A DNA stretch of 64,000 nucleotides from Frankia casuarinae (GTDB lineage: Bacteria; Actinomycetota; Actinomycetes; Frankiales; Frankiaceae): positions 3,038,001 through 3,102,000 of the forward strand of contig NC_007777.1 in assembly GCF_000013345.1 (NCBI RefSeq). Direction: 5' to 3'. Positions 1 to 64,000 of this stretch are shown here, one piece after another. The notes beneath the pieces are model-generated. The model searched no databases. It had not been told where the DNA came from and worked only from the letters and a program-made list of their open reading frames with translations. The first letter of the stretch is position 1. Every line of letters starts with the position of its first letter. The position numbers were made by a program, and so were the translations under genes.

Positions 1-2
1 AC

Positions 3-2372
3 CCGAGCGCCACGGCGATCTCCCTGTTCGCCCGACTGGGTCAGATGCTGCTGGTCGGCATGCCGGCCGACGGCGCCCGCACCGCCGTCGAGCTGCTGTC
101 CGTCTTGGCCCGGTCGCTGGCACAGGTTCTGGGCGGTGGCCTTCGGGGCAGGCTGCAGCCACCTGCCGCCGACACGGGCAAGCCCGGTCACCTCATCGAG
201 GTCAGCCAGTACCTCGACGTCAGCCGGCGCCTCGACGTCGGTCAGCTCCGGGAGATCGCCGACGTCTTCGCCGCGTTCCCGGGCTGCGACGCCCTTGTCG
301 CGCAGGCAGCGGCCGCGGAAGTGATCGCCGGCATCATCGCGGCGACTTCAGCCGGCGCGCCCGCGGATCGCCTCGCCGAGTTGCGCGCCCGCCTCGCGGA
401 CGCCGACCAGGCCTGGGCCGACAGCAGTGCGCAGCTACCGCCACCCCCGCGGGCCATGGGCACGCAGCTGTTCGCCCACGGCTGGCAGCTGTTCGCGGGA
501 GTCACCGGGGACCGGTCCGCCGCCCGGCTCGCCGTGGCACGCTCCCAGGCGGTCCTGGACTGGTTCGACGGTCCTGACCACCCGATGTGGCCGATGGTCG
601 TCATGACCGCCGCCCGCGCCCGGCGACTGCGCGGCGAGCCCGGCGACCTGCCCGGAGGTCGCCGCCTGGCGCTGCGAGCCCTGCGCGGGCACGCCTGGCT
701 CGTGCTGCTGCAGTCGGGCACCCGAGACGCGCTGGAGGTCGCCCGCGGGGCGGCGGCGGATGCCCGGGTGGTGCTGGAGTGGTGTGTCGAGGACCTGCGG
801 GGCGGCGACGAGCAGGCCCGCGACGACCTGGTGACCGCCGTGGAGGCCGGCCGCGGCCTCGTCCTGCACGCGGCGGTGACCACCCGGTCGGCCGCGGAGC
901 AGCTGCGTGAGCTTGGGCATGCCGACCTCGCGCAGGCCTGGGCAGCCGCAGGCCTCGAACCGGCCGAGGCCGACCCGGCTGCGCAAGGCCCCGGCTGGTT
1001 CGCCGACGGGGCCGAACGGTCCGCGCTGCGCCGGGCTGTGCTGGCGGCGCTGAGCGAGTCCGCCGCCGGACCCGACAGCCTGCTGCTTCCACCCAGCATC
1101 GGCGAGATCCGCGCAGCGGTGGGCACGCACGGCTCCGACGCACTCGTCTATCTGGTCCCCGGCGTCGACCGGCCCGGGCATATCATCATCATCCCGGCTG
1201 ACGGGACCAGACCGGTGGAACATGTCGAGCACCCGGGGCTCGTCAGCGCCGACGACTCCCCCATGGGCCGGTACCTGGCGGCGTACGCGGGTTGGCGCCA
1301 GGCTGCAGGCGGTGAGGGTGCCAGGCAGGGTGTGGCCGAGCCAGCGGCCGCGTTCGCGGCGTCGCGCGCCGCGCTGGCGGCGTGGCGCGCTGCGCTGGCG
1401 GAGCTCACCGAGTGGGCGGGTCGCATCGCCGAGGTGCTGCTGGACCGGGTCTCGGCTGTCGCGGCCGACACCACCTGGCCGACCTTCGTAATCACCTCGG
1501 TGGGGGTGCTCGGCCTAGTGCCCTGGCACGCCGCCGTGCTGGACGTCGAGGCGCCCGGTCATCAAACCGGCGGCGGCACCCGGCTCGCCCAGCGGGCGAC
1601 GGTGTCCTACATCCCCTCGGCCCGGCTGTTGTGCCGGACGGTCGCGATGCCCGCCGCTGCCGACGGCGACGTGCTGATCGTCGGCAATCCGGTGGGCGCG
1701 GCGTCCCACCCTGCCGGTGACGCCGCCTGGCATCTACCATCGGCCTTCTACCCCCGCGCCATGCTGCTGGGCGGGGGGCCGTCCCGGTCGGGCCGCGAAC
1801 CGGCCACGGTGGCGGGCGCGGGGGCGTCCGGGGACGGGACGCCGGCCGAGGTGCTCGCCTGGCTGCGCCGGCCAGGCGCCCGCCGCCTAGTGCTCCACCT
1901 GGCGTGCCACGGCTTCGCCGTCCCCGCGGACCCGGCGGCGTCGCATCTGGAGCTCGCCGACGGACGGCCGCTGACCGCCCGCGAGCTGCTGGCCGAGCAG
2001 AGCGCCGCCACCCGCGTCGAGCGGGTGTTCCTCGCTGCCTGCTCGACCAACGTCACCGGTGCGGACTACGACGAGGCGTTCAGCATCGCGACCGCGTTCC
2101 TCGCCGCCGGCGCCCGCACCGTGTACGGCTCTCTGTGGGATCTGCCGGACAGGTACACGGCCACCATGATGTTCGTGTTGCACCACAACCTGGTCGTGGA
2201 GGACTGTTCACCGGCCGAGGCCATGCAGGCCGCCCAGGACTGGGCGCTGGACCCCTACCGGACGGCGCCGGCCACAATGCCCGGCCCGGTCGCCGCGGCC
2301 ATGGTGGACGACGCGTGGCTCCCCTTCGTTGACCCGGCCGCCTGGGCCGGGCTCGTCCACCTTGGCGCCTGA
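3..2372 (+). CDS. CHAT-domain (caspase-like) protein, 5' end outside window
   Basis: The C-terminal third is a CHAT domain, a caspase-fold cysteine protease. The histidine sits in LACHGF near nt 1908 and the cysteine in AACST near nt 2040, the two catalytic motifs of the family; a CHAT-type GSLWDLPD motif follows. The first 500 or so residues are helical and Ala/Arg rich, like TPR-type sensor regions, but I cannot name a domain there. The first ATG is at 45, but the frame is open to the window edge with sensible codons (PSATAISLFARLGQ), so the true start is probably upstream. In bacteria such proteins are often effectors of conflict systems (family knowledge). It converges on the minus-strand gene ending at 2396, only 23 bases away. 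Catalytic assignment is firm; substrate and partner are unknown. Confidence 0.85.
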   Translation, partial: PSATAISLFARLGQMLLVGMPADGARTAVELLSVLARSLAQVLGGGLRGRLQPPAADTGKPGHLIEVSQYLDVSRRLDVGQLREIADVFAAFPGCDALVAQAAAAEVIAGIIAATSAGAPADRLAELRARLADADQAWADSSAQLPPPPRAMGTQLFAHGWQLFAGVTGDRSAARLAVARSQAVLDWFDGPDHPMWPMVVMTAARARRLRGEPGDLPGGRRLALRALRGHAWLVLLQSGTRDALEVARGAAADARVVLEWCVEDLRGGDEQARDDLVTAVEAGRGLVLHAAVTTRSAAEQLRELGHADLAQAWAAAGLEPAEADPAAQGPGWFADGAERSALRRAVLAALSESAAGPDSLLLPPSIGEIRAAVGTHGSDALVYLVPGVDRPGHIIIIPADGTRPVEHVEHPGLVSADDSPMGRYLAAYAGWRQAAGGEGARQGVAEPAAAFAASRAALAAWRAALAELTEWAGRIAEVLLDRVSAVAADTTWPTFVITSVGVLGLVPWHAAVLDVEAPGHQTGGGTRLAQRATVSYIPSARLLCRTVAMPAAADGDVLIVGNPVGAASHPAGDAAWHLPSAFYPRAMLLGGGPSRSGREPATVAGAGASGDGTPAEVLAWLRRPGARRLVLHLACHGFAVPADPAASHLELADGRPLTARELLAEQSAATRVERVFLAACSTNVTGADYDEAFSIATAFLAAGARTVYGSLWDLPDRYTATMMFVLHHNLVVEDCSPAEAMQAAQDWALDPYRTAPATMPGPVAAAMVDDAWLPFVDPAAWAGLVHLGA

Positions 2373-2395
2373 GCGCGTACCCGGGCCTGGGCCGC

Positions 2396-4201
2396 TCAGG
2401 GCTGGTCGGCCTCGATCAGGGGAGCCCAGCGGTCCGGGTTCTCCCGATAACGGTTGAGGTAGCCGCGGACGGAGGCGACGCTCAGATTGAACAAATCACC
2501 AATCGTTGCCCGGCTGTCGACCCGGCCCGGTTCGCCCCAGGGCCGGGCGGGGCAGATCTCGGCGGGGTCCACCTCCAGCCGGCTGGCCCGGGTGCCGCAT
2601 CGTGGTGCGGCGTCCAGGTTGGCAGGGTCGAACGTGATGCAGCGGCCGGTCGGGGCGTGCTGAGGCTCGATGGTGTCGCGCGTGATCTGGCCGGGGCCGC
2701 GCACGGCGCGGGCCGCGAGGATCTCCGGCGCCCGGCGCAGCGCCGACCGCGGGCCCGTCCAGTCCGCGCTGTTCCTGATCTGCGCCCGCAGCGCGCGGAT
2801 CACCGGCTGCCGCGACGTCCACAGCGGCGGCAGTGCCGCCGCCACGAGTTCCTGCGGGTCGAGGCGACCCGCGTCGAGGGATATCGCCGCCGCGATCCGG
2901 CGGCGCAGCGCAGTTCTCATCGCCGCGACGTCCGCCGCGTCCGGTTCCAGCGGCCGCGCGGGGCTCGCCTGCGGGTCGGCGACGGCGAGCATCACCCGGC
3001 GCAGCCGGGAGAGTAGCAGGTACAGGTCGTCATCACCGCCGACCCGGAACTGGTCGACGGCCCGCGAGCCGCACACCCAGTTGGCCAGCACCGCACGGTC
3101 CGCCCGGTTGGTGCCGGCGGTCAGCACGCCCAGGACCCGGTCGGCCAACGCGTCCACCGCGATGATTCGGGTCAGCACCCGCGTGTCGTCCCCGGGCGCC
3201 AGCGCCGGCGGCAACGTCTCCAGCTGCACGGAGGCGATCTTCTTGTTCGCGGTAAGCCAGCCACGGCCCAGACCTCTGGTGAGCCGTCGGAAGACCACGT
3301 CGGCCTGCGGCTGCACCGCAGCTCCGGCACCAGCCGCGGGTGATCCACCGGGCCTGCCGACGCTCTCATCGCCATCGCGGTCGGCACTGCGGTCGATGAT
3401 GTCTGCCGCGGCGGCGAAGTACATCGCCGCGTCGAAACCCTCGTTGCCGTCGAACCGGTGTCGACGGCGGCGGGACATCTCCCGTCGGGTCCACTGCGCG
3501 ATCTCCTGCACGTACGCGGCGACCTCGGCCAACGGCTCGCCGCGCGCGCCGTCTTCGCGCAGTTCGCGCGCGGCGCAAGCATAGGCCGCGAGCTGCACCA
3601 GGAAGCGGCGGTCACCGACGACGGGCAGGGGAACGTCCGGCAGCGGCGTGTCGCCGGCCTCGTACGCGGCGGCGAGCTCCATCCCACGGTCGAGGATCTG
3701 CGCCGCCAGCTCAACCGTGGTGCGCTGCGGGCCGGCCGGGTCCGGCCGCTGGCAGGCCGCGACGGCGCTGACGAGAGTCAGGTGCAGCGGCCACTCCGCG
3801 CGCTCGGTGGCCAGGGCGGTTCCCGCCCGGTACGCCTGGTCGATCGCTCGGATGAGTGGCACCGGATCCTTCTCGGCCACGACGAACGCGGCGGGGACGG
3901 CGAGGCCGGGCACCTGCAGATAGGTCCGCAACCAGCTCGCCGCGCGCCCTGCGACGATGTGCACGCCCTCGTTGCCCCGGGTGCGGGTGAGCACGCAGAG
4001 CGCCAGCAGCTCGTGCTGGTCGGGCGGGATCGACTGCGGCCACAGAGCGCAGACCTCCTCCGCGCGCACCACCATCCGGTGCAGCAGGTCGTCGAGACCG
4101 TTGCCGCTCGCCAAGACGCGGTCCAGGTCGTAGGAGTCGAGCTGGGCGAGGACGGCGCGCGCGGCGCGTTCCAGCTGCGCACGGTCGGGCAGGTCAGTCA
4201 T
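2396..4201 (-). CDS. Unrecognised 601-aa protein beside the CHAT gene, HTH-like C-terminus
   Basis: No family is recognised. The protein is mostly alpha-helical with no signal peptide or membrane segment. The middle has an acidic Gly-rich linker (DRDGDESVGRPGG). Near the C-terminus there is a Cys-containing patch (GRCITF, PRCGTR, EICPAR). The last 40 residues (RATIGDLFNLSVASVRGYLN) read like a helix-turn-helix. I chose the ATG at 4201 (MTDLPDRAQLERAARAVL); the open frame runs further upstream but only as an Arg/Gly-rich shadow overlapping the next gene. The gene follows the 4305-5339 gene on the same strand, so the two are probably co-transcribed and face the CHAT gene tail to tail. A role as sensor or adaptor of the CHAT protein is inference only. 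Confidence 0.7.
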   Translation of the reverse strand: MTDLPDRAQLERAARAVLAQLDSYDLDRVLASGNGLDDLLHRMVVRAEEVCALWPQSIPPDQHELLALCVLTRTRGNEGVHIVAGRAASWLRTYLQVPGLAVPAAFVVAEKDPVPLIRAIDQAYRAGTALATERAEWPLHLTLVSAVAACQRPDPAGPQRTTVELAAQILDRGMELAAAYEAGDTPLPDVPLPVVGDRRFLVQLAAYACAARELREDGARGEPLAEVAAYVQEIAQWTRREMSRRRRHRFDGNEGFDAAMYFAAAADIIDRSADRDGDESVGRPGGSPAAGAGAAVQPQADVVFRRLTRGLGRGWLTANKKIASVQLETLPPALAPGDDTRVLTRIIAVDALADRVLGVLTAGTNRADRAVLANWVCGSRAVDQFRVGGDDDLYLLLSRLRRVMLAVADPQASPARPLEPDAADVAAMRTALRRRIAAAISLDAGRLDPQELVAAALPPLWTSRQPVIRALRAQIRNSADWTGPRSALRRAPEILAARAVRGPGQITRDTIEPQHAPTGRCITFDPANLDAAPRCGTRASRLEVDPAEICPARPWGEPGRVDSRATIGDLFNLSVASVRGYLNRYRENPDRWAPLIEADQP

Positions 4202-4304
4202 GGTCTCCGCGTTCCTTGCCGATGCGGCGTACGTACGTGTCGATGCCGGAGCGTGGCGCCGCCCGCGGCGGCCCGGTGCCCGCCGGCGGCCCCTGACGGG
4301 CAGG

Positions 4305-5339
4305 TCACGGCCCTGCGCCATCTGGATCGGTCACCCGGACCCGGACAGCGGGCAGCTGCGCCAGGACGACGGTGATCGTGAGCTGGGCCCGCAGCGTTCC
4401 GTCGGGGTGCGGCGCAAGCGGCGTCCAGATGCCGCTGCCGTTGTCGAACGAGACCTCGACCGTTCTCGGCCAGGCGGCGAAGTCCCCTTGGCCGCCGACG
4501 GCGCCGACGGAGGTTTCCGGGCGACGGCGGGCCACGACATGCACCTCCCCGGCGTGGATCTCCCAGTCCAGGGTGCGTTCGATGCCGGCGAGCCCGGCGA
4601 GGTCGCGTGGGATCTCCCAGCGGCCACGGGCCGCCTCCGCGCGGTGCGCCGACTGATCGGAGGCCCCGCCCGGCTCGGCCGGATCGTCCCCGCGCTGCTG
4701 GGGCCCGTCCGTGGCGTGCATCGGCCCGAGGCCGGAGTTGCCGCCCATCATTCCCAGGCTCGCGGCCCCGGGAAGGTCCACGTCGGCATCGCGTAGCTCG
4801 TCCACCGCGAGCAGCGCCCACAGCCCGCCGTCCCACGAGCCGGACCGCGGCCGCCGATCAGCTGCGTCGATCGGGAGGTCCGCATCCGGCTCTGTGGTCG
4901 CGGTCGATTCCTGGCCGGCGGCGGCCCTGTGCGAGGCCAGCACCTGTTCCCGGTAGGGCGCCCAGGCCAGGGCCAGCGCATCTAGGACCCGCAGATCCAG
5001 CCGGGCCCACCGGCTGCGCGGTGGCCCGGCGAGCACCTGTTCGGCGACGGACACGACACTCGCCCCCAGCAGCTCGCGCAGATCCCCAGGGATACGCCGT
5101 CCCATGGTCCGGACACCGATGAAGACCGGCGGCCCGTCCGGATCGTCGGCCACGAACGCGACCCGCAGCCCCGGGCGCACGTCCGCCTCCATCGTCTGCT
5201 CCACGGTCAGCAGGGTGAACTGTAGACGGCCGCGCCCGCGCCGGCCCGGGGTCTGGTCGACGTAATCCACGCGGGCAAACCCGTCCCAGGCGAGCGGACC
5301 CGTCTCCGTGCCGAGCCCAGGTCTCCGTGCGACGTCCAT
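4305..5339 (-). CDS. Hypothetical 344-aa protein, first gene of the two-gene minus unit
   Basis: Unrecognised soluble protein. The N-terminal half has beta-strand-like stretches (RLQFTLLTVEQTMEADV, LRVAFVADD, PPVFIGVRT) ending in a helical segment around residues 80-130. The C-terminal part has further strand-rich blocks (ERTLDWEIHAGEVHVVARR, RTVEVSFDNGSGIWTPL, LRAQLTITVVLAQLPAVRVRV), suggesting two beta domains joined by a low-complexity Ala/Gly/Asp linker. Start taken at ATG 5339 (MDVARRPGLGTETGPL); an ATG five codons upstream at 5354 is equally possible. The next gene begins 104 bases downstream on the same strand. The pairing with a CHAT protein suggests, but does not show, a defence or programmed-response locus. 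Confidence 0.65.
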   Translation of the reverse strand: MDVARRPGLGTETGPLAWDGFARVDYVDQTPGRRGRGRLQFTLLTVEQTMEADVRPGLRVAFVADDPDGPPVFIGVRTMGRRIPGDLRELLGASVVSVAEQVLAGPPRSRWARLDLRVLDALALAWAPYREQVLASHRAAAGQESTATTEPDADLPIDAADRRPRSGSWDGGLWALLAVDELRDADVDLPGAASLGMMGGNSGLGPMHATDGPQQRGDDPAEPGGASDQSAHRAEAARGRWEIPRDLAGLAGIERTLDWEIHAGEVHVVARRRPETSVGAVGGQGDFAAWPRTVEVSFDNGSGIWTPLAPHPDGTLRAQLTITVVLAQLPAVRVRVTDPDGAGP

Positions 5340-5677
5340 AGCTGCCGACCTCATCTCCCGACGTGAGGCGCCGTTACCAGTGCCGACCCTGACACAGGCA
5401 CTGACGGACGGTGGAGGGCGGCACCGGGCCGGCCGCCCACCAGCGCGGGGAAAACGCCGGGGTTTTCGTCCGCCGCCGGTGCTCACGGTGCAGGCCGCCG
5501 CCGACGAGTGCCGTGTTCACAGGCAGCCGTCCGTCAATCCCAACCAGCGGCCCACGTTTCGCGGGCGCACCGCCTGGTGCCGACCGACCGGTCGACGCCC
5601 GGTCACCGAACGGCCGGACGGTCACCTGACCCGCCGCCCGTCGGGTCCGCCACGACGCGAGGAAAGGCATCCGGACC
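5340..5677. other. Divergent intergenic region, 338 bp
   Basis: This stretch lies between divergent starts at 5339 (minus) and 5678 (plus) and must hold both promoters. The only structure I see is a short inverted repeat, GAAAAC at 5450-5455 and GTTTTC at 5462-5467, with a 6-base loop. No RNA gene or credible ORF is seen. Confidence 0.5.
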
Positions 5678-6388
5678 GTGGATCTCCTGCACCAGCTCCC
5701 CACACCAGACGATCTCGCCCTCACCTACCTGATAAAGATCTTCGGTCCGGCGGCGCTGATCGTCCTGCTGTTCCAGCTCTACCTCCTGGTGAACTCGTGG
5801 ATCTCCACGGCGAACGCCGGGCGGCGAGGCCTGCGCCGGGTGAGTGGGCAGGTGCGGCGCCTGCTCCAGATCGGCTGGGCAGCCCGGGCGACCGCAGTCG
5901 GTGCGGTCCTCGGCGCTGCGGCGCTGCTGGTCGCCTGGGTGGCGCTGTCCTCCACGATGGGCTACGGGGCGAGCTACCTGATCTTCGCGAACATCCCCCT
6001 CAGTGGCCCCCGGCTGCATCCGTTCCTGTCCTGGAACCACAACGACTCGGTGCACGCCTACCACGTGTGGGGATCACTGACGGTCGCGGTCGTGGCAGTG
6101 ACTGCCGGCCTGCGCCGGCGTTCGGCCGAGACCGCCGGAGTCATCTTCGCGCTGCCCTGGATTCTCTTCGGCGTCCTGATGGCTCTCTTCACGGTCGCTT
6201 ACGGGCTGGTGGGCGCCTACAACTGGTCGAATCACCGGGGCTTCCAGGTCGACGTCTACGGCGTACAGGCAAGCCCGGTCACGCCGTTCGTCCTGACCGT
6301 TGTCTCCGCCGCCTACGTCCGGGCGGCCAGCGCCATCGGACGACTTCCCGTAACCGTGGTCGCCCTGGTCACCCGGCTGAGCGCCTAA
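5678..6388 (+). CDS. Predicted multi-pass membrane protein, function unknown
   Basis: A 236-residue protein beginning with GTG at 5678, chosen because a GAGGAAAGG ribosome site lies 11 bases upstream. Hydrophobic segments suggest about five membrane helices: residues 18-40 (IFGPAALIVLLFQLYLLV), 65-88 (TAVGAVLGAAALLVAWVALS), and around 125-140, 148-172 and 200-225. There are no recognisable catalytic motifs. The aromatic stretch between helices 2 and 3 (SSTMGYGASYLIFANIP) probably faces outside. The next small membrane protein starts 116 bases downstream and may share its transcript. Confidence 0.7.
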   Translation: MDLLHQLPTPDDLALTYLIKIFGPAALIVLLFQLYLLVNSWISTANAGRRGLRRVSGQVRRLLQIGWAARATAVGAVLGAAALLVAWVALSSTMGYGASYLIFANIPLSGPRLHPFLSWNHNDSVHAYHVWGSLTVAVVAVTAGLRRRSAETAGVIFALPWILFGVLMALFTVAYGLVGAYNWSNHRGFQVDVYGVQASPVTPFVLTVVSAAYVRAASAIGRLPVTVVALVTRLSA

Positions 6389-6504
6389 TGGGCGAGCCCA
6401 CGCAGCGGGCCGGCCCAACTCCGCCGAGCCCCGTCCGTCCGGGCCAGGAGGACGGCACCCTCTCGCCTTTCAGATCATCCGGAAGAAGAAGCAGGAGATT
6501 CATC

Positions 6505-6825
6505 ATGAGCGGCGCCATCGTTTTCCTTCTGTGGTTCGTGGGCGTTGTTGTCGGAGCCACCGTCGTCCGGGCCCGAGCCGGACTCCCGACCATGCGGAAG
6601 CTCGGGCCGTCCGAGCTGGAAGGAGGGTACGGATGGTTCGCGACACGCATGGTCCTGGTCTGCTTCTGGCCGGTCACCCTGGCCGTCTGGCTGGCGCGTC
6701 GGATGCCCCCGCCTACGGTCCGTTTCGAACGTGACCAGCGCGGCGGATTTCGCCGCGTTCCGGCGGACCAGCCCGCCGCCAGCCGCACCGTACCGCCGGT
6801 GGCGCCCTCCTCCGACGACCGCTGA
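6505..6825 (+). CDS. Small membrane protein, 106 aa
   Basis: ATG at 6505 follows AGCAGGAGATTCATC, a good ribosome site. It has two hydrophobic helices: residues 3-22 (GAIVFLLWFVGVVVGATVV) and about 45-65 (FATRMVLVCFWPVTLAVWLA). The tail is basic and Pro-rich, likely cytoplasmic (VRFERDQRGGFRRVPADQP). The family is not recognised. It sits between the 236-aa membrane protein and a secreted protein, all on one strand, so it may be the middle of a three-gene unit. Confidence 0.6.
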   Translation: MSGAIVFLLWFVGVVVGATVVRARAGLPTMRKLGPSELEGGYGWFATRMVLVCFWPVTLAVWLARRMPPPTVRFERDQRGGFRRVPADQPAASRTVPPVAPSSDDR

Positions 6826-6922
6826 ACCAGGCGCAACCACCCGCCGGGACGCACCACCCGGTCAGCTCACATCGCTTTTCATCGGCAATTACCCGGTTCC
6901 CAGCGAGCGAGAGAGTTCACTC

Positions 6923-7576
6923 ATGCGCACAGTTCCGCAAATACTGCGCTCGGCCGCGGCCGCGCTGGTCGGCATACTGACCTTCGCCGGTGTCGCGCTC
7001 GTCGCCCCGTCGGCCGCGTCCGCTTCCACGCCGGATCCGGAGGTCTGGGTCGGTGCCCCGGTGGCGGGAACCTGGACCTCCGACCCGGCCACCCACCACT
7101 TCCTGTTCCACGACCAGGACCAGGGCGACTGGTCCGGCGACATATCCGCCGCTCCCGGAGCTGCGGTGAAGGTGTTCGTGGCGCCCCAGGCCGGCGGCTA
7201 CCCGGTGGCCACCCGGGTCGACCAGATCGGTGAGGCCTGCCGTTACGGCGGCGGCGGAAAGTTTGTGAACGTGGGAATCTACGTCAACGAGCGCCGGACA
7301 GGTTCCGTCACCTACGGACACCTCGTTCCCGCCGCGAACCTCGCCGTGGGCCAGTGGATCAATCGCTGGGACTCGACCGTCGGCGCGGTGGCCACCGGCC
7401 TTCCCCGCGATGCCGGCTGCTGGACCGGCGAGCACGTGCACATGCAGTCGTACAACGTCCACAACTACTCGTGCTTCAACCGCGGCTACCGCCTCGGTTC
7501 GCCGCTGAACCCCACGAACTTCGTGAGTTTCGTGGGGGGCAGCCGCGGCACCCGGCAGCGCCAGGCCTGCCCGTAG
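6923..7576 (+). CDS. Secreted protein resembling a degenerate M23/LytM domain
   Basis: The protein has 217 residues with a clear Sec signal peptide: basic start, hydrophobic core ALVGILTFAGVALV, likely cut after SAASA near residue 35. The mature part keeps the outline of an M23 (LytM) metallopeptidase: a His-rich segment HHFLFHDQDQGDW where the H-x-x-x-D pair usually lies, TYGHL in place of YAHL, and GEHVHMQ, the H-x-H motif. Five cysteines near the C-terminal half suggest disulfides. Whether it still binds zinc or cuts peptidoglycan is unclear. Start taken at ATG 6923, 9 bases after GAGAGAG. A stem-loop at 7611-7642 follows. Confidence 0.6.
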   Translation: MRTVPQILRSAAAALVGILTFAGVALVAPSAASASTPDPEVWVGAPVAGTWTSDPATHHFLFHDQDQGDWSGDISAAPGAAVKVFVAPQAGGYPVATRVDQIGEACRYGGGGKFVNVGIYVNERRTGSVTYGHLVPAANLAVGQWINRWDSTVGAVATGLPRDAGCWTGEHVHMQSYNVHNYSCFNRGYRLGSPLNPTNFVSFVGGSRGTRQRQACP

Positions 7577-7610
7577 CCACCGCGCCGCGGAATACGGAAT
7601 ACGGAGCGTT

Positions 7611-7642
7611 CTCCATCTGGGTCTTTCCGATTCGAGATGGAG
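7611..7642 (+). terminator. Stem-loop after the secreted M23-like gene
   Basis: CTCCATCT at 7611-7618 pairs with AGATGGAG at 7635-7642, an 8-bp perfect stem with a 16-base loop, 35 bases past the stop codon. There is no T-run, as is usual in high-GC actinobacteria. It could also be the edge of an old insertion. Confidence 0.35.
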
Positions 7643-7740
7643 CAAGATCGGCTATCGACGATCGGCTGGTTTGATCAACCATTGCCGTTCCGGCTACTAC
7701 GCTCGGTCGTGGTCCATCGACCGTCGGGATGCGGGCTGAG

Positions 7741-7950
7741 ATGACCATCCACGCCTATGTGGCCAGCATCCGAACTGGGCAGGTGCTGGTGGTCGACCCG
7801 CTCGCGGGTGTCGTGAGCGCCGCCATCGGAGTCGGCGTGCTCCCCTTCGGAGTGGCGGTGGCTCCCGACGGCAGCCGTGTCTACGTCACCAACTTCGGTG
7901 GGAACGACGTGTCCGTCGTCGACACGGCCACCGGGGCCGTCACCGGCTGA
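7741..7950 (+). CDS. Single YVTN beta-propeller repeat protein, probably truncated
   Basis: The 69-residue frame (MTIHAYVASIRTGQVLVVD) contains one and a half YVTN beta-propeller repeats: GVAVAPDGSRVYVTNFGGN followed by DVSVVDTATGAVTG. Full propellers need five or more repeats, so this is either a remnant whose 3' part is lost or a fragment that cannot fold alone. It stops at TGA 7948-7950 without recognisable continuation. Start could also be 7729. Confidence 0.45.
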   Translation: MTIHAYVASIRTGQVLVVDPLAGVVSAAIGVGVLPFGVAVAPDGSRVYVTNFGGNDVSVVDTATGAVTG

Positions 7951-8340
7951 CGCCCCAGTCACCGGCTGACCGCCGCCGTGAGAGTGATCGTCGTGCCGAT
8001 GGCCCCCGAACCCGGGGGGTTCACGGTAGTGCCACGACCTGTGTCCACAGGTCCTCGGTGTTGCGGATCTTCGCCAGGGCCTTCCTCGCGCCGGACGAGG
8101 AGGACAGCGCTCCTTCCTAGCCGTCCTTCAACAGGTAAAGCTTCTGCCCACACGCGAGCGGAAGGAGCCGGACGGCCCGCGTTCGCCTGCCATCTTTCTC
8201 TGCCGCGCGGACATTAGACTCTTTCAAGGAAATTGTGCCCGTGGTTCAGTGAACCTGGCGGACGGGTACCAGTGCAGCCACGGTAACAAACATGGTCAAC
8301 GACCTCCGGTCGGTCCTCTCCTGCGAAAGCGAGACCTCTG
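7951..8340. other. Intergenic region before glbN, 390 bp
   Basis: No complete gene. The minus strand at about 8030-8110 gives a short sensible stretch (RKALAKIRNTEDLWTQVVAL, then a stop) that may be the tail of a lost gene, but I cannot assign it. The last 120 bases, relatively A/T-richer, should contain the glbN promoter; no known operator is evident. Confidence 0.35.
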
Positions 8341-8700
8341 ATGAGTATCTACGACACTATCGGCGGCGCGACGGCCGTACAGGCCGCGGTCGACGATTTC
8401 TACGTCCGGGTGACGGCCGATCCCGTTCTTGCACCCCTCTTTGCCAACCGGGACCTGCCCCGTCTCAAGGAACACCAGCGAGCGTTCATCGCCGCGGTGA
8501 TCGGTGGTCCCGAGGTCTACCGGGGTCGGGACATGGCCGCGGTACATGCCACGCTCGGCCTCACCGACGCCCACTTCGACGCGGTGGTGGACCATCTGCT
8601 CGCGGCGTTGACCGGCCTCGGTGTCCCGACGGAAACCACCGGCCAGATCGGAGCGGCCCTCGCCCCGCTGCGTTCCGACGTCGTCACGATATCGAAGTAG
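8341..8700 (+). CDS. glbN: Group I truncated haemoglobin (HbN)
   Basis: The 119-residue protein matches truncated haemoglobin group I over its whole length: YDTIGGATAVQAAVDDFY (helices A/B with the B10 Tyr in DFY), KEHQRAFIAAVIGGPEVYRG, and RDMAAVHATLGLTDAHFDAVV, in which the His of AVHATL is the proximal haem ligand. Proteins of this group bind O2 and detoxify nitric oxide by NO dioxygenation (family knowledge). Frankia is known to make such globins, which suits an aerobic nitrogen fixer exposed to NO in nodules. The gene is alone on its strand, with no reductase partner adjacent. Confidence 0.93.
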   Translation: MSIYDTIGGATAVQAAVDDFYVRVTADPVLAPLFANRDLPRLKEHQRAFIAAVIGGPEVYRGRDMAAVHATLGLTDAHFDAVVDHLLAALTGLGVPTETTGQIGAALAPLRSDVVTISK

Positions 8701-9312
8701 TAATACCTCACATCATACACGACCTTGCGCGGCCAGGCTAGTGAAGCCGCACCCGGCTCGAACGAGAGAAACCGGGCGGGGCACAGTTGCAAATGCGAAC
8801 CGCCCGGGTTCGGTATGGACGCCATCATGTGAGAGATGGAGGTCGACGCCAATCGCCGTCGGCGACGGGGATGCTGTGGGCAAGGATGGCACGGACGTCG
8901 TTGGTGGTGAACGAGCCGTCCCGGCGGCTTCCTTTCTCGGCTAGCGGGTGCCGTCGGGTGCGGTCGAGCCAGCGGTAGCTGTCCGCGTCGACGAAGCAGC
9001 AAACCACGCGGACGGATTCGACGCCGGGACAGGTGCTGACCTTGTCCTCGACGAGGTCGCTGCTGGTCAGCCGTGCGAGGGGGAGGGCGTTCTTCGGCGT
9101 CGGGATCACCGCCTGCTCGGCGAGGCTGTAGCCGGCGTGGTGAGGCAGTGCTTCGGGGTGGGTGGGTCCCCTGCCGGCCCCGTGCCGGGTGTGCCTAGCC
9201 GTTTCGGCTGGTATGGGGGGCATGTTAACGCCGACTCGGCTACGGTGGGTTCGGTGCGCCGGGAAGTCTGGTCGGCAACGTGTGACCCGACCCCTTGGTG
9301 AGGAGCACCGCC
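8701..9312. other. Intergenic region between glbN and nhaA, 612 bp
   Basis: The minus strand at 8825-9223 has an open frame of 132 codons with some protein-like character (RLTSSDLVEDKVSTCPGV, SFTTNDVRAILAHSIPVADG), but no family, ribosome site or neighbour supports it as intact. It could be a decayed gene. No RNA gene is seen. The last 15 bases hold the nhaA ribosome site. Confidence 0.3.
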
Positions 9313-10641
9313 GTGGGCCAAGTTCCGTCTCGCCGGTTCAGCCTGTTCGACCGCAGGTCGTGGCCCGAGGCTCGCCGGATCGCCGAGATCCTACGCAGGG
9401 AGGCCATCGGTGGCGGGCTGCTGCTCGCCGCGACGGTCCTGGCCTTGGGCTGGGCGAACTCGCCGTGGTCAGAGTCGTACCAGTCGATGCTGTCCTACCA
9501 GCTCGGCCCGTCCTGGGCGCACCTGGACCTCACCCTGGCTCAGTGGGCCGCCGACGGCCTGCTAGCGATCTTCTTCTTCGTTGCCGGGCTGGAACTCAAA
9601 CGCGAGTTCATCGCCGGAGACCTCCGCGACCCTCGGCGGGCCGCTGTCCCGGTCCTGGCCGCCTGCGGGGGTGTCGCCGTTCCGGCCGTGCTGTACGCGC
9701 TGGTCAACGTCGGCGGTGACGCCTCAGCGGGCTGGGCGATCCCGACCGCCACCGACATCGCCTTCGCGCTGGCGGTGCTGGCGGTCATTGGCCGGCACCT
9801 GCCGTCCGGTCTGCGGACCTTCCTGCTCACCCTCGCGGTCGTCGATGACCTGCTCGCCATCGTCATCATCGCCGTCGTCTACACCCGCCACCTGTCGATC
9901 CTCCCGTTGCTGGGCGCGCTGGTGCCGCTGGCGTTGTTCACTCTGCTGGTCCAGCGCCGGGTGCGCTCGTGGTGGCTCCTCCTGCCCTTGGCCGCCGCGA
10001 CCTGGACACTGGTCCACGCCTCCGGCGTGCACGCCACCGTGGCTGGCGTGCTGCTGGGGTTTGCCGTGCCGGTGCTCCGCGGTACCCGTGCCGGCGGCCC
10101 GGAGGCGGGACCGGGGCTGGCCGAGCACTTCGAGCACCGCTGGCGGCCCCTGTCGGCCGGGGTGGCGGTGCCGATCTTCGCGTTCTTCTCCGCCGGAGTC
10201 ACCGTCGATGGCCTGAGCGGACTGAGCGCGGCGCTGAGCGACCGGGCGGCCCTCGGTGTCGTGCTCGGTCTCGTCGTCGGCAAGCCTCTGGGGATCATGG
10301 CCGCTACCTTCCTGGTAGCACGCTTCACTCGCGCCACCCTCGACGACGGGTTGACCTGGACCGACGTTCTCGGGCTCGCGGTCTTGGCCGGTATCGGATT
10401 CACCGTCTCCCTGCTCATCGGCGAACTGGCCTTCGGGAGCGGCAGCGCACGTGACGACCATGTCAAGATCGCTGTCCTGACGGGTTCTCTGCTCGCCGCC
10501 CTGCTCGCCGCCGTCGTGCTACGTCTGCGCAATCGCGTCTACCGCCGGCTCCAGGAAGCAGAGACCGCCGACCGCGACCACGACGGCATCCCCGACGTCT
10601 ACCAAGACCTGCACCGGTCCTCCCCACGCCCGTGGGGGTGA
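9313..10641 (+). CDS. nhaA: Na+/H+ antiporter NhaA
   Basis: Electroneutral sodium export coupled to proton uptake in the inner membrane. The 442-residue protein has about 12 membrane helices and the NhaA landmarks: [12 protein letters not shown] (T147, D148) and [13 protein letters not shown] (D178, D179), the two aspartates corresponding to the ion-binding pair. GTG at 9313 is chosen because GAGGAGCACC lies just upstream; TTG 9295 is less likely. The last residues after [15 protein letters not shown] (a calcium-loop-like DxDxDG stretch) are encoded by a CRISPR-like repeat (10617-10645), so the native C-terminus was probably replaced. Confidence 0.93.
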
Positions 10642-10705
10642 TCCGGTCCGGTCGGTCCGCTCGTGCAGCACCATCAAGTCCACCCCACGCCCGTGGGGTG
10701 TTCCG
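10617..10705. CRISPR. Two-repeat degenerate CRISPR (type I-E-like), one 32-nt spacer
   Basis: A 29-base unit at 10617-10645 (GTCC, then TCCCCACGCCCGTGGGGG, then TGATCCG) is followed by exactly 32 unrelated bases (10646-10677) and a second, 28-base copy at 10678-10705 with the same GTCC start, CCCCACGCCCGTGGGG hairpin core and TTCCG end. A length of 29 + 32 and a GC hairpin in the repeat are typical of type I-E arrays (established knowledge). The second copy has substitutions and a one-base loss, as expected of a terminal repeat. No cas gene is in the window. The first repeat overlaps the end of nhaA. Confidence 0.6.
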
Positions 10706-10813
10706 CCCTCGGCAATCGAACAGGTGACGCACAGGTAACACACAGGACCGACTCCCACCCTCATAGTCACGGGGCTCCTCCCGGAGCGCCGGCAGGGTAG
10801 GAGGACACCGGCC

Positions 10814-11095
10814 ATGGCCACACGTGAGCAGGGAATCCGACGGGTAGGCCCCGTCACCGCCGGACTGGCAGCCGTCGCGGCCGCCGGAGCCATCGGCTTC
10901 GGCGTGCTGGCCCATGAGCATTCCGCATCCGCGGCCACCTGGTCCTCGACGACGGACGACAGCTCGGTGACCTCGGGTAACGGATCCACCTCATCGTCGA
11001 CCTCCGACAGCGCGTCCTCGTCCGGCGGCTGGTCGGGCGGGACGACGGTGGGGAGCGCCGACGGTCCCACGCACGCGTCGACCGGTGGTTCCTGA
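10814..11095 (+). CDS. Small Ser/Thr/Gly-rich secreted protein of the ApbE cluster
   Basis: The 93-residue protein has one hydrophobic segment (residues 13-33, VTAGLAAVAAAGAIGFGVLA), then a purely low-complexity tail of Ser, Thr, Gly and Asp (about residues 42-93). The helix is either a signal peptide ending near SASAA or a membrane anchor that leaves the tail outside. Its stop codon is one base before the apbE start. Given ApbE next door, which attaches FMN to Thr/Ser residues of exported proteins, this tail could be the flavinylation substrate, but no canonical [S/T]GAT motif is visible. Function is inference. Confidence 0.65.
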   Translation: MATREQGIRRVGPVTAGLAAVAAAGAIGFGVLAHEHSASAATWSSTTDDSSVTSGNGSTSSSTSDSASSSGGWSGGTTVGSADGPTHASTGGS

Positions 11096-11096
11096 G

Positions 11097-12149
11097 ATGC
11101 CCGGCGCGGCAGCGGCGGTCGAGTGGTCGGTGTGGAGCACGACCGCCCGGCTCGTGGTGACCGAGCCCGGCGCACTGGCCGCCGCCCGGGAGATCGTCGT
11201 GGACCATCTCGCGGCCGTTGACGAGGTCGCCAGTCGTTTCCGGGCCGATGCGGAGATCAACCAGCTCGATCACGCCGATGGGACGCCGCAACGGATCAGC
11301 CCGCTACTGGCAGACCTCGTCGGTGCGGCGCTCCTCGCGGCCCGGCGCACCGACGGGGACGTAGACCCGACCGTCGGCGGACCGCTCGCCGCTCTCGGCT
11401 ACGACCGGGACATCACGTTGCTGCCGTCGGACGGTCCGCGGCTGCGGGTGGTGCACCGGCCGGCGCCGGGCTGGCAGCGGATCCGGCTGACCGGGAACAC
11501 ACTGACGCTGCCGGACGACGCGCGGCTCGACCTCGGAGCGACGGCGAAGGCGCAGGCCGCCGACCGCTGCGCCGCTCTGGTCGCCGAACGGCTCGACACC
11601 GGCGTGCTGGTCAGCCTCGGCGGGGATGTCGCCACCGCCGGGAACGCGCCGGAGGGCGGCTGGCGCATTCGGGTCCAGGACCGCCCGGGCGAGCCCGCCT
11701 GCACCATCACCCTGGCCGCCGGGAGCGCGGTCGCGACGTCCAGCACCCTCGGGCGGCGGTGGCGGCGCGGCGGGCGGCTCCTGCACCACATCCTGGATCC
11801 GCGCACCTGCCAGCCCGCGCCGGTGGTCTGGCGGACCGCCACCGTGGCGGCCGCGAGCTGCCTCGACGCGAACACGGCGAGCACCGCCGCGATCGTCCGT
11901 GGTTCCGCGGCGGTGGGCTGGCTGCGCCGGCTCGGGATGCCGGCACGGCTCGTCGCCACGGACGGCTCGATCGTCACGACCGCTGGCTGGCCCGCCCCGA
12001 GCCGGGCCAAGGTGGCCGGAGCCGGAGTGGCCGGAGCCGGAGTGGCCGGGGTCCGGGTAGACCGGGCCGAGACGGCTCCGCCCGCCGAGGATGGAACCCG
12101 AGTCACGTCCGCTGGATCGGCGACACGGCCGAGAGGTTCCGGCCGATGA
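11097..12149 (+). CDS. apbE: ApbE-family FAD:protein FMN transferase
   Basis: ApbE transfers FMN from FAD to a Thr/Ser of an extracytoplasmic electron carrier, using Mg2+. Motifs in order: DPTVGG near residue 86, LDLGATAKAQAADRCA near 143 (usual D-x-G-x-x-A-K-G), VSLGGDVATAG near 170, LHHILDPRTCQP near 225 and the C-terminal metal site around ASCLDANTASTAAI. There is no signal peptide or lipobox on this one, so it may act in the cytoplasm. The Gly-Ala-Gly-Val repeats at the C-terminus come from a 15-bp tandem repeat at 12018-12047. It overlaps the next gene by ATGA. Confidence 0.88.
   Translation: MPGAAAAVEWSVWSTTARLVVTEPGALAAAREIVVDHLAAVDEVASRFRADAEINQLDHADGTPQRISPLLADLVGAALLAARRTDGDVDPTVGGPLAALGYDRDITLLPSDGPRLRVVHRPAPGWQRIRLTGNTLTLPDDARLDLGATAKAQAADRCAALVAERLDTGVLVSLGGDVATAGNAPEGGWRIRVQDRPGEPACTITLAAGSAVATSSTLGRRWRRGGRLLHHILDPRTCQPAPVVWRTATVAAASCLDANTASTAAIVRGSAAVGWLRRLGMPARLVATDGSIVTTAGWPAPSRAKVAGAGVAGAGVAGVRVDRAETAPPAEDGTRVTSAGSATRPRGSGR
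12018..12047 (+). repeat. 15-bp tandem repeat x2 inside apbE
   Basis: GGAGCCGGAGTGGCC occurs twice in perfect tandem and encodes GAGVA units in the poorly conserved C-terminal extension. The length is a multiple of three, so the frame is kept. Confidence 0.85.
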
Positions 12150-12757
12150 GCACCGAAGCCCTCTGGTACGCCGCCCGGGGCACGGGCACCACGTGCCTGC
12201 TGCTGCTCACCCTGACGGTCGTCCTCGGCATCGTGGCCCGCTCGGGTCGCGGCCTCGCGGGTCTGCCCGGTTTCGCGATCGGCGCCGTGCACCGCGGCGC
12301 GAGCCTGCTCGCGGTCGTGCTCCTCGCCATGCACATCGGCACGCTGCTGCTCGACCCGTACGCGAAGCTCGGCATTGCGGATGTGGTCCTGCCGTTCGGC
12401 GCCGGCTACCGACCGCTGTGGGTCGGGCTCGGCACCGTCGCCGCCGACCTTCTCATCGCCGTGGTCGTGACCAGTCTGCTCCGCCGGCGCCTCGGCGTGC
12501 GCGCCTGGCGGGCAGTGCACTGGGCCGCCTACGGCGCCTGGCCACTCGCCCTCTCGCACGGCCTGGGCTCGGGCACCGACGCCGGCACGCCGTGGCTGCG
12601 AGCCGTCGCGATGGCCTGCGCGCTCGCCGTCGCCGGATCCGCGGCCTGGCGCTGCTCCCCCTCCTTCAGGATCCTCCCCCGCCCACACCGGCCCCCCAGC
12701 CCGCGACACCAACCGGCGGCGCCCACAACCATGACCCCCAGATCGGAGCAGACATGA
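12146..12757 (+). CDS. Ferric-reductase-like haem-b membrane protein
   Basis: The 203-residue membrane protein has about five or six helices. Paired histidines in two helices (AVHRGASLLAVVLLAMHIG and AVHWAAYGAWPLALSHGLG) are placed as in the ferric-reductase/NOX transmembrane domain, which holds two b haems and carries electrons across the membrane. It lacks the cytoplasmic FAD/NAD domain of true ferric reductases; that job is probably taken by the NuoF-like protein encoded next. It overlaps apbE upstream and the NuoF-like gene downstream by ATGA, so the three are translationally coupled. Confidence 0.8.
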   Translation: MSTEALWYAARGTGTTCLLLLTLTVVLGIVARSGRGLAGLPGFAIGAVHRGASLLAVVLLAMHIGTLLLDPYAKLGIADVVLPFGAGYRPLWVGLGTVAADLLIAVVVTSLLRRRLGVRAWRAVHWAAYGAWPLALSHGLGSGTDAGTPWLRAVAMACALAVAGSAAWRCSPSFRILPRPHRPPSPRHQPAAPTTMTPRSEQT

Positions 12758-14286
12758 CCATCCGCGCTGCCACCGGAGCGGCCCAACCGTCCATCCCCAC
12801 CGGCACCAGCATCGCCACCGGCACCAGCGACGTCGGCCGCGCCGGCTCCCCTGAGGCCCAGCCCGGGTGGGGGCGCGAGCCCTGGCCCGCGGCCATGCAC
12901 GCGGTACGGCCCGCGGCCGGCGCGGGCGGCCTCCCCGCGCATCACGTCCCGGCCGGACGGCTGCTGACCGCAGCCGCGTCCGACCTCGCCGCGCACGACC
13001 GACAGTGTGGACCGCTGCCCTGGCGCGGCGGACCCGGGCGGTTACTTCCGGAGATCCACGACTCCGGGCTGACCGGGCGGGGCGGCGCGGCCTTCCCCAC
13101 CTGGCGGAAACTCGCCGCGAGCGCCGAGGGCACCTGCCTCGACGGCAGCCACTCCGGCAGCGCGCACCGGGGCAGCACGCACCGGGGCAGCCAGCACCGG
13201 AACGCCGGGCACCGAGCCGACCGGTACCGCAGCAGCGCGCACCCCGTGGTCGTCGCCAACGCCGCCGAAGGGGAACCCGAGAGCGCCAAGGACGTCACCC
13301 TGCTCACCGTGGCGCCCCACCTCGTCCTCGACGGCCTGCAGCTCGCCGCGGAGGCGGTCGGGGCCGATGACGCCTTCGTCTATCTCAAACCCGGTCCGGC
13401 GGTCACGGCGGTCCGGCGGGCGCTGGCCCAACGGCGGGCCGCGGGCTGGGACCGGTTCACCGTCCAGATCCGGGAGGCGCCGGAGACCTTCGTCGCCGGG
13501 GAGGCATCGGCCGTCATCGCAGCGCTGGAGGGAGGGGCGGCCCGGCCGCGCGCGCACTGGCAACCGCTCGCCGAGGCCGGTTTCCACGGCCGTCCGACCC
13601 TGGTGCAGAACGCCGAGACACTCGCGCACCTCGCGTTGATCGCCCGGTGGGGAGCCAGCTGGTTCCGCTCGGTCGGGACCGCCGAGGAACCGGGCACGTT
13701 CCTGGCCACCGTGACGGGAGCGGTCGCCGCGCCCGGTGTCGTCGAGGTGCCGTTCGGCACCCCGCTCGGCACTCTCGCGCAGCTCGCGGGCGGCTTCACC
13801 GAGCAGGTCGGGGCCTTCCGGGTCGGCGGTTACAGCGGTGCGTGGCTGCCCGGCGGCCCGGGAGCGACGATCGCGATGTCCCGGGCGGCGCTGGCGCCGT
13901 GGGGTGCCGCACCGGGCACCGGAGTGGTCGCCGTCCTCCCGGCCCGGGGCTGTGGGCTCGTCGAGACCGCGCGCATCGTCGGGTACCTGGCCGCGCAGAA
14001 CGCTGGCCAGTGCGGGCCATGCGTCAGCGGGCTGCCCCAGCTTGCGGACGCCGTGGCCGGGATGGCCCGAACGGATGGCGGGTCCGGCGGCCCGGTGCAG
14101 GGGGCTGGCGATCCGGGACAGTCCGCCATCCGGGCGCTGCGCCTCGCCGCCCTGGTCGCCGGTCGCGGCGCGTGCCACCACCCGGACGGCGCGGCCCGCC
14201 TCGTGCACAGTGCGCTGCGCACGTTCGTCGACGATATCCGGGCGCACGCCGAGGGCCGCTGCCTCGGCTCGGCGTGCGCATCCTGA
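12754..14286 (+). CDS. NuoF-like (51-kDa NADH dehydrogenase) flavoprotein with SLBB domain
   Basis: The 510-residue protein is related to complex I subunit NuoF, which oxidises NADH with FMN and an Fe-S cluster. Recognisable parts: GLTGRGGAAFPTWRKL near residue 105 and VVANAAEGEPESAKD near 165 (FMN/NADH site), VQNAETLAHLALI near 285, an SLBB-like segment, and the C-terminal cluster region NAGQCGPCVSG plus GACHHPDG. The first cysteine of the usual SCGxCxPC motif is Ala here, so three of the four standard ligands are visible; other Cys near the C-terminus (RCLGSACAS) could substitute. A low-complexity HRGS insertion sits near 135-150. It probably feeds electrons to the haem protein or the ferredoxin. 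Confidence 0.8.
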   Translation: MTIRAATGAAQPSIPTGTSIATGTSDVGRAGSPEAQPGWGREPWPAAMHAVRPAAGAGGLPAHHVPAGRLLTAAASDLAAHDRQCGPLPWRGGPGRLLPEIHDSGLTGRGGAAFPTWRKLAASAEGTCLDGSHSGSAHRGSTHRGSQHRNAGHRADRYRSSAHPVVVANAAEGEPESAKDVTLLTVAPHLVLDGLQLAAEAVGADDAFVYLKPGPAVTAVRRALAQRRAAGWDRFTVQIREAPETFVAGEASAVIAALEGGAARPRAHWQPLAEAGFHGRPTLVQNAETLAHLALIARWGASWFRSVGTAEEPGTFLATVTGAVAAPGVVEVPFGTPLGTLAQLAGGFTEQVGAFRVGGYSGAWLPGGPGATIAMSRAALAPWGAAPGTGVVAVLPARGCGLVETARIVGYLAAQNAGQCGPCVSGLPQLADAVAGMARTDGGSGGPVQGAGDPGQSAIRALRLAALVAGRGACHHPDGAARLVHSALRTFVDDIRAHAEGRCLGSACAS

Positions 14287-14343
14287 CCACACCCATCCCG
14301 ACCAGGCAACGTCGACGAAGAATCCACAGGGGAGACAGATGCC

Positions 14344-14628
14344 ATGAACACCACAGATGCCATGAACACCACAAACGCCGGCGCGGCAGCCGGCCCGGCC
14401 CGGCTGTGGATCGACTGGACGGCGTGTGACGGCCGCGGCTGGTGTGTCGAGCTGCTACCCGAGCTGCTGACCCGCGATCCAGCGGGTTATCCGCTGGCTC
14501 GCGGGACGACCGGACAGTCGACCCGAAAAATCACCGTCTCCACGGAGCTGATCGAGCATGCTCGTCGGGCGGCGGATGCCTGTCCCCGGCTCGCGCTACA
14601 CCTGCTCGCCGGCCAGGAACAGGGGTAG
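14344..14628 (+). CDS. Single-cluster (3Fe-4S type) ferredoxin
   Basis: The 94-residue protein has the pattern of small actinobacterial ferredoxins: C28 and C34 in WTACDGRGWCVELLPELL and C80 in AADACPRLAL, i.e. C-x5-C ... C-P, suited to a [3Fe-4S] or incomplete [4Fe-4S] cluster. It closes the five-gene redox cluster, 57 bases after the NuoF-like gene. A repeated ATGAACACCACA at the start (positions 14344 and 14362) offers two ATGs; the second gives a protein six residues shorter. The likely role is soluble electron carrier between NAD(P)H or metabolism and the membrane module. Confidence 0.8.
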   Translation: MNTTDAMNTTNAGAAAGPARLWIDWTACDGRGWCVELLPELLTRDPAGYPLARGTTGQSTRKITVSTELIEHARRAADACPRLALHLLAGQEQG

Positions 14629-14707
14629 CCGGGCCCGGCGGCCGATGTCCGCTGTCTCGCTCGCTACGCTACCGCCGCATTACCACTTTGCTAAAGCCGC
14701 GCTACCG

Positions 14708-16249
14708 CTACCTGCCTGGGTAGCTGGCGGCCGCGAGGGCGAGGATCTCCTCACGGTCCTCGGCGAGCAGGAATCCGGTCGCGATCGCGTCGTCGGTGGC
14801 CCGGGTAAAAGCGGCGCGATAGTCCGCGGCGCCGGCGGGGTAACGGGCGGCGAGTGTGGCGGAATCCAGCGGCCGGGTGGAGCCGAAGATGGCGGAGGCG
14901 TCGGTGGGGTTCTGCCCCAGGCCGGACAGGACGGCGATGGGAACGTCGACCCAGGGAGTGCGCACGCCACCACGGGCGATGCCGTCCGCATCACGGAGAA
15001 GTACCGCTGGATCCGTCGCGGCGGTTAGCAGGTGGGGCGCGGACGGGGGCGCGACACCATAACGGATCCAGTCGTCCAGCGCGGCAATCGCGGCCTGGGC
15101 GACATAGTGCTGCTGCGGTCCGCTGTTGATCGCGGCGGTGAACGGGACGCCGAAAGGGGCGGCGCTGGGCACCAGAAGGCGTACCAGCTCCGCGGCAGGC
15201 AGCGCACCGTCGTCCCGGAAACCAGCCTTGAGCGTGTAGGTGTCGACGTGCGCCGCACCGGCGATCTCCCAGAGCCGAAACCGGTCGCTATCGGGTTGGC
15301 GGGCGCCCACGGCGCCAAGCACGCCGACGACGTCGGTCTCGCTCTGCACGACCATCACGGGCACCGCGACGTCCGTGCGCAGCCGGACATCCCCGGCCAG
15401 GGTCGGGCCGCCCCGACCGTCGAGGGACGCCGTGGTCCCCGGGCGGCCCTGGATCAGGTAACCGTCGAAACCGCCATGGCCACCGCCGGCGGCACGGCTC
15501 CTATCGCGGTCACCGCCGTCACCGTCCCGCGCCGCGATGGTGTTTACATAGGTCACCAGAAAGAACGCCGCCTGGGATGCGCCCACGGCGATCATCCGCG
15601 CCGGACGAAGGTGATCGAGGAGACCGCGACGCACGGTTTCCCCGGCCTGACGGAAGATGTCGAAGCTGTACGCGTCACCGGGATGGGACAGAATCGCGTA
15701 ACGGGTGGGATCGGCGCTCTTAAGCGACGGCACGATCGGCCACCAACCGGTGCCGCGTTGCTCCCCGGCACCATCTTCGCCCGCATCGCCGCCGTCCGCA
15801 ATACCGCCGTCCGCAACGGCCCTCGCTTCGACACCGGCCCCTTCGGCGGTGTCGATCCCATCGATGCCGATGCGTTGCGCCGACACCCCCACCCAGGCGA
15901 AACCGGCGCGGAGCAGATGCCGATGCGTCGTGAGCCATGCGGCGGCGGCGTCCATTCCGGCAGAGACGTTCAACCATTCCACGACGGCCGTGCCGTTGAA
16001 GGCGGTCGGGTCGGCAGGCCGGTAGACGATGAGACGGGTCCGAAACGGCGCCTGACCGGCGACCACCACGTCCCATCTGCCATCAGAGGTGATCGGACCC
16101 GTCGCGGCATAGGAGTCGGCGGTTCCGCTCACGAAGAACTCCTCCGCCAGATAGCCGATGGAGGCCAGATCGAAAGACGTCGAGATCAGGCTCGCCTGGC
16201 CGGCGATCGGCCCGTCGACTCGCACCGACGCCATCTCCATCAGCTCCAT
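14708..16249 (-). CDS. Alpha/beta-hydrolase domain protein (large, secondary-metabolite type)
   Basis: The 513-residue protein matches the alpha/beta hydrolase domain family common in actinomycetes. It has an N-terminal beta region (FVSGTADSYAATGPI, FRTRLIVYRPADPTAFNGTAVVEWLNV), a WVGVSAQ strand, the nucleophile elbow VGASQAAF (Ser in G-x-S-x-A) and a late acidic/His region (AGAAHVDTYTLK). The substrate is unknown; ester hydrolysis is likely. No signal peptide is seen. ATG 16249 is chosen because AGAGGAACC lies at the right distance upstream; three in-frame ATGs within five codons leave a small uncertainty. Confidence 0.75.
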   Translation of the reverse strand: MELMEMASVRVDGPIAGQASLISTSFDLASIGYLAEEFFVSGTADSYAATGPITSDGRWDVVVAGQAPFRTRLIVYRPADPTAFNGTAVVEWLNVSAGMDAAAAWLTTHRHLLRAGFAWVGVSAQRIGIDGIDTAEGAGVEARAVADGGIADGGDAGEDGAGEQRGTGWWPIVPSLKSADPTRYAILSHPGDAYSFDIFRQAGETVRRGLLDHLRPARMIAVGASQAAFFLVTYVNTIAARDGDGGDRDRSRAAGGGHGGFDGYLIQGRPGTTASLDGRGGPTLAGDVRLRTDVAVPVMVVQSETDVVGVLGAVGARQPDSDRFRLWEIAGAAHVDTYTLKAGFRDDGALPAAELVRLLVPSAAPFGVPFTAAINSGPQQHYVAQAAIAALDDWIRYGVAPPSAPHLLTAATDPAVLLRDADGIARGGVRTPWVDVPIAVLSGLGQNPTDASAIFGSTRPLDSATLAARYPAGAADYRAAFTRATDDAIATGFLLAEDREEILALAAASYPGR

Positions 16250-16648
16250 CGATTCGGTTCCTCTCGCGCTCGCCGCACGGATCCACGATCCATCGTGCCG
16301 CACGCGAGCGCATCGAACCGATGGCCGCCGTTGCTCAGATGTCATATTCCGGGGACTTTTGACCCGTGACCGGGACATAAATCACGATCCGATGGTCAGG
16401 AGCCTCGTGGTCCGCGCGGGCCTCGATGAGGCCGCGTGGAGAGGTGCCACCTCCGAGCCGGTGTGCGGTTTCACTCCGCGGGACGCGCCTGGCATGCCGC
16501 GACCACACCGCACATCGAGAATGGGTACGGGTACGGCGCCATCGGGCCACTCGTTGGACCACCCGTTGGACCACCCGTCGGACCACTTTGCCCCGGCCGT
16601 GCGGCCCGCTCGTCCCTCGACGGCGGGCCGCACGTGCGCGGATGCGGC
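16250..16648. other. Intergenic region, 399 bp, with a 12-bp repeat
   Basis: No credible gene. Contains three tandem 12-bp units (16549-16584, CCGTTGGACCAC-like). The promoter of the hydrolase gene should lie in the first 150 bases. Nothing else is seen. Confidence 0.5.
16549..16584. repeat. 12-bp tandem repeat x3, intergenic
   Basis: ACTCGTTGGACC, ACCCGTTGGACC and ACCCGTCGGACC lie head to tail, 65 bases beyond the stop of the phosphatase gene. One or two mismatches between units. Confidence 0.75.
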
Positions 16649-18349
16649 TCAGTGGCCGTGCGCAACGGCGCGGCGCAGGACCACCCGGTCGAACTCCTGA
16701 CCATGCTCGTCCAGGCCCCGGATGGTCAGGGTGGAGTACCCGCCGGGCCGGCCCGGATCGGACTCGGCAGCCACGAAGGCGTAGTCGTCGAAACGGGTCC
16801 GCGACCAGTTGATGGACTCCGGTGCCTTCGTCCCGTCGGCCTGCCAGACATAGCTGTTCGGCACAACGTTCGAGCCCGGTACGATTTTTCCTCGGTAGGA
16901 CTCCGGCTCACCGGTCTGGAACTGGTAGCGGGGCCGTCCCGCGCTGCCCGCGACGATGTAGGTGGTGCCGTCCTTCGCGGGTTCGATCGTCGAGCCGTCG
17001 GGCGCCTCGCGGGTCGGTGCGTTCGCGCGGATCGGGTCGGTGCGCTCGTACAGGTGGTTGTGACCCTGCAGCACGAGGTCGACCTGGTAACAGTCGAACA
17101 ACGGCGCCCAGGCGCCGCGGACGCCGCCGTCGCTGGCGTGCTGCGCGGTCGTCGAATAGGCGCAGTGGTGGAAGAAACAGACGATGAAATCGATATCCGG
17201 GTCGTTCCGGTAGCCCTTCAGCGTGCTCTCGACCCAGGACGTCTGCGCACCGTTCGAATATCCGGTGTTCGCCTTGATCTCATAACTGAGGTCGTTGGCG
17301 TCCAGCGAGAGCACGGCCACGTTGCCGTGGACGAAGGAGTACACGCTCGGGCAGCCCTGAGGCCCCCCGCCTGGCAGGTCCAGGCGGGCGAGGTGGCCGC
17401 CGTAGCCGTGCGGGGAGTAGAGCGCCTCCATGTCATGGTTGCCGGTGGCGAACATCCACGGCGTGCGGGCACTGCTGACCTCGATGTCGGCCAGGTAGAC
17501 GTCCCAGACGGTCGGGTCATAATTGTCGAAACCGGTAGGAGATACGCCGGCGGCCGTCCGCTTGGGCGGCCTTCCCTGACCCGATGGGTCCGCGTAGCTG
17601 ATGTCCCCGGCGAGCAGGTGGAACACCGGGTCCTGGCGGGCGATGGCCGCGGTGACAGCCGACGCGTGGGCGACCATCGGGGCGTTGTCGGCCTTGTAGT
17701 AATTGTCATCGAACACACCTTTCGGATCGCCCGGCGGGGTGGTGTTCGAACCGTGGTCGCCCATCATCGTGAACCGGAACGGGCCGCCATGGCGTCCCTT
17801 CCGGTGTCCGGTGCGGACCGCCTGCACGGGGGTGGCTTCCCCACCGGGAATCCGGAAACGGTAGTAGTATTCCCGGCCCGGCGTCAGATTGTCGAACGCC
17901 GCGTGCACGTAGTACTGTTCGACGGCGAGAATCGAGCCGTCGGCCTGGGGGACCTGGGACAGCAGCGGTCGGATCTCCGCCTCGACCGTGCCGCCGAGAC
18001 CGCGTCCCGGCCCGATATCGACCAGAACCTTGCCGCGGCCCGGGTTACGCGACAACTGCGCCGCCAGCCGAAGCTGCCGGGACGGATCGGCGCCGAAGGC
18101 GGTGTGCCTGCCGCCCACGAGCAGGGGACTGTCGTTCGTGGCGGCGTAGGCGGCCCGGCCGAACGGCGTGCCGAACAGGCTCGCCGCGCCGGCACCAGCC
18201 AGACCGCCGAGCAGAATCCCGCGTCGGCTGACCGGCCGCCGCCGGAGAAAGGTCTGGAGCCATTCGTACTGCTCGGCGATTGTCATGTCCTCGGCCATAC
18301 CGGCCGGAACACCCGACGCCACCACTTCGCTGGGAGGACTCACAGGCAT
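16649..18349 (-). CDS. Tat-exported purple-acid-phosphatase family metallophosphoesterase
   Basis: The 566-residue exported phosphomonoesterase has a twin-arginine signal: RRPVSRRGILLGGLAGAGAASLF, ending near AAYAA. A fibronectin-like PAP N-domain follows (YYVHAAFDNLTPGREYYYRF). The dimetal phosphatase motifs are complete: MMGDHGSN (D), LAGDISYAD (GDxxYxD), ATGNHDME (GNHD), CFFHHCAYS (H) and LQGHNHLYER (GHxH). It likely releases phosphate from organic phosphates outside the cell; tatA and tatC are in this window. ATG 18349 is taken as start; ATG 18298 is an alternative that keeps the signal. Two strong hairpins separate it from the Dyp gene upstream. Confidence 0.88.
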   Translation of the reverse strand: MPVSPPSEVVASGVPAGMAEDMTIAEQYEWLQTFLRRRPVSRRGILLGGLAGAGAASLFGTPFGRAAYAATNDSPLLVGGRHTAFGADPSRQLRLAAQLSRNPGRGKVLVDIGPGRGLGGTVEAEIRPLLSQVPQADGSILAVEQYYVHAAFDNLTPGREYYYRFRIPGGEATPVQAVRTGHRKGRHGGPFRFTMMGDHGSNTTPPGDPKGVFDDNYYKADNAPMVAHASAVTAAIARQDPVFHLLAGDISYADPSGQGRPPKRTAAGVSPTGFDNYDPTVWDVYLADIEVSSARTPWMFATGNHDMEALYSPHGYGGHLARLDLPGGGPQGCPSVYSFVHGNVAVLSLDANDLSYEIKANTGYSNGAQTSWVESTLKGYRNDPDIDFIVCFFHHCAYSTTAQHASDGGVRGAWAPLFDCYQVDLVLQGHNHLYERTDPIRANAPTREAPDGSTIEPAKDGTTYIVAGSAGRPRYQFQTGEPESYRGKIVPGSNVVPNSYVWQADGTKAPESINWSRTRFDDYAFVAAESDPGRPGGYSTLTIRGLDEHGQEFDRVVLRRAVAHGH

Positions 18350-18530
18350 ACCGCTGAAAGTAGGCCCGTCGCCTGTCGAATATTGCAAATACACGGTGGC
18401 GAACCACCGAAATATTTGTAAACATCGCGGGAGGACTTCCCTGGCCCTGGCGGAGTCAGCCTGCTGACGGGCATCAGCCTGCTCTATGATCATCCTGTTC
18501 CTGATTCCTGCCGGCAGCCGTGCCCAGTGC

Positions 18531-18562
18531 GCGGGTACGGCCCATGGTTGGGCCGTACCCGC
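18531..18562. terminator. Perfect 13-bp stem-loop (first of two)
   Basis: GCGGGTACGGCCC at 18531-18543 and its exact complement at 18550-18562, with a 6-base loop ATGGTT. It lies between the Dyp peroxidase stop and the phosphatase start, both minus, so it is most likely part of the terminator of the Dyp gene. Confidence 0.65.
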
Positions 18563-18600
18563 TCGGGCATCCGCCAGGTATTCCCGAACGGGTATCTCCC

Positions 18601-18644
18601 GCGGGTGGCTCCGGCTGGCGTTTCCGTCAGCCGGAGCCACCCGC
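18601..18644. terminator. Long stem-loop (second of two), 17-20 bp stem
   Basis: GCGGGTGGCTCCGGCTG at 18601-18617 is exactly complementary to 18628-18644; three more inner pairs (one G-T) bring the stem to 20 bp with a TTTC tetraloop. Just 52 bases after the Dyp peroxidase stop, it is a strong factor-independent terminator candidate without a T-run. Confidence 0.7.
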
Positions 18645-18695
18645 ACGCAGGGCGCACTCAGCGCCGCTCAGCCGGCATCGTTCAGCCGGCATCGT

Positions 18696-20144
18696 TCAGC
18701 CGGCGCCGAAGAGCCCCTGCGCGAGAAAGCCGCCCGCGGGCGCCGCGGGCGGGACGGCGAACAGGGCACTGGAGGTGTGCCGGATGAAGGTGTTCAATGC
18801 GTCGCCGGCCGCGAGGGTCCGCTGCACCGCGACGAACGCCGTACGCGGGTCGGCCTGGTAGGCCGCGAAGAACAGGCCGGCGTCCGGCTCGCCGGCTGAG
18901 TCCAGGCCGTCGTCATAGGAGTAGCCGCGACGAAGCATGGCGATCCCACCGTGGAACGACGGGTGGGACAGCCGGACATGGGCGTTGCCGGCGATCGCGA
19001 GACTGCCGTCGGCGGCGCGGGCAGTGAAGTCCGGCTGGATGGTCTCAGCGCCGCCCTGCCCCACCGGCGGTGCCGAGAGCGCGGTACCGTCGGACTTACG
19101 GCGGCCGATGACCGCGCTCTGAGCCGTCTCGTCCAGCCGCGCCCAGGCATCGAGCAGCATGCGGATACGCCGGCAGACCAGGTAGGACCCGTCCCGCATC
19201 CATTCCGGCCCGCTGGACACCCACACCGCCCGGTCGAACCGCGGCGTGCCCGGTCCCGGGTTGTCCGTGCCGTCGATCTGCCCCATCAGGTTGCGTGGGG
19301 TGGACCCGGGGTTGAACGCGGCCGCCGCGGAACGAAGGAATCCCCGCTGGATCCAGCGGGGCCTGGCATCCTGAGCGGCGAGACGACGCATCTGCCGGGA
19401 AGCCGAGACCGCGACCATCGGATCCTCGGCGCAGACCTGCACGCCGAGATCCCCGCCACTGCGCGCCAGATCGAGCTGGTCACCGGGCATCGCGGGAATG
19501 TCCGCGAACTCCGCGGGTATCTGCGCGTCGAGACCGGCGCGGCGCAGCGCGGACGCGCCGAGCCCGATGGTGATCGTCAGCCCCGCCGGTCCGAGTCCCT
19601 GGGTGTCCCGCTCAGCGCCGTCGAGCGGCTCGCCTCGCATCAGCACCGCGGCGGCGGCCGTCCAGGTGCGCAGCACCGCGGCGAGGGATGTGCGGACCGC
19701 GGCCGGGCCGGACGTCGTCAGGTCGTAGGCGGTGAAGACGAGCTGCGCGGGAGGGCGGTCGGCGATTCCGGGCTGGTGACGGCCGTCGCCCACCACCCCG
19801 GCCAGCGCCTCACGACGGACCGCGGCGACGCGGTCCGTCCCGCCCGACTGGTCCTCCTGGGGACGTTCCGCGGCAACGGCGACACCGCCGTCGAGGGCCA
19901 TGACTCCCCCGAGGCCTCCCCCGATCGCGACACCACCGCCGAAGCCGAGCAGCCCGGCGCCCCGCAGCACCCTGCGGCGGTGGGGACCGATCGGGCGGTT
20001 CTCCCGGACCGCATCCGTCGCATCGGCGACATCCGTTACATCGGCAGCGTCCACAATGTCCGACACGCCCGCCCTACCGGCTCTATTGGACATACCAGTT
20101 TCAGCCATACCGGTTCCATCCGTCCTGTCGCTCACGGGATCCAT
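18696..20144 (-). CDS. Tat-exported Dyp-type haem peroxidase
   Basis: The 482-residue DyP-type peroxidase oxidises dyes and aromatics with H2O2. A long, Asp/Ala-rich N-terminus precedes the Tat motif HRRRVLRGAGLLGFGGG near residue 56. The family signature G-x-x-D-G is present as GQIDGTDNPG (catalytic Asp). The proximal His and neighbouring Arg lie in NAHVRLSHPSFHGGIAMLRRGYSY. This type is exported folded with haem, and in actinobacteria such enzymes act in iron uptake or lignin-like substrate attack; no efeU/efeO neighbours are seen, so the exact role is open. The DNA over its last codons has a duplicated 14-bp unit (GCCGGCATCGTTCA). Confidence 0.88.
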   Translation of the reverse strand: MDPVSDRTDGTGMAETGMSNRAGRAGVSDIVDAADVTDVADATDAVRENRPIGPHRRRVLRGAGLLGFGGGVAIGGGLGGVMALDGGVAVAAERPQEDQSGGTDRVAAVRREALAGVVGDGRHQPGIADRPPAQLVFTAYDLTTSGPAAVRTSLAAVLRTWTAAAAVLMRGEPLDGAERDTQGLGPAGLTITIGLGASALRRAGLDAQIPAEFADIPAMPGDQLDLARSGGDLGVQVCAEDPMVAVSASRQMRRLAAQDARPRWIQRGFLRSAAAAFNPGSTPRNLMGQIDGTDNPGPGTPRFDRAVWVSSGPEWMRDGSYLVCRRIRMLLDAWARLDETAQSAVIGRRKSDGTALSAPPVGQGGAETIQPDFTARAADGSLAIAGNAHVRLSHPSFHGGIAMLRRGYSYDDGLDSAGEPDAGLFFAAYQADPRTAFVAVQRTLAAGDALNTFIRHTSSALFAVPPAAPAGGFLAQGLFGAG

Positions 20145-20499
20145 ACCGGCGCCGCGGTGAGATCCGACATCATCCTCGGGCCGGCAATCCTCGGGCCGAC
20201 GTCAGGGCGGCGATTGTCACCGGAGGACACCCGGGTGAGCCGTCCGGTGAGGTGTTCGCATGGATCATAGGGCAGTTCCGCGATGTCCGTGAGGTGCATG
20301 TCCCGCATAGTGACTGTCGAACCGCACTCAGCGCCGCCCATCCCGGGCCTAGAGACGTCGTGTCGTCGAACGTTTACACATAGATACAGAATGAAGCGGA
20401 AATGCCGAACGGCCTGCCAACGGGCGACACGAGGAACCGATCAGCGTGCGGGAACGACGACGTCACCGACGCGCGGGACCATGCCCGGCCCGGCGGATC
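20145..20499. other. Intergenic region upstream of the Dyp gene, 355 bp
   Basis: Promoter region of the Dyp peroxidase. The sequence around 20340-20420 is A/T-richer than its surroundings. No ORF or RNA is supported. Confidence 0.4.
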
Positions 20500-20651
20500 T
20501 CACCGGTCGCAGAGGTTCGGGTCGCTGCCCCAGCCACGCAGCACGTTCTTCTCGATCTTTCCGGTGGAAATCTTCGGCAGCTCACGGAAGATGATCTGCC
20601 GTGGAGGGCGCCGTCAACCACCGCGGGGCGCTCGGCGAACGCCCCAGCCGA
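20500..20651 (-). pseudogene. Remnant of an AMP-forming acyl-CoA ligase
   Basis: Minus-strand codons 20601-20500 give RQIIFRELPKISTGKIEKNV followed by LRGWGSDPNLCDR and a stop. This is the unmistakable C-terminal A10 motif (P-K-x-S-x-G-K-I-x-K) of acyl-CoA or aryl-CoA ligases. Just upstream, in another frame (20642-20601), AFAERPAVVDGALH looks like the N-terminal start of the same family. The roughly 450 codons in between are missing, so the gene has lost its middle by deletion. It lies directly downstream of the FAD monooxygenase gene, same strand, and was probably its operon partner. Confidence 0.7.
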
Positions 20652-20657
20652 CCTTGA

Positions 20658-21872
20658 CTAACCCTCCGCGCTTCTCCGGGCGACGGGTTCGCCCCGGCGA
20701 CGGGCCAAGCCCCACCGTGCACTCGAGTTCAGTCCGCGCAGCGCCCTGCGCACGGCCGGGTGCTGGCTGACACGGTGCACCGGGTAGCGCCACGGCGGCT
20801 GTTCGCCCTGGCGCGACGCCATCGAGTAGGCGAACGACACCGGATCCTGATCGAGGTATGGGTCCACCCGTTCGAACCAGGCCATGCTCGTCCGCGCCGC
20901 CGCCTGCAGAGGACCCAGGGCCGCCCGGCCCCGCCGGTCGAAATCTCGCAGCGCGGCCGGCAGATCGCCGCCGCTGTCGTACATGCTCTGCGCGAGCGCG
21001 ACCGCATCGACGATCGCGAGCGCCGTGCCCGACCCGAAGGCGAAGTGCGTGGTGTGGGCGGCGTCACCGATCAACACGACGTTGTCGTGGTACCAGCTCC
21101 GATTGGTGACATCGGCGAAGCGCAGCCACCGCGCCGCCCGGCCGCGGCACTGGCTGATCAGCGGATGGCCGTCCAACGGACCAGAGAAGATCTTTTCCAG
21201 CATCCGCGGCGCGTCCTCAGCGCTCAGGAGATCAAGGCCGAGTCCCTTCCACGTCCGCTGGGAGCATTCCACGATGCAGGTGCTGACGCCGACGCTGGAC
21301 GGATAGGCGTGGAACCAGATCCATCCCGCGGAGGTCCGTTCGAAGGCGAAGGTGAAGCTGTCGAAGCGCTTGTCGGTGCCGAGCCAGATGTACGGGTTAC
21401 CGCCGATCTCGACCTTGGTACCGAAATCGTCCTGGGCCAGCTGGCGCACCCGGCTGTTCGCGCCGTCGGACGCCACGACGAGATCGGCGTCGGCATACGG
21501 GCGCAGGTCGTCCACCTCGTGCCGGTACTCCACCTCGACGCCGAGATCGGTAGCCCGCCGGGCGAGGATTTCGAGCAGCGCGGCCCGCTGCAGGCTGAAG
21601 CCGTAGCCGGTGAGATATGCCGCCGACGATCCGCCCAGACTGATCCGCTGTTCCTGCCAGAGAGTGGACGCAGCCCGCAGGGCACGAGCGCTGCCTGGGT
21701 CGTTGCGGAAAAGGACGTCCAGAAGGTTATCCCAGTACACGACCCCCCAGCCGTAGGTCGCCCCGGGCGGGTCGCGTTCGAGGACTATGATCTCCTGGCT
21801 GGCGTCACGGCGTTTCGCCGAGATAGCGAAGTAAAGTCCTGCCGGTCCGCCCCCCACACAGACGATCCTCAC
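20658..21872 (-). CDS. FAD-dependent aromatic monooxygenase (salicylyl-CoA 5-hydroxylase-like)
   Basis: The 404-residue class A flavoprotein hydroxylase has the N-terminal GxGxxG (VGGGPAGLYFAI), a YGWGVVYWDNLLDVL stretch typical of the salicylyl-CoA / anthraniloyl-CoA hydroxylase and VioD branch, VASDGANSRVR (DG motif) and IGDAAHTTHFAFGSGTALAI (GD motif). Substrates of this branch are CoA thioesters of aromatic acids or tryptophan derivatives. GTG 21872 is chosen: GAGGAGG lies 9 bases upstream. The adjacent CoA-ligase remnant favours an aryl-CoA substrate. The Gly/Trp-rich RiPP gene lies 271 bases upstream on the same strand. Confidence 0.85.
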   Translation of the reverse strand: MRIVCVGGGPAGLYFAISAKRRDASQEIIVLERDPPGATYGWGVVYWDNLLDVLFRNDPGSARALRAASTLWQEQRISLGGSSAAYLTGYGFSLQRAALLEILARRATDLGVEVEYRHEVDDLRPYADADLVVASDGANSRVRQLAQDDFGTKVEIGGNPYIWLGTDKRFDSFTFAFERTSAGWIWFHAYPSSVGVSTCIVECSQRTWKGLGLDLLSAEDAPRMLEKIFSGPLDGHPLISQCRGRAARWLRFADVTNRSWYHDNVVLIGDAAHTTHFAFGSGTALAIVDAVALAQSMYDSGGDLPAALRDFDRRGRAALGPLQAAARTSMAWFERVDPYLDQDPVSFAYSMASRQGEQPPWRYPVHRVSQHPAVRRALRGLNSSARWGLARRRGEPVARRSAEG

Positions 21873-21997
21873 CGCAGGTGCCTCCTCTGTGTTCCTCCTC
21901 GGCGTGACCCGGACGGCGGGTGGCAACGACCGTTCGCCGGCTCGTCACCACCGTCGCCCCGGAGAGGAGCACCGCCAGCGGATGTCGTGGTGCCCAC

Positions 21998-22099
21998 TTG
22001 TCGGGTTGCCCGGTTTCCCCGCATTGTCGGGTTACCCCGCGTTGTCGGGTTTCCCGGTTTCCCCGCATTGTCGGATTTCCCGATTGTCGGGTTGACCGA
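21998..22099. repeat. TTGTCGGGTT-type repeat array between RiPP and monooxygenase genes
   Basis: Five head-to-tail units begin with TTGTCGG. Two are nearly identical 26-mers (21998-22023 and 22042-22067), one is 18 bases (22024-22041) and two are 16 bases (22068-22083, 22084-22099). Further weak copies run to about 22137. The array fills most of the 271-bp gap 21873-22143, which holds no gene. Confidence 0.7.
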
Positions 22100-22143
22100 T
22101 CGTCAGATTGCTGGTCGGGTTGCTGGATTGTCGGGAGCCGGGA

Positions 22144-22326
22144 TCACCAGCCACCCCAACGACCCCAGCCACCCCAACGACCCCAGCCACCCCAACGACC
22201 CCAGCCACCCCAGTGGCCCCAGCCGCCCCAGTGGCCCCAGCCCCAGCCCCAGCCCCCGAAGAAACCGGTGACCTGCCGGAACGAGCCCTCGGCCCGGAGC
22301 GTCGGTGCCTCATATGTTGCTTTCAT
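22144..22326 (-). CDS. RiPP-type precursor peptide with lasso-like leader and Gly/Trp repeat core
   Basis: The 60-residue product starts at ATG 22326, with GGAGGAAT 7 bases upstream, an excellent ribosome site. The first 20 residues, MKATYEAPTLRAEGSFRQVT, fit the leader pattern Y-x-x-P-x-L-x-x-x-G-x-F-x-x-x-T of lasso-peptide precursors. The remaining 40 residues hold only Gly (20), Trp (13), Arg (3), His (2) and Phe (2), arranged as GGWGxW hexapeptides with x = W, H or R. There is no Asp or Glu in the core, so the lasso isopeptide ring cannot form. No lasso cyclase or protease gene is in the window. Function unknown. Confidence 0.75.
   Translation of the reverse strand: MKATYEAPTLRAEGSFRQVTGFFGGWGWGWGHWGGWGHWGGWGRWGGWGRWGGWGRWGGW
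22147..22236 (-). repeat. 18-bp tandem repeat x5 encoding GGWGxW units
   Basis: Three identical units CCAGCCACCCCAACGACC (22147-22200) are followed by two variants (22201-22236) that change Arg to His codons and drift at third positions. The oldest-looking copies are nearest the leader, so the array seems to have grown at the 3' end of the gene. Confidence 0.9.
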
Positions 22327-22640
22327 GCCGGATTCCTCCGTCCGACTTCGACTTATTCGATCCATGTAACTCTCGGCGATCAAGACGACACCGTGGCTGC
22401 CGTCGGCGTCCCAGCTCCGACCTCCACTTACCGCCTGTGACCAACCATCTTCGATTCTGCCCCTTTGCTGTCCATTGCTGGTTCATCACTGGTTCGGTGG
22501 CACCGGCGGGAGTCGCGGTGGAGACGGGCGCCGATCAAGAAGATCATCGCCGTAGCCGGCCGAAGCCCCGACTCACGGGCCGGCAGCCGTCGAAGGTCCC
22601 ACGCCGCATCGAAGGCGCCCTGCGGGGCCGGACGGGAGCG
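22327..22640. other. Intergenic region upstream of the RiPP gene, 314 bp
   Basis: Relatively A/T-rich for this genome around 22340-22500; it should contain the RiPP promoter on the minus strand and the end of the tetR transcript. No second small gene or RNA is recognised. Confidence 0.4.
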
Positions 22641-23306
22641 TTAGGCGACGTCGCGGTCGCGCGCGTCCTCGGGCAGCAGGGTGCGCAGGCCCAGAATGAT
22701 GTTGGTGATCCCGAACTCGAAATCCTCCGGGACGGTGACGCCGGAAGGCTGCGCCGCCGCGGGGACCGCCGCGGCCGGATCCTCAGCCGGCCGCTCGGTG
22801 AGCAGGAAGCCCCGGGTGTATGTCGAGAGCGTGAAGAAAGCGTGCCAGGCCAGCGACGACGGGAATCCGGCATCCCGCAGCCCAGCCAGCAGTTCCGCCG
22901 CCCGCGGCCAGGAGGTGATGGTCTCCTGGTAGGTCAGACTACCGATACGACGTGCAATCAGGTCGCATTTCAGGTCGTCGACGGCGAGCAGCGCATAGAA
23001 ATTTTTGAAGAACTCGCGGAGCACGTCCTCCCAGGCGTCACCGCGGAGGGCAGGCATGCTCTCATAGAAAGAGACGAGTGCTTCCTCGGCCATGGCATCG
23101 AGGAGTTCTCGCTTACTCTTGAAATACCAGTAGATGCTGGTGACACCGACGTCGAGATACGCGGCCAGGCGGGGCATGCTCAACTGATCTACCGGCGTGT
23201 CCCGACAAAACTCGAAGACGCCCGCCAGAATCCCCGGGGCATTGATGGATCCCCGAGCACGCCGCGACCGGGGGCGCTTCGAGCCCGTGTTCGCCGAGGG
23301 GGGCAC
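22641..23306 (-). CDS. TetR-family transcriptional regulator
   Basis: The 221-residue protein has the TetR DNA-binding domain at residues 25-70 (GILAGVFEFCRDTPVDQLSM, then RLAAYLDVGVTSIYWYFKSK) and a ligand-binding C-terminal region. GTG 23306 follows ATGCGGAGGCTAGC, a good ribosome site. It may control the RiPP-monooxygenase stretch downstream on the same strand or hpnH, which diverges from it; neither is shown. Confidence 0.85.
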   Translation of the reverse strand: MPPSANTGSKRPRSRRARGSINAPGILAGVFEFCRDTPVDQLSMPRLAAYLDVGVTSIYWYFKSKRELLDAMAEEALVSFYESMPALRGDAWEDVLREFFKNFYALLAVDDLKCDLIARRIGSLTYQETITSWPRAAELLAGLRDAGFPSSLAWHAFFTLSTYTRGFLLTERPAEDPAAAVPAAAQPSGVTVPEDFEFGITNIILGLRTLLPEDARDRDVA

Positions 23307-23780
23307 GCGCTAGCCTCCGCATCGTGGGGATGGCCCGGGAACGGCCCCGCCGCCCAGGACCACACCGAGTATCCTACCGGATGGTTCTCCGGATGGCGTG
23401 AGACATCTGCCGCATCCGGCGGGTGCAGTGGTTGGCCCAGGGCCAGACGGCAGGATAGTCCAGACCACCACAAGGCCACCCCGCCGAAGGCCGGCCGGAC
23501 CGTCCCGCCCGGCACACCACACGCCACCTCCGGCGCCGTCGCCCCGCCGCAATCCGCGCTCTTACCACCGCCCTCCCCATCACCCCCAACCCACCGACAC
23601 CCCCCACCCGCCCAAACCGGACACCCACCTCAGTTCCACCCCACACCCACTCCGACCCACGCCGAATCCACCAGCTCAACACCACACACCTACACTGACC
23701 GGAACAGTCACTGACCGGAACAGTGCGGCATCGCGACTCCACCCACCAGGCGACCGAAGACCAACACCAGGAGGGTGAAA
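23307..23780. other. Divergent intergenic region tetR-hpnH, 474 bp
   Basis: A strongly C-rich, G-poor run on the plus strand (about 23540-23690, CACCC and CCAC runs) lies upstream of the 16-bp direct repeats at 23693-23724. No gene is supported on either strand. Confidence 0.5.
23693..23724. promoter_or_regulatory. Two perfect 16-bp tandem repeats upstream of hpnH
   Basis: CACTGACCGGAACAGT occurs twice head to tail, ending 56 bases before the hpnH start. Each unit has complementary ends (ACTG ... CAGT), so each could bind a dimeric regulator. Candidate operator of hpnH; the divergent TetR protein is an obvious test partner. Confidence 0.5.
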
Positions 23781-24779
23781 ATGGCCATTCCGCGGCGCCA
23801 GGCAATCAGGATCGGCGCTTATCTCCTCAAACAGAAACTCGCCAGACGGGACAAGTTCCCGATCACCCTCGAACTCGAACCCCTGTTCGCATGTAACCTC
23901 GCCTGTGAGGGCTGCGGCAAGATCCAACATCCCGCGGACGTGCTGAAACAGCGCATGCCCGTCGAGCAGGCGCTCGCCGCCGTCGACGAGTGCGGCGCCC
24001 CCGTGGTGTGCCTGGCAGGCGGCGAACCGCTGATGCACCCGCAGATCGAGGACATCGTGGCAGGCCTGGTGAAACGTAAGAAGTTCATCTACCTGTGCAC
24101 GAACGCCCTCCTGATCCCACGCAAGATCGACAAGCTGCGTCCGTCACCGTACCTGTCCTTCGCGGTACACATCGACGGCCTCGAGGAACGCCATGACAAG
24201 TCCGTGGCCAAGCCGGGCGTGTTCGCCCAGGCCGTGGACAACATCAAAGAGGCGCAGCGCCGCGGCTTCCGCGTCACCACGAACACCACGTTCTTCAACA
24301 CCGACACCCCTCAGACCGTGATCGAGGTGTTGGACTTCCTCAACAACGACCTCAACGTCGACGGGATGATGCTCTCCCCCGCCTACGCCTACGAGAAAGC
24401 CCCCGACCAGGACAGCTTCCTCGGGGTCAAGGAAACCCAGGAACTGTTCCGCAAGGCGTTCGCCGACGGCCGCCGCAAGAACTGGCGGATCAGCCACTCC
24501 CCCCTGTTCCTGGACTTCCTCGAAGGCAAGATCGACTTCCCGTGCACGGCCTGGGGCATTCCGTCCTACTCCCTGTACGGCTGGCAGAAGCCGTGCTATC
24601 TGATGGGCGACGGCTACGCCAAGACCTACCAGGAACTCCTTGACACCACCGACTGGGAGGCCTACGGACGAGGCCGCGACCCACGCTGCGCGAACTGCAT
24701 GGCACACTGCGGCTACGAACCGACCGCCCTCGCGGCGACCCTGTCCTCCCTGCGGGAATCCATCCGCGCGGCCCGCTGA
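23781..24779 (+). CDS. hpnH: Adenosyl-hopene transferase HpnH (radical SAM)
   Basis: HpnH joins the 5'-deoxyadenosyl group of SAM to diploptene, the first step towards extended C35 hopanoids. The 332-residue protein has the radical SAM cluster motif C38-x3-C42-x2-C45 (CNLACEGCGK), the CLAGGEPL motif, and characteristic HpnH stretches CTNALLIPRKIDKLRPSPY, SPAYAYEKAPDQDSFLG and the Cys-rich CANCMAHCGYEPTA tail. ATG 23781 follows AGGAGGGTGAAA. Hopanoids form the Frankia vesicle envelope that limits oxygen access to nitrogenase (established knowledge). It stands alone here; no shc or other hpn genes are in the window. Confidence 0.95.
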   Translation: MAIPRRQAIRIGAYLLKQKLARRDKFPITLELEPLFACNLACEGCGKIQHPADVLKQRMPVEQALAAVDECGAPVVCLAGGEPLMHPQIEDIVAGLVKRKKFIYLCTNALLIPRKIDKLRPSPYLSFAVHIDGLEERHDKSVAKPGVFAQAVDNIKEAQRRGFRVTTNTTFFNTDTPQTVIEVLDFLNNDLNVDGMMLSPAYAYEKAPDQDSFLGVKETQELFRKAFADGRRKNWRISHSPLFLDFLEGKIDFPCTAWGIPSYSLYGWQKPCYLMGDGYAKTYQELLDTTDWEAYGRGRDPRCANCMAHCGYEPTALAATLSSLRESIRAAR

Positions 24780-25224
24780 GACCGGCCCCCGGACCACCGG
24801 CCAGTCCGGGAACACCGGCCAGCCCCGGGAAACGACCTCGGTGCCGGCGTCCACATCCTCCGGGCGGAGGGCGACGGCCGCCGCACCGAGGTCCTCCACC
24901 ACCAGACACCCGGCTCAGATGTGCCGGGAAGGGCGGCATAAGCGGGATCCGACCCGAAACCGCATTATGATCCAATTATGACCACTGGCGCCCCGACGCT
25001 CACCCACCGTCCCCTCGCCGGTCCGACGTCGTGGGCCGCGGCGGCGCCCGTCTCGCCCTCGTAGGGCTCGCGGGTCTTTGTAGGGGTCCCACAACACCTG
25101 ACCGCCGACATCGGTAGCGACGGAGCTGTCCAGACCGCGCCCCGAGCTGGGAAGGTGACCCGGAGCGAGGATCGGAACCGCCTTTCGGGCGTTCCGCCCT
25201 CATCGTGACGGGAAGGGGTAGTTA
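24780..25224. other. Intergenic region hpnH-fabF, 445 bp
   Basis: No gene seen. The start of the region has CCGGCC/GGCCGG-type short inverted repeats (24782-24825) that could serve as the hpnH terminator. The fabF promoter should lie in the last 150 bases. Confidence 0.4.
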
Positions 25225-26439
25225 GTGGTTTACGACAAGATCGTGGTAACGGGTCTCGGTGCGATGACTCCACTCGGCGGCGACCTCGCCGCCACCTGGG
25301 ACGGGCTGGTCGCGGGTGCCTCGGGTGTCGCGGTGATCGAAGACGAATGGGCGCGGGAGCTGCCGGTCCGACTCGCCGCACAGCTGCCCGTCGACCCCGC
25401 GGCAACACTGCCGCGCAAGGACAGCCGCAAGCTCGACCGCGGTGAACAGATGGCGATCGTCACCGCCCGGCAGGCGTGGGCGGACGCGGGATCCCCCGAG
25501 GTCGCTCCCGAGCGGCTCGCGGTCGTCATCGGCACCGGTTACGGCGGGGTGCAGTCCACCCTGGGCCAGCACCGCATCCTGGAGCAGGCCGGTGCGCGCC
25601 GGATGTCCCCTCACACGGTGATCATGCTAATGCCCAACGGCCCGGCGGCGTGGGTGAGCATCGACCTCGGCGCGAAGGCCGGCGCCCGCACCCCGGTCAG
25701 CGCCTGCGCGTCCGGCGCCGAGGCGATCGCCACCGGTATGGAGATGATCCAACACGGGCTGGCCGACGTCGTGGTCGCCGGCGGCGTCGAGGCGCCGGTC
25801 GACACGCTGCCGCTGGCGGCGTTCGCGCAGATGAAGGCCCTCTCGACCCGGCACAGCGACCCGGCAGCCGCCTCCCGGCCCTTCGACGCCGACCGTGACG
25901 GCTTCGTGCTCGGCGAGGGCGCCGGCCTGCTGGTCCTGGAACGGGCCGGGTTCGCCGCCGCCCGCGGCGCCCGCGTGTACGCCGTCGCCGCCGGCGCGGC
26001 CACCAACTCCGACGCCCTCGACATCGTCACCGCCGACCCCGCCGGGCAGCGCAGGGCCATCGAGGCCGCACTGGCCGGCGCCGGCCTCACCCCCACCGAT
26101 ATCGACCTCGTACACGCCCACGCCACCTCTACCCCCGTCGGCGACCCCCTGGAGGCCGAGGCGATCACTCAGACAATCGGCACCCATCCGGCGGTCACGG
26201 CCACCAAGTCGATGACCGGGCACATGCTCGGCGCCGCCGGCGCGGTGGGCGCCATCGCCACGGTGCTCAGCATCCGCGACGGCGTCATACCCCCGGTGCG
26301 CAACCTTGACCGGCTCAACCCGACGATCAAGCTCGACGTCGTGTCCGGACCGGCCCGCCACGAGACCGTCCGCGCCGCCGTGGCCAACGCCTTCGGCTTC
26401 GGTGGGCACAACGTCTCCCTGGCATTCACCGCCCCCTGA
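25225..26439 (+). CDS. fabF: Beta-ketoacyl-ACP synthase II (FabF-like)
   Basis: Condenses malonyl-ACP with an acyl-ACP. The 404-residue thiolase-fold protein has the complete triad: C161 (VSACASGAEA), H299 (HAHATSTPVGD) and H333 (KSMTGHMLGAAG). GTG 25225 is the start. There is no acyl carrier protein or other fatty-acid gene adjacent, so this is a stand-alone ketosynthase, perhaps for a special lipid rather than the main fatty-acid cycle. Its 3' end overlaps the convergent SpoIIE-type gene by 14 bases. Confidence 0.9.
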   Translation: MVYDKIVVTGLGAMTPLGGDLAATWDGLVAGASGVAVIEDEWARELPVRLAAQLPVDPAATLPRKDSRKLDRGEQMAIVTARQAWADAGSPEVAPERLAVVIGTGYGGVQSTLGQHRILEQAGARRMSPHTVIMLMPNGPAAWVSIDLGAKAGARTPVSACASGAEAIATGMEMIQHGLADVVVAGGVEAPVDTLPLAAFAQMKALSTRHSDPAAASRPFDADRDGFVLGEGAGLLVLERAGFAAARGARVYAVAAGAATNSDALDIVTADPAGQRRAIEAALAGAGLTPTDIDLVHAHATSTPVGDPLEAEAITQTIGTHPAVTATKSMTGHMLGAAGAVGAIATVLSIRDGVIPPVRNLDRLNPTIKLDVVSGPARHETVRAAVANAFGFGGHNVSLAFTAP

Positions 26440-28210
26440 ACCGGCCGCACCGACCCCGCCGGGCGTGGGCGAGGAGGAGGGTGACGTCGTCGTCGTAGCC
26501 GTCGTTGCCGTCGTTGCGGTTGAGGAGGGTCAGTAGCCGGTCCGCGGTGGTGGGCAGGTCGGCTGTTTCGGTGAGGATGCGCAGCAGGCGTCGGCAGCCC
26601 TCGCCGATGTCGACGGTGGGGGATTCGACGAGGCCGTCGGTGTAGAGGGCGAGGGTGGAGCCGGGGGGGAAGCGGTGGCGGGTTTCGGTGAAGGTCTGTT
26701 CGGTGACGCCGAGGATGATCCCGTGGGGGTCGTCGAGGAGGTCGGCGGTGCCGTCGGGGTGGCGCAGGGCGGGGGGGAGGTGGCCGCCGTTGGCCACGGT
26801 CAGGGTGCTGGTGGCCGGGTCCTGGATGACGTAGGCGACGCTGGCGATGGTGTCGATGCTGCGGGTGACGGCGTCGAGTTCGGTCAGCAGGGCGGCGGGG
26901 GGCAGGTCGAGGCGGGCGAGGGTGCGGGCGGCGGTGCGTAGCTGGCCCATGGCGGCGGCGGCGTTCAGGCCGCGGCCCATGACGTCGCCGATGACCAGCG
27001 CGACCCGTCCGGCCGGCAGGGGGATGACGTCGAACCAGTCGCCGCCGACCTCGGTGCCGCTGGTGCCGGGCTGGTAGCGCCAGGCCAGGTCGAGGTCGTC
27101 CAGGGTGGGGATGTCGCGGGGCAGCAGGGCGCGTTGCAGGGTCAGGGCGGCGGTCCGCTGGTGGTCGAAGGCGTGGGCGTTCGCGATCGCGGTTGCGATC
27201 CGGCTGCCCAGTTCGGTGGCGGTCTGGGTGTCCTGCTCGCGGTAGGGGCGGGCCGCGGTGACGGCGAACCCGACGGTTCCCAGGCAGTGCGGGCCGACCA
27301 GCAGCGGGACGATGATCGCGGATCGAAGGTGGGAATGCCGGAACAGGGCGGCCACGCTGCTCGCGGGTGCGTCGGGTGCGTCGGGTGCGTCGGGGAGCCG
27401 TTCGTCCAGGTCGAGGCGGACCGGTTGGCGGGTGAGGAATACCCGTCCGACCTGGCGTCCGGTCAGGTTGCTTCTTGTGTCTGGTGGGGGGAGGGGCAGG
27501 TCGGGGGATGGTCGGGGCAGGTCGGGGGAGTGTGCCCACACGGCTCGGCGAAGCAGCGGCGGGTCGGGTTCGGCCCCCGGGGGGCAGGGCTCGTCGGCGA
27601 GGTACAGCTCGCAGGCGTCGGCGAATTCCGGGACGACCAGCGTGACCATCTCCCGCAAGGTGGCCGACAGGTCCAGCGACGCGCCGAGCAGCCCGCTCGC
27701 CCGGCTCAGCAGCCGCAACCGCCGCAGTACCAGGTCACGTTCGGCCTGCGCGCGACGCTCGTCGGTCACGTCCACCGCCGTCACGCCGACCGCGATTCTG
27801 GCCCCGGTCGAGTCATGCAGGGGATAGTAGGAGGCCCGCCAGATGCGCGGATTCGACGGGTCCGCCGGGGTCGCTCCGATGATCTCCTCGTCGAGGATCG
27901 CCTCACCGGTCGCCAACACCCGGCGGGGCCGCTCCCAGCCGAGAGGGTCTATGCCCGGGAGCACCTCCGGGCCATACCCACCGATCATCTCCTCGGCGGA
28001 CAGGCCGGAGGCCCTGGCAGCCGCCTGGTTCACCGCCCGGTAGCGCAGGCCGCGGTCGAAGACCGCGAATATGATCGGCGCCGTGTCGAACACCCGCAGA
28101 CACAGCAGCGCCTCTTCCCACCGGGCGAGTGCCCGCGGGTCCGGCAGGCCGGGCCGAGGCCCGCAGATGTCGCTGCGTACCTGACCATCGGGCTGCGGCG
28201 TCGGGTTCAT
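26426..28210 (-). CDS. PAS-GAF-SpoIIE (PP2C) serine phosphatase, RsbU-like
   Basis: The 594-residue protein has three domains: PAS at about 40-150 (TAPIIFAVFDRGLRYRAVNQ), GAF at about 175-350 (SGLLGASLDLSATLREMVTL ... LRSAIIVPLLVG) and a SpoIIE/PP2C phosphatase at about 375-590 with the metal-binding aspartates in GGDWFDV and GDVMGRG. Such proteins dephosphorylate anti-sigma antagonists and so release stress sigma factors (family knowledge). No anti-sigma or STAS gene is adjacent. ATG 28210 (MNPTPQPDG) is preferred; starts up to 28330 remain possible. Confidence 0.85.
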   Translation of the reverse strand: MNPTPQPDGQVRSDICGPRPGLPDPRALARWEEALLCLRVFDTAPIIFAVFDRGLRYRAVNQAAARASGLSAEEMIGGYGPEVLPGIDPLGWERPRRVLATGEAILDEEIIGATPADPSNPRIWRASYYPLHDSTGARIAVGVTAVDVTDERRAQAERDLVLRRLRLLSRASGLLGASLDLSATLREMVTLVVPEFADACELYLADEPCPPGAEPDPPLLRRAVWAHSPDLPRPSPDLPLPPPDTRSNLTGRQVGRVFLTRQPVRLDLDERLPDAPDAPDAPASSVAALFRHSHLRSAIIVPLLVGPHCLGTVGFAVTAARPYREQDTQTATELGSRIATAIANAHAFDHQRTAALTLQRALLPRDIPTLDDLDLAWRYQPGTSGTEVGGDWFDVIPLPAGRVALVIGDVMGRGLNAAAAMGQLRTAARTLARLDLPPAALLTELDAVTRSIDTIASVAYVIQDPATSTLTVANGGHLPPALRHPDGTADLLDDPHGIILGVTEQTFTETRHRFPPGSTLALYTDGLVESPTVDIGEGCRRLLRILTETADLPTTADRLLTLLNRNDGNDGYDDDVTLLLAHARRGRCGRFRGR

Positions 28211-28389
28211 CTCGGGACCAGTCCTGCCGGGGCCGGAGCCGCCGGTCACCGTCGGAGACTCGGGCGGGTAGAGACGCATCCAAGTGTGGGACAATCCCAC
28301 CACCTGCGCTAACGGAAGCGGCAGCAGCATCCGAAAACAGCGGCATCCCGAAAACAGGGGATGTCGGGATGGGTGCCGCCAGCGGACCC

Positions 28390-28427
28390 GCCGTGCCCGG
28401 TGCGCACGTGTGCGGACCGGGCACGGC
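28390..28427 (-). terminator. Perfect 12-bp stem-loop after the CDF gene
   Basis: GCCGTGCCCGGT at 28390-28401 pairs exactly with 28416-28427; the loop itself contains GCGCAC/GTGTGC, so the cruciform is longer. It lies 21 bases beyond the stop of the cation-efflux gene and probably ends that transcript. Confidence 0.7.
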
Positions 28428-28447
28428 GACGAGGGGATGGCTCTGCT

Positions 28448-29665
28448 CTAGACCACGACGTCGCGGGAAGACCGGCCCCGCTGTTCCCGAGGGTGCCGCT
28501 GTTCCCGAGGGTGCCGCTGTTCCCGAGGGTGCCGCTGTTCCCGAGGGTGCCGCTGTTCCCGAGGGTGCCGCCGCCGCCCGGTCTGCCGGTCCCCGTCGCG
28601 GCGGACCAGCCCACGGGTGACACCGCACGGGTCGTCATGCGGCGGGGTACACGGCTCGCACTCGGCCTCGATGGTCGCGTGAGTGATGCCGTGCCGCGCG
28701 GCGAGCATCGCCTTGATCGCATCGGACACCGATCGGGCCTGCGCCAGGCTGGGATGGCCCCCGTCGCCGTGGGCACTGTCGAGATGGCCGAGCTCCAGAT
28801 GCACCGACGCGGCGAGGAGTCGGTCGGACAGGCTCCAGACGTGCAGGTCATGCACGTCGAGGACATGAGGGTCGCGCAGGATGTCGGCACGCACCGCCGC
28901 GACGTCCAGGCTCGCCGGGGTTGCCTCCAGCAGCACCCGTGAGGCACTCGCCAGCAGCCGCGCCCCCTGGACGGCGATGAGCAGCGCGATCACCAGCGAG
29001 ACCAGCGGATCCAGCCAGTACCAGCCACCGACCAGCCAGATGGCCCCGCCGGCGGCGGCGACCGCCAACGATACCGCGGCGTCCCCGGCGAGGTGCAGCA
29101 CCGCGGCCCGGGTGTTGAGATCACCATCGCCGCCGTGGACCACCCACGCGCTGACCCCGTTGACAACGGCGGCGGCCAACGCGACGGCGACCACCACTCC
29201 CCCATCCACGAAACCGGTCGAACCGAGGCGCCGCAGGGACTCCACCGCCAGCAGCGCCGTCACGACCAGCACGGCGGCGGCGTTGGCCTGCGCGGCAAGC
29301 ACCGGCCAACGCACCCCGCCGAAGGTGCGGCTCGCCGACGGCGGCCGCCGGGACAGTGCCACCGCGACGAGCGCGAGCACCACGCCGGCAGTGTCGGTCA
29401 GGTTGTGCCCGGCGTCGGCGAGCAGACCGACCGAACCGACCGCGAGCCCCGCCGCCGCCTGCCCGATCACGATGGCGATGTTCAATGCGGTCGCCAGCAG
29501 CAGCCGGCGCCGTTGGCCGGCACTCCCGGGCGTCTCGGAAACACCATGACCATGACCATGACCATGGCTGTGGCCGTGACCGTGACCGTGGCCGTGGCCG
29601 TGATCCCGGCCACGACGATCATCGTGGCCGGCGCCCTGGTCACCGAAGGTGCCGGTGCTGGTCAT
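28448..29665 (-). CDS. CDF-family cation efflux protein (zinc type)
   Basis: Exports Zn2+ or related ions using the proton gradient. The 405-residue protein has six membrane helices and two H-x-x-x-D metal sites (DAGHNLTD in TM2, LHLAGDA in TM5). A His-rich N-terminus (HGHGHGHGHGHSHGHGHGHG, about residues 20-42) may sense or buffer metal. The cytoplasmic domain has DVHDLHVWSLSD and HATIEAECEPCTPPHD. The last 35 residues are five HPREQR units from an 18-bp DNA repeat. ATG 29665 overlaps the stop of the ArsR gene (ATGA), so the pair is one transcript under a metal-sensing repressor. Confidence 0.92.
   Translation of the reverse strand: MTSTGTFGDQGAGHDDRRGRDHGHGHGHGHGHSHGHGHGHGVSETPGSAGQRRRLLLATALNIAIVIGQAAAGLAVGSVGLLADAGHNLTDTAGVVLALVAVALSRRPPSASRTFGGVRWPVLAAQANAAAVLVVTALLAVESLRRLGSTGFVDGGVVVAVALAAAVVNGVSAWVVHGGDGDLNTRAAVLHLAGDAAVSLAVAAAGGAIWLVGGWYWLDPLVSLVIALLIAVQGARLLASASRVLLEATPASLDVAAVRADILRDPHVLDVHDLHVWSLSDRLLAASVHLELGHLDSAHGDGGHPSLAQARSVSDAIKAMLAARHGITHATIEAECEPCTPPHDDPCGVTRGLVRRDGDRQTGRRRHPREQRHPREQRHPREQRHPREQRHPREQRGRSSRDVVV
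28480..28569 (-). repeat. 18-bp tandem repeat x5 at the CDF gene 3' end
   Basis: Five perfect copies of GCTGTTCCCGAGGGTGCC, encoding HPREQR on the coding strand and extending the C-terminus just before the stop codon. Perfect identity of all five units suggests recent expansion. Confidence 0.95.
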
Positions 29666-30117
29666 GCGTCGCACGCACCGGCCAGGGCGGCACGGTCGGC
29701 GGCGCCCCCGGAGCCGACGTCATCAGCACCACCGGCCTCGCCAAAGACCCCACCGCGGGCCCCGCCGAGGCTCCCCGGCGCGGCAGCCGCGACGGGGGCG
29801 GTGACGTTCGGGTGGATGTGGTCGGTGTCGACGGCCAGGACGACGCCGAGAAGATCGTCCAGGGCATGGCGGAGCTTGTCATCGGCGAGCTCGTAGCGCT
29901 GCCGGCGACCCTCCGGCGTGGCGACGACCAATCCGCAGCCACGCAGACAGGCCAGATGATTGGACAGATTCGTGCGCCCCACCCCGAGGATCTCCGCAAG
30001 ATCCGAGGGGTAGGCCGCGCCCTCCCGCAGTACCAGCAGCAATCTGGCCCGCGTCGGGTCGGACAGCGCGTGCCCGAATCGGGCGAGCACCTCGGCATGC
30101 GAGGCAACCTTCACCAT
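29662..30117 (-). CDS. ArsR/SmtB-family metal-sensing repressor
   Basis: The 151-residue protein has a winged HTH at residues 10-85 (LSDPTRARLLLVLREGAAYP, DLAEILGVGRTNLSNHLACL). The C-terminal helix has DTDHIHPNV, matching the alpha-5 type zinc/nickel site of this family. A low-complexity Gly/Ala tail follows. Because it is transcriptionally and translationally coupled to the CDF exporter, it probably represses the pair until metal is in excess. Confidence 0.88.
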   Translation of the reverse strand: MVKVASHAEVLARFGHALSDPTRARLLLVLREGAAYPSDLAEILGVGRTNLSNHLACLRGCGLVVATPEGRRQRYELADDKLRHALDDLLGVVLAVDTDHIHPNVTAPVAAAAPGSLGGARGGVFGEAGGADDVGSGGAADRAALAGACDA

Positions 30118-30383
30118 GCTTCAACGGTACAGCCGGTCCTGACGTCAGCCAACGCTGAACGGAACCGGCTACCGCCCCGTCGGACGGCGACAGGAATCCG
30201 TCGCGCCACCGACCTCCCGGGCCGAGTGCGCGAACTTCTCCGGGTACGTGTGCTTCGGTCGGCGAATTTGGGGGACCTGAGGATGGTCTGCGGGCCTGGA
30301 CCGTGCCCTGCTCCCCATAACGTGGCCGCCGCGCGATCAGGCGGACCCCTGTGTCCGAGACCCGGGCCAAGTCGGCGCGACGG

Positions 30384-31325
30384 TCAGGCGTCGAAGAGAG
30401 CGCTGACGGACTCGCCGTTGTGGATGCGGCGGATGGCCTCGGCGAGCGCCGGGGCGACCGTGAGAATCTTCAGCTTCGGCACTCGGTCCCCCGCCGGAAT
30501 TGGCACCGTGTTCGTGCACACGATCTCGGCGACCTCGGGCTGGTCGCCGATGCGCTTAAGCGCACCCGCCGCAAACAGCCCGTGCGTACACGCCACCCGC
30601 ACCGACCGCACGTTCAGCTCACGCAGCCGCTCAAGCAGCTCGAGCACGGTGCTACCCTTGGCGATCTCGTCGTCGAGCACGATGACGTCCCGGCCAGCCA
30701 CGTCACCGATGACCGTGCTGATGCTGACCCGGTCGTCGGCGAAACGCTGCTTGGCCCCCGCCGCCACCCGCACCCCGAGCATCCGGGCGAACGCCGCCGC
30801 CTCCTTGGCGTTGCCGAGGTCCGGGGAGACCACCGTCGTGTTCGACAGCTCGTAGTGACGGAAGTGCGCGGCAAGTTCCCGCAACGCATGCAGATGATCC
30901 ACCGGCACGCTGAAGAAACCATGGACCTGCGGCGAGTGCAGGGTCATGGCGAGGACGCGGTTCGCACCCGCGGTGACGAGCAGGTCCGCGACCAGCCGCC
31001 CGCCGATCGAGATCCGCGGCGCGTCCTTCTTGTCCGAGCGGGCATAGGCATAGTGCGGCAGCACGACCGTCGTGCGCGCCGCCGACGCCCCGCGCGCCGC
31101 GTCCAGCATCAGCAGCAGCTCGACGAGGTTCTCCTGCACCGGTGCGACCAGCGGCTGGATGAGGAACACGTCGCGTTCCCGGCAGTTCGCGGGAAGCTGG
31201 ACCTCCAGGCAGTCGTTGGCAAAACGCTGCACCCGCACCCGATGCAGCGGCACGTCAAGGTGTGTGCAGATCTCCTCGGCGAGACTCGGATGGGCACTGC
31301 CGCTGAAGACGGCGATGTCTCGCAC
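30384..31325 (-). CDS. prs: Ribose-phosphate pyrophosphokinase (PRPP synthetase)
   Basis: Makes PRPP from ribose 5-phosphate and ATP for nucleotide, His and Trp synthesis. The 313-residue protein has DVFLIQPLVAPVQENLVELL (ATP/flexible loop), LPHYAYARSDKKD (catalytic R/K loop) and the PRPP-binding loop VIVLDDEIAKGSTVLELL. This last loop departs from the common DDMIDTGGT, so this is probably the actinobacterial second-type paralogue rather than the glmU-linked enzyme. GTG 31325 has GAGGAGCG upstream. The promoter region contains a 15-bp triple repeat (31348-31392). Confidence 0.88.
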   Translation of the reverse strand: MRDIAVFSGSAHPSLAEEICTHLDVPLHRVRVQRFANDCLEVQLPANCRERDVFLIQPLVAPVQENLVELLLMLDAARGASAARTTVVLPHYAYARSDKKDAPRISIGGRLVADLLVTAGANRVLAMTLHSPQVHGFFSVPVDHLHALRELAAHFRHYELSNTTVVSPDLGNAKEAAAFARMLGVRVAAGAKQRFADDRVSISTVIGDVAGRDVIVLDDEIAKGSTVLELLERLRELNVRSVRVACTHGLFAAGALKRIGDQPEVAEIVCTNTVPIPAGDRVPKLKILTVAPALAEAIRRIHNGESVSALFDA

Positions 31326-31347
31326 GAACCGCTCCTCGTTCCCTGTT

Positions 31348-31392
31348 CTCGGTGTCCCCGGTCTCGGTGTCCCGGGCCTCGGTGTCCCCGGT
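31348..31392. repeat. 15-bp tandem repeat x3 upstream of prs
   Basis: CTCGGTGTCCCCGGT, CTCGGTGTCCCGGGC and CTCGGTGTCCCCGGT lie directly in front of the prs ribosome site, in the leader or promoter. Confidence 0.85.
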
Positions 31393-31442
31393 CGACGTCC
31401 GATGGACCCGCCCGTCCCGGATGGTATCGACCAGAGGCCGAG

Positions 31443-32681
31443 TCATGCCGAGGTCCCTAGCGCCTCCCGGATCGACACCCGAGTCCCGCCACGCTTCACC
31501 GCATTGCCGTACACCCTCCCGGCCAGCCAGACCAGTGCCCCGATCAGCGCGAGCGTCAGCGCCATCGCGACCACCACCTGCCACCCCGCCACGCTGCCGA
31601 TCCCGATCACCATCGGCATCAGGACCGGCGCGAACAGCGGAATCATCGCCAGCGCCAGGATGAGGCCGCTGTCCGGCGACCCCGGCAGCACCGAGATGCC
31701 CAGCACGTACGGGACAACGATCAGCAAGATCATCGGTGCCGTGACCCCGCCGGCGTCCTCCTGCCGAGACACCAGTGCCCCGGCGGCCGCGAACAGCAGC
31801 GCGTACACGGCAAACCCGAGCAGATACCACAGCAGCGCCAGCGCGACCGACCCGATCGCGATCCCGGCCGGAATGTCGAGCTGCCCGGTGGTCAGGCCCA
31901 ACGACACGCCGACCACCCCGATCAGCGTCAACTGACCGAGAGCCACGGCGCCGATCCCGATGACCTTGCCGGCCATCAGCTGCCACGGACGCACGGTCGC
32001 CAGCAGCAGCTCCACCACCCGGCTGCTCTTCTCCTCGATCACCCCCTGCGCCACGGCCGGGCCGAAGATCAGCAGAGACAGGTAGATCAGCCCGCCGGAG
32101 AGCAGGCCGAGCAGCAACCGGGCCCCGTCCCGTTCCGAGGCCGGCCGCAGGGCGCTGACCTGGACCGTGGCCGCGGACACGGCTCGCCCCACGACGGCCG
32201 GATCACCACCGAGCCCCACGACCTGGCGCTCGAGCGCGACCTGCCGGGCGGCGAGGCTCAACACCGACGTCAGCCGGTCGCCGAGCTCCTTCTTGACGAC
32301 CACCCGGTAGACGGCGTTCCCCGCCGCGCCAGGGGTCGCAACCACGCGGACGAACGCGTCGACGTCACCGTCGAGCACGGCCCGCTCGCCGACCGCCCGA
32401 TCCGCCACCGCACGGACCTCGACGTTCTCGCCCAGCGACCGGGCCGCAGCCTCGACCGTCGCCGCCTGCCGGAAGTCGACCGCGGTAAACGCGATCCGGC
32501 TCGCCGACGAGCCGCCGGTCAGGGACGTCAGCAGCACCATGGCGCCGATCCCGAGGACGAACAGCCCCGTGGTGATCCGGAAGGCCCGCGACCTGGTCCT
32601 GGTCACGATCTCCCGCCGGGCGATCAGCCGGATCACCCGGCCCGACCCCTGCGCCGCGCCATCCAGCCCCCGCACGCTCAC
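31443..32681 (-). CDS. ABC-2 type permease (NatB-like)
   Basis: The 412-residue membrane partner of the ATPase encoded just upstream. One N-terminal helix (ITTGLFVLGIGAMVLLTSL) is followed by a large extracytoplasmic domain (about 55-185), then five or six C-terminal helices. This layout is that of the NatB/ABC-2 permeases which export sodium or small lipophilic molecules. It overlaps the ATPase gene by GTGA at 32678-32681. Substrate not determinable. Confidence 0.88.
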   Translation of the reverse strand: MSVRGLDGAAQGSGRVIRLIARREIVTRTRSRAFRITTGLFVLGIGAMVLLTSLTGGSSASRIAFTAVDFRQAATVEAAARSLGENVEVRAVADRAVGERAVLDGDVDAFVRVVATPGAAGNAVYRVVVKKELGDRLTSVLSLAARQVALERQVVGLGGDPAVVGRAVSAATVQVSALRPASERDGARLLLGLLSGGLIYLSLLIFGPAVAQGVIEEKSSRVVELLLATVRPWQLMAGKVIGIGAVALGQLTLIGVVGVSLGLTTGQLDIPAGIAIGSVALALLWYLLGFAVYALLFAAAGALVSRQEDAGGVTAPMILLIVVPYVLGISVLPGSPDSGLILALAMIPLFAPVLMPMVIGIGSVAGWQVVVAMALTLALIGALVWLAGRVYGNAVKRGGTRVSIREALGTSA

Positions 32682-33703
32682 GCCGCGTTCTCCGGGAACG
32701 CCCCACTCCCCGGCTGCTGCCCGGCCTGCACGACGACGTTACGGAACAGCTCGGTCAACGACGGCCGGCGACGACGGAACTCCCGCACCGGGCCCGTGGC
32801 CAGCGCCGCGCGCAGTACCGCCTGGTCGTCGGCGCCCGCGGTGAGGCCCAGCACCGTCCGCGGCCCGTCCCGGTGACGCACGACGACCCCCGGTATCCCG
32901 TCGGCCCAGCCCGGCGGCGCCGCCGGCGCGTCCACCACCACCTGCAGATCACCACCCGCGCGCAACTCGTCAACCGAACCGCAGGCGACCATCCGGCCCG
33001 CCCGCACGATCCCGACCCGGTCGCACAACCGCTCGACGAGATCGAGCTGATGGCTGGAGAACATCACCGGAACCCCGGCGGCGCGACGCTCCCGCAGCAC
33101 CTCGCTCATCACGTCGACGGCCACCGGGTCCAATCCGGAGAACGACTCGTCGAGTATCAGGACGACCGGATCGTGCACGAGCGCGGCGGCCAGCTGCACC
33201 CGCTGCTGGTTCCCGAGGCTGAGCTTCTGCACCTCGTCGTCCAAGCGGCTGGACACCCCCAGCCGCTCGGTCCACCGCGCCACTGCCCGACGGGCTGCCG
33301 GCAGCCCCATTCCGTGCAGTTGCGCGAGGTAGACGAGCTGCTCACCCACCCGCATCCGCGGATACAGACCGCGTTCCTCCGGCATGTAGCCGATCCGGCG
33401 GCGGGTGCGTAACGTCAGCGGAACGCCGTCATAACGCACGACCCCGGAATCCGCCGCGAGCACCCCGAGGGCGATACGCATCGTCGTCGTCTTCCCGGCA
33501 CCGTTGCTGCCGACGAACCCGAACAGCTCGCCGGCCCGCACCTCGAACGTCATCGACTCCAACGCGACGACGTCGCCGTACCGTTTCGACACCCCGTCGA
33601 TTTCGAGCCGTCCATCGCCCACCTGCACCAGCTTTCCACGGCGTTCCAGGTAACGGTCAACCCCTGCCTCTGCCACCCAGATGCTATTCGCGGTGGTTTT
33701 CAT
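32678..33703 (-). CDS. ABC transporter ATP-binding protein (NatA/DrrA-like)
   Basis: ATPase subunit with Walker A GSNGAGKTT, Q-loop region GYMPEERGLYPRMRV, signature LSLGNQQR, Walker B VVLILDESFSGLD and the switch His in MFSSHQLD. The C-terminal 80 residues match the extra domain of NatA-type proteins. Coupled to the permease gene downstream. Start uncertain: ATG 33703 (MKTTANSIW) is used; GTG 33628, directly before the ABC domain, is an alternative. Confidence 0.9.
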   Translation of the reverse strand: MKTTANSIWVAEAGVDRYLERRGKLVQVGDGRLEIDGVSKRYGDVVALESMTFEVRAGELFGFVGSNGAGKTTTMRIALGVLAADSGVVRYDGVPLTLRTRRRIGYMPEERGLYPRMRVGEQLVYLAQLHGMGLPAARRAVARWTERLGVSSRLDDEVQKLSLGNQQRVQLAAALVHDPVVLILDESFSGLDPVAVDVMSEVLRERRAAGVPVMFSSHQLDLVERLCDRVGIVRAGRMVACGSVDELRAGGDLQVVVDAPAAPPGWADGIPGVVVRHRDGPRTVLGLTAGADDQAVLRAALATGPVREFRRRRPSLTELFRNVVVQAGQQPGSGAFPENAA

Positions 33704-33745
33704 GATCAGTTTTGCGTGGTGCGACGATGTCAACACCGTTGATTA

Positions 33746-35308
33746 TCAGGATGCGCCGGGGGGGACGAACGGCAGGCCGGCGGGTGTGCCCTCGGCGAGC
33801 AGGCGGCGCAGGGCGCCTGTGTCGAGATGGTCGGCGACGAGGTCACCGAGGGCGTCGAGGCGGCGCTGCCGAGCATCGGCGAAGCACGTGAACGCCGGGA
33901 CGAACGAACGCCCCGCGGCCGTGGCCACGTCGGCGAGATAGGCGCGGCGGAACGCGTCGTTCTCCAGCACCCCGTGCCAGCTCGTGCCGGCGACCGCGCC
34001 GACGCGCACCCCGTCCGCGGCGAACGGCGCGCTGTCCGGATGCTCCTCGACGGTCAGCCGCCCGTGCCGGATCTCGTAGCCGGTCAGCGGTCGGCCGGCG
34101 GCATCGGTGGCCGCGCGCCGACCGAGCAGCTTCACCGGGTCGAACGTGGTGATGACCGGGAGCAGGCCGAGACCATCGACCTCGCCCGCACCCGATTCGA
34201 CGTCGTCACGGATGCGACGGCCGAGGATCTGGTAGCCGCCACAGATACCCAGCACCGGACGGGCCGCGGCGGCGCGTTCGGCGAGGGCCGCGGCGAGACC
34301 ACGGCGACGCAGCCAGCGCAGGTCCTCGACGGTGGAACGGGTGCCCGGCAGGATCACGAGGTCGGCGTCGGCGAGCTCGTCCGGTCGGGTGGCCAGGCGC
34401 ACCGCGACCCCGGGCTCGACGCGCAACGCGTCGATGTCGGTCACGTTCGACAGCCGGGGCAGCCGGATGACGGCGACCCGCAGCACCTCCCGCCGACCGC
34501 CGTGCGAGGCAGGCCGCGCCTCGGGACAGGGCTCGGCGTCGGGACAGGGCTCGGCGTCGGGACAGGGCTCGGCGTCGGGGAAGGCAGCGAGGTCGAGGGA
34601 GTCCTCGACGTCCAGCCACAACCCCGCCTTCCAGGGGACGACGCCGTGCACCGGCCGGCCGGTGAGCCGTTCGATCTGGCGCAGTCCGGGTTCGAGCAGT
34701 CGGGCGTCGCCACGGAACCGATTGATCACCCAGCCGGCAACCAACGCCTGGTCGGCCGCATCGAGCAGGGCCAGCGTGCCGAACAGGGCGGCGAAGACCC
34801 CGCCCTTGTCGATGTCGCCGACCACGATCACCGGCAGGTTCGCGGCGCGCGCCAGGCCCATGTTGGCGATGTCGGTCGAACGCAGGTTGATCTCCGCCGG
34901 AGAACCGGCCCCCTCGCAGATCACCGCGTCGAACCGGCCGCGCAGGTCGTCCAGGCACTCCAGGACAATCGCGGCCAGCCGTTCCTTGTACGGGCGGTAG
35001 CCGAGCGCGTCGACCTCGGCGACCGGGCGGCCCAGCACAACGAGCTGGCTGTGCCGCTGGCCCCCCGGTTTGAGCAGCACCGGGTTCATCGCCGCCTCCG
35101 GTTCGACACCGGCCGCCGCCGCCTGCATCGCCTGGGCCCGGCCGATCTCCGCACCATCGGCGGTGACCGCCGAGTTCAACGCCATGTTCTGCGCCTTGAA
35201 CGGGGCGACCCGCACCCCCTCCCGCGCCAGCCACCGGCAGATCCCCGCGGTCAGCACGCTCTTGCCGGCATCCGACGCGGTCCCGGCGACCAGCAGTCCC
35301 CCGCTCAC
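33746..35308 (-). CDS. cobQ: Cobyric acid synthase CobQ
   Basis: ATP- and glutamine-dependent amidation of four side chains of adenosylcobyrinic diamide, late in cobalamin synthesis. The 520-residue protein has an N-terminal synthetase P-loop ([28 protein letters not shown]) and a C-terminal triad glutaminase: Cys in [11 protein letters not shown], His in [17 protein letters not shown] triple repeat (18-bp DNA repeat) sits in the linker between the domains. GTG 35308 overlaps the cobD stop by GTGA, so cobD and cobQ are co-translated. Confidence 0.95.
34523..34576 (-). repeat. 18-bp tandem repeat x3 inside cobQ
   Basis: Three perfect copies of GGGACAGGGCTCGGCGTC, encoding PDAEPC units in the linker between the synthetase and glutaminase domains. 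Confidence 0.95.
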
Positions 35309-36405
35309 CGGCGGCGCTCTCTTCTCCCGGGCCCACCAGAGCCCCCGGAGCCAGCGCCCCCGGAGCCAGCGCGTCCGGATCCGGTACCGAGGCCGAGGCG
35401 CGCGGTCAGGGCGGAGGTGACCAGCCGCGCCACCGGAGCCGCCGCCGCCGTCAGCGCGACACAGACCACGCTCACCGCCGCGGACAACCGGGCCGCGGCT
35501 GCGACGTCCGCGCCCTGCGGCCGCCGGCCGAACCCGAGCTCCGGCCGGTGCTCGACGCGGTAGGGGTAGCGCAGCTCTCCCCCGAGCCGCAGCCCCAGCG
35601 CCCCGGCGAACGCGGCCTCCACCATCCCGGCGTTGGGGCTGGGATGCGACCGGCCGTCCCGGCGCATGACCCAGTACGCGTCGACCGCCGAACCGCCGAC
35701 GACCGGGGCGCACGCGCAGGTCACCAGCGCGCACATCCGCGCCGGGAGTAGGTTCGCCAGATCGTCGAGGCGCGCCGCCGCCCAGCCGAAGCGTTCGTAC
35801 CGGGGGCTGTGGTGTCCGATCATCGCGTCAAGGGTGTTGATCGCCCGGTAGGTGACCAGGCCGGGCAGGCCGGCGAGCGCCCCCCACCACAGCGGGGCGA
35901 CCAGCGCGTCGGAGGTGTTCTCGGCGATGGACTCGATCGCGCCGCGGGCGATCCCGGCGGCGTCCAGCGACGCCGGATCGCGTCCGCACAGCGCCGGGAG
36001 CCGTTCCCGGGCCGCGGCGAGATCGTCGGCGCGCAGCTCCTCGCCGAGGCGTCGGCCCTGACGGCGCAGCGAGGCGCCACCGAGGACGGTCCACGTGACC
36101 ACCGCCGTGAGCGCGACGGCGCGTTCAGCGGCGCGTTCAGCAGCGCGTTCAGCAGCGCGTTCAGCAGCGCGTTCAGCAGCGACGGCGGGCACGGCGACCG
36201 CGGCTAGCAGCACCGCGGTGTGCAGCGCTCCGGGCGCCCGGCCGTCCCGGTAGAGCCGGTTCTCCAGCCGGGACGCGGCCCGCCCGAACCCGGCGACCGG
36301 ATGCAGCCGCGCCGGGTCGGCGAGCAGCCCGTCCAGCACGGCACCGAGGACCAGACCGAACGCGCGCACGGCACGGGAAGGGACCACGGCACGGGAAGGG
36401 ACCAC
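35305..36405 (-). CDS. cobD: Adenosylcobinamide-phosphate synthase CobD/CbiB
   Basis: Membrane enzyme attaching the aminopropanol (phosphate) arm to adenosylcobyric acid. The 366-residue protein has [20 protein letters not shown] at the N-terminus, [20 protein letters not shown] (the family's ENxSD motif), [20 protein letters not shown] and [29 protein letters not shown]. An AERA-type insertion (about residues 76-96) comes from a 12-bp repeat and the C-terminal Gly/Ser tail is also repetitive. The start is one of several in-frame GTGs in a repeated leader (36384-36405). Confidence 0.93.
36121..36180 (-). repeat. 12-bp tandem repeat x5 inside cobD
   Basis: GCGTTCAGCAGC repeated five times (first copy with one mismatch), encoding AERA units next to a membrane helix. 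Confidence 0.95.
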
Positions 36406-36408
36406 GGC

Positions 36409-39400
36409 TCAGACGCTCATCGCGTACGCGACGACCCCGCGACGGACGGCGTCCATCGCCGCCCGGGCGGTCCGGCGCACCCGCGCGCCGTCCGGCGTTC
36501 CCGGGTCCGCCTGCACCATCGGAGCGACCTGCGCGATCTGGTCAAGGATGTCGATGAGCTGGCGCATCCACCGGACGAAATCGCCGGCGGTCAGTTCCAC
36601 GGAACTGTCGGTCAGCACCCGTTCCAACGTGCGGCCCGCGGCCCAGTCGTGCGCGACGGCGACGAATCCGAGCTCGGGCGGGCGCAGGAACGCGAGCCGG
36701 TGGGCCTGCTCGGCCTCGGCGAGCCGCTCCGACAGCCGGACCATCTCGGCGAGGCAGTCGCGTAGCGCCGCGCCGCCCGGCAGCGCCGGGACGCCGGCGT
36801 CGTCACCGCGCGGCTCGAACACCAGCGTGGACACGGCGGCGGCCAGCGCCGGCGGGGTGAGATCGTCCCAGATGCCGGCGCGCAGGCATTCGGCGACGAG
36901 CAGGTCCTGCTCCGAGTAGATGCGCGCGAGCACCCGCCCGGCGGCGGTGACGCGGTCCCCGTCCAGGTAGCCGAGGTCCTCGAGCGCGGCGCGGACCCGG
37001 TCGAACGTCTTCGCGACCGTGTTCGTCCGGCCCTCCACCTTCCGTGAGATCGCGGCGGTCTCCTTGACCAGCCGGTTGACCTGCTCGGCGGAGCGCAGGT
37101 GCTCCTCGCGGCGCGGACAGTCGTGCACCGGATGGGCGCGCAGGGCCCGGCGCAGCCGGGCGAGCTCGGCGTCGTCCGCCGCGGCCGAACGGACCCTGGC
37201 CCGCCGGCCCGGAGGGGCATCGGGGTTGACGTCGGCGGCGCGCAGGGAGGAGGCCAGATCCCGGCGTGACTGCGGCGAGCGCGGGTTGAACGACCGCGGC
37301 ACCCGGACCCGGCCGAGCGGTTCGACGGCGATCGGGAAGTCGGTCAGGGACAGCCTGCGAACCTGCCTGTCCGCGGTGAGCACCACCGGCCGCGGGCCGT
37401 CGGCGGCATTCGCGGCGGCGTCGGCGTCGAGCACGACAGCGAGCCCACTGCGCCGCCCGGCGGGCACCCGCACGATGTCCCCGGTCCGCAGCCGGGCGAG
37501 CGCCGCCGCGGATTCGGCCCGCCGGCGCGCCGAACCCTCCCGCGACAGCGCGGCCTCCCGCTCAGCGATCTCCCGGCGCAACCGGTCGTACTCGCCGATG
37601 TCACCCTTGTCGCAGCTCAACGCCTCACGCTTCGCGTCGATCGCCTCGGTGTTGCGCTGCACCGCCCGGGCCAGGCCCACCACGGCCCGGTCGGCCTGGA
37701 ACTGCGCGAACGACGACTCCAGCACGGTGCGTGCCCGCTCCCGCCCGAGCCTGCCGACCAGGTTGACGGCCATGTTGTACGACGGCCGGAACGACGAGCG
37801 CAGCGGATAGGTCCGCGTGGAGGCCAGCCCCGCGAGCGCGAGCGGATCCAGCCCCGGCTGCCACAGGACGACCGCGTGGCCCTCCACGTCGATGCCGCGC
37901 CGCCCGGCGCGGCCCGTCAGCTGGGTGTACTCCCCCGGGGTGATGTCCACGCGGCTCTCGCCGTTGAACTTCGTCAGCCGCTCCAGCACGACGGTACGGG
38001 CGGGCATGTTGATGCCGAGCGCCAGGGTCTCCGTGGCGAAGACCACCCGGACCAGCCCCTGGACGAACAGCTCCTCGACGATCTCCTTGAAGGTTGGCAG
38101 CATGCCGGCGTGGTGGGATGCGATGCCGCGTTCCAGCCCCTCCAGCCACGCCCAGTAGCCGAGCACGGCGAGGTCGGTCTCGGGGATCCCGGCGGTGCGT
38201 TCCCGGACCAGGGTCCGGATCCGCTGCTGCTCCGCGGGGCCGACGAGCCGCAGACCCGCACGCACGCAGGAGGTGACCGCCGCATCGCAGCCGGCCCGGC
38301 TGAACACGAAGACGATCGCCGGGAGCAGGCCGTCGCGGTCGAGCCGTTCGACGACCTCCGGCCGGCCCGGCACCCACGTCCGCCGGCGCGCGCCGGGCGC
38401 CGGCCGACCGCGGCCGACCGCGGGAGAGCCCCCCGACAGCGCCCGGCTCTCCTCGCGGGCCAGCCGCAGCAGGTCCGGGTTCACCACTCGTCCACCGACC
38501 GCCGTCGGACCACCACGGGCCGCGGGGATGGCTGCCACGGGCGCCTGGCCGGCACCCCCATTGCGGCCACGGTCGCCACCGCGACCACCCTGGGTGGCCC
38601 GGCCCCGTTCGCCGTTGCGGTTGCCGCCCCGCCCCCGTCCGCGGTCCCGGTCGCCGCCGCGGTCCCGGTCGCCGCCGCGGTCCCGGTCGCCGCCGCGGTC
38701 CCGGTCGCCGATGGTGGCGCGCCGGGTGCCGGCTACCTCGAATCCGGCTTCGACCCCGACGTTCCACCTCGACCGGACGAGATCACCGTCCAGGGTGGCA
38801 CGAAGTGCCTCGGGTCCGCCCGGCGGCGGGGTGCCGGCAGTGTCCTCGAGGAACAGGTCGTACAGGGTGCGGTCAGCGAGCACATGCTGCCACAGCGGAA
38901 CGGGACGGTGATCGCTGACGATGACCCGGGTATGGCCGCGCACCGTGACCAGCCACTCGGCGAACTCCTCGGCGTTGCTCACCGTCGCGGACAGGGAGAC
39001 CAGCCGGACCTGCGCCGGCAGATGGATGATGACCTCCTCCCACACGGCGCCGCGCTGGCGGTCGGCGAGGTAGTGCACCTCGTCCATGACGACATAGCCG
39101 AGGTCGTCCAGCCGGCCGTTGTCGACCGGGCCGGCGTAGAGCATGTTGCGCAGGACCTCGGTGGTCATCACCACGATCGGGGCGTCGCCGTTGCGGGAGG
39201 TGTCCCCGGTCAGCAGGCCGACCGAGACGGCGCCGTAGCGGGAGACGAGATCGGCGTACTTCTGGTTCGACAGCGCCTTGATCGGCGTCGTGTAGAAGCA
39301 ACGCGTCCCGGTGCGCAGGGCGAGATGGGCGGCGAACTCGCCGACAACCGTCTTACCCGCTCCCGTCGGGGCCGCGACGAGCACCCCTTCACCGGCAGCC

Positions 39401-39498
39401 AGCGCCGCGACCGCCTCGAACTGGAACGGGTCGAGTCCGAAGGGGAGGCCAGCGGCGAACTCCACAAGAATCTCGGGCGTGGAGGACACATCAGCCAC
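36409..39498 (-). CDS. helY: Ski2/Mtr4-type DEVH RNA helicase (HelY)
   Basis: The 1029-residue SF2 helicase has APTGAGKTVVGEFAAH (motif I), TTPIKALSNQKYADL (Ia), VVMDEVHYLADRQRG (DEVH, II), LVSLSATVSNAEEFAEWL (III), NMPARTVVLERLTKFNG (IV/V) and QLTGRAGRRGID (VI), plus the C-terminal DSHCT region. Near residue 265 there is an insertion of GGDRDR repeats continuing into an Arg/Gly-rich patch (GGRGGDRGRNGG), resembling RNA-binding RGG tails; it is encoded by an 18-bp DNA repeat. It lies downstream of tatC in the same order as in Mycobacterium. Likely RNA processing or decay. Confidence 0.92.
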   Translation of the reverse strand: MADVSSTPEILVEFAAGLPFGLDPFQFEAVAALAAGEGVLVAAPTGAGKTVVGEFAAHLALRTGTRCFYTTPIKALSNQKYADLVSRYGAVSVGLLTGDTSRNGDAPIVVMTTEVLRNMLYAGPVDNGRLDDLGYVVMDEVHYLADRQRGAVWEEVIIHLPAQVRLVSLSATVSNAEEFAEWLVTVRGHTRVIVSDHRPVPLWQHVLADRTLYDLFLEDTAGTPPPGGPEALRATLDGDLVRSRWNVGVEAGFEVAGTRRATIGDRDRGGDRDRGGDRDRGGDRDRGRGRGGNRNGERGRATQGGRGGDRGRNGGAGQAPVAAIPAARGGPTAVGGRVVNPDLLRLAREESRALSGGSPAVGRGRPAPGARRRTWVPGRPEVVERLDRDGLLPAIVFVFSRAGCDAAVTSCVRAGLRLVGPAEQQRIRTLVRERTAGIPETDLAVLGYWAWLEGLERGIASHHAGMLPTFKEIVEELFVQGLVRVVFATETLALGINMPARTVVLERLTKFNGESRVDITPGEYTQLTGRAGRRGIDVEGHAVVLWQPGLDPLALAGLASTRTYPLRSSFRPSYNMAVNLVGRLGRERARTVLESSFAQFQADRAVVGLARAVQRNTEAIDAKREALSCDKGDIGEYDRLRREIAEREAALSREGSARRRAESAAALARLRTGDIVRVPAGRRSGLAVVLDADAAANAADGPRPVVLTADRQVRRLSLTDFPIAVEPLGRVRVPRSFNPRSPQSRRDLASSLRAADVNPDAPPGRRARVRSAAADDAELARLRRALRAHPVHDCPRREEHLRSAEQVNRLVKETAAISRKVEGRTNTVAKTFDRVRAALEDLGYLDGDRVTAAGRVLARIYSEQDLLVAECLRAGIWDDLTPPALAAAVSTLVFEPRGDDAGVPALPGGAALRDCLAEMVRLSERLAEAEQAHRLAFLRPPELGFVAVAHDWAAGRTLERVLTDSSVELTAGDFVRWMRQLIDILDQIAQVAPMVQADPGTPDGARVRRTARAAMDAVRRGVVAYAMSV
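38641..38712 (-). repeat. 18-bp tandem repeat x4 inside helY
   Basis: GCGGTCCCGGTCGCCGCC, three perfect copies and a fourth differing in the last two bases, encoding GGDRDR units in a helicase insertion. Confidence 0.95.
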
Positions 39499-39571
39499 CC
39501 TACGGGACGCGACGGCCGGCAGCCGACCGGTTTATGCCGGTCCCGACCGGCCGGGGAAGAACCTACGAGCG

Positions 39572-40666
39572 TCAGGTGATGTCGCCGTGGGTGACGTCGG
39601 TGCTTGGGGAGACGGGGGCCGTCCCCGCGCCGACGGGTGTTGACGACCCGGTGCCGACCGGGTTCGCCGTGCCGACCGGGTTCGCCGTGCCGGGCGGGTT
39701 CGCCGTGCCGGGCGGGTTCGCCGTGCCGGGCGACGTGGCCGTCGCCGCGGGGCCCGCGGAGGCCGCCGGGCGGGGCGGGGCGTCGTCGAAGTCCAGCGGG
39801 GAGGTCTCGTCGTCGTCCAGGTCGGCATACGGGGAGGTGTCCCCGCGGCGGGCCACCCGCCGGTCGTTCAGCCAGCCGATGATCAGCGCGACCTCGTAGA
39901 GGAGCACCATGGGCAGGCCCAGCGCGAGCATGGTGAACGGGTCCTGGCTGGGGGTGACGACCGCGGCGAACACGAACACCAGGAAGATCTCGGGCCGCCG
40001 CCAGGAGCGCAGCTTGGCGGTGCTGACGATCCCGGCCAGATTCAGCATCATGACGAGCAGCGGAACCTCGAACGACAGTCCGAAGATCAGCAGCATCGCC
40101 TGGACGTAGCTGAGGTACCGGTTGCCGTCCAGGACGCTGACCAGCCCGTTGCCGCCGAAGCCGAGCAGCAGGCCCAGCCCGGTCGACAACGTCAGGTAGG
40201 CGAAGACCGCACCGGTGGCGAACAGGACGAGGGAGACACCGACGAAGGTCAACGACCAGCGCCGCTCATGACGGTGCAGACCAGGGGTGATGAAGGACCA
40301 GAGTTGGTACAGCCACACCGGCGAGGAGACCACCACCGCGGCGATCATGGAGATCTTCAGGCGGATAGTGAACGCGTCGAGGATGCCGAAGAAGTACAGG
40401 GTGCAGTCGTTCGCCGCCAGGCCGTCCGGGCTGAACCGCTTGCTCGCCGGCAGGTCGCAGTACGGCGCCTTGAGCCAGTCGAAGATGCGCGGCTCGAAGA
40501 TGAAACAGACGACACCGGCGATCGCGAACGCGAGGAGCGCGATGGCGACGCGGTTGCGCAGCTCACGCAGATGCTCGGTGAGCGGCATGCGACTGTCCTC
40601 GACAGTGCGCGTGCGGCGGTAGTTCACCGAGGCGACGAGCCTTCGCGGCGTGGGCAACCCTGGCAC
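39572..40666 (-). CDS. tatC: Sec-independent translocase subunit TatC
   Basis: Receptor for twin-arginine signal peptides. The 364-residue protein has six membrane helices and TatC landmarks: MPLTEHLRELRNRVAIAL at the N-terminus (conserved HLxELR), SSPVWLYQLWSFITPGLHRHERRW, and LSFEVPLLVMML in TM4 with the conserved FExP. The last 90 residues are a Pro/Gly/Thr tail with GTANP repeats made by an 18-bp DNA repeat. GTG 40666 has AGGAGCC upstream. It serves at least the Dyp peroxidase and phosphatase in this window. Confidence 0.95.
   Translation of the reverse strand: MPGLPTPRRLVASVNYRRTRTVEDSRMPLTEHLRELRNRVAIALLAFAIAGVVCFIFEPRIFDWLKAPYCDLPASKRFSPDGLAANDCTLYFFGILDAFTIRLKISMIAAVVVSSPVWLYQLWSFITPGLHRHERRWSLTFVGVSLVLFATGAVFAYLTLSTGLGLLLGFGGNGLVSVLDGNRYLSYVQAMLLIFGLSFEVPLLVMMLNLAGIVSTAKLRSWRRPEIFLVFVFAAVVTPSQDPFTMLALGLPMVLLYEVALIIGWLNDRRVARRGDTSPYADLDDDETSPLDFDDAPPRPAASAGPAATATSPGTANPPGTANPPGTANPVGTANPVGTGSSTPVGAGTAPVSPSTDVTHGDIT
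39651..39722 (-). repeat. 18-bp tandem repeat x4 inside tatC
   Basis: Two copies of GTGCCGACCGGGTTCGCC followed by two of GTGCCGGGCGGGTTCGCC, encoding GTANP(V/P) units of the cytoplasmic tail. Confidence 0.95.
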
Positions 40667-40742
40667 GTCGGCGGCTCCTGGTCGAGAGGAAGGAGGAAGG
40701 GGCGCCGGCGGACGCCCGACAGGCCGTGGGACCGCCGTGAGG

Positions 40743-41066
40743 TCAGCCCCGGTCGGCGGCCGACGCGGTGCCGTTCACGGACGCGGTGGCGTTCACGGAC
40801 GAGGCGGAGACCTGACCGGGCGCGACGGCCTGACCGGGCGCGACGGCCTGCGGCTGGGCCACCGGCGGCTGGGCCTCGATCGGCAACGGGGCCGGCTGCG
40901 CCGCGGGCGCGGGCTGGTCATCCTCGCGCAGGCCCTTCGTCTCGGCCTTGAAGATGCGCAGCGAACGACCGAAGGAACGCGCGGCGTCGGGAAGCTTCTT
41001 CGACCCGAATAGCACCAGAACGACGAGGGCGATGATGATGATTTCGGTGGTGCCCAGGTTTGGCAT
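40743..41066 (-). CDS. tatA: Sec-independent translocase subunit TatA
   Basis: Pore-forming Tat subunit, 107 residues: short membrane helix ([20 protein letters not shown], with the FG hinge), amphipathic helix ([20 protein letters not shown]), then an Ala/Pro/Gln-rich tail with repeated QAVAPG and VNATAS units. ATG 41066 has GGAGGACG upstream. It lies 76 bases before tatC on the same strand. Confidence 0.95.
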
Positions 41067-41403
41067 GGTCGGCGTCCTCCGATGAGCGCGGTACCGGGCC
41101 CGGTCCGACGACCGGTGCGATCGATGCTACGTCCGCCAGCCTAGGAGGGGATAGACGGCGTGCGGGTATCCCGGAGATGACGGATGCGCAACGAAGTCAG
41201 CCTGCACGATAGCTCGTAGCACTCGGCGGGCAAAGCGTGTCCACAACGACACCGGAAACCCAAATCATCACCGACCGCTACCTCGTCAACCCGGAAGTCC
41301 CAAATTGTGGCGACACAACGTCGTATGGCACGATCGACGTCACGCGACGGTCGCTCCCGTCAGACCACACGGGGACCACGGATCCGGTCGGGCGAGGAGC
41401 CGG
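41067..41403. other. Intergenic region upstream of tatA, 337 bp
   Basis: No gene. An inverted repeat ACGTCG/CGACGT with an 11-base spacer lies at about 41318-41340, and the region is less GC-rich than its surroundings. It should contain a promoter for tatA-tatC-helY, separate from the pafBC transcript. Confidence 0.45.
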
Positions 41404-41619
41404 TCAGGACGTGCGTTCGGCGAGCCGCGCGCTGACCTCGGCGTGGTCGAGCCGCGCCGCGAGCGCCGCGGTGTCCGAGGCCAGGACCGAGACCCGCGCG
41501 GACAGCTCCGTCGTGACGGCCCGCACCGCGCGCATCTTCTGCCACACTCGCCACGCACTGAGCGCCAGCAGGGCAAGCGCGCCGACGATGAGGACGAGGT
41601 AGAGGAGCGCCCAGAGCAT
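41404..41619 (-). CDS. Small membrane protein between pafC and tatA
   Basis: A 71-residue protein with one N-terminal helix (MLWALLYLVLIVGALALLALSAWRVW), then a basic stretch and an amphipathic, coiled-coil-like helix (RAVTTELSARVSVLASDTAALAARLDHAEV). It starts at ATG 41619, 11 bases after the pafC stop. Family not named, but such short anchored helices are frequent beside pafBC-tat genes in actinobacteria; a GTG at 41628 is an alternative start. Confidence 0.65.
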   Translation of the reverse strand: MLWALLYLVLIVGALALLALSAWRVWQKMRAVRAVTTELSARVSVLASDTAALAARLDHAEVSARLAERTS

Positions 41620-41629
41620 ACCGATCACC

Positions 41630-42607
41630 CTACTCGGCGGTCGGCGTGAGCCCGTAGGCGAGCAGGGCCCGGCGGGCCAAGGCGTGCACCTCCTCGGCGA
41701 GCGCCGGCGGCTCGACCACCCGCACGTCGGCCCCGAGGCCGAGGACCAGCCGGTGCAGCCAGAAGGTCTCCCCGGCGTACAGCGTGACCTCGAGCCGTCC
41801 ACCGGGCAGCTCGCGCATCCCGGTGACCGGGTAGTAGTCGGCCACCCACCGGGCCGGGGACGCCAGCTCCAGCACGACCCGCACGTCCGCCGGGCCGGGC
41901 CGGTAGATCCCCTCCCTGGTGTCGCGGGACACCGTGCCCGGCGGCGGAACCGCCGGGGCGTCGAGGATCGTCACCCCGCCCGGCCCGTCGATGCGGTCCA
42001 GCCGGAACAGCCGCACCGCCTCCGCCCGGTGGCACCATCCCTCCAGGTACCAGCGGCCGTCCTGGACCAGCACCCGCATCGGGTCGACCTCGCGCTCGGT
42101 CAGCTCGTCGCGGGACCACACCAGGTAGCGCAGATGCACCCGCCGGCGGTCCCGCAGCGCCCGCTGCACCACCGCGAGGACCTCGTCGTGGACGTCGAGG
42201 GTGACGCGTACCTGGCCGACGGCGGCGGTGCCGGCGGTGCCGACCGCCTCCTCCAGCTTCTCCAGCGCCCGATCCAGGGCCTCGCGGCCGGCGAGGCCGG
42301 GCACGTCGGCGAGCGCGCGGGCGGCGACGATCAGGGCGGTCGCCTCGTCGACCGACAGCCGCAGCGGCCGGTCGAGGGTCTGCGGATCGACGATGGTGAT
42401 CTGATCGCCGGAGTAGCTCAGGTCGATGAGGTCCCCGGGCGCGCCGCCGGGCAGGCCGCAGACGAACAGCAGGTCGAGGTCGTCGCGCAGCTGGCGGGGG
42501 GTGATCCCGAAGGCCGCGGCCGCCTCGGTCAGGGAGATCCCGGGATGCGCCCGCAACCAGGGGACGAGCGCGAGCAGCCGGCTCAGCCGGTCGGTGGCGG
42601 CGCTCAC
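41630..42607 (-). CDS. pafC: WYL-domain transcriptional activator PafC
   Basis: With PafB forms the activator of the LexA-independent DNA-damage response in actinobacteria (established knowledge). The 325-residue protein has an N-terminal winged HTH (LALVPWLRAHPGISLTEAAA, FGITPRQLRDDLDLLFVCGL) and a WYL domain at about 140-230 (RRVHLRYLVWSRDELTEREV, RWYLEGWCHRAEAVRLFRLD), followed by the WCX region. GTG 42607 start, 55 bases after pafB. Confidence 0.92.
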   Translation of the reverse strand: MSAATDRLSRLLALVPWLRAHPGISLTEAAAAFGITPRQLRDDLDLLFVCGLPGGAPGDLIDLSYSGDQITIVDPQTLDRPLRLSVDEATALIVAARALADVPGLAGREALDRALEKLEEAVGTAGTAAVGQVRVTLDVHDEVLAVVQRALRDRRRVHLRYLVWSRDELTEREVDPMRVLVQDGRWYLEGWCHRAEAVRLFRLDRIDGPGGVTILDAPAVPPPGTVSRDTREGIYRPGPADVRVVLELASPARWVADYYPVTGMRELPGGRLEVTLYAGETFWLHRLVLGLGADVRVVEPPALAEEVHALARRALLAYGLTPTAE

Positions 42608-42662
42608 CGCGTGCCCGGGGCGGGCGGTGGACGATGAGCCGGGGCGGGCGCCGCCCGACGGA

Positions 42663-43712
42663 TCATCGGGCGCTCACCGGACGTTCGTCGCGGCGCACCC
42701 CCGCAGGTGGGGACGCCACGTCGCGGGCGGCGGTGCCCGCGAGGGCCGCCCGGAGCCGACCGACCACAGCCGCGCGCAGCTCGGGTGGGTCGACGACGAC
42801 GACGTCCGGACCCGATCCGACGATCCACCGGGCGAGCTGTTCGGTGTCGGCGAAGTCCATCTCCAGCAGATCCATGCCCGGCGGTGGATTCGTATCCGGC
42901 GACGGGCGGGCGTACCGCCGCAGCGCGTGCGCGCTGCCCCGGCGGACCGCCAGCGTGGCGGTCCGGAAGCGGTCCGGGGGGGCCTGCGCCGAGACCATCG
43001 CCCGCAGATCGACCCCTGGCGGGACCTGGACCGCGCCGGCCGGTCCGACCATGCGCACCGGGCCGGTGAACCGGGACAGCCGGAACACCCGGGCCGCGCC
43101 ACGGTGCAGATCGTGCCCGGCAAGGTACCACCGCCCCCGCCACGACAGCACCCCCCAGGGCTCGACGTGCCGGTCGGCGGAGTCCGTCTCACCGACCTTC
43201 CGGTACGGGAAGCGGATGGTCCGACCGGCCTGGACCGCCGCGAGGCACTGCTCGAAGGCCGGCTCGGTCGCATCGACCCGCGGTTCGAAGCCGTCGAGCA
43301 CGCCGAGCCCGCCACCGCTCACCGCGGCCCCGCCCGCGGCGAGCTTGCGCAGGGCGCTGGCGGCCGGCCCGGCGAGCGCCGTGCTCGACCACAGCGAGCC
43401 GGCGACGGCCAGGGCCGCGGCCTCGTCCGGTTCCAGGGCGATGTCGGGCAGCGCGTAGTCGCCGCGGCGGATGCGGTAGCCGGTCTCGTTGCTGAACGCC
43501 GAGTCCGCGCCGGTCTCCAAGGGGATGCCGATCTCCCGCAGATACGCCTTGTCCCGCTCGAACATCCGCCGGAAGGCGTCCTGCTCCTCCTCGGTGCGCC
43601 CGGGCTCGTAGCCCTCCACCAGCTCGCCGATCTGGGACACGGTGAGGAAACGCGATGTCGCCATCAGGCACATCGTCAGGTTGAGGAGCCGCTCCACCCG
43701 TCGCCGGGACAC
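42663..43712 (-). CDS. pafB: WYL-domain transcriptional activator PafB
   Basis: Partner of PafC. The 349-residue protein has an HTH start (RRVERLLNLTMCLMATSRFL, TVSQIGELVEGY) and a WYL domain (IRFPYRKVGETDSADRHVEP, GRWYLAGHDLHRGAARVFRL) followed by WCX. The open frame continues upstream through repetitive sequence shared with the FKBP gene, so I place the start at GTG 43712 (SRRRVERLLNL). Order pafA-FKBP-pafB-pafC on one strand. Confidence 0.92.
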   Translation of the reverse strand: MSRRRVERLLNLTMCLMATSRFLTVSQIGELVEGYEPGRTEEEQDAFRRMFERDKAYLREIGIPLETGADSAFSNETGYRIRRGDYALPDIALEPDEAAALAVAGSLWSSTALAGPAASALRKLAAGGAAVSGGGLGVLDGFEPRVDATEPAFEQCLAAVQAGRTIRFPYRKVGETDSADRHVEPWGVLSWRGRWYLAGHDLHRGAARVFRLSRFTGPVRMVGPAGAVQVPPGVDLRAMVSAQAPPDRFRTATLAVRRGSAHALRRYARPSPDTNPPPGMDLLEMDFADTEQLARWIVGSGPDVVVVDPPELRAAVVGRLRAALAGTAARDVASPPAGVRRDERPVSAR

Positions 43713-43833
43713 ACCCGTAAAGGGTAGCCGCCGGAGTTCACCGGGCACGCAGCACCCCATCACCGCCGCTGGCCCACCGGTCGCACCGGGCCCACCGGGC
43801 CACCCGCGGCCGGGCCGGGTGAGGGCCCGTGGG

Positions 43834-44559
43834 CTACGGCTGGCCGGCGCCGGCCCCAACACCCGGCGTGGCCCCAACACCCGGCGTGGCCCCAACACCC
43901 GAGGTGGCGCCGTCGACCGCGATCAGGTCCACCACGAACACCAGAGTGTCGTCGGCGAGGATCGTCGGCGGACGTCCCCCCACCGGGCCATATCCAAGGT
44001 CCGGCGGGATGATGATCTGGCGGCGGCCGCCGACGCGCATCCCGTCGATGCCCTGCCCGAAGCCGGCGATCGTGCCGTCCAGCGGGAAGGTCGCCGGCTG
44101 GCCCCCCGCCCAGCTGCTGTCGAACTCCTTGCCGTCGCGCCAGAGCACGCCCACGTACCGGACGGTGACGGTGCTGGTGGCGGAGGCGAGCGCGCCGTGA
44201 CCGGTCACGAGATCGGTGGTGACCAACGTGGCCGGCGCCGTCCCCCGGCCCGCCGCGGAGATCGGCTTGCGGCTCAGGTCGGTGGCACCCGCGACCGCGG
44301 GGACCCGCCCGGAGGTGTCGTCGACGGCCGTCCGGGAGGGCACCGGCGCCGCCCTGGTGCCGTCGGGGGCGTCGGAGGCGCCGCAGCCGACCAGGAGCGG
44401 GGCGAGCAGCACGGCGGGCAGCACGGCACCCGCGAGCGGGTGCCGGCGGGTGGCGGACGGCCGACGGCCGCTGCCACGCGAGCCGGGACGGGCTGACGCG
44501 AAGGGCAGGACGACGCCGGCGCGTCGCGGCACGAACATCACAGGGGCTCGAGTCCTCAC
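43834..44559 (-). CDS. FKBP-type peptidyl-prolyl isomerase lipoprotein
   Basis: The 241-residue protein has a basic leader, hydrophobic segment and lipobox LLVGC (Cys59), so it is an exported lipoprotein. The FKBP domain (about 118-222) is complete: [53 protein letters not shown] and [11 protein letters not shown]. The C-terminus ends in GATPGV repeats from an 18-bp DNA repeat. GTG 44559 overlaps the pafA stop, so it is translationally coupled to the Pup ligase gene. It probably folds proteins outside the membrane. Confidence 0.9.
43853..43906 (-). repeat. 18-bp tandem repeat x3 at the FKBP gene 3' end
   Basis: GCCCCAACACCCGGCGTG twice, then a copy with one change, encoding GATPGV units just before the stop. 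Confidence 0.95.
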
Positions 44560-45920
44560 ATACTGGCGATGAGCTTGTCGACCCGATCATCAACGGAACG
44601 GAACGGGTCCTTGCACAGGACCGTACGCTGGGCCTGATCATTGAGCTTCAGGTGGACCCAGTCGACTGTGAAGTCCCGGCGTTTCTCCTGGGCACGCTTG
44701 ATGAACTCGCCGCGCAGCCGGGCGCGGGTGGTCTGCGGGGGGCGTGACTTGGCCTCGAAGACGTCGAGATCACGGGTGACGCGCTCGACCAGACCAGCCC
44801 GTTCCATCCGATAGTACAGGCCCCGGTCGCGGTGGATGTCGTGGTATTTCAGGTCGAGCTCGGCGACCCGCGGCGAGGCCAGCGACAGCCCGTGCTTGTG
44901 CCGGAAACGCTCGATGAGCACGTACTTCGTCACCCAGTCGATCTCACGGGCGACGAGCTCGAGGTCGTCGGTCTCGATCGCGAGCAGGGTACGGCCCCAC
45001 AGGTCGAGCACCCGCTTGGCGACCTCGTCCCCGTCCCCGCCGCGGCGCTCCACGAACTCGACCGCCTTGGAGTGGTACTCCCACTGGATGTCCAGCGCGC
45101 TGACCTCACGTCCGTTGGCCAGCTTGATCCTGCGCTGGCAGGTCATGTCGTGGCTGACCTCGCGAATCGCCCGGATCGGGTTCTCCAGGGTCATGTCCCG
45201 CAGCATCACACCGGCCTCGATCATGCGCAGCACCAGGTCGGTCGCCCCGAGCTTGAGCAGCATGGTCGTCTCGCTCATGTTCGAGTCGCCGACGATCACG
45301 TGCAGCCGCCGGAACCGCTCGGCGTCGGCGTGCGGCTCGTCACGGGTGTTGATGATCGGCCGGGACCGGGTGGTCGCCGAGGACACCGACTCCCAGATGT
45401 GCTCGGCGCGCTGGGAGATGCAGTACACCGCGCCCCGCGGGGTCTGCAGCACCTTGCCCGCGCCGCACAGGATCTGCCGGCTGACCAGGAACGGCACCAG
45501 CACGTCCGCGAGCTTCGAGAACTCGCCGTGCCGACCGACGAGGTAGTTCTCGTGACAGCCGTAGCTGTTGCCGGCGGAGTCGGTGTTGTTCTTGAACAGA
45601 TGGATGTCGCCGGCGATGCCCTCCTCGCGCAGCCGTCGTTCGGCCTCGACGAGCAGGCCCTCGAGGATGCGTTCCCCGGCCTTGTCGTGGGTGACCAGGT
45701 CGGGCACGGAGTCGCATTCCGGGGTGGCGTACTCCGGATGGCTACCGACATCCAGGTAGAGACGGGCGCCGTTCTTGAGGAACACGTTGCTGCTACGTCC
45801 CCATGACACGACACGACGGAACAGGTACCGTGCCACCTCGTCCGGGGACAGCCGTCGCTGCCCCCGGAACACGCAGGTGACGCCGTACTCGTTCTCCAGT
45901 CCGAAGATGCGGCGGTCCAC
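44556..45920 (-). CDS. pafA: Proteasome accessory factor PafA, Pup-protein ligase
   Basis: Links the C-terminal glutamate of Pup to lysines of target proteins using ATP. The 454-residue glutamine-synthetase-like protein has [12 protein letters not shown] (Mg/ATP-binding Glu near residue 9), [19 protein letters not shown] (catalytic Asp57), [20 protein letters not shown] and [20 protein letters not shown]. Length is right for PafA rather than Dop. GTG 45920 start. Its usual neighbours prcA/prcB lie 15 kb away here because of an accessory island. Confidence 0.97.
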
Positions 45921-45930
45921 GTCTGTGACC

Positions 45931-47130
45931 CTATGCTCGGATGCCGCCTCGGCGCGCCGGGACGCTCGGGCCGGATGTCACCCTGATGCGGATTCGCCCC
46001 TCCTGCGGACGGACGGGTCGACCGACAACCGCCAGGCCCAGCCCGACGACGAACCAGCCGGCGAGGACCAGTACCGGACGGCCACCGCCGGCACCGTCGA
46101 AGTAGGCCGTCGAGCGCAGCAGCGTGGCACCCGCCCCCGGCGGCGCAAACTGGCCGATGTCGCCCCAGGGCCGTGGCAGCATCTCCGGGGCGGAGGCCGC
46201 CGCCGACAGAGCGGCACCGGCGACCAGAACCAGCACCGCGGCGACGAGACCCGGCACGCCCGCGACCGCCCCGAGTCCCAGGACCGGCCCGGCGACGGCC
46301 AGCGCCAGCAACGTCACGACCGCCATCGTCGTCAGGAACTCCCCGGGCAGGACGTCCAACGCCCCCTGCAGCGCGACGGCCCCGGCGAAGCCGGAGAGCA
46401 CCGCGAGCGCGGCGAGCCCGGCGAGCCGGATCACCCGCGACCCCACCATCCGTGCCAGCAGCACGCCGGCCGCGGTGATCACCAGCGTCAACGGGAGGTA
46501 ACCGGCCGCCAGCCCGCCGCCGGCCTGGTCCCGTGGCGCGTTGGCCACCACGTCGACCACCGGGATCTCCAGACCTGGCATGAACACCCGGATGCCCCGG
46601 GTCAGCGCCTCGGTGACCGCCGGACTCGCCGCGGAGGCGACCCGCAGGGTCAGGCCGTTGCCGCCGATGACGATCGCGGCGTAGGCGTCACGCTCGCGCA
46701 GCGCACGGTCGGCGGCGGCCACCGTCGGCACCGTGCGCACCGTGAGGGCGCCCGGCTCCACCCGGCTGATCTGGTCGGCGAGCGCGGTCGCCGCGGGTGC
46801 CGGGCCCACGGTGAGGATCGGCAGGTCCCGGGGACGCAGACTGGTGACGGACGTTCCGTACAGCCAGACCAGGACGCCCATCAGCAGGGCCATGCCGACG
46901 GTGATGACGGCGATCCGCCGGACACCGTGCGTGCCGAGCCCGTCAACGCCGCCGAACCGGGCCCACGCCCGTCCGGCCGGATCGGCCGGGCCGGGCAGGC
47001 CGGGCAGGCCGGGCAGGCCGGTCTCGCCCGAGGCCGGCGGGGGCGACGGCGCCGAGTGTCCCGGCTCGGGGCGCTGTCCCGGAAGAGGATCATGTTCGCC
47101 GCCGCCACGATGCCGTCCCCCGGTCACCAC
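45931..47130 (-). CDS. Multi-pass membrane protein, ABC-2/YhgE-like architecture
   Basis: The 399-residue protein has a Pro/Gly-rich cytoplasmic start with GLPG repeats, a first helix at about 73-95 ([20 protein letters not shown]), an external domain of about 110 residues, then five C-terminal helices ([16 protein letters not shown] onwards). This one-plus-five layout with a large loop resembles ABC-2 or YhgE/Pip membrane proteins. No ATPase gene is adjacent. It lies 11 bases upstream of pafA, so the two may be co-transcribed. Function unknown. Confidence 0.7.
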
Positions 47131-47430
47131 AGGAGGACTCCGACGGTCCGGTCGACGTGCGCCGGGTCCACCGCGCCCTCCCAGGCCGCCGCCACCCTCG
47201 GCAGTGGTTGCCTCACCGCGTCCTCCCTCCGTCCGGCGACACCCGCCAGGCTGCTACAGGGAGTAGCGTGACGCCTTCATGCTGTCGGGGCTTGGCCGGC
47301 GGCGTGTCGCGGCCGGCATGTCCGGGTGAATCCGCCGGTCCGCGGCGGTTCCGGACACCAGGTGGTCGACGGACCATGGGCGGGACAGGCGGATCGGGCG
47401 GGAAGGCTCCCCGGCGGGAAGGATGGCGCC
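47131..47430. other. Divergent intergenic region, 300 bp
   Basis: Between the minus-strand membrane gene and the plus-strand dienelactone hydrolase gene; marks the left edge of the accessory island. No RNA or small gene recognised. Confidence 0.4.
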
Positions 47431-48219
47431 ATGGCAACCGGAACGAACGACGCGGCGTCCCATCGAACACGACATGACGGCGAAGGCAGGGCCCGGCTGC
47501 GGGCGCAGGCCGTCCGCGGCCGCGGCGGGCTGCCGCTCACGGTCCTCGCCCCGGCCGCGAAGGACCCGCCGCGCGGCGGCTTGGTCGTCGTCCAGGACGC
47601 CCGAGGCATCACGCCGTACCTGGTCTCCGTCTGCGACCGGCTCGCCGCCGCCGGCTGGCTCACCGTGGCCCCGCACCTGTATCACCGCGACGGGCTGGAC
47701 GAGGTGGACCCGGCCGACGGCTGGGCCGCGGCCACGTCGACGATGGGCACCCTGTCCGGCGCGGGCATCGACGCCGACATCGACGCGGCGCTCGGGCACC
47801 TCCTCGCCGCGGGCTTCCCCGCCGAGCGGAGCGCGATCATCGGCTTCTGCATGGGTGGCACGGTCGCGCTGCACACCGCCACCCGGCACACCCTCGCCGC
47901 GGCGGTGTCGTTCTACGGCGGCGGGATCAGCACACCGTACTGGCCCGGCATCCCCGCCCTGGTGGAGGCGGCACCGTCGTTGCGCGGGCCGTGGCTCGGC
48001 CTCTACGGCGAGGAAGACGCCCTGATCTCCACCGACGAGATCGCCGCCCTACGAGCCGCGGCCGCCCGCTCGGGCGCCCCGACGGAGCTGGTCAGCTACG
48101 CCGGGGCCGGCCACGCCTTCCACAGCGACGACCGGGAGGCGCTCTACCGCCCGGTCGCCGCGGCCGACGGCTGGTCACGGGCACTCGCCTTCCTCGACCG
48201 GCACGTTCGCCCCCGCTGA
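47431..48219 (+). CDS. Dienelactone hydrolase family protein
   Basis: The 262-residue alpha/beta hydrolase has the Cys-Asp-His triad of dienelactone hydrolases: C140 in IGFCMGG, D196 in YGEEDAL and H228 in GAGHAFH. The family opens dienelactones in aromatic ring degradation, though many members have unknown substrates. ATG 47431 follows GGGAAGGATGGCGCC. No ring-cleavage genes are adjacent, so its pathway cannot be read from context. Confidence 0.9.
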   Translation: MATGTNDAASHRTRHDGEGRARLRAQAVRGRGGLPLTVLAPAAKDPPRGGLVVVQDARGITPYLVSVCDRLAAAGWLTVAPHLYHRDGLDEVDPADGWAAATSTMGTLSGAGIDADIDAALGHLLAAGFPAERSAIIGFCMGGTVALHTATRHTLAAAVSFYGGGISTPYWPGIPALVEAAPSLRGPWLGLYGEEDALISTDEIAALRAAAARSGAPTELVSYAGAGHAFHSDDREALYRPVAAADGWSRALAFLDRHVRPR

Positions 48220-48322
48220 GGCGCCCGGCCGGCCAATCGAAGATCGTCACCATCGACCTCACGAGCATCACCCATCTGGCGTCCAGAGGTCACGGTGAGC
48301 GCACGCGAGAGATCGGCGGCGG

Positions 48323-48433
48323 ATGAGGGCGGCGGTGCGCGCCAGGTACGGCCCACCGGAGGTGGTGGGAATCCAGGAGGTCGACAAGCCCGCGGCCGGC
48401 GGCGGTCCGGGCCCCGGACGGTGCCGCGGCTAG
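48323..48433 (+). pseudogene. N-terminal stub of a quinone oxidoreductase (MDR family)
   Basis: ATG 48323 begins MRAAVRARYGPPEVVGIQEV then DKPAAGGG, the usual start of zinc-independent NADPH:quinone reductases (M-R-A-x-x-x-x-x-Y-G-P-P-E-V). After about 28 residues the frame runs into GPGPGRCRG and a TAG at 48431. The other 280 or so residues are absent, so this is a deletion remnant. Confidence 0.7.
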
Positions 48434-48440
48434 GCTGCTC

Positions 48441-48474
48441 TGATGCCACGTCATAGCTGATGCCACGTCATAGC
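48441..48474. repeat. 17-bp tandem repeat x2 upstream of the P-type ATPase
   Basis: TGATGCCACGTCATAGC occurs twice head to tail, ending 60 bases before the mgtA-like start. ATG-CCACGT-CAT within each unit is nearly palindromic, so the pair may be an operator or simply a duplication scar. Confidence 0.7.
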
Positions 48475-48534
48475 TAGCGATAGCTGGCGCGGCTCAGCGT
48501 AAGTCTGCTCTGCTGGCAGCGTAACGGTTGGAGT

Positions 48535-51234
48535 ATGGGGACCGGGATCGTGGATGCGTCCGTGCTGACGGTTTCGGACGCGGCGACACTGCCCACCGAG
48601 GTAGTCCTGGCTCGGCTCGCCACGACCTCGGTGGGGTTGTCCTCGGCGGAGGCGGCGGCGCGATGGGCCCGGGTGGGGCCGAACGCGGTGCGCACCCATC
48701 ACGCCCGTGTGCTCGCGGTGCTCGTCCGCCAGGTACGCAGCCCCTTGCTTGTGCTGCTGCTGGTGGCGGCCGCGGTGTCGTTCTTCGTCGGGGAGCGCGC
48801 CAACGCACTGATCATCGGCGTGATCGTCATGTTCGGAGTGGGGCTGGGGTTCGCCAATGAGTACCGTGCCGAGCGCGCCGCCGAGGATCTGCACTCCCAG
48901 CTGCGTCACCGGGCGGTGGTGTGCCGGGATGGCCGATGGACGTCATGCGAGGTGACCGCGCTGGTACCCGGAGACGTGGTGCGCCTTGAGCTGGGTTCGG
49001 TGGTGCCCGGGGACGTGCGCATCCTGTCCTCGGTCGCGCTGGAGTGTGACGAGGCGGTCCTCACCGGCGAATCGCAACCGGTGGCCAAGGGGCCGGCGCC
49101 GGTGCCCGCCGGCGCCACGCTGGGAGAGCTTGCGTCGTGTGCGCTTATGGGCACACTCGTGCGGACCGGCTCGGCGGCGGCCGTGGTGGTCGCCACCGGC
49201 GCGCGTACCCAGTTCGGCCGGATTGCGCTCGGACTGGGCGAACGGCACGAGGAGACCCAGTTCCAGGTGGGGCTGCGCCGGTTCTCCGGGCTACTGGCCC
49301 GGGTCGCCGGCGTGCTCACCGGCTCGATCTTCGTCATCAACCTGGTGCTGGCCCGGCCGCTGATAGACGCGTTGTTGTTCTCGCTGGCCATCGCGGTGGG
49401 CATCACCCCGCAGCTGCTGCCCGCGGTGGTGACGACCAGTCTCGCCACCGGGTCCCGCCAGCTGGCCCGCCGCAAGGTGCTGGTGAAGCGGCTGGTCTGC
49501 ATCGAGGACCTCGGCGACATCGAGGTCCTGCTCACCGACAAGACCGGAACCTTGACCGAAGGACGGATCGGTTTCCATCACGCCCTGGACCCCACCGGTG
49601 CCCGGTCGGACCAGATCCTGCTACTCGGCCTGGCCTGCACCGAAGTACCCGGCAACCCGGCAGTACCCGGCAACCCGGCAGTACCCGGCAACCCGGCAGT
49701 ACCCGGCAACCCGGCAGGGACAGCTGGCGGCAACCCGCTGGACGCCGCGCTGTGGCAGGCTCCCGGTGCCGCCAGCCTGCCGGTGTCCAGGTACGTCCAG
49801 GTGGCCGCCGCGCCGTTCGACCACGACCGGCGCCGCGCGTCCGTGCTGGCCGACGGCCCGGACGGCCGAGTCCTGATCGTCAAGGGTGCTCCGGAAGGCC
49901 TGCTGGCGCGGTGTCGCGACGTCCCCGGCTCGGCCGCGGCGCTCCTCGACGCCGAGTTCCGCGCCGGCAGCCGGGTCGTCGCCGTCGCGTCCAAGCCGGC
50001 CCCGGACCTGGACACGGTGACCGCCGAGGACGAGCACGACCTCGTCCTCGCCGGGTTTCTGATCTTCCTTGACCGGCCCAGGCCGTCGGCCGCACAGGCG
50101 CTGGCCCGCCTCGCCGCGCTCGGCGTCACCGTGCGAATCCTGACGGGGGACAACGCCATCGTCGCCGAGCACGTGTGTGACGCTCTCGGTCTGGCCGACG
50201 GGGACACCGTGACCGGCGACCAGCTCGACCACCTCGACGACGACACTCTTACCGCGAGGCTGTCCACCATCCGGGTCTTCGCCCGCATGAACCCGGACCA
50301 GAAGACCCGCGTCATCCGGCTGCACCAACGCGCCGGCACCGGTGCCGCCTACCTCGGCGACGGCGTCAACGACGCGATGGCGTTGCACCAGGCCGATGTC
50401 GGCATATCCGTCGACTCCGCCACCGACACGGCCAAGGACGCGGCCGACATCGTGCTCCTGGAGAAAGATCTGCACGTGCTGGCCGACGGGGTCGTCGAAG
50501 GCCGGCGCACCTTCGCCAACACGATCAAATACGTCCTGATGGCCACCTCCAGCAACTTCGGGAACATGTTCAGCGCCGCCGCCGCGTCGGCGTTCCTCCC
50601 TTTCCTGCCGATGCTCCCGTCGCAGATCCTGCTCAACAACCTGCTCTATGACGCCGGCCAGCTGACCATCCCGTCCGACCGGGTCGACGAGGAGCAGCTT
50701 TCCCGCCCGTCCCACTGGGACATCGGCTTCGTCCGCCGTTTCATGATGTTCTTCGGGCCGGTCAGCTCGATCTTCGACTTTCTCACCTTCGCGATCATGC
50801 TCCAGGTCTTCCATGCCGGCCCGATCCTGTTCCGTTCCGGCTGGTTCGTTGAATCGCTCGCCACCCAGACCCTGGTGATCTTTGTGATCCGCACCCGGCG
50901 AGTGCCGTTCCTCCGTAGCCGCCCAGGCCGGCTCCTCACGGCGGCCACCCTGCTCGTCGTCGTGGTCGGCGCGCTGCTGCCGGCATCTCCGCTGGCCGGC
51001 GGACTCGGCTTCCACGCGCTGCCGATCGGGTTCTTTGCCGCGCTCCTCGCCATGATCGCCAGCTATCTTGCCCTCGTCGAAGCCGGCAAGCACGAGTTCT
51101 ACCCACATCTCGCCGGGACACTGATCGAACCACCTCACCGGCACCGGCACCGGCACCGGCTGCACCGGCGGGCGGCACGCTTCAGTCACTCCGGTCGGCT
51201 TCCGACCCGGTCCCCCGCACCGCCACCACGCTGA
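48535..51234 (+). CDS. mgtA: P-type ATPase, MgtA-like (P3B) cation importer
   Basis: The 899-residue protein carries the P-type phosphorylation motif DKTGTLTEG (D335), actuator LTGESQPV, nucleotide-domain KGAPEGLLARC and hinge GDGVNDAMALHQADVGISVD. The TM4 stretch AVGITPQLLPAVVTTSLATG is the Mg2+-translocating (MgtA/MgtB) version. A VPGNPA quadruple repeat sits in the nucleotide-binding domain (18-bp DNA repeat) and the C-terminus ends in HRHRHR. MgtA enzymes import Mg2+ under shortage; no mgtL-type leader is evident upstream. Confidence 0.9.
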   Translation: MGTGIVDASVLTVSDAATLPTEVVLARLATTSVGLSSAEAAARWARVGPNAVRTHHARVLAVLVRQVRSPLLVLLLVAAAVSFFVGERANALIIGVIVMFGVGLGFANEYRAERAAEDLHSQLRHRAVVCRDGRWTSCEVTALVPGDVVRLELGSVVPGDVRILSSVALECDEAVLTGESQPVAKGPAPVPAGATLGELASCALMGTLVRTGSAAAVVVATGARTQFGRIALGLGERHEETQFQVGLRRFSGLLARVAGVLTGSIFVINLVLARPLIDALLFSLAIAVGITPQLLPAVVTTSLATGSRQLARRKVLVKRLVCIEDLGDIEVLLTDKTGTLTEGRIGFHHALDPTGARSDQILLLGLACTEVPGNPAVPGNPAVPGNPAVPGNPAGTAGGNPLDAALWQAPGAASLPVSRYVQVAAAPFDHDRRRASVLADGPDGRVLIVKGAPEGLLARCRDVPGSAAALLDAEFRAGSRVVAVASKPAPDLDTVTAEDEHDLVLAGFLIFLDRPRPSAAQALARLAALGVTVRILTGDNAIVAEHVCDALGLADGDTVTGDQLDHLDDDTLTARLSTIRVFARMNPDQKTRVIRLHQRAGTGAAYLGDGVNDAMALHQADVGISVDSATDTAKDAADIVLLEKDLHVLADGVVEGRRTFANTIKYVLMATSSNFGNMFSAAAASAFLPFLPMLPSQILLNNLLYDAGQLTIPSDRVDEEQLSRPSHWDIGFVRRFMMFFGPVSSIFDFLTFAIMLQVFHAGPILFRSGWFVESLATQTLVIFVIRTRRVPFLRSRPGRLLTAATLLVVVVGALLPASPLAGGLGFHALPIGFFAALLAMIASYLALVEAGKHEFYPHLAGTLIEPPHRHRHRHRLHRRAARFSHSGRLPTRSPAPPPR
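49645..49716 (+). repeat. 18-bp tandem repeat x4 inside the P-type ATPase gene
   Basis: Four perfect copies of GTACCCGGCAACCCGGCA, encoding VPGNPA in a surface loop of the nucleotide-binding domain. Confidence 0.95.
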
Positions 51235-51336
51235 GTTGGGGTCGCCACCGGCTCGCAACCGGTGGGCCTGGGCGCACCGCCGACCGGAGCGCGCGCACGC
51301 AGGCGGCGTGTTGGCCGCCGACCGGGGATCTCCCCC

Positions 51337-51936
51337 TTACCCGCGCAGGACGTCGATCATAGTGGAGATGGAAAGGCCGAGCAGAACGATGGCGGCGAGC
51401 TGCTGGATCCGGCGCAGCGGAGCAACCCGCAGCAGGAAGTGGCCAAAGGCGGCAGCCAGCCCAGTGACGGTGCACAAGGCCAGCAACGCGCCGACGCCGA
51501 CGGGGATCGGGCGGTGGTAGCGGGCCGCGAGGGTGGCGGTGAGAATCTGGGTGAGATCACCGAACTCGGCGACGAGGACAACACCGAACGCCTCGACCCA
51601 TACGCGTCTCGCGGCGGGTCCCCCGACGACGCCGGCGGCCTTGTGCCCCTCCAGTTCGGCGGGGTCGGCGGGGCGGGAACGCAGAAGGAGGACCGCACCG
51701 ACGAAGAACAGCGCCCCGGCGACCAACTCGACAGCCCTTCGGGGCAGCGCCGCGACCAGGCCGCCGACGGCGGTGGCGACACCGACGTGTACTGCGAACG
51801 CTGCCCAAATCCCAGCGAGAACCGGCAGCGGCCGGTAGCGGGCGCCCAGAACGAGTGCTGCCACGAACGTCTTGTCCGGCAGTTCGGCCGGGAAGACCAC
51901 AGCGAAGGCGGTCGCTGCAATGATGACATTGTCCAC
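51337..51936 (-). CDS. GDT1/UPF0016-family manganese (calcium) exporter
   Basis: The 199-residue protein has six helices in two halves, each with the family E-x-x-D-[K/L]-T motif: AELPDKTFVAAL in TM1 and AEFGDLTQILTATLAA in TM4. These form the cation site of the GDT1/TMEM165/MneA transporters, which export Mn2+ in bacteria. GTG 51936 (DNVIIAATAF) is the likely start; the frame stays open upstream but reads as leader sequence. It is convergent with the P-type ATPase gene. Confidence 0.85.
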   Translation of the reverse strand: MDNVIIAATAFAVVFPAELPDKTFVAALVLGARYRPLPVLAGIWAAFAVHVGVATAVGGLVAALPRRAVELVAGALFFVGAVLLLRSRPADPAELEGHKAAGVVGGPAARRVWVEAFGVVLVAEFGDLTQILTATLAARYHRPIPVGVGALLALCTVTGLAAAFGHFLLRVAPLRRIQQLAAIVLLGLSISTMIDVLRG

Positions 51937-51989
51937 AGCGAGCCCCCGCCGGCCCGGGGCCAGCCCACCCCGGCAGGGCGGCGTGTGAT

Positions 51990-52007
51990 GAGCCCCTTCG
52001 GGGGCTC
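51990..52007. promoter_or_regulatory. Stem-loop in the leader of the Mn exporter gene
   Basis: GAGCCCC (51990-51996), TTCG loop and GGGGCTC (52001-52007), a perfect 7-bp stem 54 bases upstream of the start on the minus strand. It could be an attenuator or part of a metal-responsive leader, but conserved yybP-ykoY riboswitch bases are not recognised. Confidence 0.3.
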
Positions 52008-52149
52008 CTGCCTGGTCGAACGGCATCCTACCCGGCCCGCGGACCTCACGAACCACGAAACACGCCCCCCGTGGGGACGCCGCAGCACAAGAAACGTTCG
52101 CCCGCTGGGGCTGGCAATCTTGGTTCGGGGTCCCGAAATCACCAAAGAT

Positions 52150-52290
52150 GTCGTGGCCCTGTTGCGCAACCCCGACCAGATCGCGCTCTGCCTTGCCGAT
52201 CCCGATCCCGCGGCGCCTGCCGTTGACGAGTTGCTCCGCTACGAGCCGCCCGTGCGGTTCACCCACCGGGTCGCGTTGGGTGAGCGTGAA
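52150..52290 (+). pseudogene. Cytochrome P450 fragment (I-helix end to K-helix)
   Basis: Plus-strand codons give VVALLRNPDQIALCLADPDP then AAPAVDELLRYEPPVRFTHR and VALGE. This matches the P450 segment from L-L-x-x-P-D-Q to the K-helix E-x-x-R (ELLR) and the following strand. Neither the N-terminal 240 residues nor the haem-binding Cys loop is present. It is a relic lacking start and stop. Confidence 0.75.
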
Positions 52291-52479
52291 CGAAACGGGT
52301 GCCGAGCCGGACGTCACCGCCCCTCGCGCCGACGCGCCGCGGGTCGTCTTCGATGCTGGTCGCGGGCGCTCGCCCGCGGGTTCGACCCCGGCCCGCTCCA
52401 CAGGTATTCAGGACTATTAGTGTGATTTGGGATTTCGTCAAACCTCAAACCTTTTGCTAGGCGTAAAGTTCGCATAATG

Positions 52480-52850
52480 CGAACCGGGCGATGCCCGCAG
52501 TGCGCCACCAGGCGTGCGAAGTCCTTCGGCCGGCGACGGGCGTACGTCCGCTCCACGGGGCCGTACCCCACCCGCCGGCCCGGTGCTCGGTGAGCACGGC
52601 GGGCAGCTCGACATCCAGGCCGAATTTCTCCGTCAACCCGGGCTACCCGGCCGTCTGCGGGGTGGTCGCCAGCCCGCGGTGTGGTCCTGGCTGAGGATGG
52701 CCGCCGCCCACCTCGCAGACGAACGTCCACGAGCCGTCATCCATCGGCGCGGGCTGGATGAACTCGTCCGGGTGGAAGGGGCGTACCTGTGTATCCACGC
52801 CACAGCTGCACGGGTCGCGAGCTGTGCGTCGCGCCGTATGCCGGTCCTGG
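52480..52850 (-). pseudogene. Frameshifted remnant of an unrecognised gene
   Basis: Three minus-strand stretches in different frames read like one protein: VDTQVRPFHPDEFIQPAPMD with WTFVCEVGGGHP (about 52830-52690), LTEKFGLDVELPAVLTEH (about 52640-52585) and YGPVERTYARRRPKDFARLV (about 52570-52510). No single frame is open. No family recognised. Together with the P450 piece it fills the gap 51937-52889, in which I see no intact gene. Confidence 0.4.
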
Positions 52851-52889
52851 CTGCAGTGCGCCGGAGACGCCAGCGAGGAGGTCTCGTCC

Positions 52890-53087
52890 ATGAGCACTCC
52901 AGGGATCGGCCATCCGTTGTACCCGCCGCTGCGCCCCACGGTCACCGTCGAGGAGCTCCTGGCCGCGAGAGGTACCCAACCCATCCGCTCGCTCGACGAC
53001 CTGGCCGCTGACACCTTCGATTCCGACGAGGAGCTCGACGAGTTCCTCGCGTTCACCTACGCCGAGCGTCGTCGCGACGTCGCCTGA
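52890..53087 (+). CDS. Probable antitoxin of a PIN-type toxin pair
   Basis: The 65-residue protein has a TVTVEELLAARGTQPIRSLD segment and an acidic C-terminal helix (TFDSDEELDEFLAFTYAERR), the usual look of a small toxin-neutralising protein. ATG 52890 follows GAGGAGGTCTCGTCC. The toxin gene starts 9 bases after its stop. No known antitoxin DNA-binding family is recognised. Confidence 0.7.
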   Translation: MSTPGIGHPLYPPLRPTVTVEELLAARGTQPIRSLDDLAADTFDSDEELDEFLAFTYAERRRDVA

Positions 53088-53096
53088 GCCGTCGCC

Positions 53097-53501
53097 GTGC
53101 AGCCCGTCGTCCTTGACACCGACATCGCCTCCCTGAGTCACAAGCGCAGGCTCAGCAGGCCCGTGGCAACCCACCTGATCGGCCGCCGGCCGCTGATCAC
53201 CTTCGTGACCTTCGGTGAGCTCACCAAGTGGACCGATCCGCGAGACTGGGGTAGTCGTCGACGTCAGGAACTCGCCGACTGGCTTTCGGGAATCCCTGTA
53301 CTGCCCGGAGACGAAGCCGTCGCTGCCACCTGGGGCGTACTCTCCGCAGCCGCCACCCGGGCCGGACAGCCCCGTCCAGTCAACGACATGTGGATCGCGG
53401 CGTGCTGCCTCACCCACAATCTGCCGCTCGCCACCTTGAACCTGAAGGACTGCATGTACTTCAGGGATCATCATGGTCTACGGATTCTTGGCGAGGAGTA
53501 A
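53097..53501 (+). CDS. PIN-domain toxin (VapC-like RNase)
   Basis: The 134-residue PIN protein has VVLDTDIASL (D7, D9), GELTKW (E41), PVNDMWIAACC (D97) and LATLNLKDCMYF (D118): the acidic Mg2+ site of VapC-type ribonucleases, which cut tRNA or rRNA. GTG 53097 start. Paired with the 65-residue gene upstream as a type II toxin-antitoxin module in a region rich in relics. Confidence 0.85.
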   Translation: MQPVVLDTDIASLSHKRRLSRPVATHLIGRRPLITFVTFGELTKWTDPRDWGSRRRQELADWLSGIPVLPGDEAVAATWGVLSAAATRAGQPRPVNDMWIAACCLTHNLPLATLNLKDCMYFRDHHGLRILGEE

Positions 53502-53532
53502 CCGCTGCTTCCGAACGGCGGGCCCCGGGGTC

Positions 53533-53660
53533 ATGCGGTACGCCGTGGTGGCCGGCTGCGACGTCGCCACCGTGACGACTCAGCCGGGATCGAAGTCCCA
53601 GCAGAACACGCAGCGCGCCGGTTTCGACCTCCTCCACACCCGCGCCATCCTCAACGCGCG
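53533..53660 (+). pseudogene. C-terminal remnant of a GNAT acetyltransferase
   Basis: MRYAVVAGCDVATVTTQPGS followed by KSQQNTQRAGFDLLHTRAIL is the end of a GNAT fold: the strand after motif A, the Q-P-G-S-x-S-Q-x-N motif and the terminal GF-x-L-x-Y/H-T-R-A. The acetyl-CoA binding part is missing, and the frame then drifts into non-homologous codons before the stop at 53746-53748. It precedes, but is not part of, the intact GNAT gene at 53757. Confidence 0.6.
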
Positions 53661-53756
53661 GCGATGTTGGCGGGCCAGCCCGAGGCTGTCCGGTCAGCCA
53701 TGGAGAAGACCGGTGGCGGAAACGGCCGGCGCAGGTTGGCGCTGCTAAAAAGAGCC

Positions 53757-54329
53757 ATGACCACGACGCCACGAATTCAGCAGTACCAGGGCGATCGACG
53801 CGAGCTCCGCCCTCTGTTCGAGCTGGCCGAAGACTCGGCCAGTCAACTCGACGCCTACCTCCACCTCGGCCACGTTCTGGTCGCGCTCCTCGACGACCGA
53901 ATCGTGGGACATCTTCAATTCGTTCCCACCGGACACCCACAGACGGTCGAGATCAAGAACATGGCAGTGCTGAAGCCCCATCAGGGACATGGGATAGGCC
54001 GGGCGCTCATCGAGTCACTGGTCGAGCTTCTCGCGGGTGCTCCGGTGACCGCGCTGCTCGTCGCGACGGCCGCCGCCGACATCGACAACCTGCGCTTCTA
54101 CCAGCGGCGCGGGTTCCGGTTCCGCTCGGTCGAACGCGACGCTTTCACGGCGGCGACGGGCTACCCCGGCTGCGTCGTCATCGACGGCATCGAGCTGCGC
54201 GACCGGGTCTGGCTTGACCTGGCGCTGCCCGCCACCGGGCCCCGCGTCGAAAACCGGGACCTTCTCCTGGCCAGCCGCCCCGGGTTGTTCGAAGCCGAGC
54301 ACTGCCTCCCGCACACCGGCCTGGGCTAA
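53757..54329 (+). CDS. GNAT-family N-acetyltransferase
   Basis: The 190-residue protein has the acetyl-CoA binding motif A (IKNMAVLKPHQGHGIGRALI, i.e. Q-x-x-G-x-G/A) and motif B (ADIDNLRFYQRRGFRFRSVE). ATG 53757 is the chosen start; the open frame runs 31 codons further up without homology. Substrate unknown. The neighbouring GNAT tail shows a second member of the family was lost here. Confidence 0.85.
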   Translation: MTTTPRIQQYQGDRRELRPLFELAEDSASQLDAYLHLGHVLVALLDDRIVGHLQFVPTGHPQTVEIKNMAVLKPHQGHGIGRALIESLVELLAGAPVTALLVATAAADIDNLRFYQRRGFRFRSVERDAFTAATGYPGCVVIDGIELRDRVWLDLALPATGPRVENRDLLLASRPGLFEAEHCLPHTGLG

Positions 54330-54365
54330 GTAGGGAGCCGACCGGCCGGCCTGAGCAGGAACGTT

Positions 54366-54707
54366 GCGACCTATATCGCCGTGGCCATGATCCTCGGCAT
54401 CTATTTCGCGCTGAGCTCCGGCACCGTGGACAGCATCGTCTACGACGTCGTCCTGGAGGAGACAGGCTCGAGCAAGCTCTACGAGACCTGGATCGGCCGG
54501 GTCACCATGATCGAGAACGGTGTTCTCGTGGTCAGCGCGCTGGCCGGTGGGGCGATCGCCGGCTGGGCCTCCGCGCGGGTGGCCTCCTTCGCCACCTTGC
54601 CGTTCGTGGCGGCTTCGGCCGTGGCGGTCTCGGCCGTGGCGGTCTCGGCCGTGGCGGTCTCGGCCGGTCAGGCTCGGGGCGCCTCGCCGAGAGGTAAGGC
54701 GGCATGA
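54366..54707 (+). pseudogene. Fragment of an MFS transporter
   Basis: The frame reads NVATYIAVAMILGIYFALSS then GTVDSIVYDVVLEETGSS, YETWIGRVTMIENGVLVVSA and LAGGAIAGWASARVASFATL, matching TM3 to TM6 of small actinobacterial MFS exporters (S-G-x-x-D-S-x-V-Y-D and E-x-x-G). It has no start region and ends after four VAVSA units of a 15-bp repeat and a stop at 54707, so only about a quarter of a transporter remains. Confidence 0.65.
54606..54665 (+). repeat. 15-bp tandem repeat x4 in the MFS remnant
   Basis: GTGGCGGTCTCGGCC in three perfect copies after a first copy with two changes, extending a membrane-helix-like stretch. Confidence 0.95.
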
Positions 54708-54800
54708 GAGCACCATTGGACGCTCACATGCAACGGCCCAGGCGGCGTACTCCAGCCAAGTCTCGATGAGAGAGCTCGGGCGCGGCTCGGGTGGATATTG

Positions 54801-56240
54801 CTAATCGAAGATGTCGGCGGCAGTGACGGTGAGACATCCTGGCGGCGCGTTACGGATCTCCTCGCGAGCGCACAGCGCGAGGCGCGCCCGGGCAGAGCCT
54901 TCGGTCCCGCCACTGTCAGGGCCGGCAGCTCCGTCGTCTGTCTGGCGCTCCGAGGCTGCTGGAACGGCCGATGTAATAGCGTGAGCCTTTTCCAGGAGCC
55001 GGCTGGAGATCCGTCGACCGTCAACAGAGCGCGCCCACTTCGCCTCGCCGAACAGAACCGGGTGTCGGTCCCTGCCCGCGAGCACGACCGCATCGATCTC
55101 GTTCTGCCCACCCGCGTTCCAATAAGGCCCGACCGCGACGATGTCCCTGCCCAGCGCGCCGACGACCGCGAGTCGGCGTAGGTGCTCGCGAAACGCTTCC
55201 TCCCACGGTTTGCCGAGATGGTCGTCCAGACTCTCGATCAGTACTGGCAGCAGTGCTTTCCCTAATCCACGCTCGATCTCCGCGCGGTACCGAGACAGCA
55301 CGCCGAGATAGAAAGCGAGGAAATTGTCGGCGATCCGGTAGACGCGCCGACGGCTGCGCGCTGGTTCGGTGACGGGCATCAGCCGTTCGACCAGCCGCAG
55401 CTCGACGAGCCGATCCAGAGTACGGGCCGGTTCAGCCCGAATATAGTCCTTGATCTCGTTGTACTGGGTGCGGCCCTCGGCGATCGCGTGGAGCACGGCC
55501 GCCGGGTATTCACCGTGCTCCACCTCGGTGGCAAGCACGAGTTGGCCCTCGGTGAGCAGCGGCGCCCCGGGCCGGCAGGCCAGCCGTAGCAGGTTGTCAG
55601 CGAGATCGGCGCCCTGGTCCCACCACGACAGATACAACGGAACTCCGCCAACCAGCCCGTAGACGAGCGCCCGGTCGGATGGCGTCAGGCTGGGCAGCAT
55701 GAGTGCGGCCTCGTGCGGACGGAACGGATGCAGCGACAGTGACAGATCAAATCTGCCGTACAGAGGCGCCCGCTGCTCCTGTAGCGCGGTCATGTGCCGC
55801 ACGGCCGACCCGCACACGAGCATCCGCAGCCTGGTCCGGCCGGCTGTTCGATCGAGGAAGGCCCGCAGGACTCCGGGCAGTTCGGGTGAGGTGGCGACGA
55901 TCTCGGGAAACTCGTCCAGGATGACGAGGAGCGGCTCCTGCTCAGCCGCCGCGGCGAGGTCGTCGAGCGCGTCGTCCCAGTCGAGATAGGGACGAGCAGC
56001 GAGATCACGGATTCGCCCCGGTAGCGCGATGGCCGCCTGACGGGATAGTTGCGCCAGTTCCCCAACTGCCGCCCGACCGGCTCCGGTGTGGGACACCGAC
56101 CGACGGCCCTGGGCGAAGCGCTGCAACAGCGCGGTTTTGCCGACCCGTCGCCGTCCCCCCACCACCGCCGGCCGGGGGTCGGTCGAGCGCCACCACGCCT
56201 CCAGAGCGGCGAGTTCGTCGGTGCGATTCACAAAGGCCAC
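54801..56240 (-). CDS. AAA ATPase with C-terminal DUF234/nuclease-like domain
   Basis: The 479-residue protein of the archaeal-type ATPase family starts with VNRTDELAAL, has Walker A VVGGRRRVGKTALLQRF and Walker B LLVILDEFPEI, then a SGSAVR-like sensor (MLVCGSAVRHM), a winged-helix region (YNEIKDYIRAEPARTLDRLV) and a C-terminal DUF234-like domain with EIDAVVLAGRDRHPVLFGEA followed by K, i.e. an E-x-D ... E-x-K nuclease-like core. The role may be in defence or mobile elements; none is proven. GTG 56240 preferred with GGAGGGAGG upstream. Confidence 0.82.
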   Translation of the reverse strand: MAFVNRTDELAALEAWWRSTDPRPAVVGGRRRVGKTALLQRFAQGRRSVSHTGAGRAAVGELAQLSRQAAIALPGRIRDLAARPYLDWDDALDDLAAAAEQEPLLVILDEFPEIVATSPELPGVLRAFLDRTAGRTRLRMLVCGSAVRHMTALQEQRAPLYGRFDLSLSLHPFRPHEAALMLPSLTPSDRALVYGLVGGVPLYLSWWDQGADLADNLLRLACRPGAPLLTEGQLVLATEVEHGEYPAAVLHAIAEGRTQYNEIKDYIRAEPARTLDRLVELRLVERLMPVTEPARSRRRVYRIADNFLAFYLGVLSRYRAEIERGLGKALLPVLIESLDDHLGKPWEEAFREHLRRLAVVGALGRDIVAVGPYWNAGGQNEIDAVVLAGRDRHPVLFGEAKWARSVDGRRISSRLLEKAHAITSAVPAASERQTDDGAAGPDSGGTEGSARARLALCAREEIRNAPPGCLTVTAADIFD

Positions 56241-56517
56241 CGCCGCCCCGCCTCCCTCCAGCAACTCACACCACCTGTAACTTACTTGCTATGTAAGTTA
56301 TACCCAGCGCCATCCGTACGCGGCTCGCGACATCCACGATTCTGTGATCTTTCCGCCTACCCGGCCGACAACCCTGACCGGATCGTGCTGCACGAGCTCA
56401 TCCGGAGAGGGATCACGATGACGCCGCTCACGGACCACCTCGCCTACCGTAGGACCTCGTCCTGCGCGGCATCGCCAGCCTCCCGGTCCGCTTCAAACAG
56501 CACGCCGGTGTCCTCGG

Positions 56518-59064
<2,547 letters not shown>

Positions 59065-59083
59065 GCTGCGATCGCCGGACGGC

Positions 59084-59518
59084 TCAGCGGAGCTCGTTGA
59101 TGCGGATCAGGTTGCCCGCGGGATCGCGGGAGGCGCAGTCGCGAACGCCGTACGGCTGCTCGGTCGGCTCCTGGACGACCTCGGCGCCGCTGGCCTGCAG
59201 CCGCGCGAAGGTGCCGTCGAGGGCGGCGGTGGCCAGCGACGAGCAGCCGACCGCGAAACAGACCTCGGTGACACTCAGGTCGCCACGACGCAGCAGCGCC
59301 ATTGCGCGCTCGATGCGCCGCGCCATCAGATAGGCGTACGGCGACTCGCCGTAGGCGAGCCGGAACTCGCGGCTGAGATGCCCGGCCGACATGTGCGCGC
59401 CGCGGGCGAGCGCCTCGACATCCAGCGGCCGCGCGTACTCCCGGTCGATCCGGTCGCGGACGCGGCGCAGCCGCGCGAGGTCGATCAGGCGCCGCGCCGC
59501 GACGGGTCTGCTCGTCAC
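59084..59518 (-). CDS. AraC DNA-binding domain fused to the tail of a VOC protein
   Basis: Residues about 10-95 are an AraC double HTH (RRVRDRIDREYARPLDVEAL, SAGHLSREFRLAYGESPYAY, RAMALLRRGDLSVTEVCFAV). The frame then passes at GCSSLATAALDGTFARLQAS straight into the last 55 residues of a glyoxalase/bleomycin-resistance (VOC) protein (EVVQEPTEQPYGVRDCASRD, PAGNLIRINELR). In related clusters the order is AraC gene, VOC gene, UvrA-like gene, so an in-frame deletion of the AraC tail and the VOC front seems to have made this 144-residue chimera. Start GTG 59518 chosen; 59566 possible. Confidence 0.75.
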   Translation of the reverse strand: MTSRPVAARRLIDLARLRRVRDRIDREYARPLDVEALARGAHMSAGHLSREFRLAYGESPYAYLMARRIERAMALLRRGDLSVTEVCFAVGCSSLATAALDGTFARLQASGAEVVQEPTEQPYGVRDCASRDPAGNLIRINELR

Positions 59519-59646
59519 CTGCCAGATCGTGCCACATCGCGCCGAGCACGTGGACGGGCCGGGCAACGGACAGGTGAACGGTCCACTCCGCCGCGCCCTG
59601 GGTGGCGATGGGACCGTGCAGGTTCAGTACCGCGTCACGGATTCGC

Positions 59647-60276
59647 TCATGTGCCCTTCCTCGCTGCTGGAGTGGATGTGCCGACGGCGGGTCGTGGTTC
59701 GGTGAGCGTGGTTACGAGTTCGTCGATCAGATTCTCGTCAACGGGTTGGCTGGTGGCAAGCATCCGGTACCAGATGACGCCGAAGACGAGGTCAGCGGCG
59801 GTGCCAGGGGAAGGGACGGGTGGCAGCTCGCCGCGGGTCCGGGCCCGGTCGAGGATGATCCCGAGCGCGTCACGGCGGCGCTGCAAGAACGAGGAGCGGA
59901 ACCGTCCCCGGAACTCCTCGTCGATCTGAGCGTGGGCCATCAGTGCGCGCAGTGCATCGGCTACCCGCTGGTCACGGCCCAGCCGGAAGCTAGCCGTGAG
60001 GAAGGCACGCAGGTCGGCGGTGTAACTGCCCTCGTCCGGGATGGGCACGTGCAGGTCGGCCTTGGTGGCCAGCGCGTCAAGCAGCACGTCGGCCTTGGAC
60101 GGCCACCAGCGGTAGATCGTCTGTTTGCCCGCGCCGGAGCGGGCCGCGATGCCCTCGATCGTCAAGCCTGCGTAGCCAACCTCTCCCACGAGCTCGATCG
60201 CCGCGGCAAGGATGGCCAGCCGGCTCTCCTCGCTGCGCTTGCGTCCGGGTCGGACCGGGATGGGGTGGTCGGTCAC
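59647..60276 (-). CDS. TetR/AcrR-family regulator, divergent to an SDR gene
   Basis: The 209-residue protein has an HTH at residues 15-65 (SRLAILAAAIELVGEVGYAG, LTIEGIAARSGAGKQTIYRW) and a C-terminal ligand domain of the TetR_C type common in actinobacteria. It diverges from the SDR gene across 57 bases that contain an inverted repeat (60297-60315), so it very likely represses that gene and itself. Confidence 0.9.
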   Translation of the reverse strand: MTDHPIPVRPGRKRSEESRLAILAAAIELVGEVGYAGLTIEGIAARSGAGKQTIYRWWPSKADVLLDALATKADLHVPIPDEGSYTADLRAFLTASFRLGRDQRVADALRALMAHAQIDEEFRGRFRSSFLQRRRDALGIILDRARTRGELPPVPSPGTAADLVFGVIWYRMLATSQPVDENLIDELVTTLTEPRPAVGTSTPAARKGT

Positions 60277-60296
60277 GGAGGCATGCTATCGTCAAT

Positions 60297-60315
60297 CCGA
60301 TACGAGACGTAACGG
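60297..60315. promoter_or_regulatory. Probable TetR operator, inverted repeat
   Basis: CCGATACG-AGA-CGTAACGG: two 8-base arms with one mismatch around a 3-base centre, in the middle of the tetR-SDR divergent region and 18 bases before the SDR start. This is the size and place expected for a TetR-family operator. Confidence 0.55.
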
Positions 60316-60333
60316 TTCGATTTAGGAGATCAC

Positions 60334-61053
60334 GTGAGCGAGCACACCGCGCTGGTCGTCGGGGGAACGTCTGGGATCGGGTTGGCCACCGCCCGGCGGC
60401 TGCAAGCCCTTGGCGCAACGGTCCACGTTGTCGGCCGCGGCAAGCAGCGGCTCGATGACGTCGCGGCCAGCGACCCGGAGCTGATCGTCCACCGGGCGGA
60501 CGGCGGCAACCGTGCCGAGATCAGCGCCGTCATCGAGACGATCGGCCGAATCGACTGGCTGATCATCAGCCTCAGTGGCAGCGAAGGTTCGGGATCTGTC
60601 GCTGACCTGGACTTCGACATGCTCCGCCGAGCCTTCGACGCGAAGTTCTGGGCTCACCTCACCACCATCCAGGCGGCTGTGCCGCACCTCACAGCGACCG
60701 GCTCCATCACGTTGCTCGGCGCGATCACCGCCCGCGCCGGAATGCCAGGAACCGCAGGCATCGCAGCCCTCAACGGCGCCGTCGAGGCCCTGGTCAAGCC
60801 GCTTGCTATGGAACTCGCGCCGATCCGGGTCAACGGCGTCTCCCCCGGCCTGGTCGACACCCCCTGGTGGAGTGGCATACCCGACGAGGCCCGGAAGGCA
60901 TACTTCGCCCAAGCCGCCCAGGCGCTCCCCACCCAGCGGATCGCGACCGCGGACGACATCGCCGAGGTCACCGTCGTCGCAGCCACCAACGCCAACCTCA
61001 CCGGCACAGTCATCGAGACCGACGGCGGGGCCCGTCTCGTGTCGATGGGCTGA
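60334..61053 (+). CDS. Short-chain dehydrogenase/reductase
   Basis: The 239-residue SDR has a cofactor motif VVGGTSGIGLATARRL (G-x3-G-x-G) and the substrate region GSITLLGAITARAGMPGTAG. The usual catalytic Y-x-x-x-K is not seen: the segment reads GIAALNGAVEALVKPLAMEL, so Tyr and Lys are replaced. The C-terminal IRVNGVSPGLVDTPWW and ETDGGARLVSMG are typical. It may therefore be a non-catalytic or altered member. GTG 60334 has AGGAG upstream; probably regulated by the divergent TetR. Confidence 0.88.
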   Translation: MSEHTALVVGGTSGIGLATARRLQALGATVHVVGRGKQRLDDVAASDPELIVHRADGGNRAEISAVIETIGRIDWLIISLSGSEGSGSVADLDFDMLRRAFDAKFWAHLTTIQAAVPHLTATGSITLLGAITARAGMPGTAGIAALNGAVEALVKPLAMELAPIRVNGVSPGLVDTPWWSGIPDEARKAYFAQAAQALPTQRIATADDIAEVTVVAATNANLTGTVIETDGGARLVSMG

Positions 61054-61520
61054 CCAGCCTTCCAACCCGTCAGCGACGTCTTCTGCCGACAGCCCCGCGT
61101 GCAACGCGTCCAGCAGTCGCGGGGCAGCACCAGCGCGATCCCGTCAGCGGTGGTTGGTCAGCAGCCGCTTGACCACCTGGTTAGACGGGCCGGCCTGGAT
61201 GGTGCCCAGCTCCCGCAGCACGGCCCGCGACCAGCCATCGGGAAGATCGCCGGCCGCCGTGTCACCGCTCCGCAGGACGATGCGTGCGACGTTCTCGTTC
61301 GCCCGGTCGGCGGTCCGCACCTGGCCCGCCGTCGCTGGGCACGGTGGCACCCGCGCGGGGGTGTGTAAGAACAACGGCTCTGCCAAGATTCCGGTGGTGA
61401 CAGGCCCGGTCCCGGGATGCCACGCGGAGCTCGGCATCCCGGGGTCATCCCCCGGCGGACATCGCGGCCCCGGGAACCGACCGATAGTCGGCGAACACGG
61501 TGGGCCGGTCAGGTGGCCGG
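61054..61520. other. Region between the SDR gene and prcA, 467 bp, weak coding signals only
   Basis: On the minus strand 61144-61437 an open frame of 97 codons ends with VRTADRANENVARIVLRSGD and RELGTIQAGPSNQVVKRLLT, which has normal protein character but no known family; upstream of it (downstream in transcription) LLDALHAGLSAEDVADGLEG lies in another frame at about 61105-61050. These could be one small frameshifted gene after prcA. Left as uncertain. Confidence 0.35.
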
Positions 61521-62243
61521 TCAGGTGGCCGAGGTCTGCGCGAGCAGCCCCTCGAGCGCCGGGCCGACGATCCGCTTGAACATCCGTCGGGTCCGGGTCC
61601 GGTCCAGCATGCCGACCTCCAGGTTGGCGGCCGCGAGGACCCGCTCGCCGTTCTGCGGCAGGCCCGGGGGCACCCCGACGGTCAGGGCCTGCACCGCGAC
61701 ACGCAGCGCCTCGGCGAGCGGCTGGCCGTCCCGGTGATGCTCCTTCAGCGACGTCGTGACCTGCTCGGAGGCGCCACCGATCGCGACGAAACCCCGCTCG
61801 TCGGCGATCGACCCGTCATAGGTCAGCCGGTAGATCTGGTCGTCGGCGATCGAGGTGCCGACCTCGGCGACGACGATCTCGACCTCGTAGGGCTTGACGC
61901 TCTCGCTGAAGATCGCACCGAGGGTCTGCGCGTAGGCGTTGGCGAGCGCGCGGCTGGTCACGTCACGCCGGTCGTACATGTAGCCACGCGAGTCCATGAG
62001 GCGGATGCCCGCCGTCCGCAGGTTCTCGAACTCGTTGTACTTGCCGACCGCGGCGAACGCGATGCGGTCGTAGATCTCACTGATCTTGTGCAGGGTCGCC
62101 GACGGATTCTCGGCGACGAACAAGATCCCGTTCTCGTAGGTGAGGACGACGACGCTGCGACCCCGCGCGATGCCCTTGCGCGCGTACTCGGACTTGTCGC
62201 GGACCTGCTGTTCGGGGCTCGCGTATCCGAACGGCATGGTCAC
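61521..62243 (-). CDS. prcA: 20S proteasome alpha subunit PrcA
   Basis: Outer-ring subunit of the actinobacterial proteasome. The 240-residue protein shows the alpha-type N-terminus ([34 protein letters not shown]) without an active Thr, and the conserved core ([24 protein letters not shown]-like [15 protein letters not shown]). GTG 62243 lies 1 base after the prcB stop; ATG 62237 is an alternative. The tail is [12 protein letters not shown] rather than a clear GQYL-type gate motif. Confidence 0.97.
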
Positions 62244-62244
62244 G

Positions 62245-63069
62245 TCAGCCTCCCGAGTTCGTCGAACGGTCCGCGATGATGGCCGTCACCACCGGTTCTA
62301 TCTCATCGTCGGCATAGCGACGGTAGCCGTCCGCCGTCACGACCGCGACGATCGGGTACAGCTTGCGGATTACGTCCGGCCCGCCGGTCGCCGAGTCGTC
62401 GTCGGCGGCGTCGTAGAGGGCCTCGACGCTGATCCGGACGGCGTCGTCCTGGCTGAGATCGGACCGGAACCGCTTCTTCAGTGAACCCTTCGCGAACACC
62501 GAGCCCGAACCGATCGACTCGTACGTGCGTTCCTCCGACTTCGCCGCCGCGATGTCGTAGGAGAAGATCCGCCCTTTGCCCGTGTCGAGGTCGTACCCGG
62601 CGAACAGCGGGACGACGGCGAGGCCCTGCAGGGCCATCGGCAGGTTCCCCTTGACCATGGCCGCCAGCCGGTTGGCCTTCGCGTCCAGGCTCAGCGTCGA
62701 CCCCTCGATCTTCTCGTAGTGCTCCAGCTCCACCTGGAACAGCCGGATCAGCTCGGCGCCGACCCCGGCGGTGCCGGCATACCCCACACAGGAGTAGTCG
62801 TCGGCGTGATGGACCTTCTCGACGTCCCGCTGAGCGATCATGTGCCCCTGTGTCGCGCGCCGGTCACCGGCCATGATCACGCCACCGGGAAACGCCACCG
62901 CCACGATCGTCGTGCCGTGCGCCACCTCGGTGACCGGCCCCGGCAGGCCACTCCGGGCCCCCGGCAGCAGGTGCGGCGCCGACCGCGACAGGAAATCGGC
63001 GAACGACGATGTTCCCGGCGTCATGAACACAGCCGGTAGGCGCCCGGCGGCCCCCAATGGATCAGCCAC
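62245..63069 (-). CDS. prcB: 20S proteasome beta subunit PrcB
   Basis: Catalytic subunit. The 274-residue precursor has a 52-residue propeptide ending EVAHG, with the nucleophile Thr53 at the start of the mature chain ([20 protein letters not shown]). Lys and Asp of the active site lie in the same region (AGDRRAT) and the C-terminal [16 protein letters not shown] is typical. GTG 63069 is chosen because GGAAGGGGGATGC stands directly in front; ATG 63024 would shorten the propeptide to 37. Confidence 0.96.
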
Positions 63070-63413
63070 GCATCCCCCTTCCGATAGTCGGTCACGTGGG
63101 CCGCGCGCCCGGGGCGTCCCCGAGGCTCCCGGCCCGACGTTACAGATGAAGCACAACATAGGGCTATCGCCCCCCGAAGCTGGCGGGCAGGCCGGTCGAA
63201 CGGGTCGGCCGGGAAGGCGGTCACGGCCGCGCGTGCGGCCCGCCGACCTGCACCGGGGCACGCGGGCGGTGCGGCGCCGGACCCCCGCGGAACGCGGCCT
63301 CACCCGGCGGCGTCGACCCCGCCAGAGCTACCACCGCCGGGCGTCATCCACGGCGCCCGATACCGCCGGCTACCAGACCGCCGGCTACCAGACCGCCGGC
63401 TACCAGACGGCCG
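63070..63413. other. Spacer between pup and prcB, 344 bp
   Basis: No gene is seen. The half next to pup contains the 15-bp repeat at 63371-63400. The distance is long for an actinobacterial pup-prcB pair, so prcBA may have its own promoter here. Confidence 0.4.
63371..63400. repeat. 15-bp tandem repeat downstream of pup
   Basis: TACCAGACCGCCGGC twice in perfect tandem, with partial copies on both sides (63361-63370 and 63401-63415). The last partial copy reaches into the pup stop region. Confidence 0.9.
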
Positions 63414-63632
63414 TTACTGGCCGCCCTTCTGGACATAGCCCTTCACGAACTCCTCGGCGTTCTCCTCCAGGACGTCGTCGATCTCATCGAGCAGGGAATC
63501 GACGTCCTCGGACAGCTTCTCGTGCCGCTCCTTGAGGTCGGAGGCACTCGTGTCCTCGGTCGCGACGTCGTCGATCTCCTCCGCCCGACGGTCCGCGCGT
63601 TGCTGCCCGCCGCCGCTGTCCCTGGTGGCCAT
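63414..63632 (-). CDS. pup: Prokaryotic ubiquitin-like protein Pup
   Basis: The 72-residue disordered tag attached to proteins destined for the proteasome. It has an Arg/Asp/Glu-rich body, a coiled-coil-forming segment (SDLKERHEKLSEDVDSLLDE, IDDVLEENAEEFVKGYVQ) that binds the Mpa/ARC ATPase, and the C-terminal GGQ; the terminal Gln must be deamidated by Dop before ligation by PafA. ATG 63632 has AAGGAGGGC upstream. Confidence 0.98.
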   Translation of the reverse strand: MATRDSGGGQQRADRRAEEIDDVATEDTSASDLKERHEKLSEDVDSLLDEIDDVLEENAEEFVKGYVQKGGQ

Positions 63633-63814
63633 GAAGCCCTCCTTCGATCGCCTGGCGCGACACTATCCCGCCCCACCGACACCATCCGTTCGATCGGTGA
63701 GAGGTCCACTCCATCACGAACCAGCCGCTACGTCGCGACGTCCGCCCAGGGCGCAACGTGAACCTCCTGCCAGGGATCGGCGCCGGCTCTCCCGACCGGG
63801 ATCGGCGCCGGCTT

Positions 63815-64000
63815 TCAGCGGCCGGCGAGCGCGTCCACCAGATCACTCGCCGTGGGGCAGCGGGTGAGCAGCTCGCCCACGTGCGCCTTCGTGCCGCGCA
63901 GCGGCTCCAGCGTCGGCACCCGCTGCAACGAGTCCCGACCGATGTCGAAGATGACCGAGTCCCAGGACGCGGCGGCGACCTGCTGCGGGTAGAGCGCGAG
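63815..64000 (-). CDS. dop: 3' end of dop (Pup deamidase/depupylase), cut by window edge
   Basis: The minus strand from 64000 reads [20 protein letters not shown] then [20 protein letters not shown] and [20 protein letters not shown] with a stop at 63815-63817. This is the characteristic Dop C-terminus ([13 protein letters not shown]-x-x-E-P-L-R-G-T). Dop deamidates Pup and removes it from substrates. The remaining 440 or so residues lie beyond the window. Confidence 0.93.

Follow-up and report, generated by a model that had tools for sequence, protein, structure and literature searches.

The closest described counterparts of the locus reported here are type I-E CRISPR-Cas systems that share one 29-nt repeat. 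This repeat is designated R, defined as the 29-mer of repeat 1 in Table 1, and a I-E system that uses it is called R-type. An intact R-type locus reads, in order, array1 on the minus strand, cas3 on the minus strand, cse1-cse2-cas7-cas5-cas6-cas1-cas2 on the plus strand, a leader, and array2 on the plus strand. R repeats flank a complete cas operon in some relatives, and the Cse1 of that operon in Frankia sp. AgKG'84/4 identifies it as type I-E. Matches to R at three or fewer mismatches occur in 18 of 35 family genomes, several of which have long arrays built from R at a 61-nt period. The named holders of exact R are Frankia canadensis, Frankia sp. AgKG'84/4, Parafrankia sp. EUN1f, Parafrankia soli, Pseudofrankia sp. 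BMG5.36 and a metagenome-assembled genome (MAG) labelled Actinoallomurus; multi-unit arrays with 29/29 identity to repeat 1 are found in the first three. For Frankia sp. CcI3, a transcriptome paper lists four putative arrays, three of them long, with 38, 15 and 20 spacers (PMC3188489). The short fourth array might be the one described below, at the end of nhaA.

The window, meaning the whole 64-kb stretch of DNA analysed, contains a single repeat-spacer-repeat unit (Table 1). The earlier note had described two repeats of 29 and 28 bases around 32 bases, in I-E geometry, and both coordinates and spacing are confirmed, with 61 nt from the start of one repeat to the start of the next. Relative to repeat 1, repeat 2 lacks one G and carries two substitutions; the stem variant with four G is also found within Parafrankia arrays. 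As in I-E arrays, with their palindromic repeats of 28-29 nt and unique spacers of 32-33 nt, the unit has a repeat that matches a bona fide I-E repeat in full and a 32-nt spacer that is unique in its own genome. Beyond the unit, the window has no further match to the repeat at three or fewer mismatches, and 100 shuffles produced none. Because the 29-mer is moreover identical to that of real multi-unit I-E arrays in relatives, a chance inverted-repeat pair, one of the origins first offered, can be set aside.

Table 1. Positions of the CRISPR-related features and of the flanking blocks, numbered within the window.
Feature	Position	Strand	Description
cas3 C-terminal fragment (pseudogene), R-type I-E	8842-9141	-	DNA and protein comparison with an intact locus
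nhaA block (gene and upstream region)	9180-10616	+	homology to nhaA of Frankia canadensis
nhaA ORF	9295-10641	+	ends within repeat 1; NhaA by Pfam PF06965, E 2.7e-134
CRISPR repeat 1	10617-10645	+	29 nt, GTCCTCCCCACGCCCGTGGGGGTGATCCG, exact R-type I-E repeat
Spacer	10646-10677	+	32 nt
CRISPR repeat 2	10678-10705	+	28 nt, GTCCACCCCACGCCCGTGGGGTGTTCCG, degenerate, array-terminal type
apbE operon block	10706-12149	+	upstream region kept in relatives; apbE 11085-12149

Comparison of the unit with repeats elsewhere in the genome (5,433,628 bp), a check the earlier note had proposed, found one other exact copy of R, solitary, at C1:5375108-5375136 on the minus strand, 2.3 Mb from the copy at nhaA; there are only these two. 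The repeat of the resident I-E system differs from R at 8 of 29 positions, in the stem and the 3' handle. The exact match to I-E arrays with a cas operon, together with the difference from the resident repeat, marks R as a genuine I-E repeat that belonged to a second system, now lost. It is very improbable that the unit is a retained mini-array still serving the resident I-E Cascade, in defence or regulation. The stem-loop is intact in both repeats, and read-through from nhaA transcription could occur, but the mismatched stem and handle, the missing leader and the failure to find a target for the spacer all speak against such service.

The earlier note saw no cas genes nearby, and here it has to be corrected. 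A C-terminal fragment of an R-type cas3 lies 1.5 kb upstream of repeat 1. Its DNA is 79-81% identical over about 285-300 bp to cas3 of the intact R-type locus of AgKG'84/4, and its translation shows 69% amino acid identity over 96 residues (E 3e-43), covering Cas3 residues 847-942, while the resident I-E Cas3 gives no match. Taken by itself, the fragment is missed by both Pfam and NCBIfam, so it is easily overlooked. These 96 residues are the only cas content detected in the window, by protein queries that were incomplete for cas7 and by a DNA search with the R locus that did cover cas7. In the genome-wide DNA search the fragment was likewise the only R-type piece found; the remaining matches to the R locus fall in the resident I-E locus, save one of 38 bp. 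Cas3 on the minus strand followed by the two-repeat array on the plus strand is the order and orientation of the intact R-type locus, with nhaA filling the place of the cas operon (cse1 to cas2) and leader.

The unit and the cas3 fragment are thus very probably the decayed end of an ancestral type I-E CRISPR-Cas locus. This reading draws on the closeness of the lone R-type cas fragment, at 1.5 kb, to one of just two exact copies of R, and on partial relics in other genomes, such as cas1-cas2-leader-single repeat in G003 C50. The suggestion of a minimal I-E remnant fused with a gene end is upheld by the exact I-E repeat, the canonical geometry and the R-type cas3 fragment close by. No leader precedes repeat 1, where the nhaA coding sequence directly abuts and the leader common to intact arrays is missing; for this reason the unit is classed as a relic rather than an active array.

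On either side, homology to relatives stops right at the unit, give or take a few bases in the placing of the alignment ends. The nhaA genes of F. canadensis and BMG5.36 align as far as 10616, the base preceding repeat 1. Homology to three other genomes (G001, G004 and G011) starts at the base after repeat 2, and all three have a different gene upstream. The nhaA and apbE blocks are not neighbours in relatives; in the complete genome G001, nhaA and apbE lie at 2.1 Mb and 4.2 Mb, respectively. Repeat 1 does encode the end of NhaA, as first noticed: residues 442-448 (SSPRPWG) and the stop codon TGA at 10639-10641 lie within it. Comparison with the C-termini of relatives, also proposed at the outset, shows that NhaA of most close relatives ends in ...DVYQD plus other tails, with the repeats absent. 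Among 23 nhaA homologues, no 3' flank has convincing similarity to 10617-10830. A 17-base likeness to the 3' half of the repeat in the P. soli flank came near significance, a result to be expected among 23 tests, and was rejected.

These comparisons bear on an origin by off-site Cas1-Cas2 integration, in which a spacer inserted at the end of nhaA would have made a new mini-array. Off-site integration copies its target site, so that the two repeats would begin as identical copies, with no requirement to resemble a repeat already known. Such an event could leave behind a leaderless pair of similar repeats around a 32-nt spacer. Here, however, repeat 1 matches R exactly and repeat 2 does not, the nhaA ends of relatives contain no such site, and a cas3 fragment lies alongside. 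An exact repeat of another I-E system is not expected from target-site copying; off-site integration, raised in the earlier note, is not needed to explain the unit and is extremely unlikely. The solitary second copy of R was also considered as the product of an R-containing prespacer integrated off-site, and this was rejected when no flanking duplication was seen by eye.

Both repeats fold into strong hairpins (folding z -3.1), which could suggest a transcription terminator or regulator at the nhaA stop codon. No intrinsic terminator, that is, a GC hairpin followed by a U-tract, was found in 10400-10900, and the sequence is an exact I-E repeat. A conserved terminator pair had been put forward on the supposition that no matching repeat would exist elsewhere and that the hairpins would be conserved at nhaA; instead matching repeats do exist elsewhere, and the hairpins are absent at nhaA in relatives, which excludes a conserved pair and leaves very little probability for a terminator or regulatory role. 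An Rfam search returned the hairpins (10622-10729) as sub-threshold matches to Chlorobi-1 RNA, and no other match; the resemblance is likely a chance likeness of the CACGCC-GTG stem.

The decay of the locus can be pictured in three steps, in an order that is itself conjectural. The cas genes and leader would have been lost from the ancestral R-type locus, nhaA would have been fused, with nothing in between, to a repeat's 5' end, and array2 may have contracted as its repeats recombined, until the last spacer and the degenerate terminal repeat were left. Array rearrangements rarely involve terminal spacer-repeat units (PMC8047081), which fits the survival of R, a spacer and a terminal repeat. 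No counterpart of array1 was found. The neighbours of nhaA vary between relatives, so the gene could have come in independently of the loss of the cas genes.

A cause for the junction with nhaA might lie in spacer acquisition itself. In E. coli, Cas1-Cas2 nick the leader-repeat boundary during spacer uptake (PMC4081107). An aborted integration might leave a break flush with the 5' end of a repeat, which would then be end-joined to foreign chromosomal DNA, here nhaA. We consider this unlikely, and regard as similarly doubtful the broader proposal that leaderless I-E repeats mark rearrangement junctions and that CRISPR adaptation can break chromosomes. Boundary breakage would supply the decay model with a cause and not supplant it. 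In its favour, three leaderless copies of R have flanks that can be aligned, and in each the chromosomal homology stops about 0-5 bases from the 5' end of the repeat: the copy at nhaA, the doxX side of the solitary copy at 5375108, and a solitary copy in BMG5.36. The copy at 5375108 (L012:9109-9137, minus strand) has no partner repeat and lies between a CBS-domain-like and a doxX-like ORF, flush with a conserved region upstream of doxX; the Parafrankia doxX block resumes 0-5 bases from the 5' end of the repeat. In BMG5.36 (L138:4980-5008), a block 94% identical to a relative stops at the 5' end of the repeat, and the sequence on the opposite side has its match on another of that relative's contigs. 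The P. soli copy has no usable homologues for flank alignment. Were junctions spread randomly across the 61-nt period, three flush ends would arise in roughly 3 of 10,000 trials, a rough post hoc figure from three cases. Against breakage stand the small number of cases, found post hoc, an uncertainty of a few bases in the alignment ends, the lack of evidence for a double-strand break, and the 3' side in BMG5.36, which is not flush and has about 28 extra bases. Breakpoints between these genomes are also probably common, and synteny breaks alone prove little. A literature search on isolated CRISPR repeats and on CRISPR-linked rearrangement found nothing directly on point. Should flush repeat ends prove general, spacer acquisition would be linked to genome rearrangement, a prediction that can be tested in existing genomes.

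The spacer was searched for targets, following another suggestion in the earlier note, and no convincing match emerged. It has no second match at three or fewer mismatches in its own genome or in 34 family genomes, matches in phages and plasmids are at chance level, and its core has no exact match in IMG/VR. These collections contain few Frankia phages. Neither R nor the whole unit occurs in phages or IMG/VR; in plasmids there are weak matches, mainly from Streptomyces and Kitasatospora. An origin of the spacer in native DNA downstream of nhaA was rejected, a short likeness in G021 being no better than shuffles.

With leader, matching cas set, terminator signature and spacer match all absent, the array at the end of nhaA is, as judged from sequence, most likely inert. 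The only likely present effect of the relic is the altered C-terminal tail of NhaA. Since this SSPRPWG tail lies beyond the antiporter domain, which stops near residue 409 according to Pfam, little effect on NhaA is expected. A "questionable" one-spacer array can be shown to be a genuine CRISPR fossil when its repeat and a broken cas3 are matched with the intact loci of relatives, and the case documents the loss of one I-E lineage in Frankiaceae.

Two further degenerate forms were seen. In G001 (a genome of 7,497,934 bp), two degenerate R mini-arrays stand back to back at L140:4997-5336, about 98 bases apart, at the site where the intact locus has its cas operon and leaders. In the MAG labelled Actinoallomurus, an exact R, 32 nt and a degenerate repeat (L145:4590-5059) lie within an ORF that resembles an anti-sigma-type ATPase, with a marginal NCBIfam match only, and that seems truncated at the R unit.

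Among known systems, the resident I-E system (cas genes at about 22-32 kb, with Cas1 and Cas2 at 31-32 kb, and an array from about 32 kb) shares subtype, repeat length and 61-nt period with the relic, whereas its Cas proteins are only about 32-48% identical to R-type proteins. A second resident CRISPR locus near 3.97 Mb (L013:11222-12735) has 21 repeats with a period of 71-76 nt and adjoins a 529-aa open frame with a Cas1 domain. R-type I-E remains occur in G003, G008 and G012, none with all the cas genes in the part that was read; these keep a leader, as the single repeat of G003 C50 does, in contrast to the window copy. The nearest intact system, on contig NODE_61 (L132) of AgKG'84/4, has a complete cas operon, leaders and two divergent arrays of 38 and 24 repeats, where the window has a cas3 fragment, one spacer, two repeats, no leader and nhaA in between. 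The two are alike in the identical 29-nt repeat (array2), the 32-nt spacers, the homologous cas3, and the way in which cas3 and array2 are ordered and oriented.

Follow-up and report, generated by a model that had tools for sequence, protein, structure and literature searches.

VioD, the indole hydroxylase of violacein biosynthesis, oxygenates the indole ring of tryptophan derivatives. Among ribosomal peptides, the closest described relatives of the locus reported here are the lasso peptides, whose macrolactam ring needs an Asp or Glu at core position 7-9 and whose leaders are bound by B1 proteins and handed to B2 (PMC8498205). Hydroxylated tryptophan is found in RES-701-2 and RES-701-4, lasso-leader peptides that end in 7-hydroxytryptophan (PMC9266682, PMC7280977); these are, however, true lassos with a single hydroxylated C-terminal Trp, and their candidate Trp hydroxylase, ResE, is a protein of 209 aa with no known domain and is not a flavin monooxygenase (PMC7280977). 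A flavin-dependent halogenase on peptidic Trp, known here from a title cited in a lasso review (PMC13352647), is comparable in that a flavin enzyme modifies Trp inside a peptide, but differs in activity, which is halogenation. The locus that we describe pairs a Gly/Trp-repeat precursor with a VioD-type monooxygenase, and in the open-access papers searched on Gly/Trp repeats with flavin enzymes, on VioD homologues in RiPPs and on DUF5972 we found no description of such a pair, although one may exist elsewhere. We file it as a variant of RiPP-like systems that is neither a lasso peptide nor a VioD equivalog.

The features of the locus are collected in Table 1, with positions given in the window, that is, the whole 64,000-nucleotide stretch of Frankia casuarinae DNA that was analysed. 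The original prediction of a 60-codon gene with a good ribosome site held at these coordinates, and the minus strand, which it had not given, can now be added. Its lasso motif and its count of 13 Trp also stood, and the proposed lengths (a leader of 20 residues and a core of 40 with 20 Gly) were off by a single residue. Specifically, with the boundary set by the lasso rule of a Thr at -2, the leader has 21 residues and the core 39, of which 19 are Gly, 13 Trp and 2 His, with no Asp or Glu. The proposed leader-HMM search bore out the lasso-type assignment, as the leader scores 19.3 bits with NF033521 (lasso_leader_L3; curated cut-off 19) and 32.3 bits with Pfam DUF5972 (PF19397; curated cut-off 22.6). 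The Thr at -2 is present in all 33 precursors compared, and the homologues include His-rich core variants such as GHRHHWGRWGHRGHG and HHGGWGWG.

Table 1. Features of the Gly/Trp precursor locus, with positions numbered from the first letter of the window.
Feature	Position	Strand	Description	Basis
Precursor gene	22144..22326	minus	60 codons, 60 aa; ATG at 22326, stop TGA 22144-22146; product MKATYEAPTLRAEGSFRQVTGFFGGWGWGWGHWGGWGHWGGWGRWGGWGRWGGWGRWGGW	Translation and Frankiaceae homologues
Lasso-type leader	22264..22326	minus	MKATYEAPTLRAEGSFRQVTG; Thr at -2	NF033521 and PF19397 above curated cut-offs
Predicted core	22147..22263	minus	FFGGWGWGWGHWGGWGHWGGWGRWGGWGRWGGWGRWGGW; 19 Gly, 13 Trp, no Asp/Glu	Exact cleavage point inferred
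Shine-Dalgarno of precursor	22335..22339	minus	GGAGG, 8 nt upstream of ATG	Sequence
VioD-type FAD monooxygenase	20658..21872	minus	404 aa; GTG start at 21872	Sequence, fold, adjacency
Shine-Dalgarno of monooxygenase	21881..21887	minus	GAGGAGG	Sequence
Imperfect tandem repeat in precursor-monooxygenase spacer	21998..22098		44-nt unit; spacer length 271 nt	Sequence
TetR-type regulator, upstream	22641..23306	minus	Unmatched at related loci; membership doubtful	PF00440

With respect to genomic context, the precursor had been regarded as an orphan, and this view did not survive comparison with related loci, where the flavin monooxygenase gene directly downstream proved to be the only neighbour that is kept as the genomic background changes. 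The TetR, HpnH, ketosynthase and Dyp-type peroxidase genes that flank the pair in the window are not conserved at these loci. In the PDB, the monooxygenase matches VioD chains best, at E 4e-40 and 5e-39, with the next family at 4e-9. A Foldseek search with its AlphaFold2 model (pLDDT 86.7) also ranked VioD first, and VIA-align gave VioD a Z of 39.9 over 347 aligned residues (rmsd 2.3) and the next family a Z of 31.9. VioD is accordingly the closest solved relative by sequence and by fold; it differs from the Frankia enzyme in that identity over the structure alignment is 26-28% and in that the partner here is a peptide gene; the flanking genes scanned included no recognisable VioA, VioB or VioE. 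The VioD equivalog was ruled out as a label by a score of 190 bits with NF053547 (cut-off 620). The NCBIfam model that it matches best, ahead of VioD, is salicylyl-CoA 5-hydroxylase/oxidoreductase (NF006101), of which only the N-terminal half is matched, at 377 bits with a cut-off of 1078. The salicylyl-CoA 5-hydroxylase/aminobenzoyl-CoA monooxygenase enzymes thus supply the closest model for the flavin half and form sister groups in the tree, but the Frankia enzyme has neither their C-terminal oxidoreductase half nor conserved CoA-pathway neighbours. Since neither NCBIfam cut-off is reached and the nearest model belongs to this type, the substrate could be an aryl group other than indole. The ring-oxygenating chemistry predicted from sequence and model is well supported; the substrate is less well supported.

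Within the Frankiaceae, the search for cores in other Frankia genomes that had been suggested at the outset succeeded, in that most Frankia genomes searched, as well as other Frankiaceae genera, carry homologues with the same leader and a Gly/Trp core in an intact frame. The monooxygenase gene is present in 23 of 35 Frankiaceae genomes; of the 19 in which the DNA upstream of it is readable, 18 have a Gly/Trp precursor just before it. The exception, G408, has a different upstream gene, FemAB/GNAT-like by eye, in place of a precursor. In the four further monooxygenase genomes (G002, G003, G428 and G429), a contig end or misjoin falls at or close before the repeat. The sole precursor fragment seen in G429 lies on another contig and is lasso-like, with Asp at core position 8, so that the inclusion of this genome in our summary tallies is generous, its pairing being ambiguous. 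Because several draft assemblies break at the precursor gene, the pair is under-reported. Three genomes (G008, G010 and G012) hold a lasso-leader Gly/Trp precursor with no detectable monooxygenase; apart from these, extra precursors that are unpaired occur mostly in genomes encoding the monooxygenase elsewhere. In G428, contig C191 (L129, about 1185-1300) has an apparent misjoin within a poly-G run located at the repeat. L046, L109 and L112 carry a precursor of a second type (M[TM]AQYEAPALRAQGSFQAVTHGF...), which has a Gly/Trp or Gly/Tyr core and adjoins an MFS transporter gene, with no neighbouring monooxygenase.

Searches of 396 genomes of the phylum with the precursor (P0002) returned low-complexity matches only, and with PF19397 gave ordinary lasso precursors outside the Frankiaceae. 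The wider distribution was traced from the enzyme side, for which the monooxygenase alignment was searched against 84,980 species genomes and the 80 nearest relatives (56-75% identical) were taken. With Gly/Trp frames defined by at least 4 Trp and at least 8 Gly in 25 residues, 46 such frames lie on the same strand in the 500 nt upstream of these relatives, where about 0.2 would be expected; the 80 include Frankiaceae records already counted and near relatives that are not independent observations, and these statistics describe the sample only. A further 10 frames, separated from the monooxygenase gene by an ABC exporter, lie at -2.5 to -2.0 kb, and 5 divergent ones at about +3.3 kb beside an ABC exporter. 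Such frames are almost absent at other positions, and all positions together give a Gly/Trp peptide at 60 of the 80 loci. Among 29 more distant relatives (at most 51% identity), no Gly/Trp peptide was found within 1.5 kb (45 of 80 versus 0 of 29). About ten monooxygenase copies, mostly extra ones in Saccharopolyspora and Pseudonocardia, have no recognisable Gly/Trp peptide nearby, and a looser scan at these partnerless copies found none.

Outside the Frankiaceae, the pair occurs in Nocardia, Streptomyces, Saccharopolyspora, Pseudonocardia and Geodermatophilus, and the N-termini of the peptides differ by lineage. A Sec-like N-terminus is carried by 28 peptides in Nocardia and Streptomycetaceae, and a short M-x-IK-x-x-F leader by those of Pseudonocardiales MAGs and Saccharopolyspora; those of Pseudonocardia and Geodermatophilus have no obvious leader. 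The lasso-leader copies group as a single clade (SH-aLRT 99) within the Gly/Trp-associated monooxygenase family, with the exporter/IK-type MAG copies (96) as their neighbours in the tree. Judged from these sequences, the lasso leader with its Gly/Trp core is the Frankiaceae version of a wider actinobacterial family. As the pairing of peptide and enzyme is conserved while the N-termini differ, the conserved unit is the repeat core with the VioD-type hydroxylase, and the leader has been swapped; a delivery tag that changes between lineages beside a conserved core-enzyme pair suggests that these modified peptides form a family not yet described. Many of the peptides, mostly in the ABC-export/short-leader group, end in a C-terminal Cys (GGWGC or GGWC; L134, L137, L140, L174, L182, L185, L103 and L106).

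In terms of the lasso connection, the original prediction that this is not an ordinary lasso peptide proved correct. No Asp or Glu occurs at core positions 7-9 in 32 homologous precursors, or anywhere in the Frankia core, and an ordinary lasso peptide is ruled out by this lack of a ring acid. The likeness to lasso systems consists of the leader motif Y-x-x-P-x-L-x-x-x-G-x-F-x-x-x-T with its Thr at -2 and of the B1, B2, cyclase and exporter genes found elsewhere in the genome, where the original prediction had proposed to look for them; the difference lies in the missing ring acid, in the 39-residue repeat core with its flavin hydroxylase partner, and in the lack of adjoining lasso genes, as no cyclase C, B1 or B2 gene is present near the precursor in the window or at the related Gly/Trp loci. 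Specifically, the genome (5,433,628 bases) has a complete lasso cluster at about 3.533-3.538 Mb (L048 7586-12355, G000:C1) with cyclase, B1/PqqD, B2 and ABC exporter genes and a precursor, MKAIYLPPRLEDAGSFAAVTN-GRWGWGRDYSWRRFA, whose predicted core is GRWGWGRDYSWRRFA. A second cyclase/B2 pair is also present. At least one B2 occurs in every Frankiaceae genome holding a lasso-leader Gly/Trp precursor, and the four genomes with no B2 have no such precursor; as B2 is found in 31 of the 35 genomes, this co-occurrence is weak evidence for its use in trans. The core of the genome's true lasso peptide starts GRWGWGRD, which resembles the Gly/Trp repeat.

Having both a ribosomal precursor and a conserved partner enzyme nearby, the locus has the marks of a RiPP system, and we favor, with moderate confidence, a two-gene RiPP-like unit in which the VioD-branch enzyme hydroxylates Trp residues of the core and the lasso leader is handled in trans. 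The Gly/Trp repeat would be the substrate region of the precursor, and the flavin hydroxylase would oxygenate the indole rings of several core Trp residues, presumably to 5-hydroxytryptophan by analogy, while the N-terminal part would serve processing and export alone. In the Frankiaceae, the leader may be bound by the RRE protein B1, cut after residue 21 by the B2 peptidase and the product then exported, with B1, B2 and export proteins supplied in trans by the genome's lasso cluster. In other lineages, this task would fall to a Sec signal (Nocardia and Streptomyces) or to a short leader and an ABC exporter encoded alongside (Pseudonocardiales). The probable order is synthesis, Trp hydroxylation, leader removal and export, which would yield a secreted, redox-active peptide rich in Trp and hydroxy-Trp. 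Conservation of the Sec and ABC routes in other lineages suggests an extracellular place for the product, and surface redox, metal-binding or antimicrobial peptides are candidate final roles. The idea that a lasso leader delivers a Trp-rich peptide for some other Trp modification is thereby retained in part: hydroxylation is favored since the conserved partner is a VioD-type hydroxylase, but the lasso leader is only the Frankiaceae version. Trp cross-linking and haem binding, also raised in the original prediction, find no support in these results. In a broader and more tentative formulation, to which we give somewhat less than even weight, the VioD-type enzymes of an actinobacterial class would hydroxylate many repeat Trp residues with no fixed leader by reading the repeat itself, and the product would be an extracellular poly-hydroxytryptophan, possibly redox-active or melanin-like. 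An enzyme reading the repeat in this manner would leave lineages free to exchange Sec signals, ABC-type leaders and lasso leaders for one another.

Of the explanations that compete with core hydroxylation, one holds that the enzyme acts on a small aryl molecule (a CoA thioester, an indole or an anthranilate-like compound), which the Gly/Trp peptide would serve as scaffold, carrier or sensor instead of being the substrate. This would accord with the salicylyl-CoA 5-hydroxylase match, with the bifunctional CoA-pathway enzymes (750-800 aa) found as more distant relatives and with the monooxygenase copies that have no peptide. We nonetheless judge it unlikely: across genera the pair is not accompanied by a conserved CoA ligase, thioesterase or other pathway gene, the Trp-rich repeat is associated with one enzyme clade exclusively, and indole hydroxylases are the nearest structures. 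Alternatively, the Gly/Trp/His peptide might be secreted and act unmodified, in a structural, metal-binding or antimicrobial capacity, beside an enzyme of independent role that shares its regulation. Composition alone can suffice for simple repeats, and the His-rich variants fit such a function, but the pairing is kept across distant genera despite differing surroundings, which is hard to explain with no functional link and makes this reading decidedly improbable.

The remaining alternatives deny the precursor a present function. A chance reading frame in non-coding repeat DNA would find its basis in the 18-nt tandem repeat on which the core hexads rest; we give it practically no credence, as the leader matches a curated family, a Shine-Dalgarno sequence is present and the frames are conserved in many genomes. 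Moreover, the pN/pS of 0.38 for leader codons among 33 precursors and the variable third base of the core Gly codons place the frame under protein-level constraint, and this conservation of leader family, frame and codon pattern refutes a non-coding origin. A degenerate lasso precursor, in which a duplicate kept its leader, lost the ring acid and expanded its repeat, would account for the leader homology and for the GRWGWGRD start of the true lasso core. It is nevertheless very improbable, given that several genera keep the frame, the Thr at -2 and the composition, that the leader is constrained as above and the partner gene fixed, and that Gly/Trp peptides accompany the same enzyme type without any lasso leader.

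If core hydroxylation is correct, the pair would represent a peptide family that is widespread yet has gone unrecognised. The hydroxylation of peptidyl Trp by VioD-branch flavoenzymes would be a new tailoring reaction, and the family would show clearly how one core-enzyme pair can be refitted with unrelated delivery leaders. It would also explain lasso-leader peptides that genome mining labels as lasso RiPPs yet that are unable to form a lasso, and would offer a directly testable enzyme for producing hydroxytryptophan-rich peptides.

Several further observations were made around these loci. Downstream of the monooxygenase, and on its strand, lies a Dyp-type peroxidase gene of the deferrochelatase type (window 18696-20144), which is not conserved at related loci. 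In three Frankia genomes, the monooxygenase is convergent with a gene for a 1408-aa fusion of two mycofactocin-type FadH/OYE oxidoreductases (L038 3985-8211). Asparagine-synthase-like and B2-like genes adjoin a pSAM2-type RepSA replication initiator at L049 (7840-12824). Finally, complete lasso clusters at L111 (G007:C165, 8347, minus) and L113 (G006:C260, 8635, plus) encode unusually long precursors, which begin like a normal lasso precursor (GRWGWGHDYFYRRFGY, with Asp as core residue 8) and continue into a Gly-rich tail of about 30 residues that has FVAGGFFF at its end.
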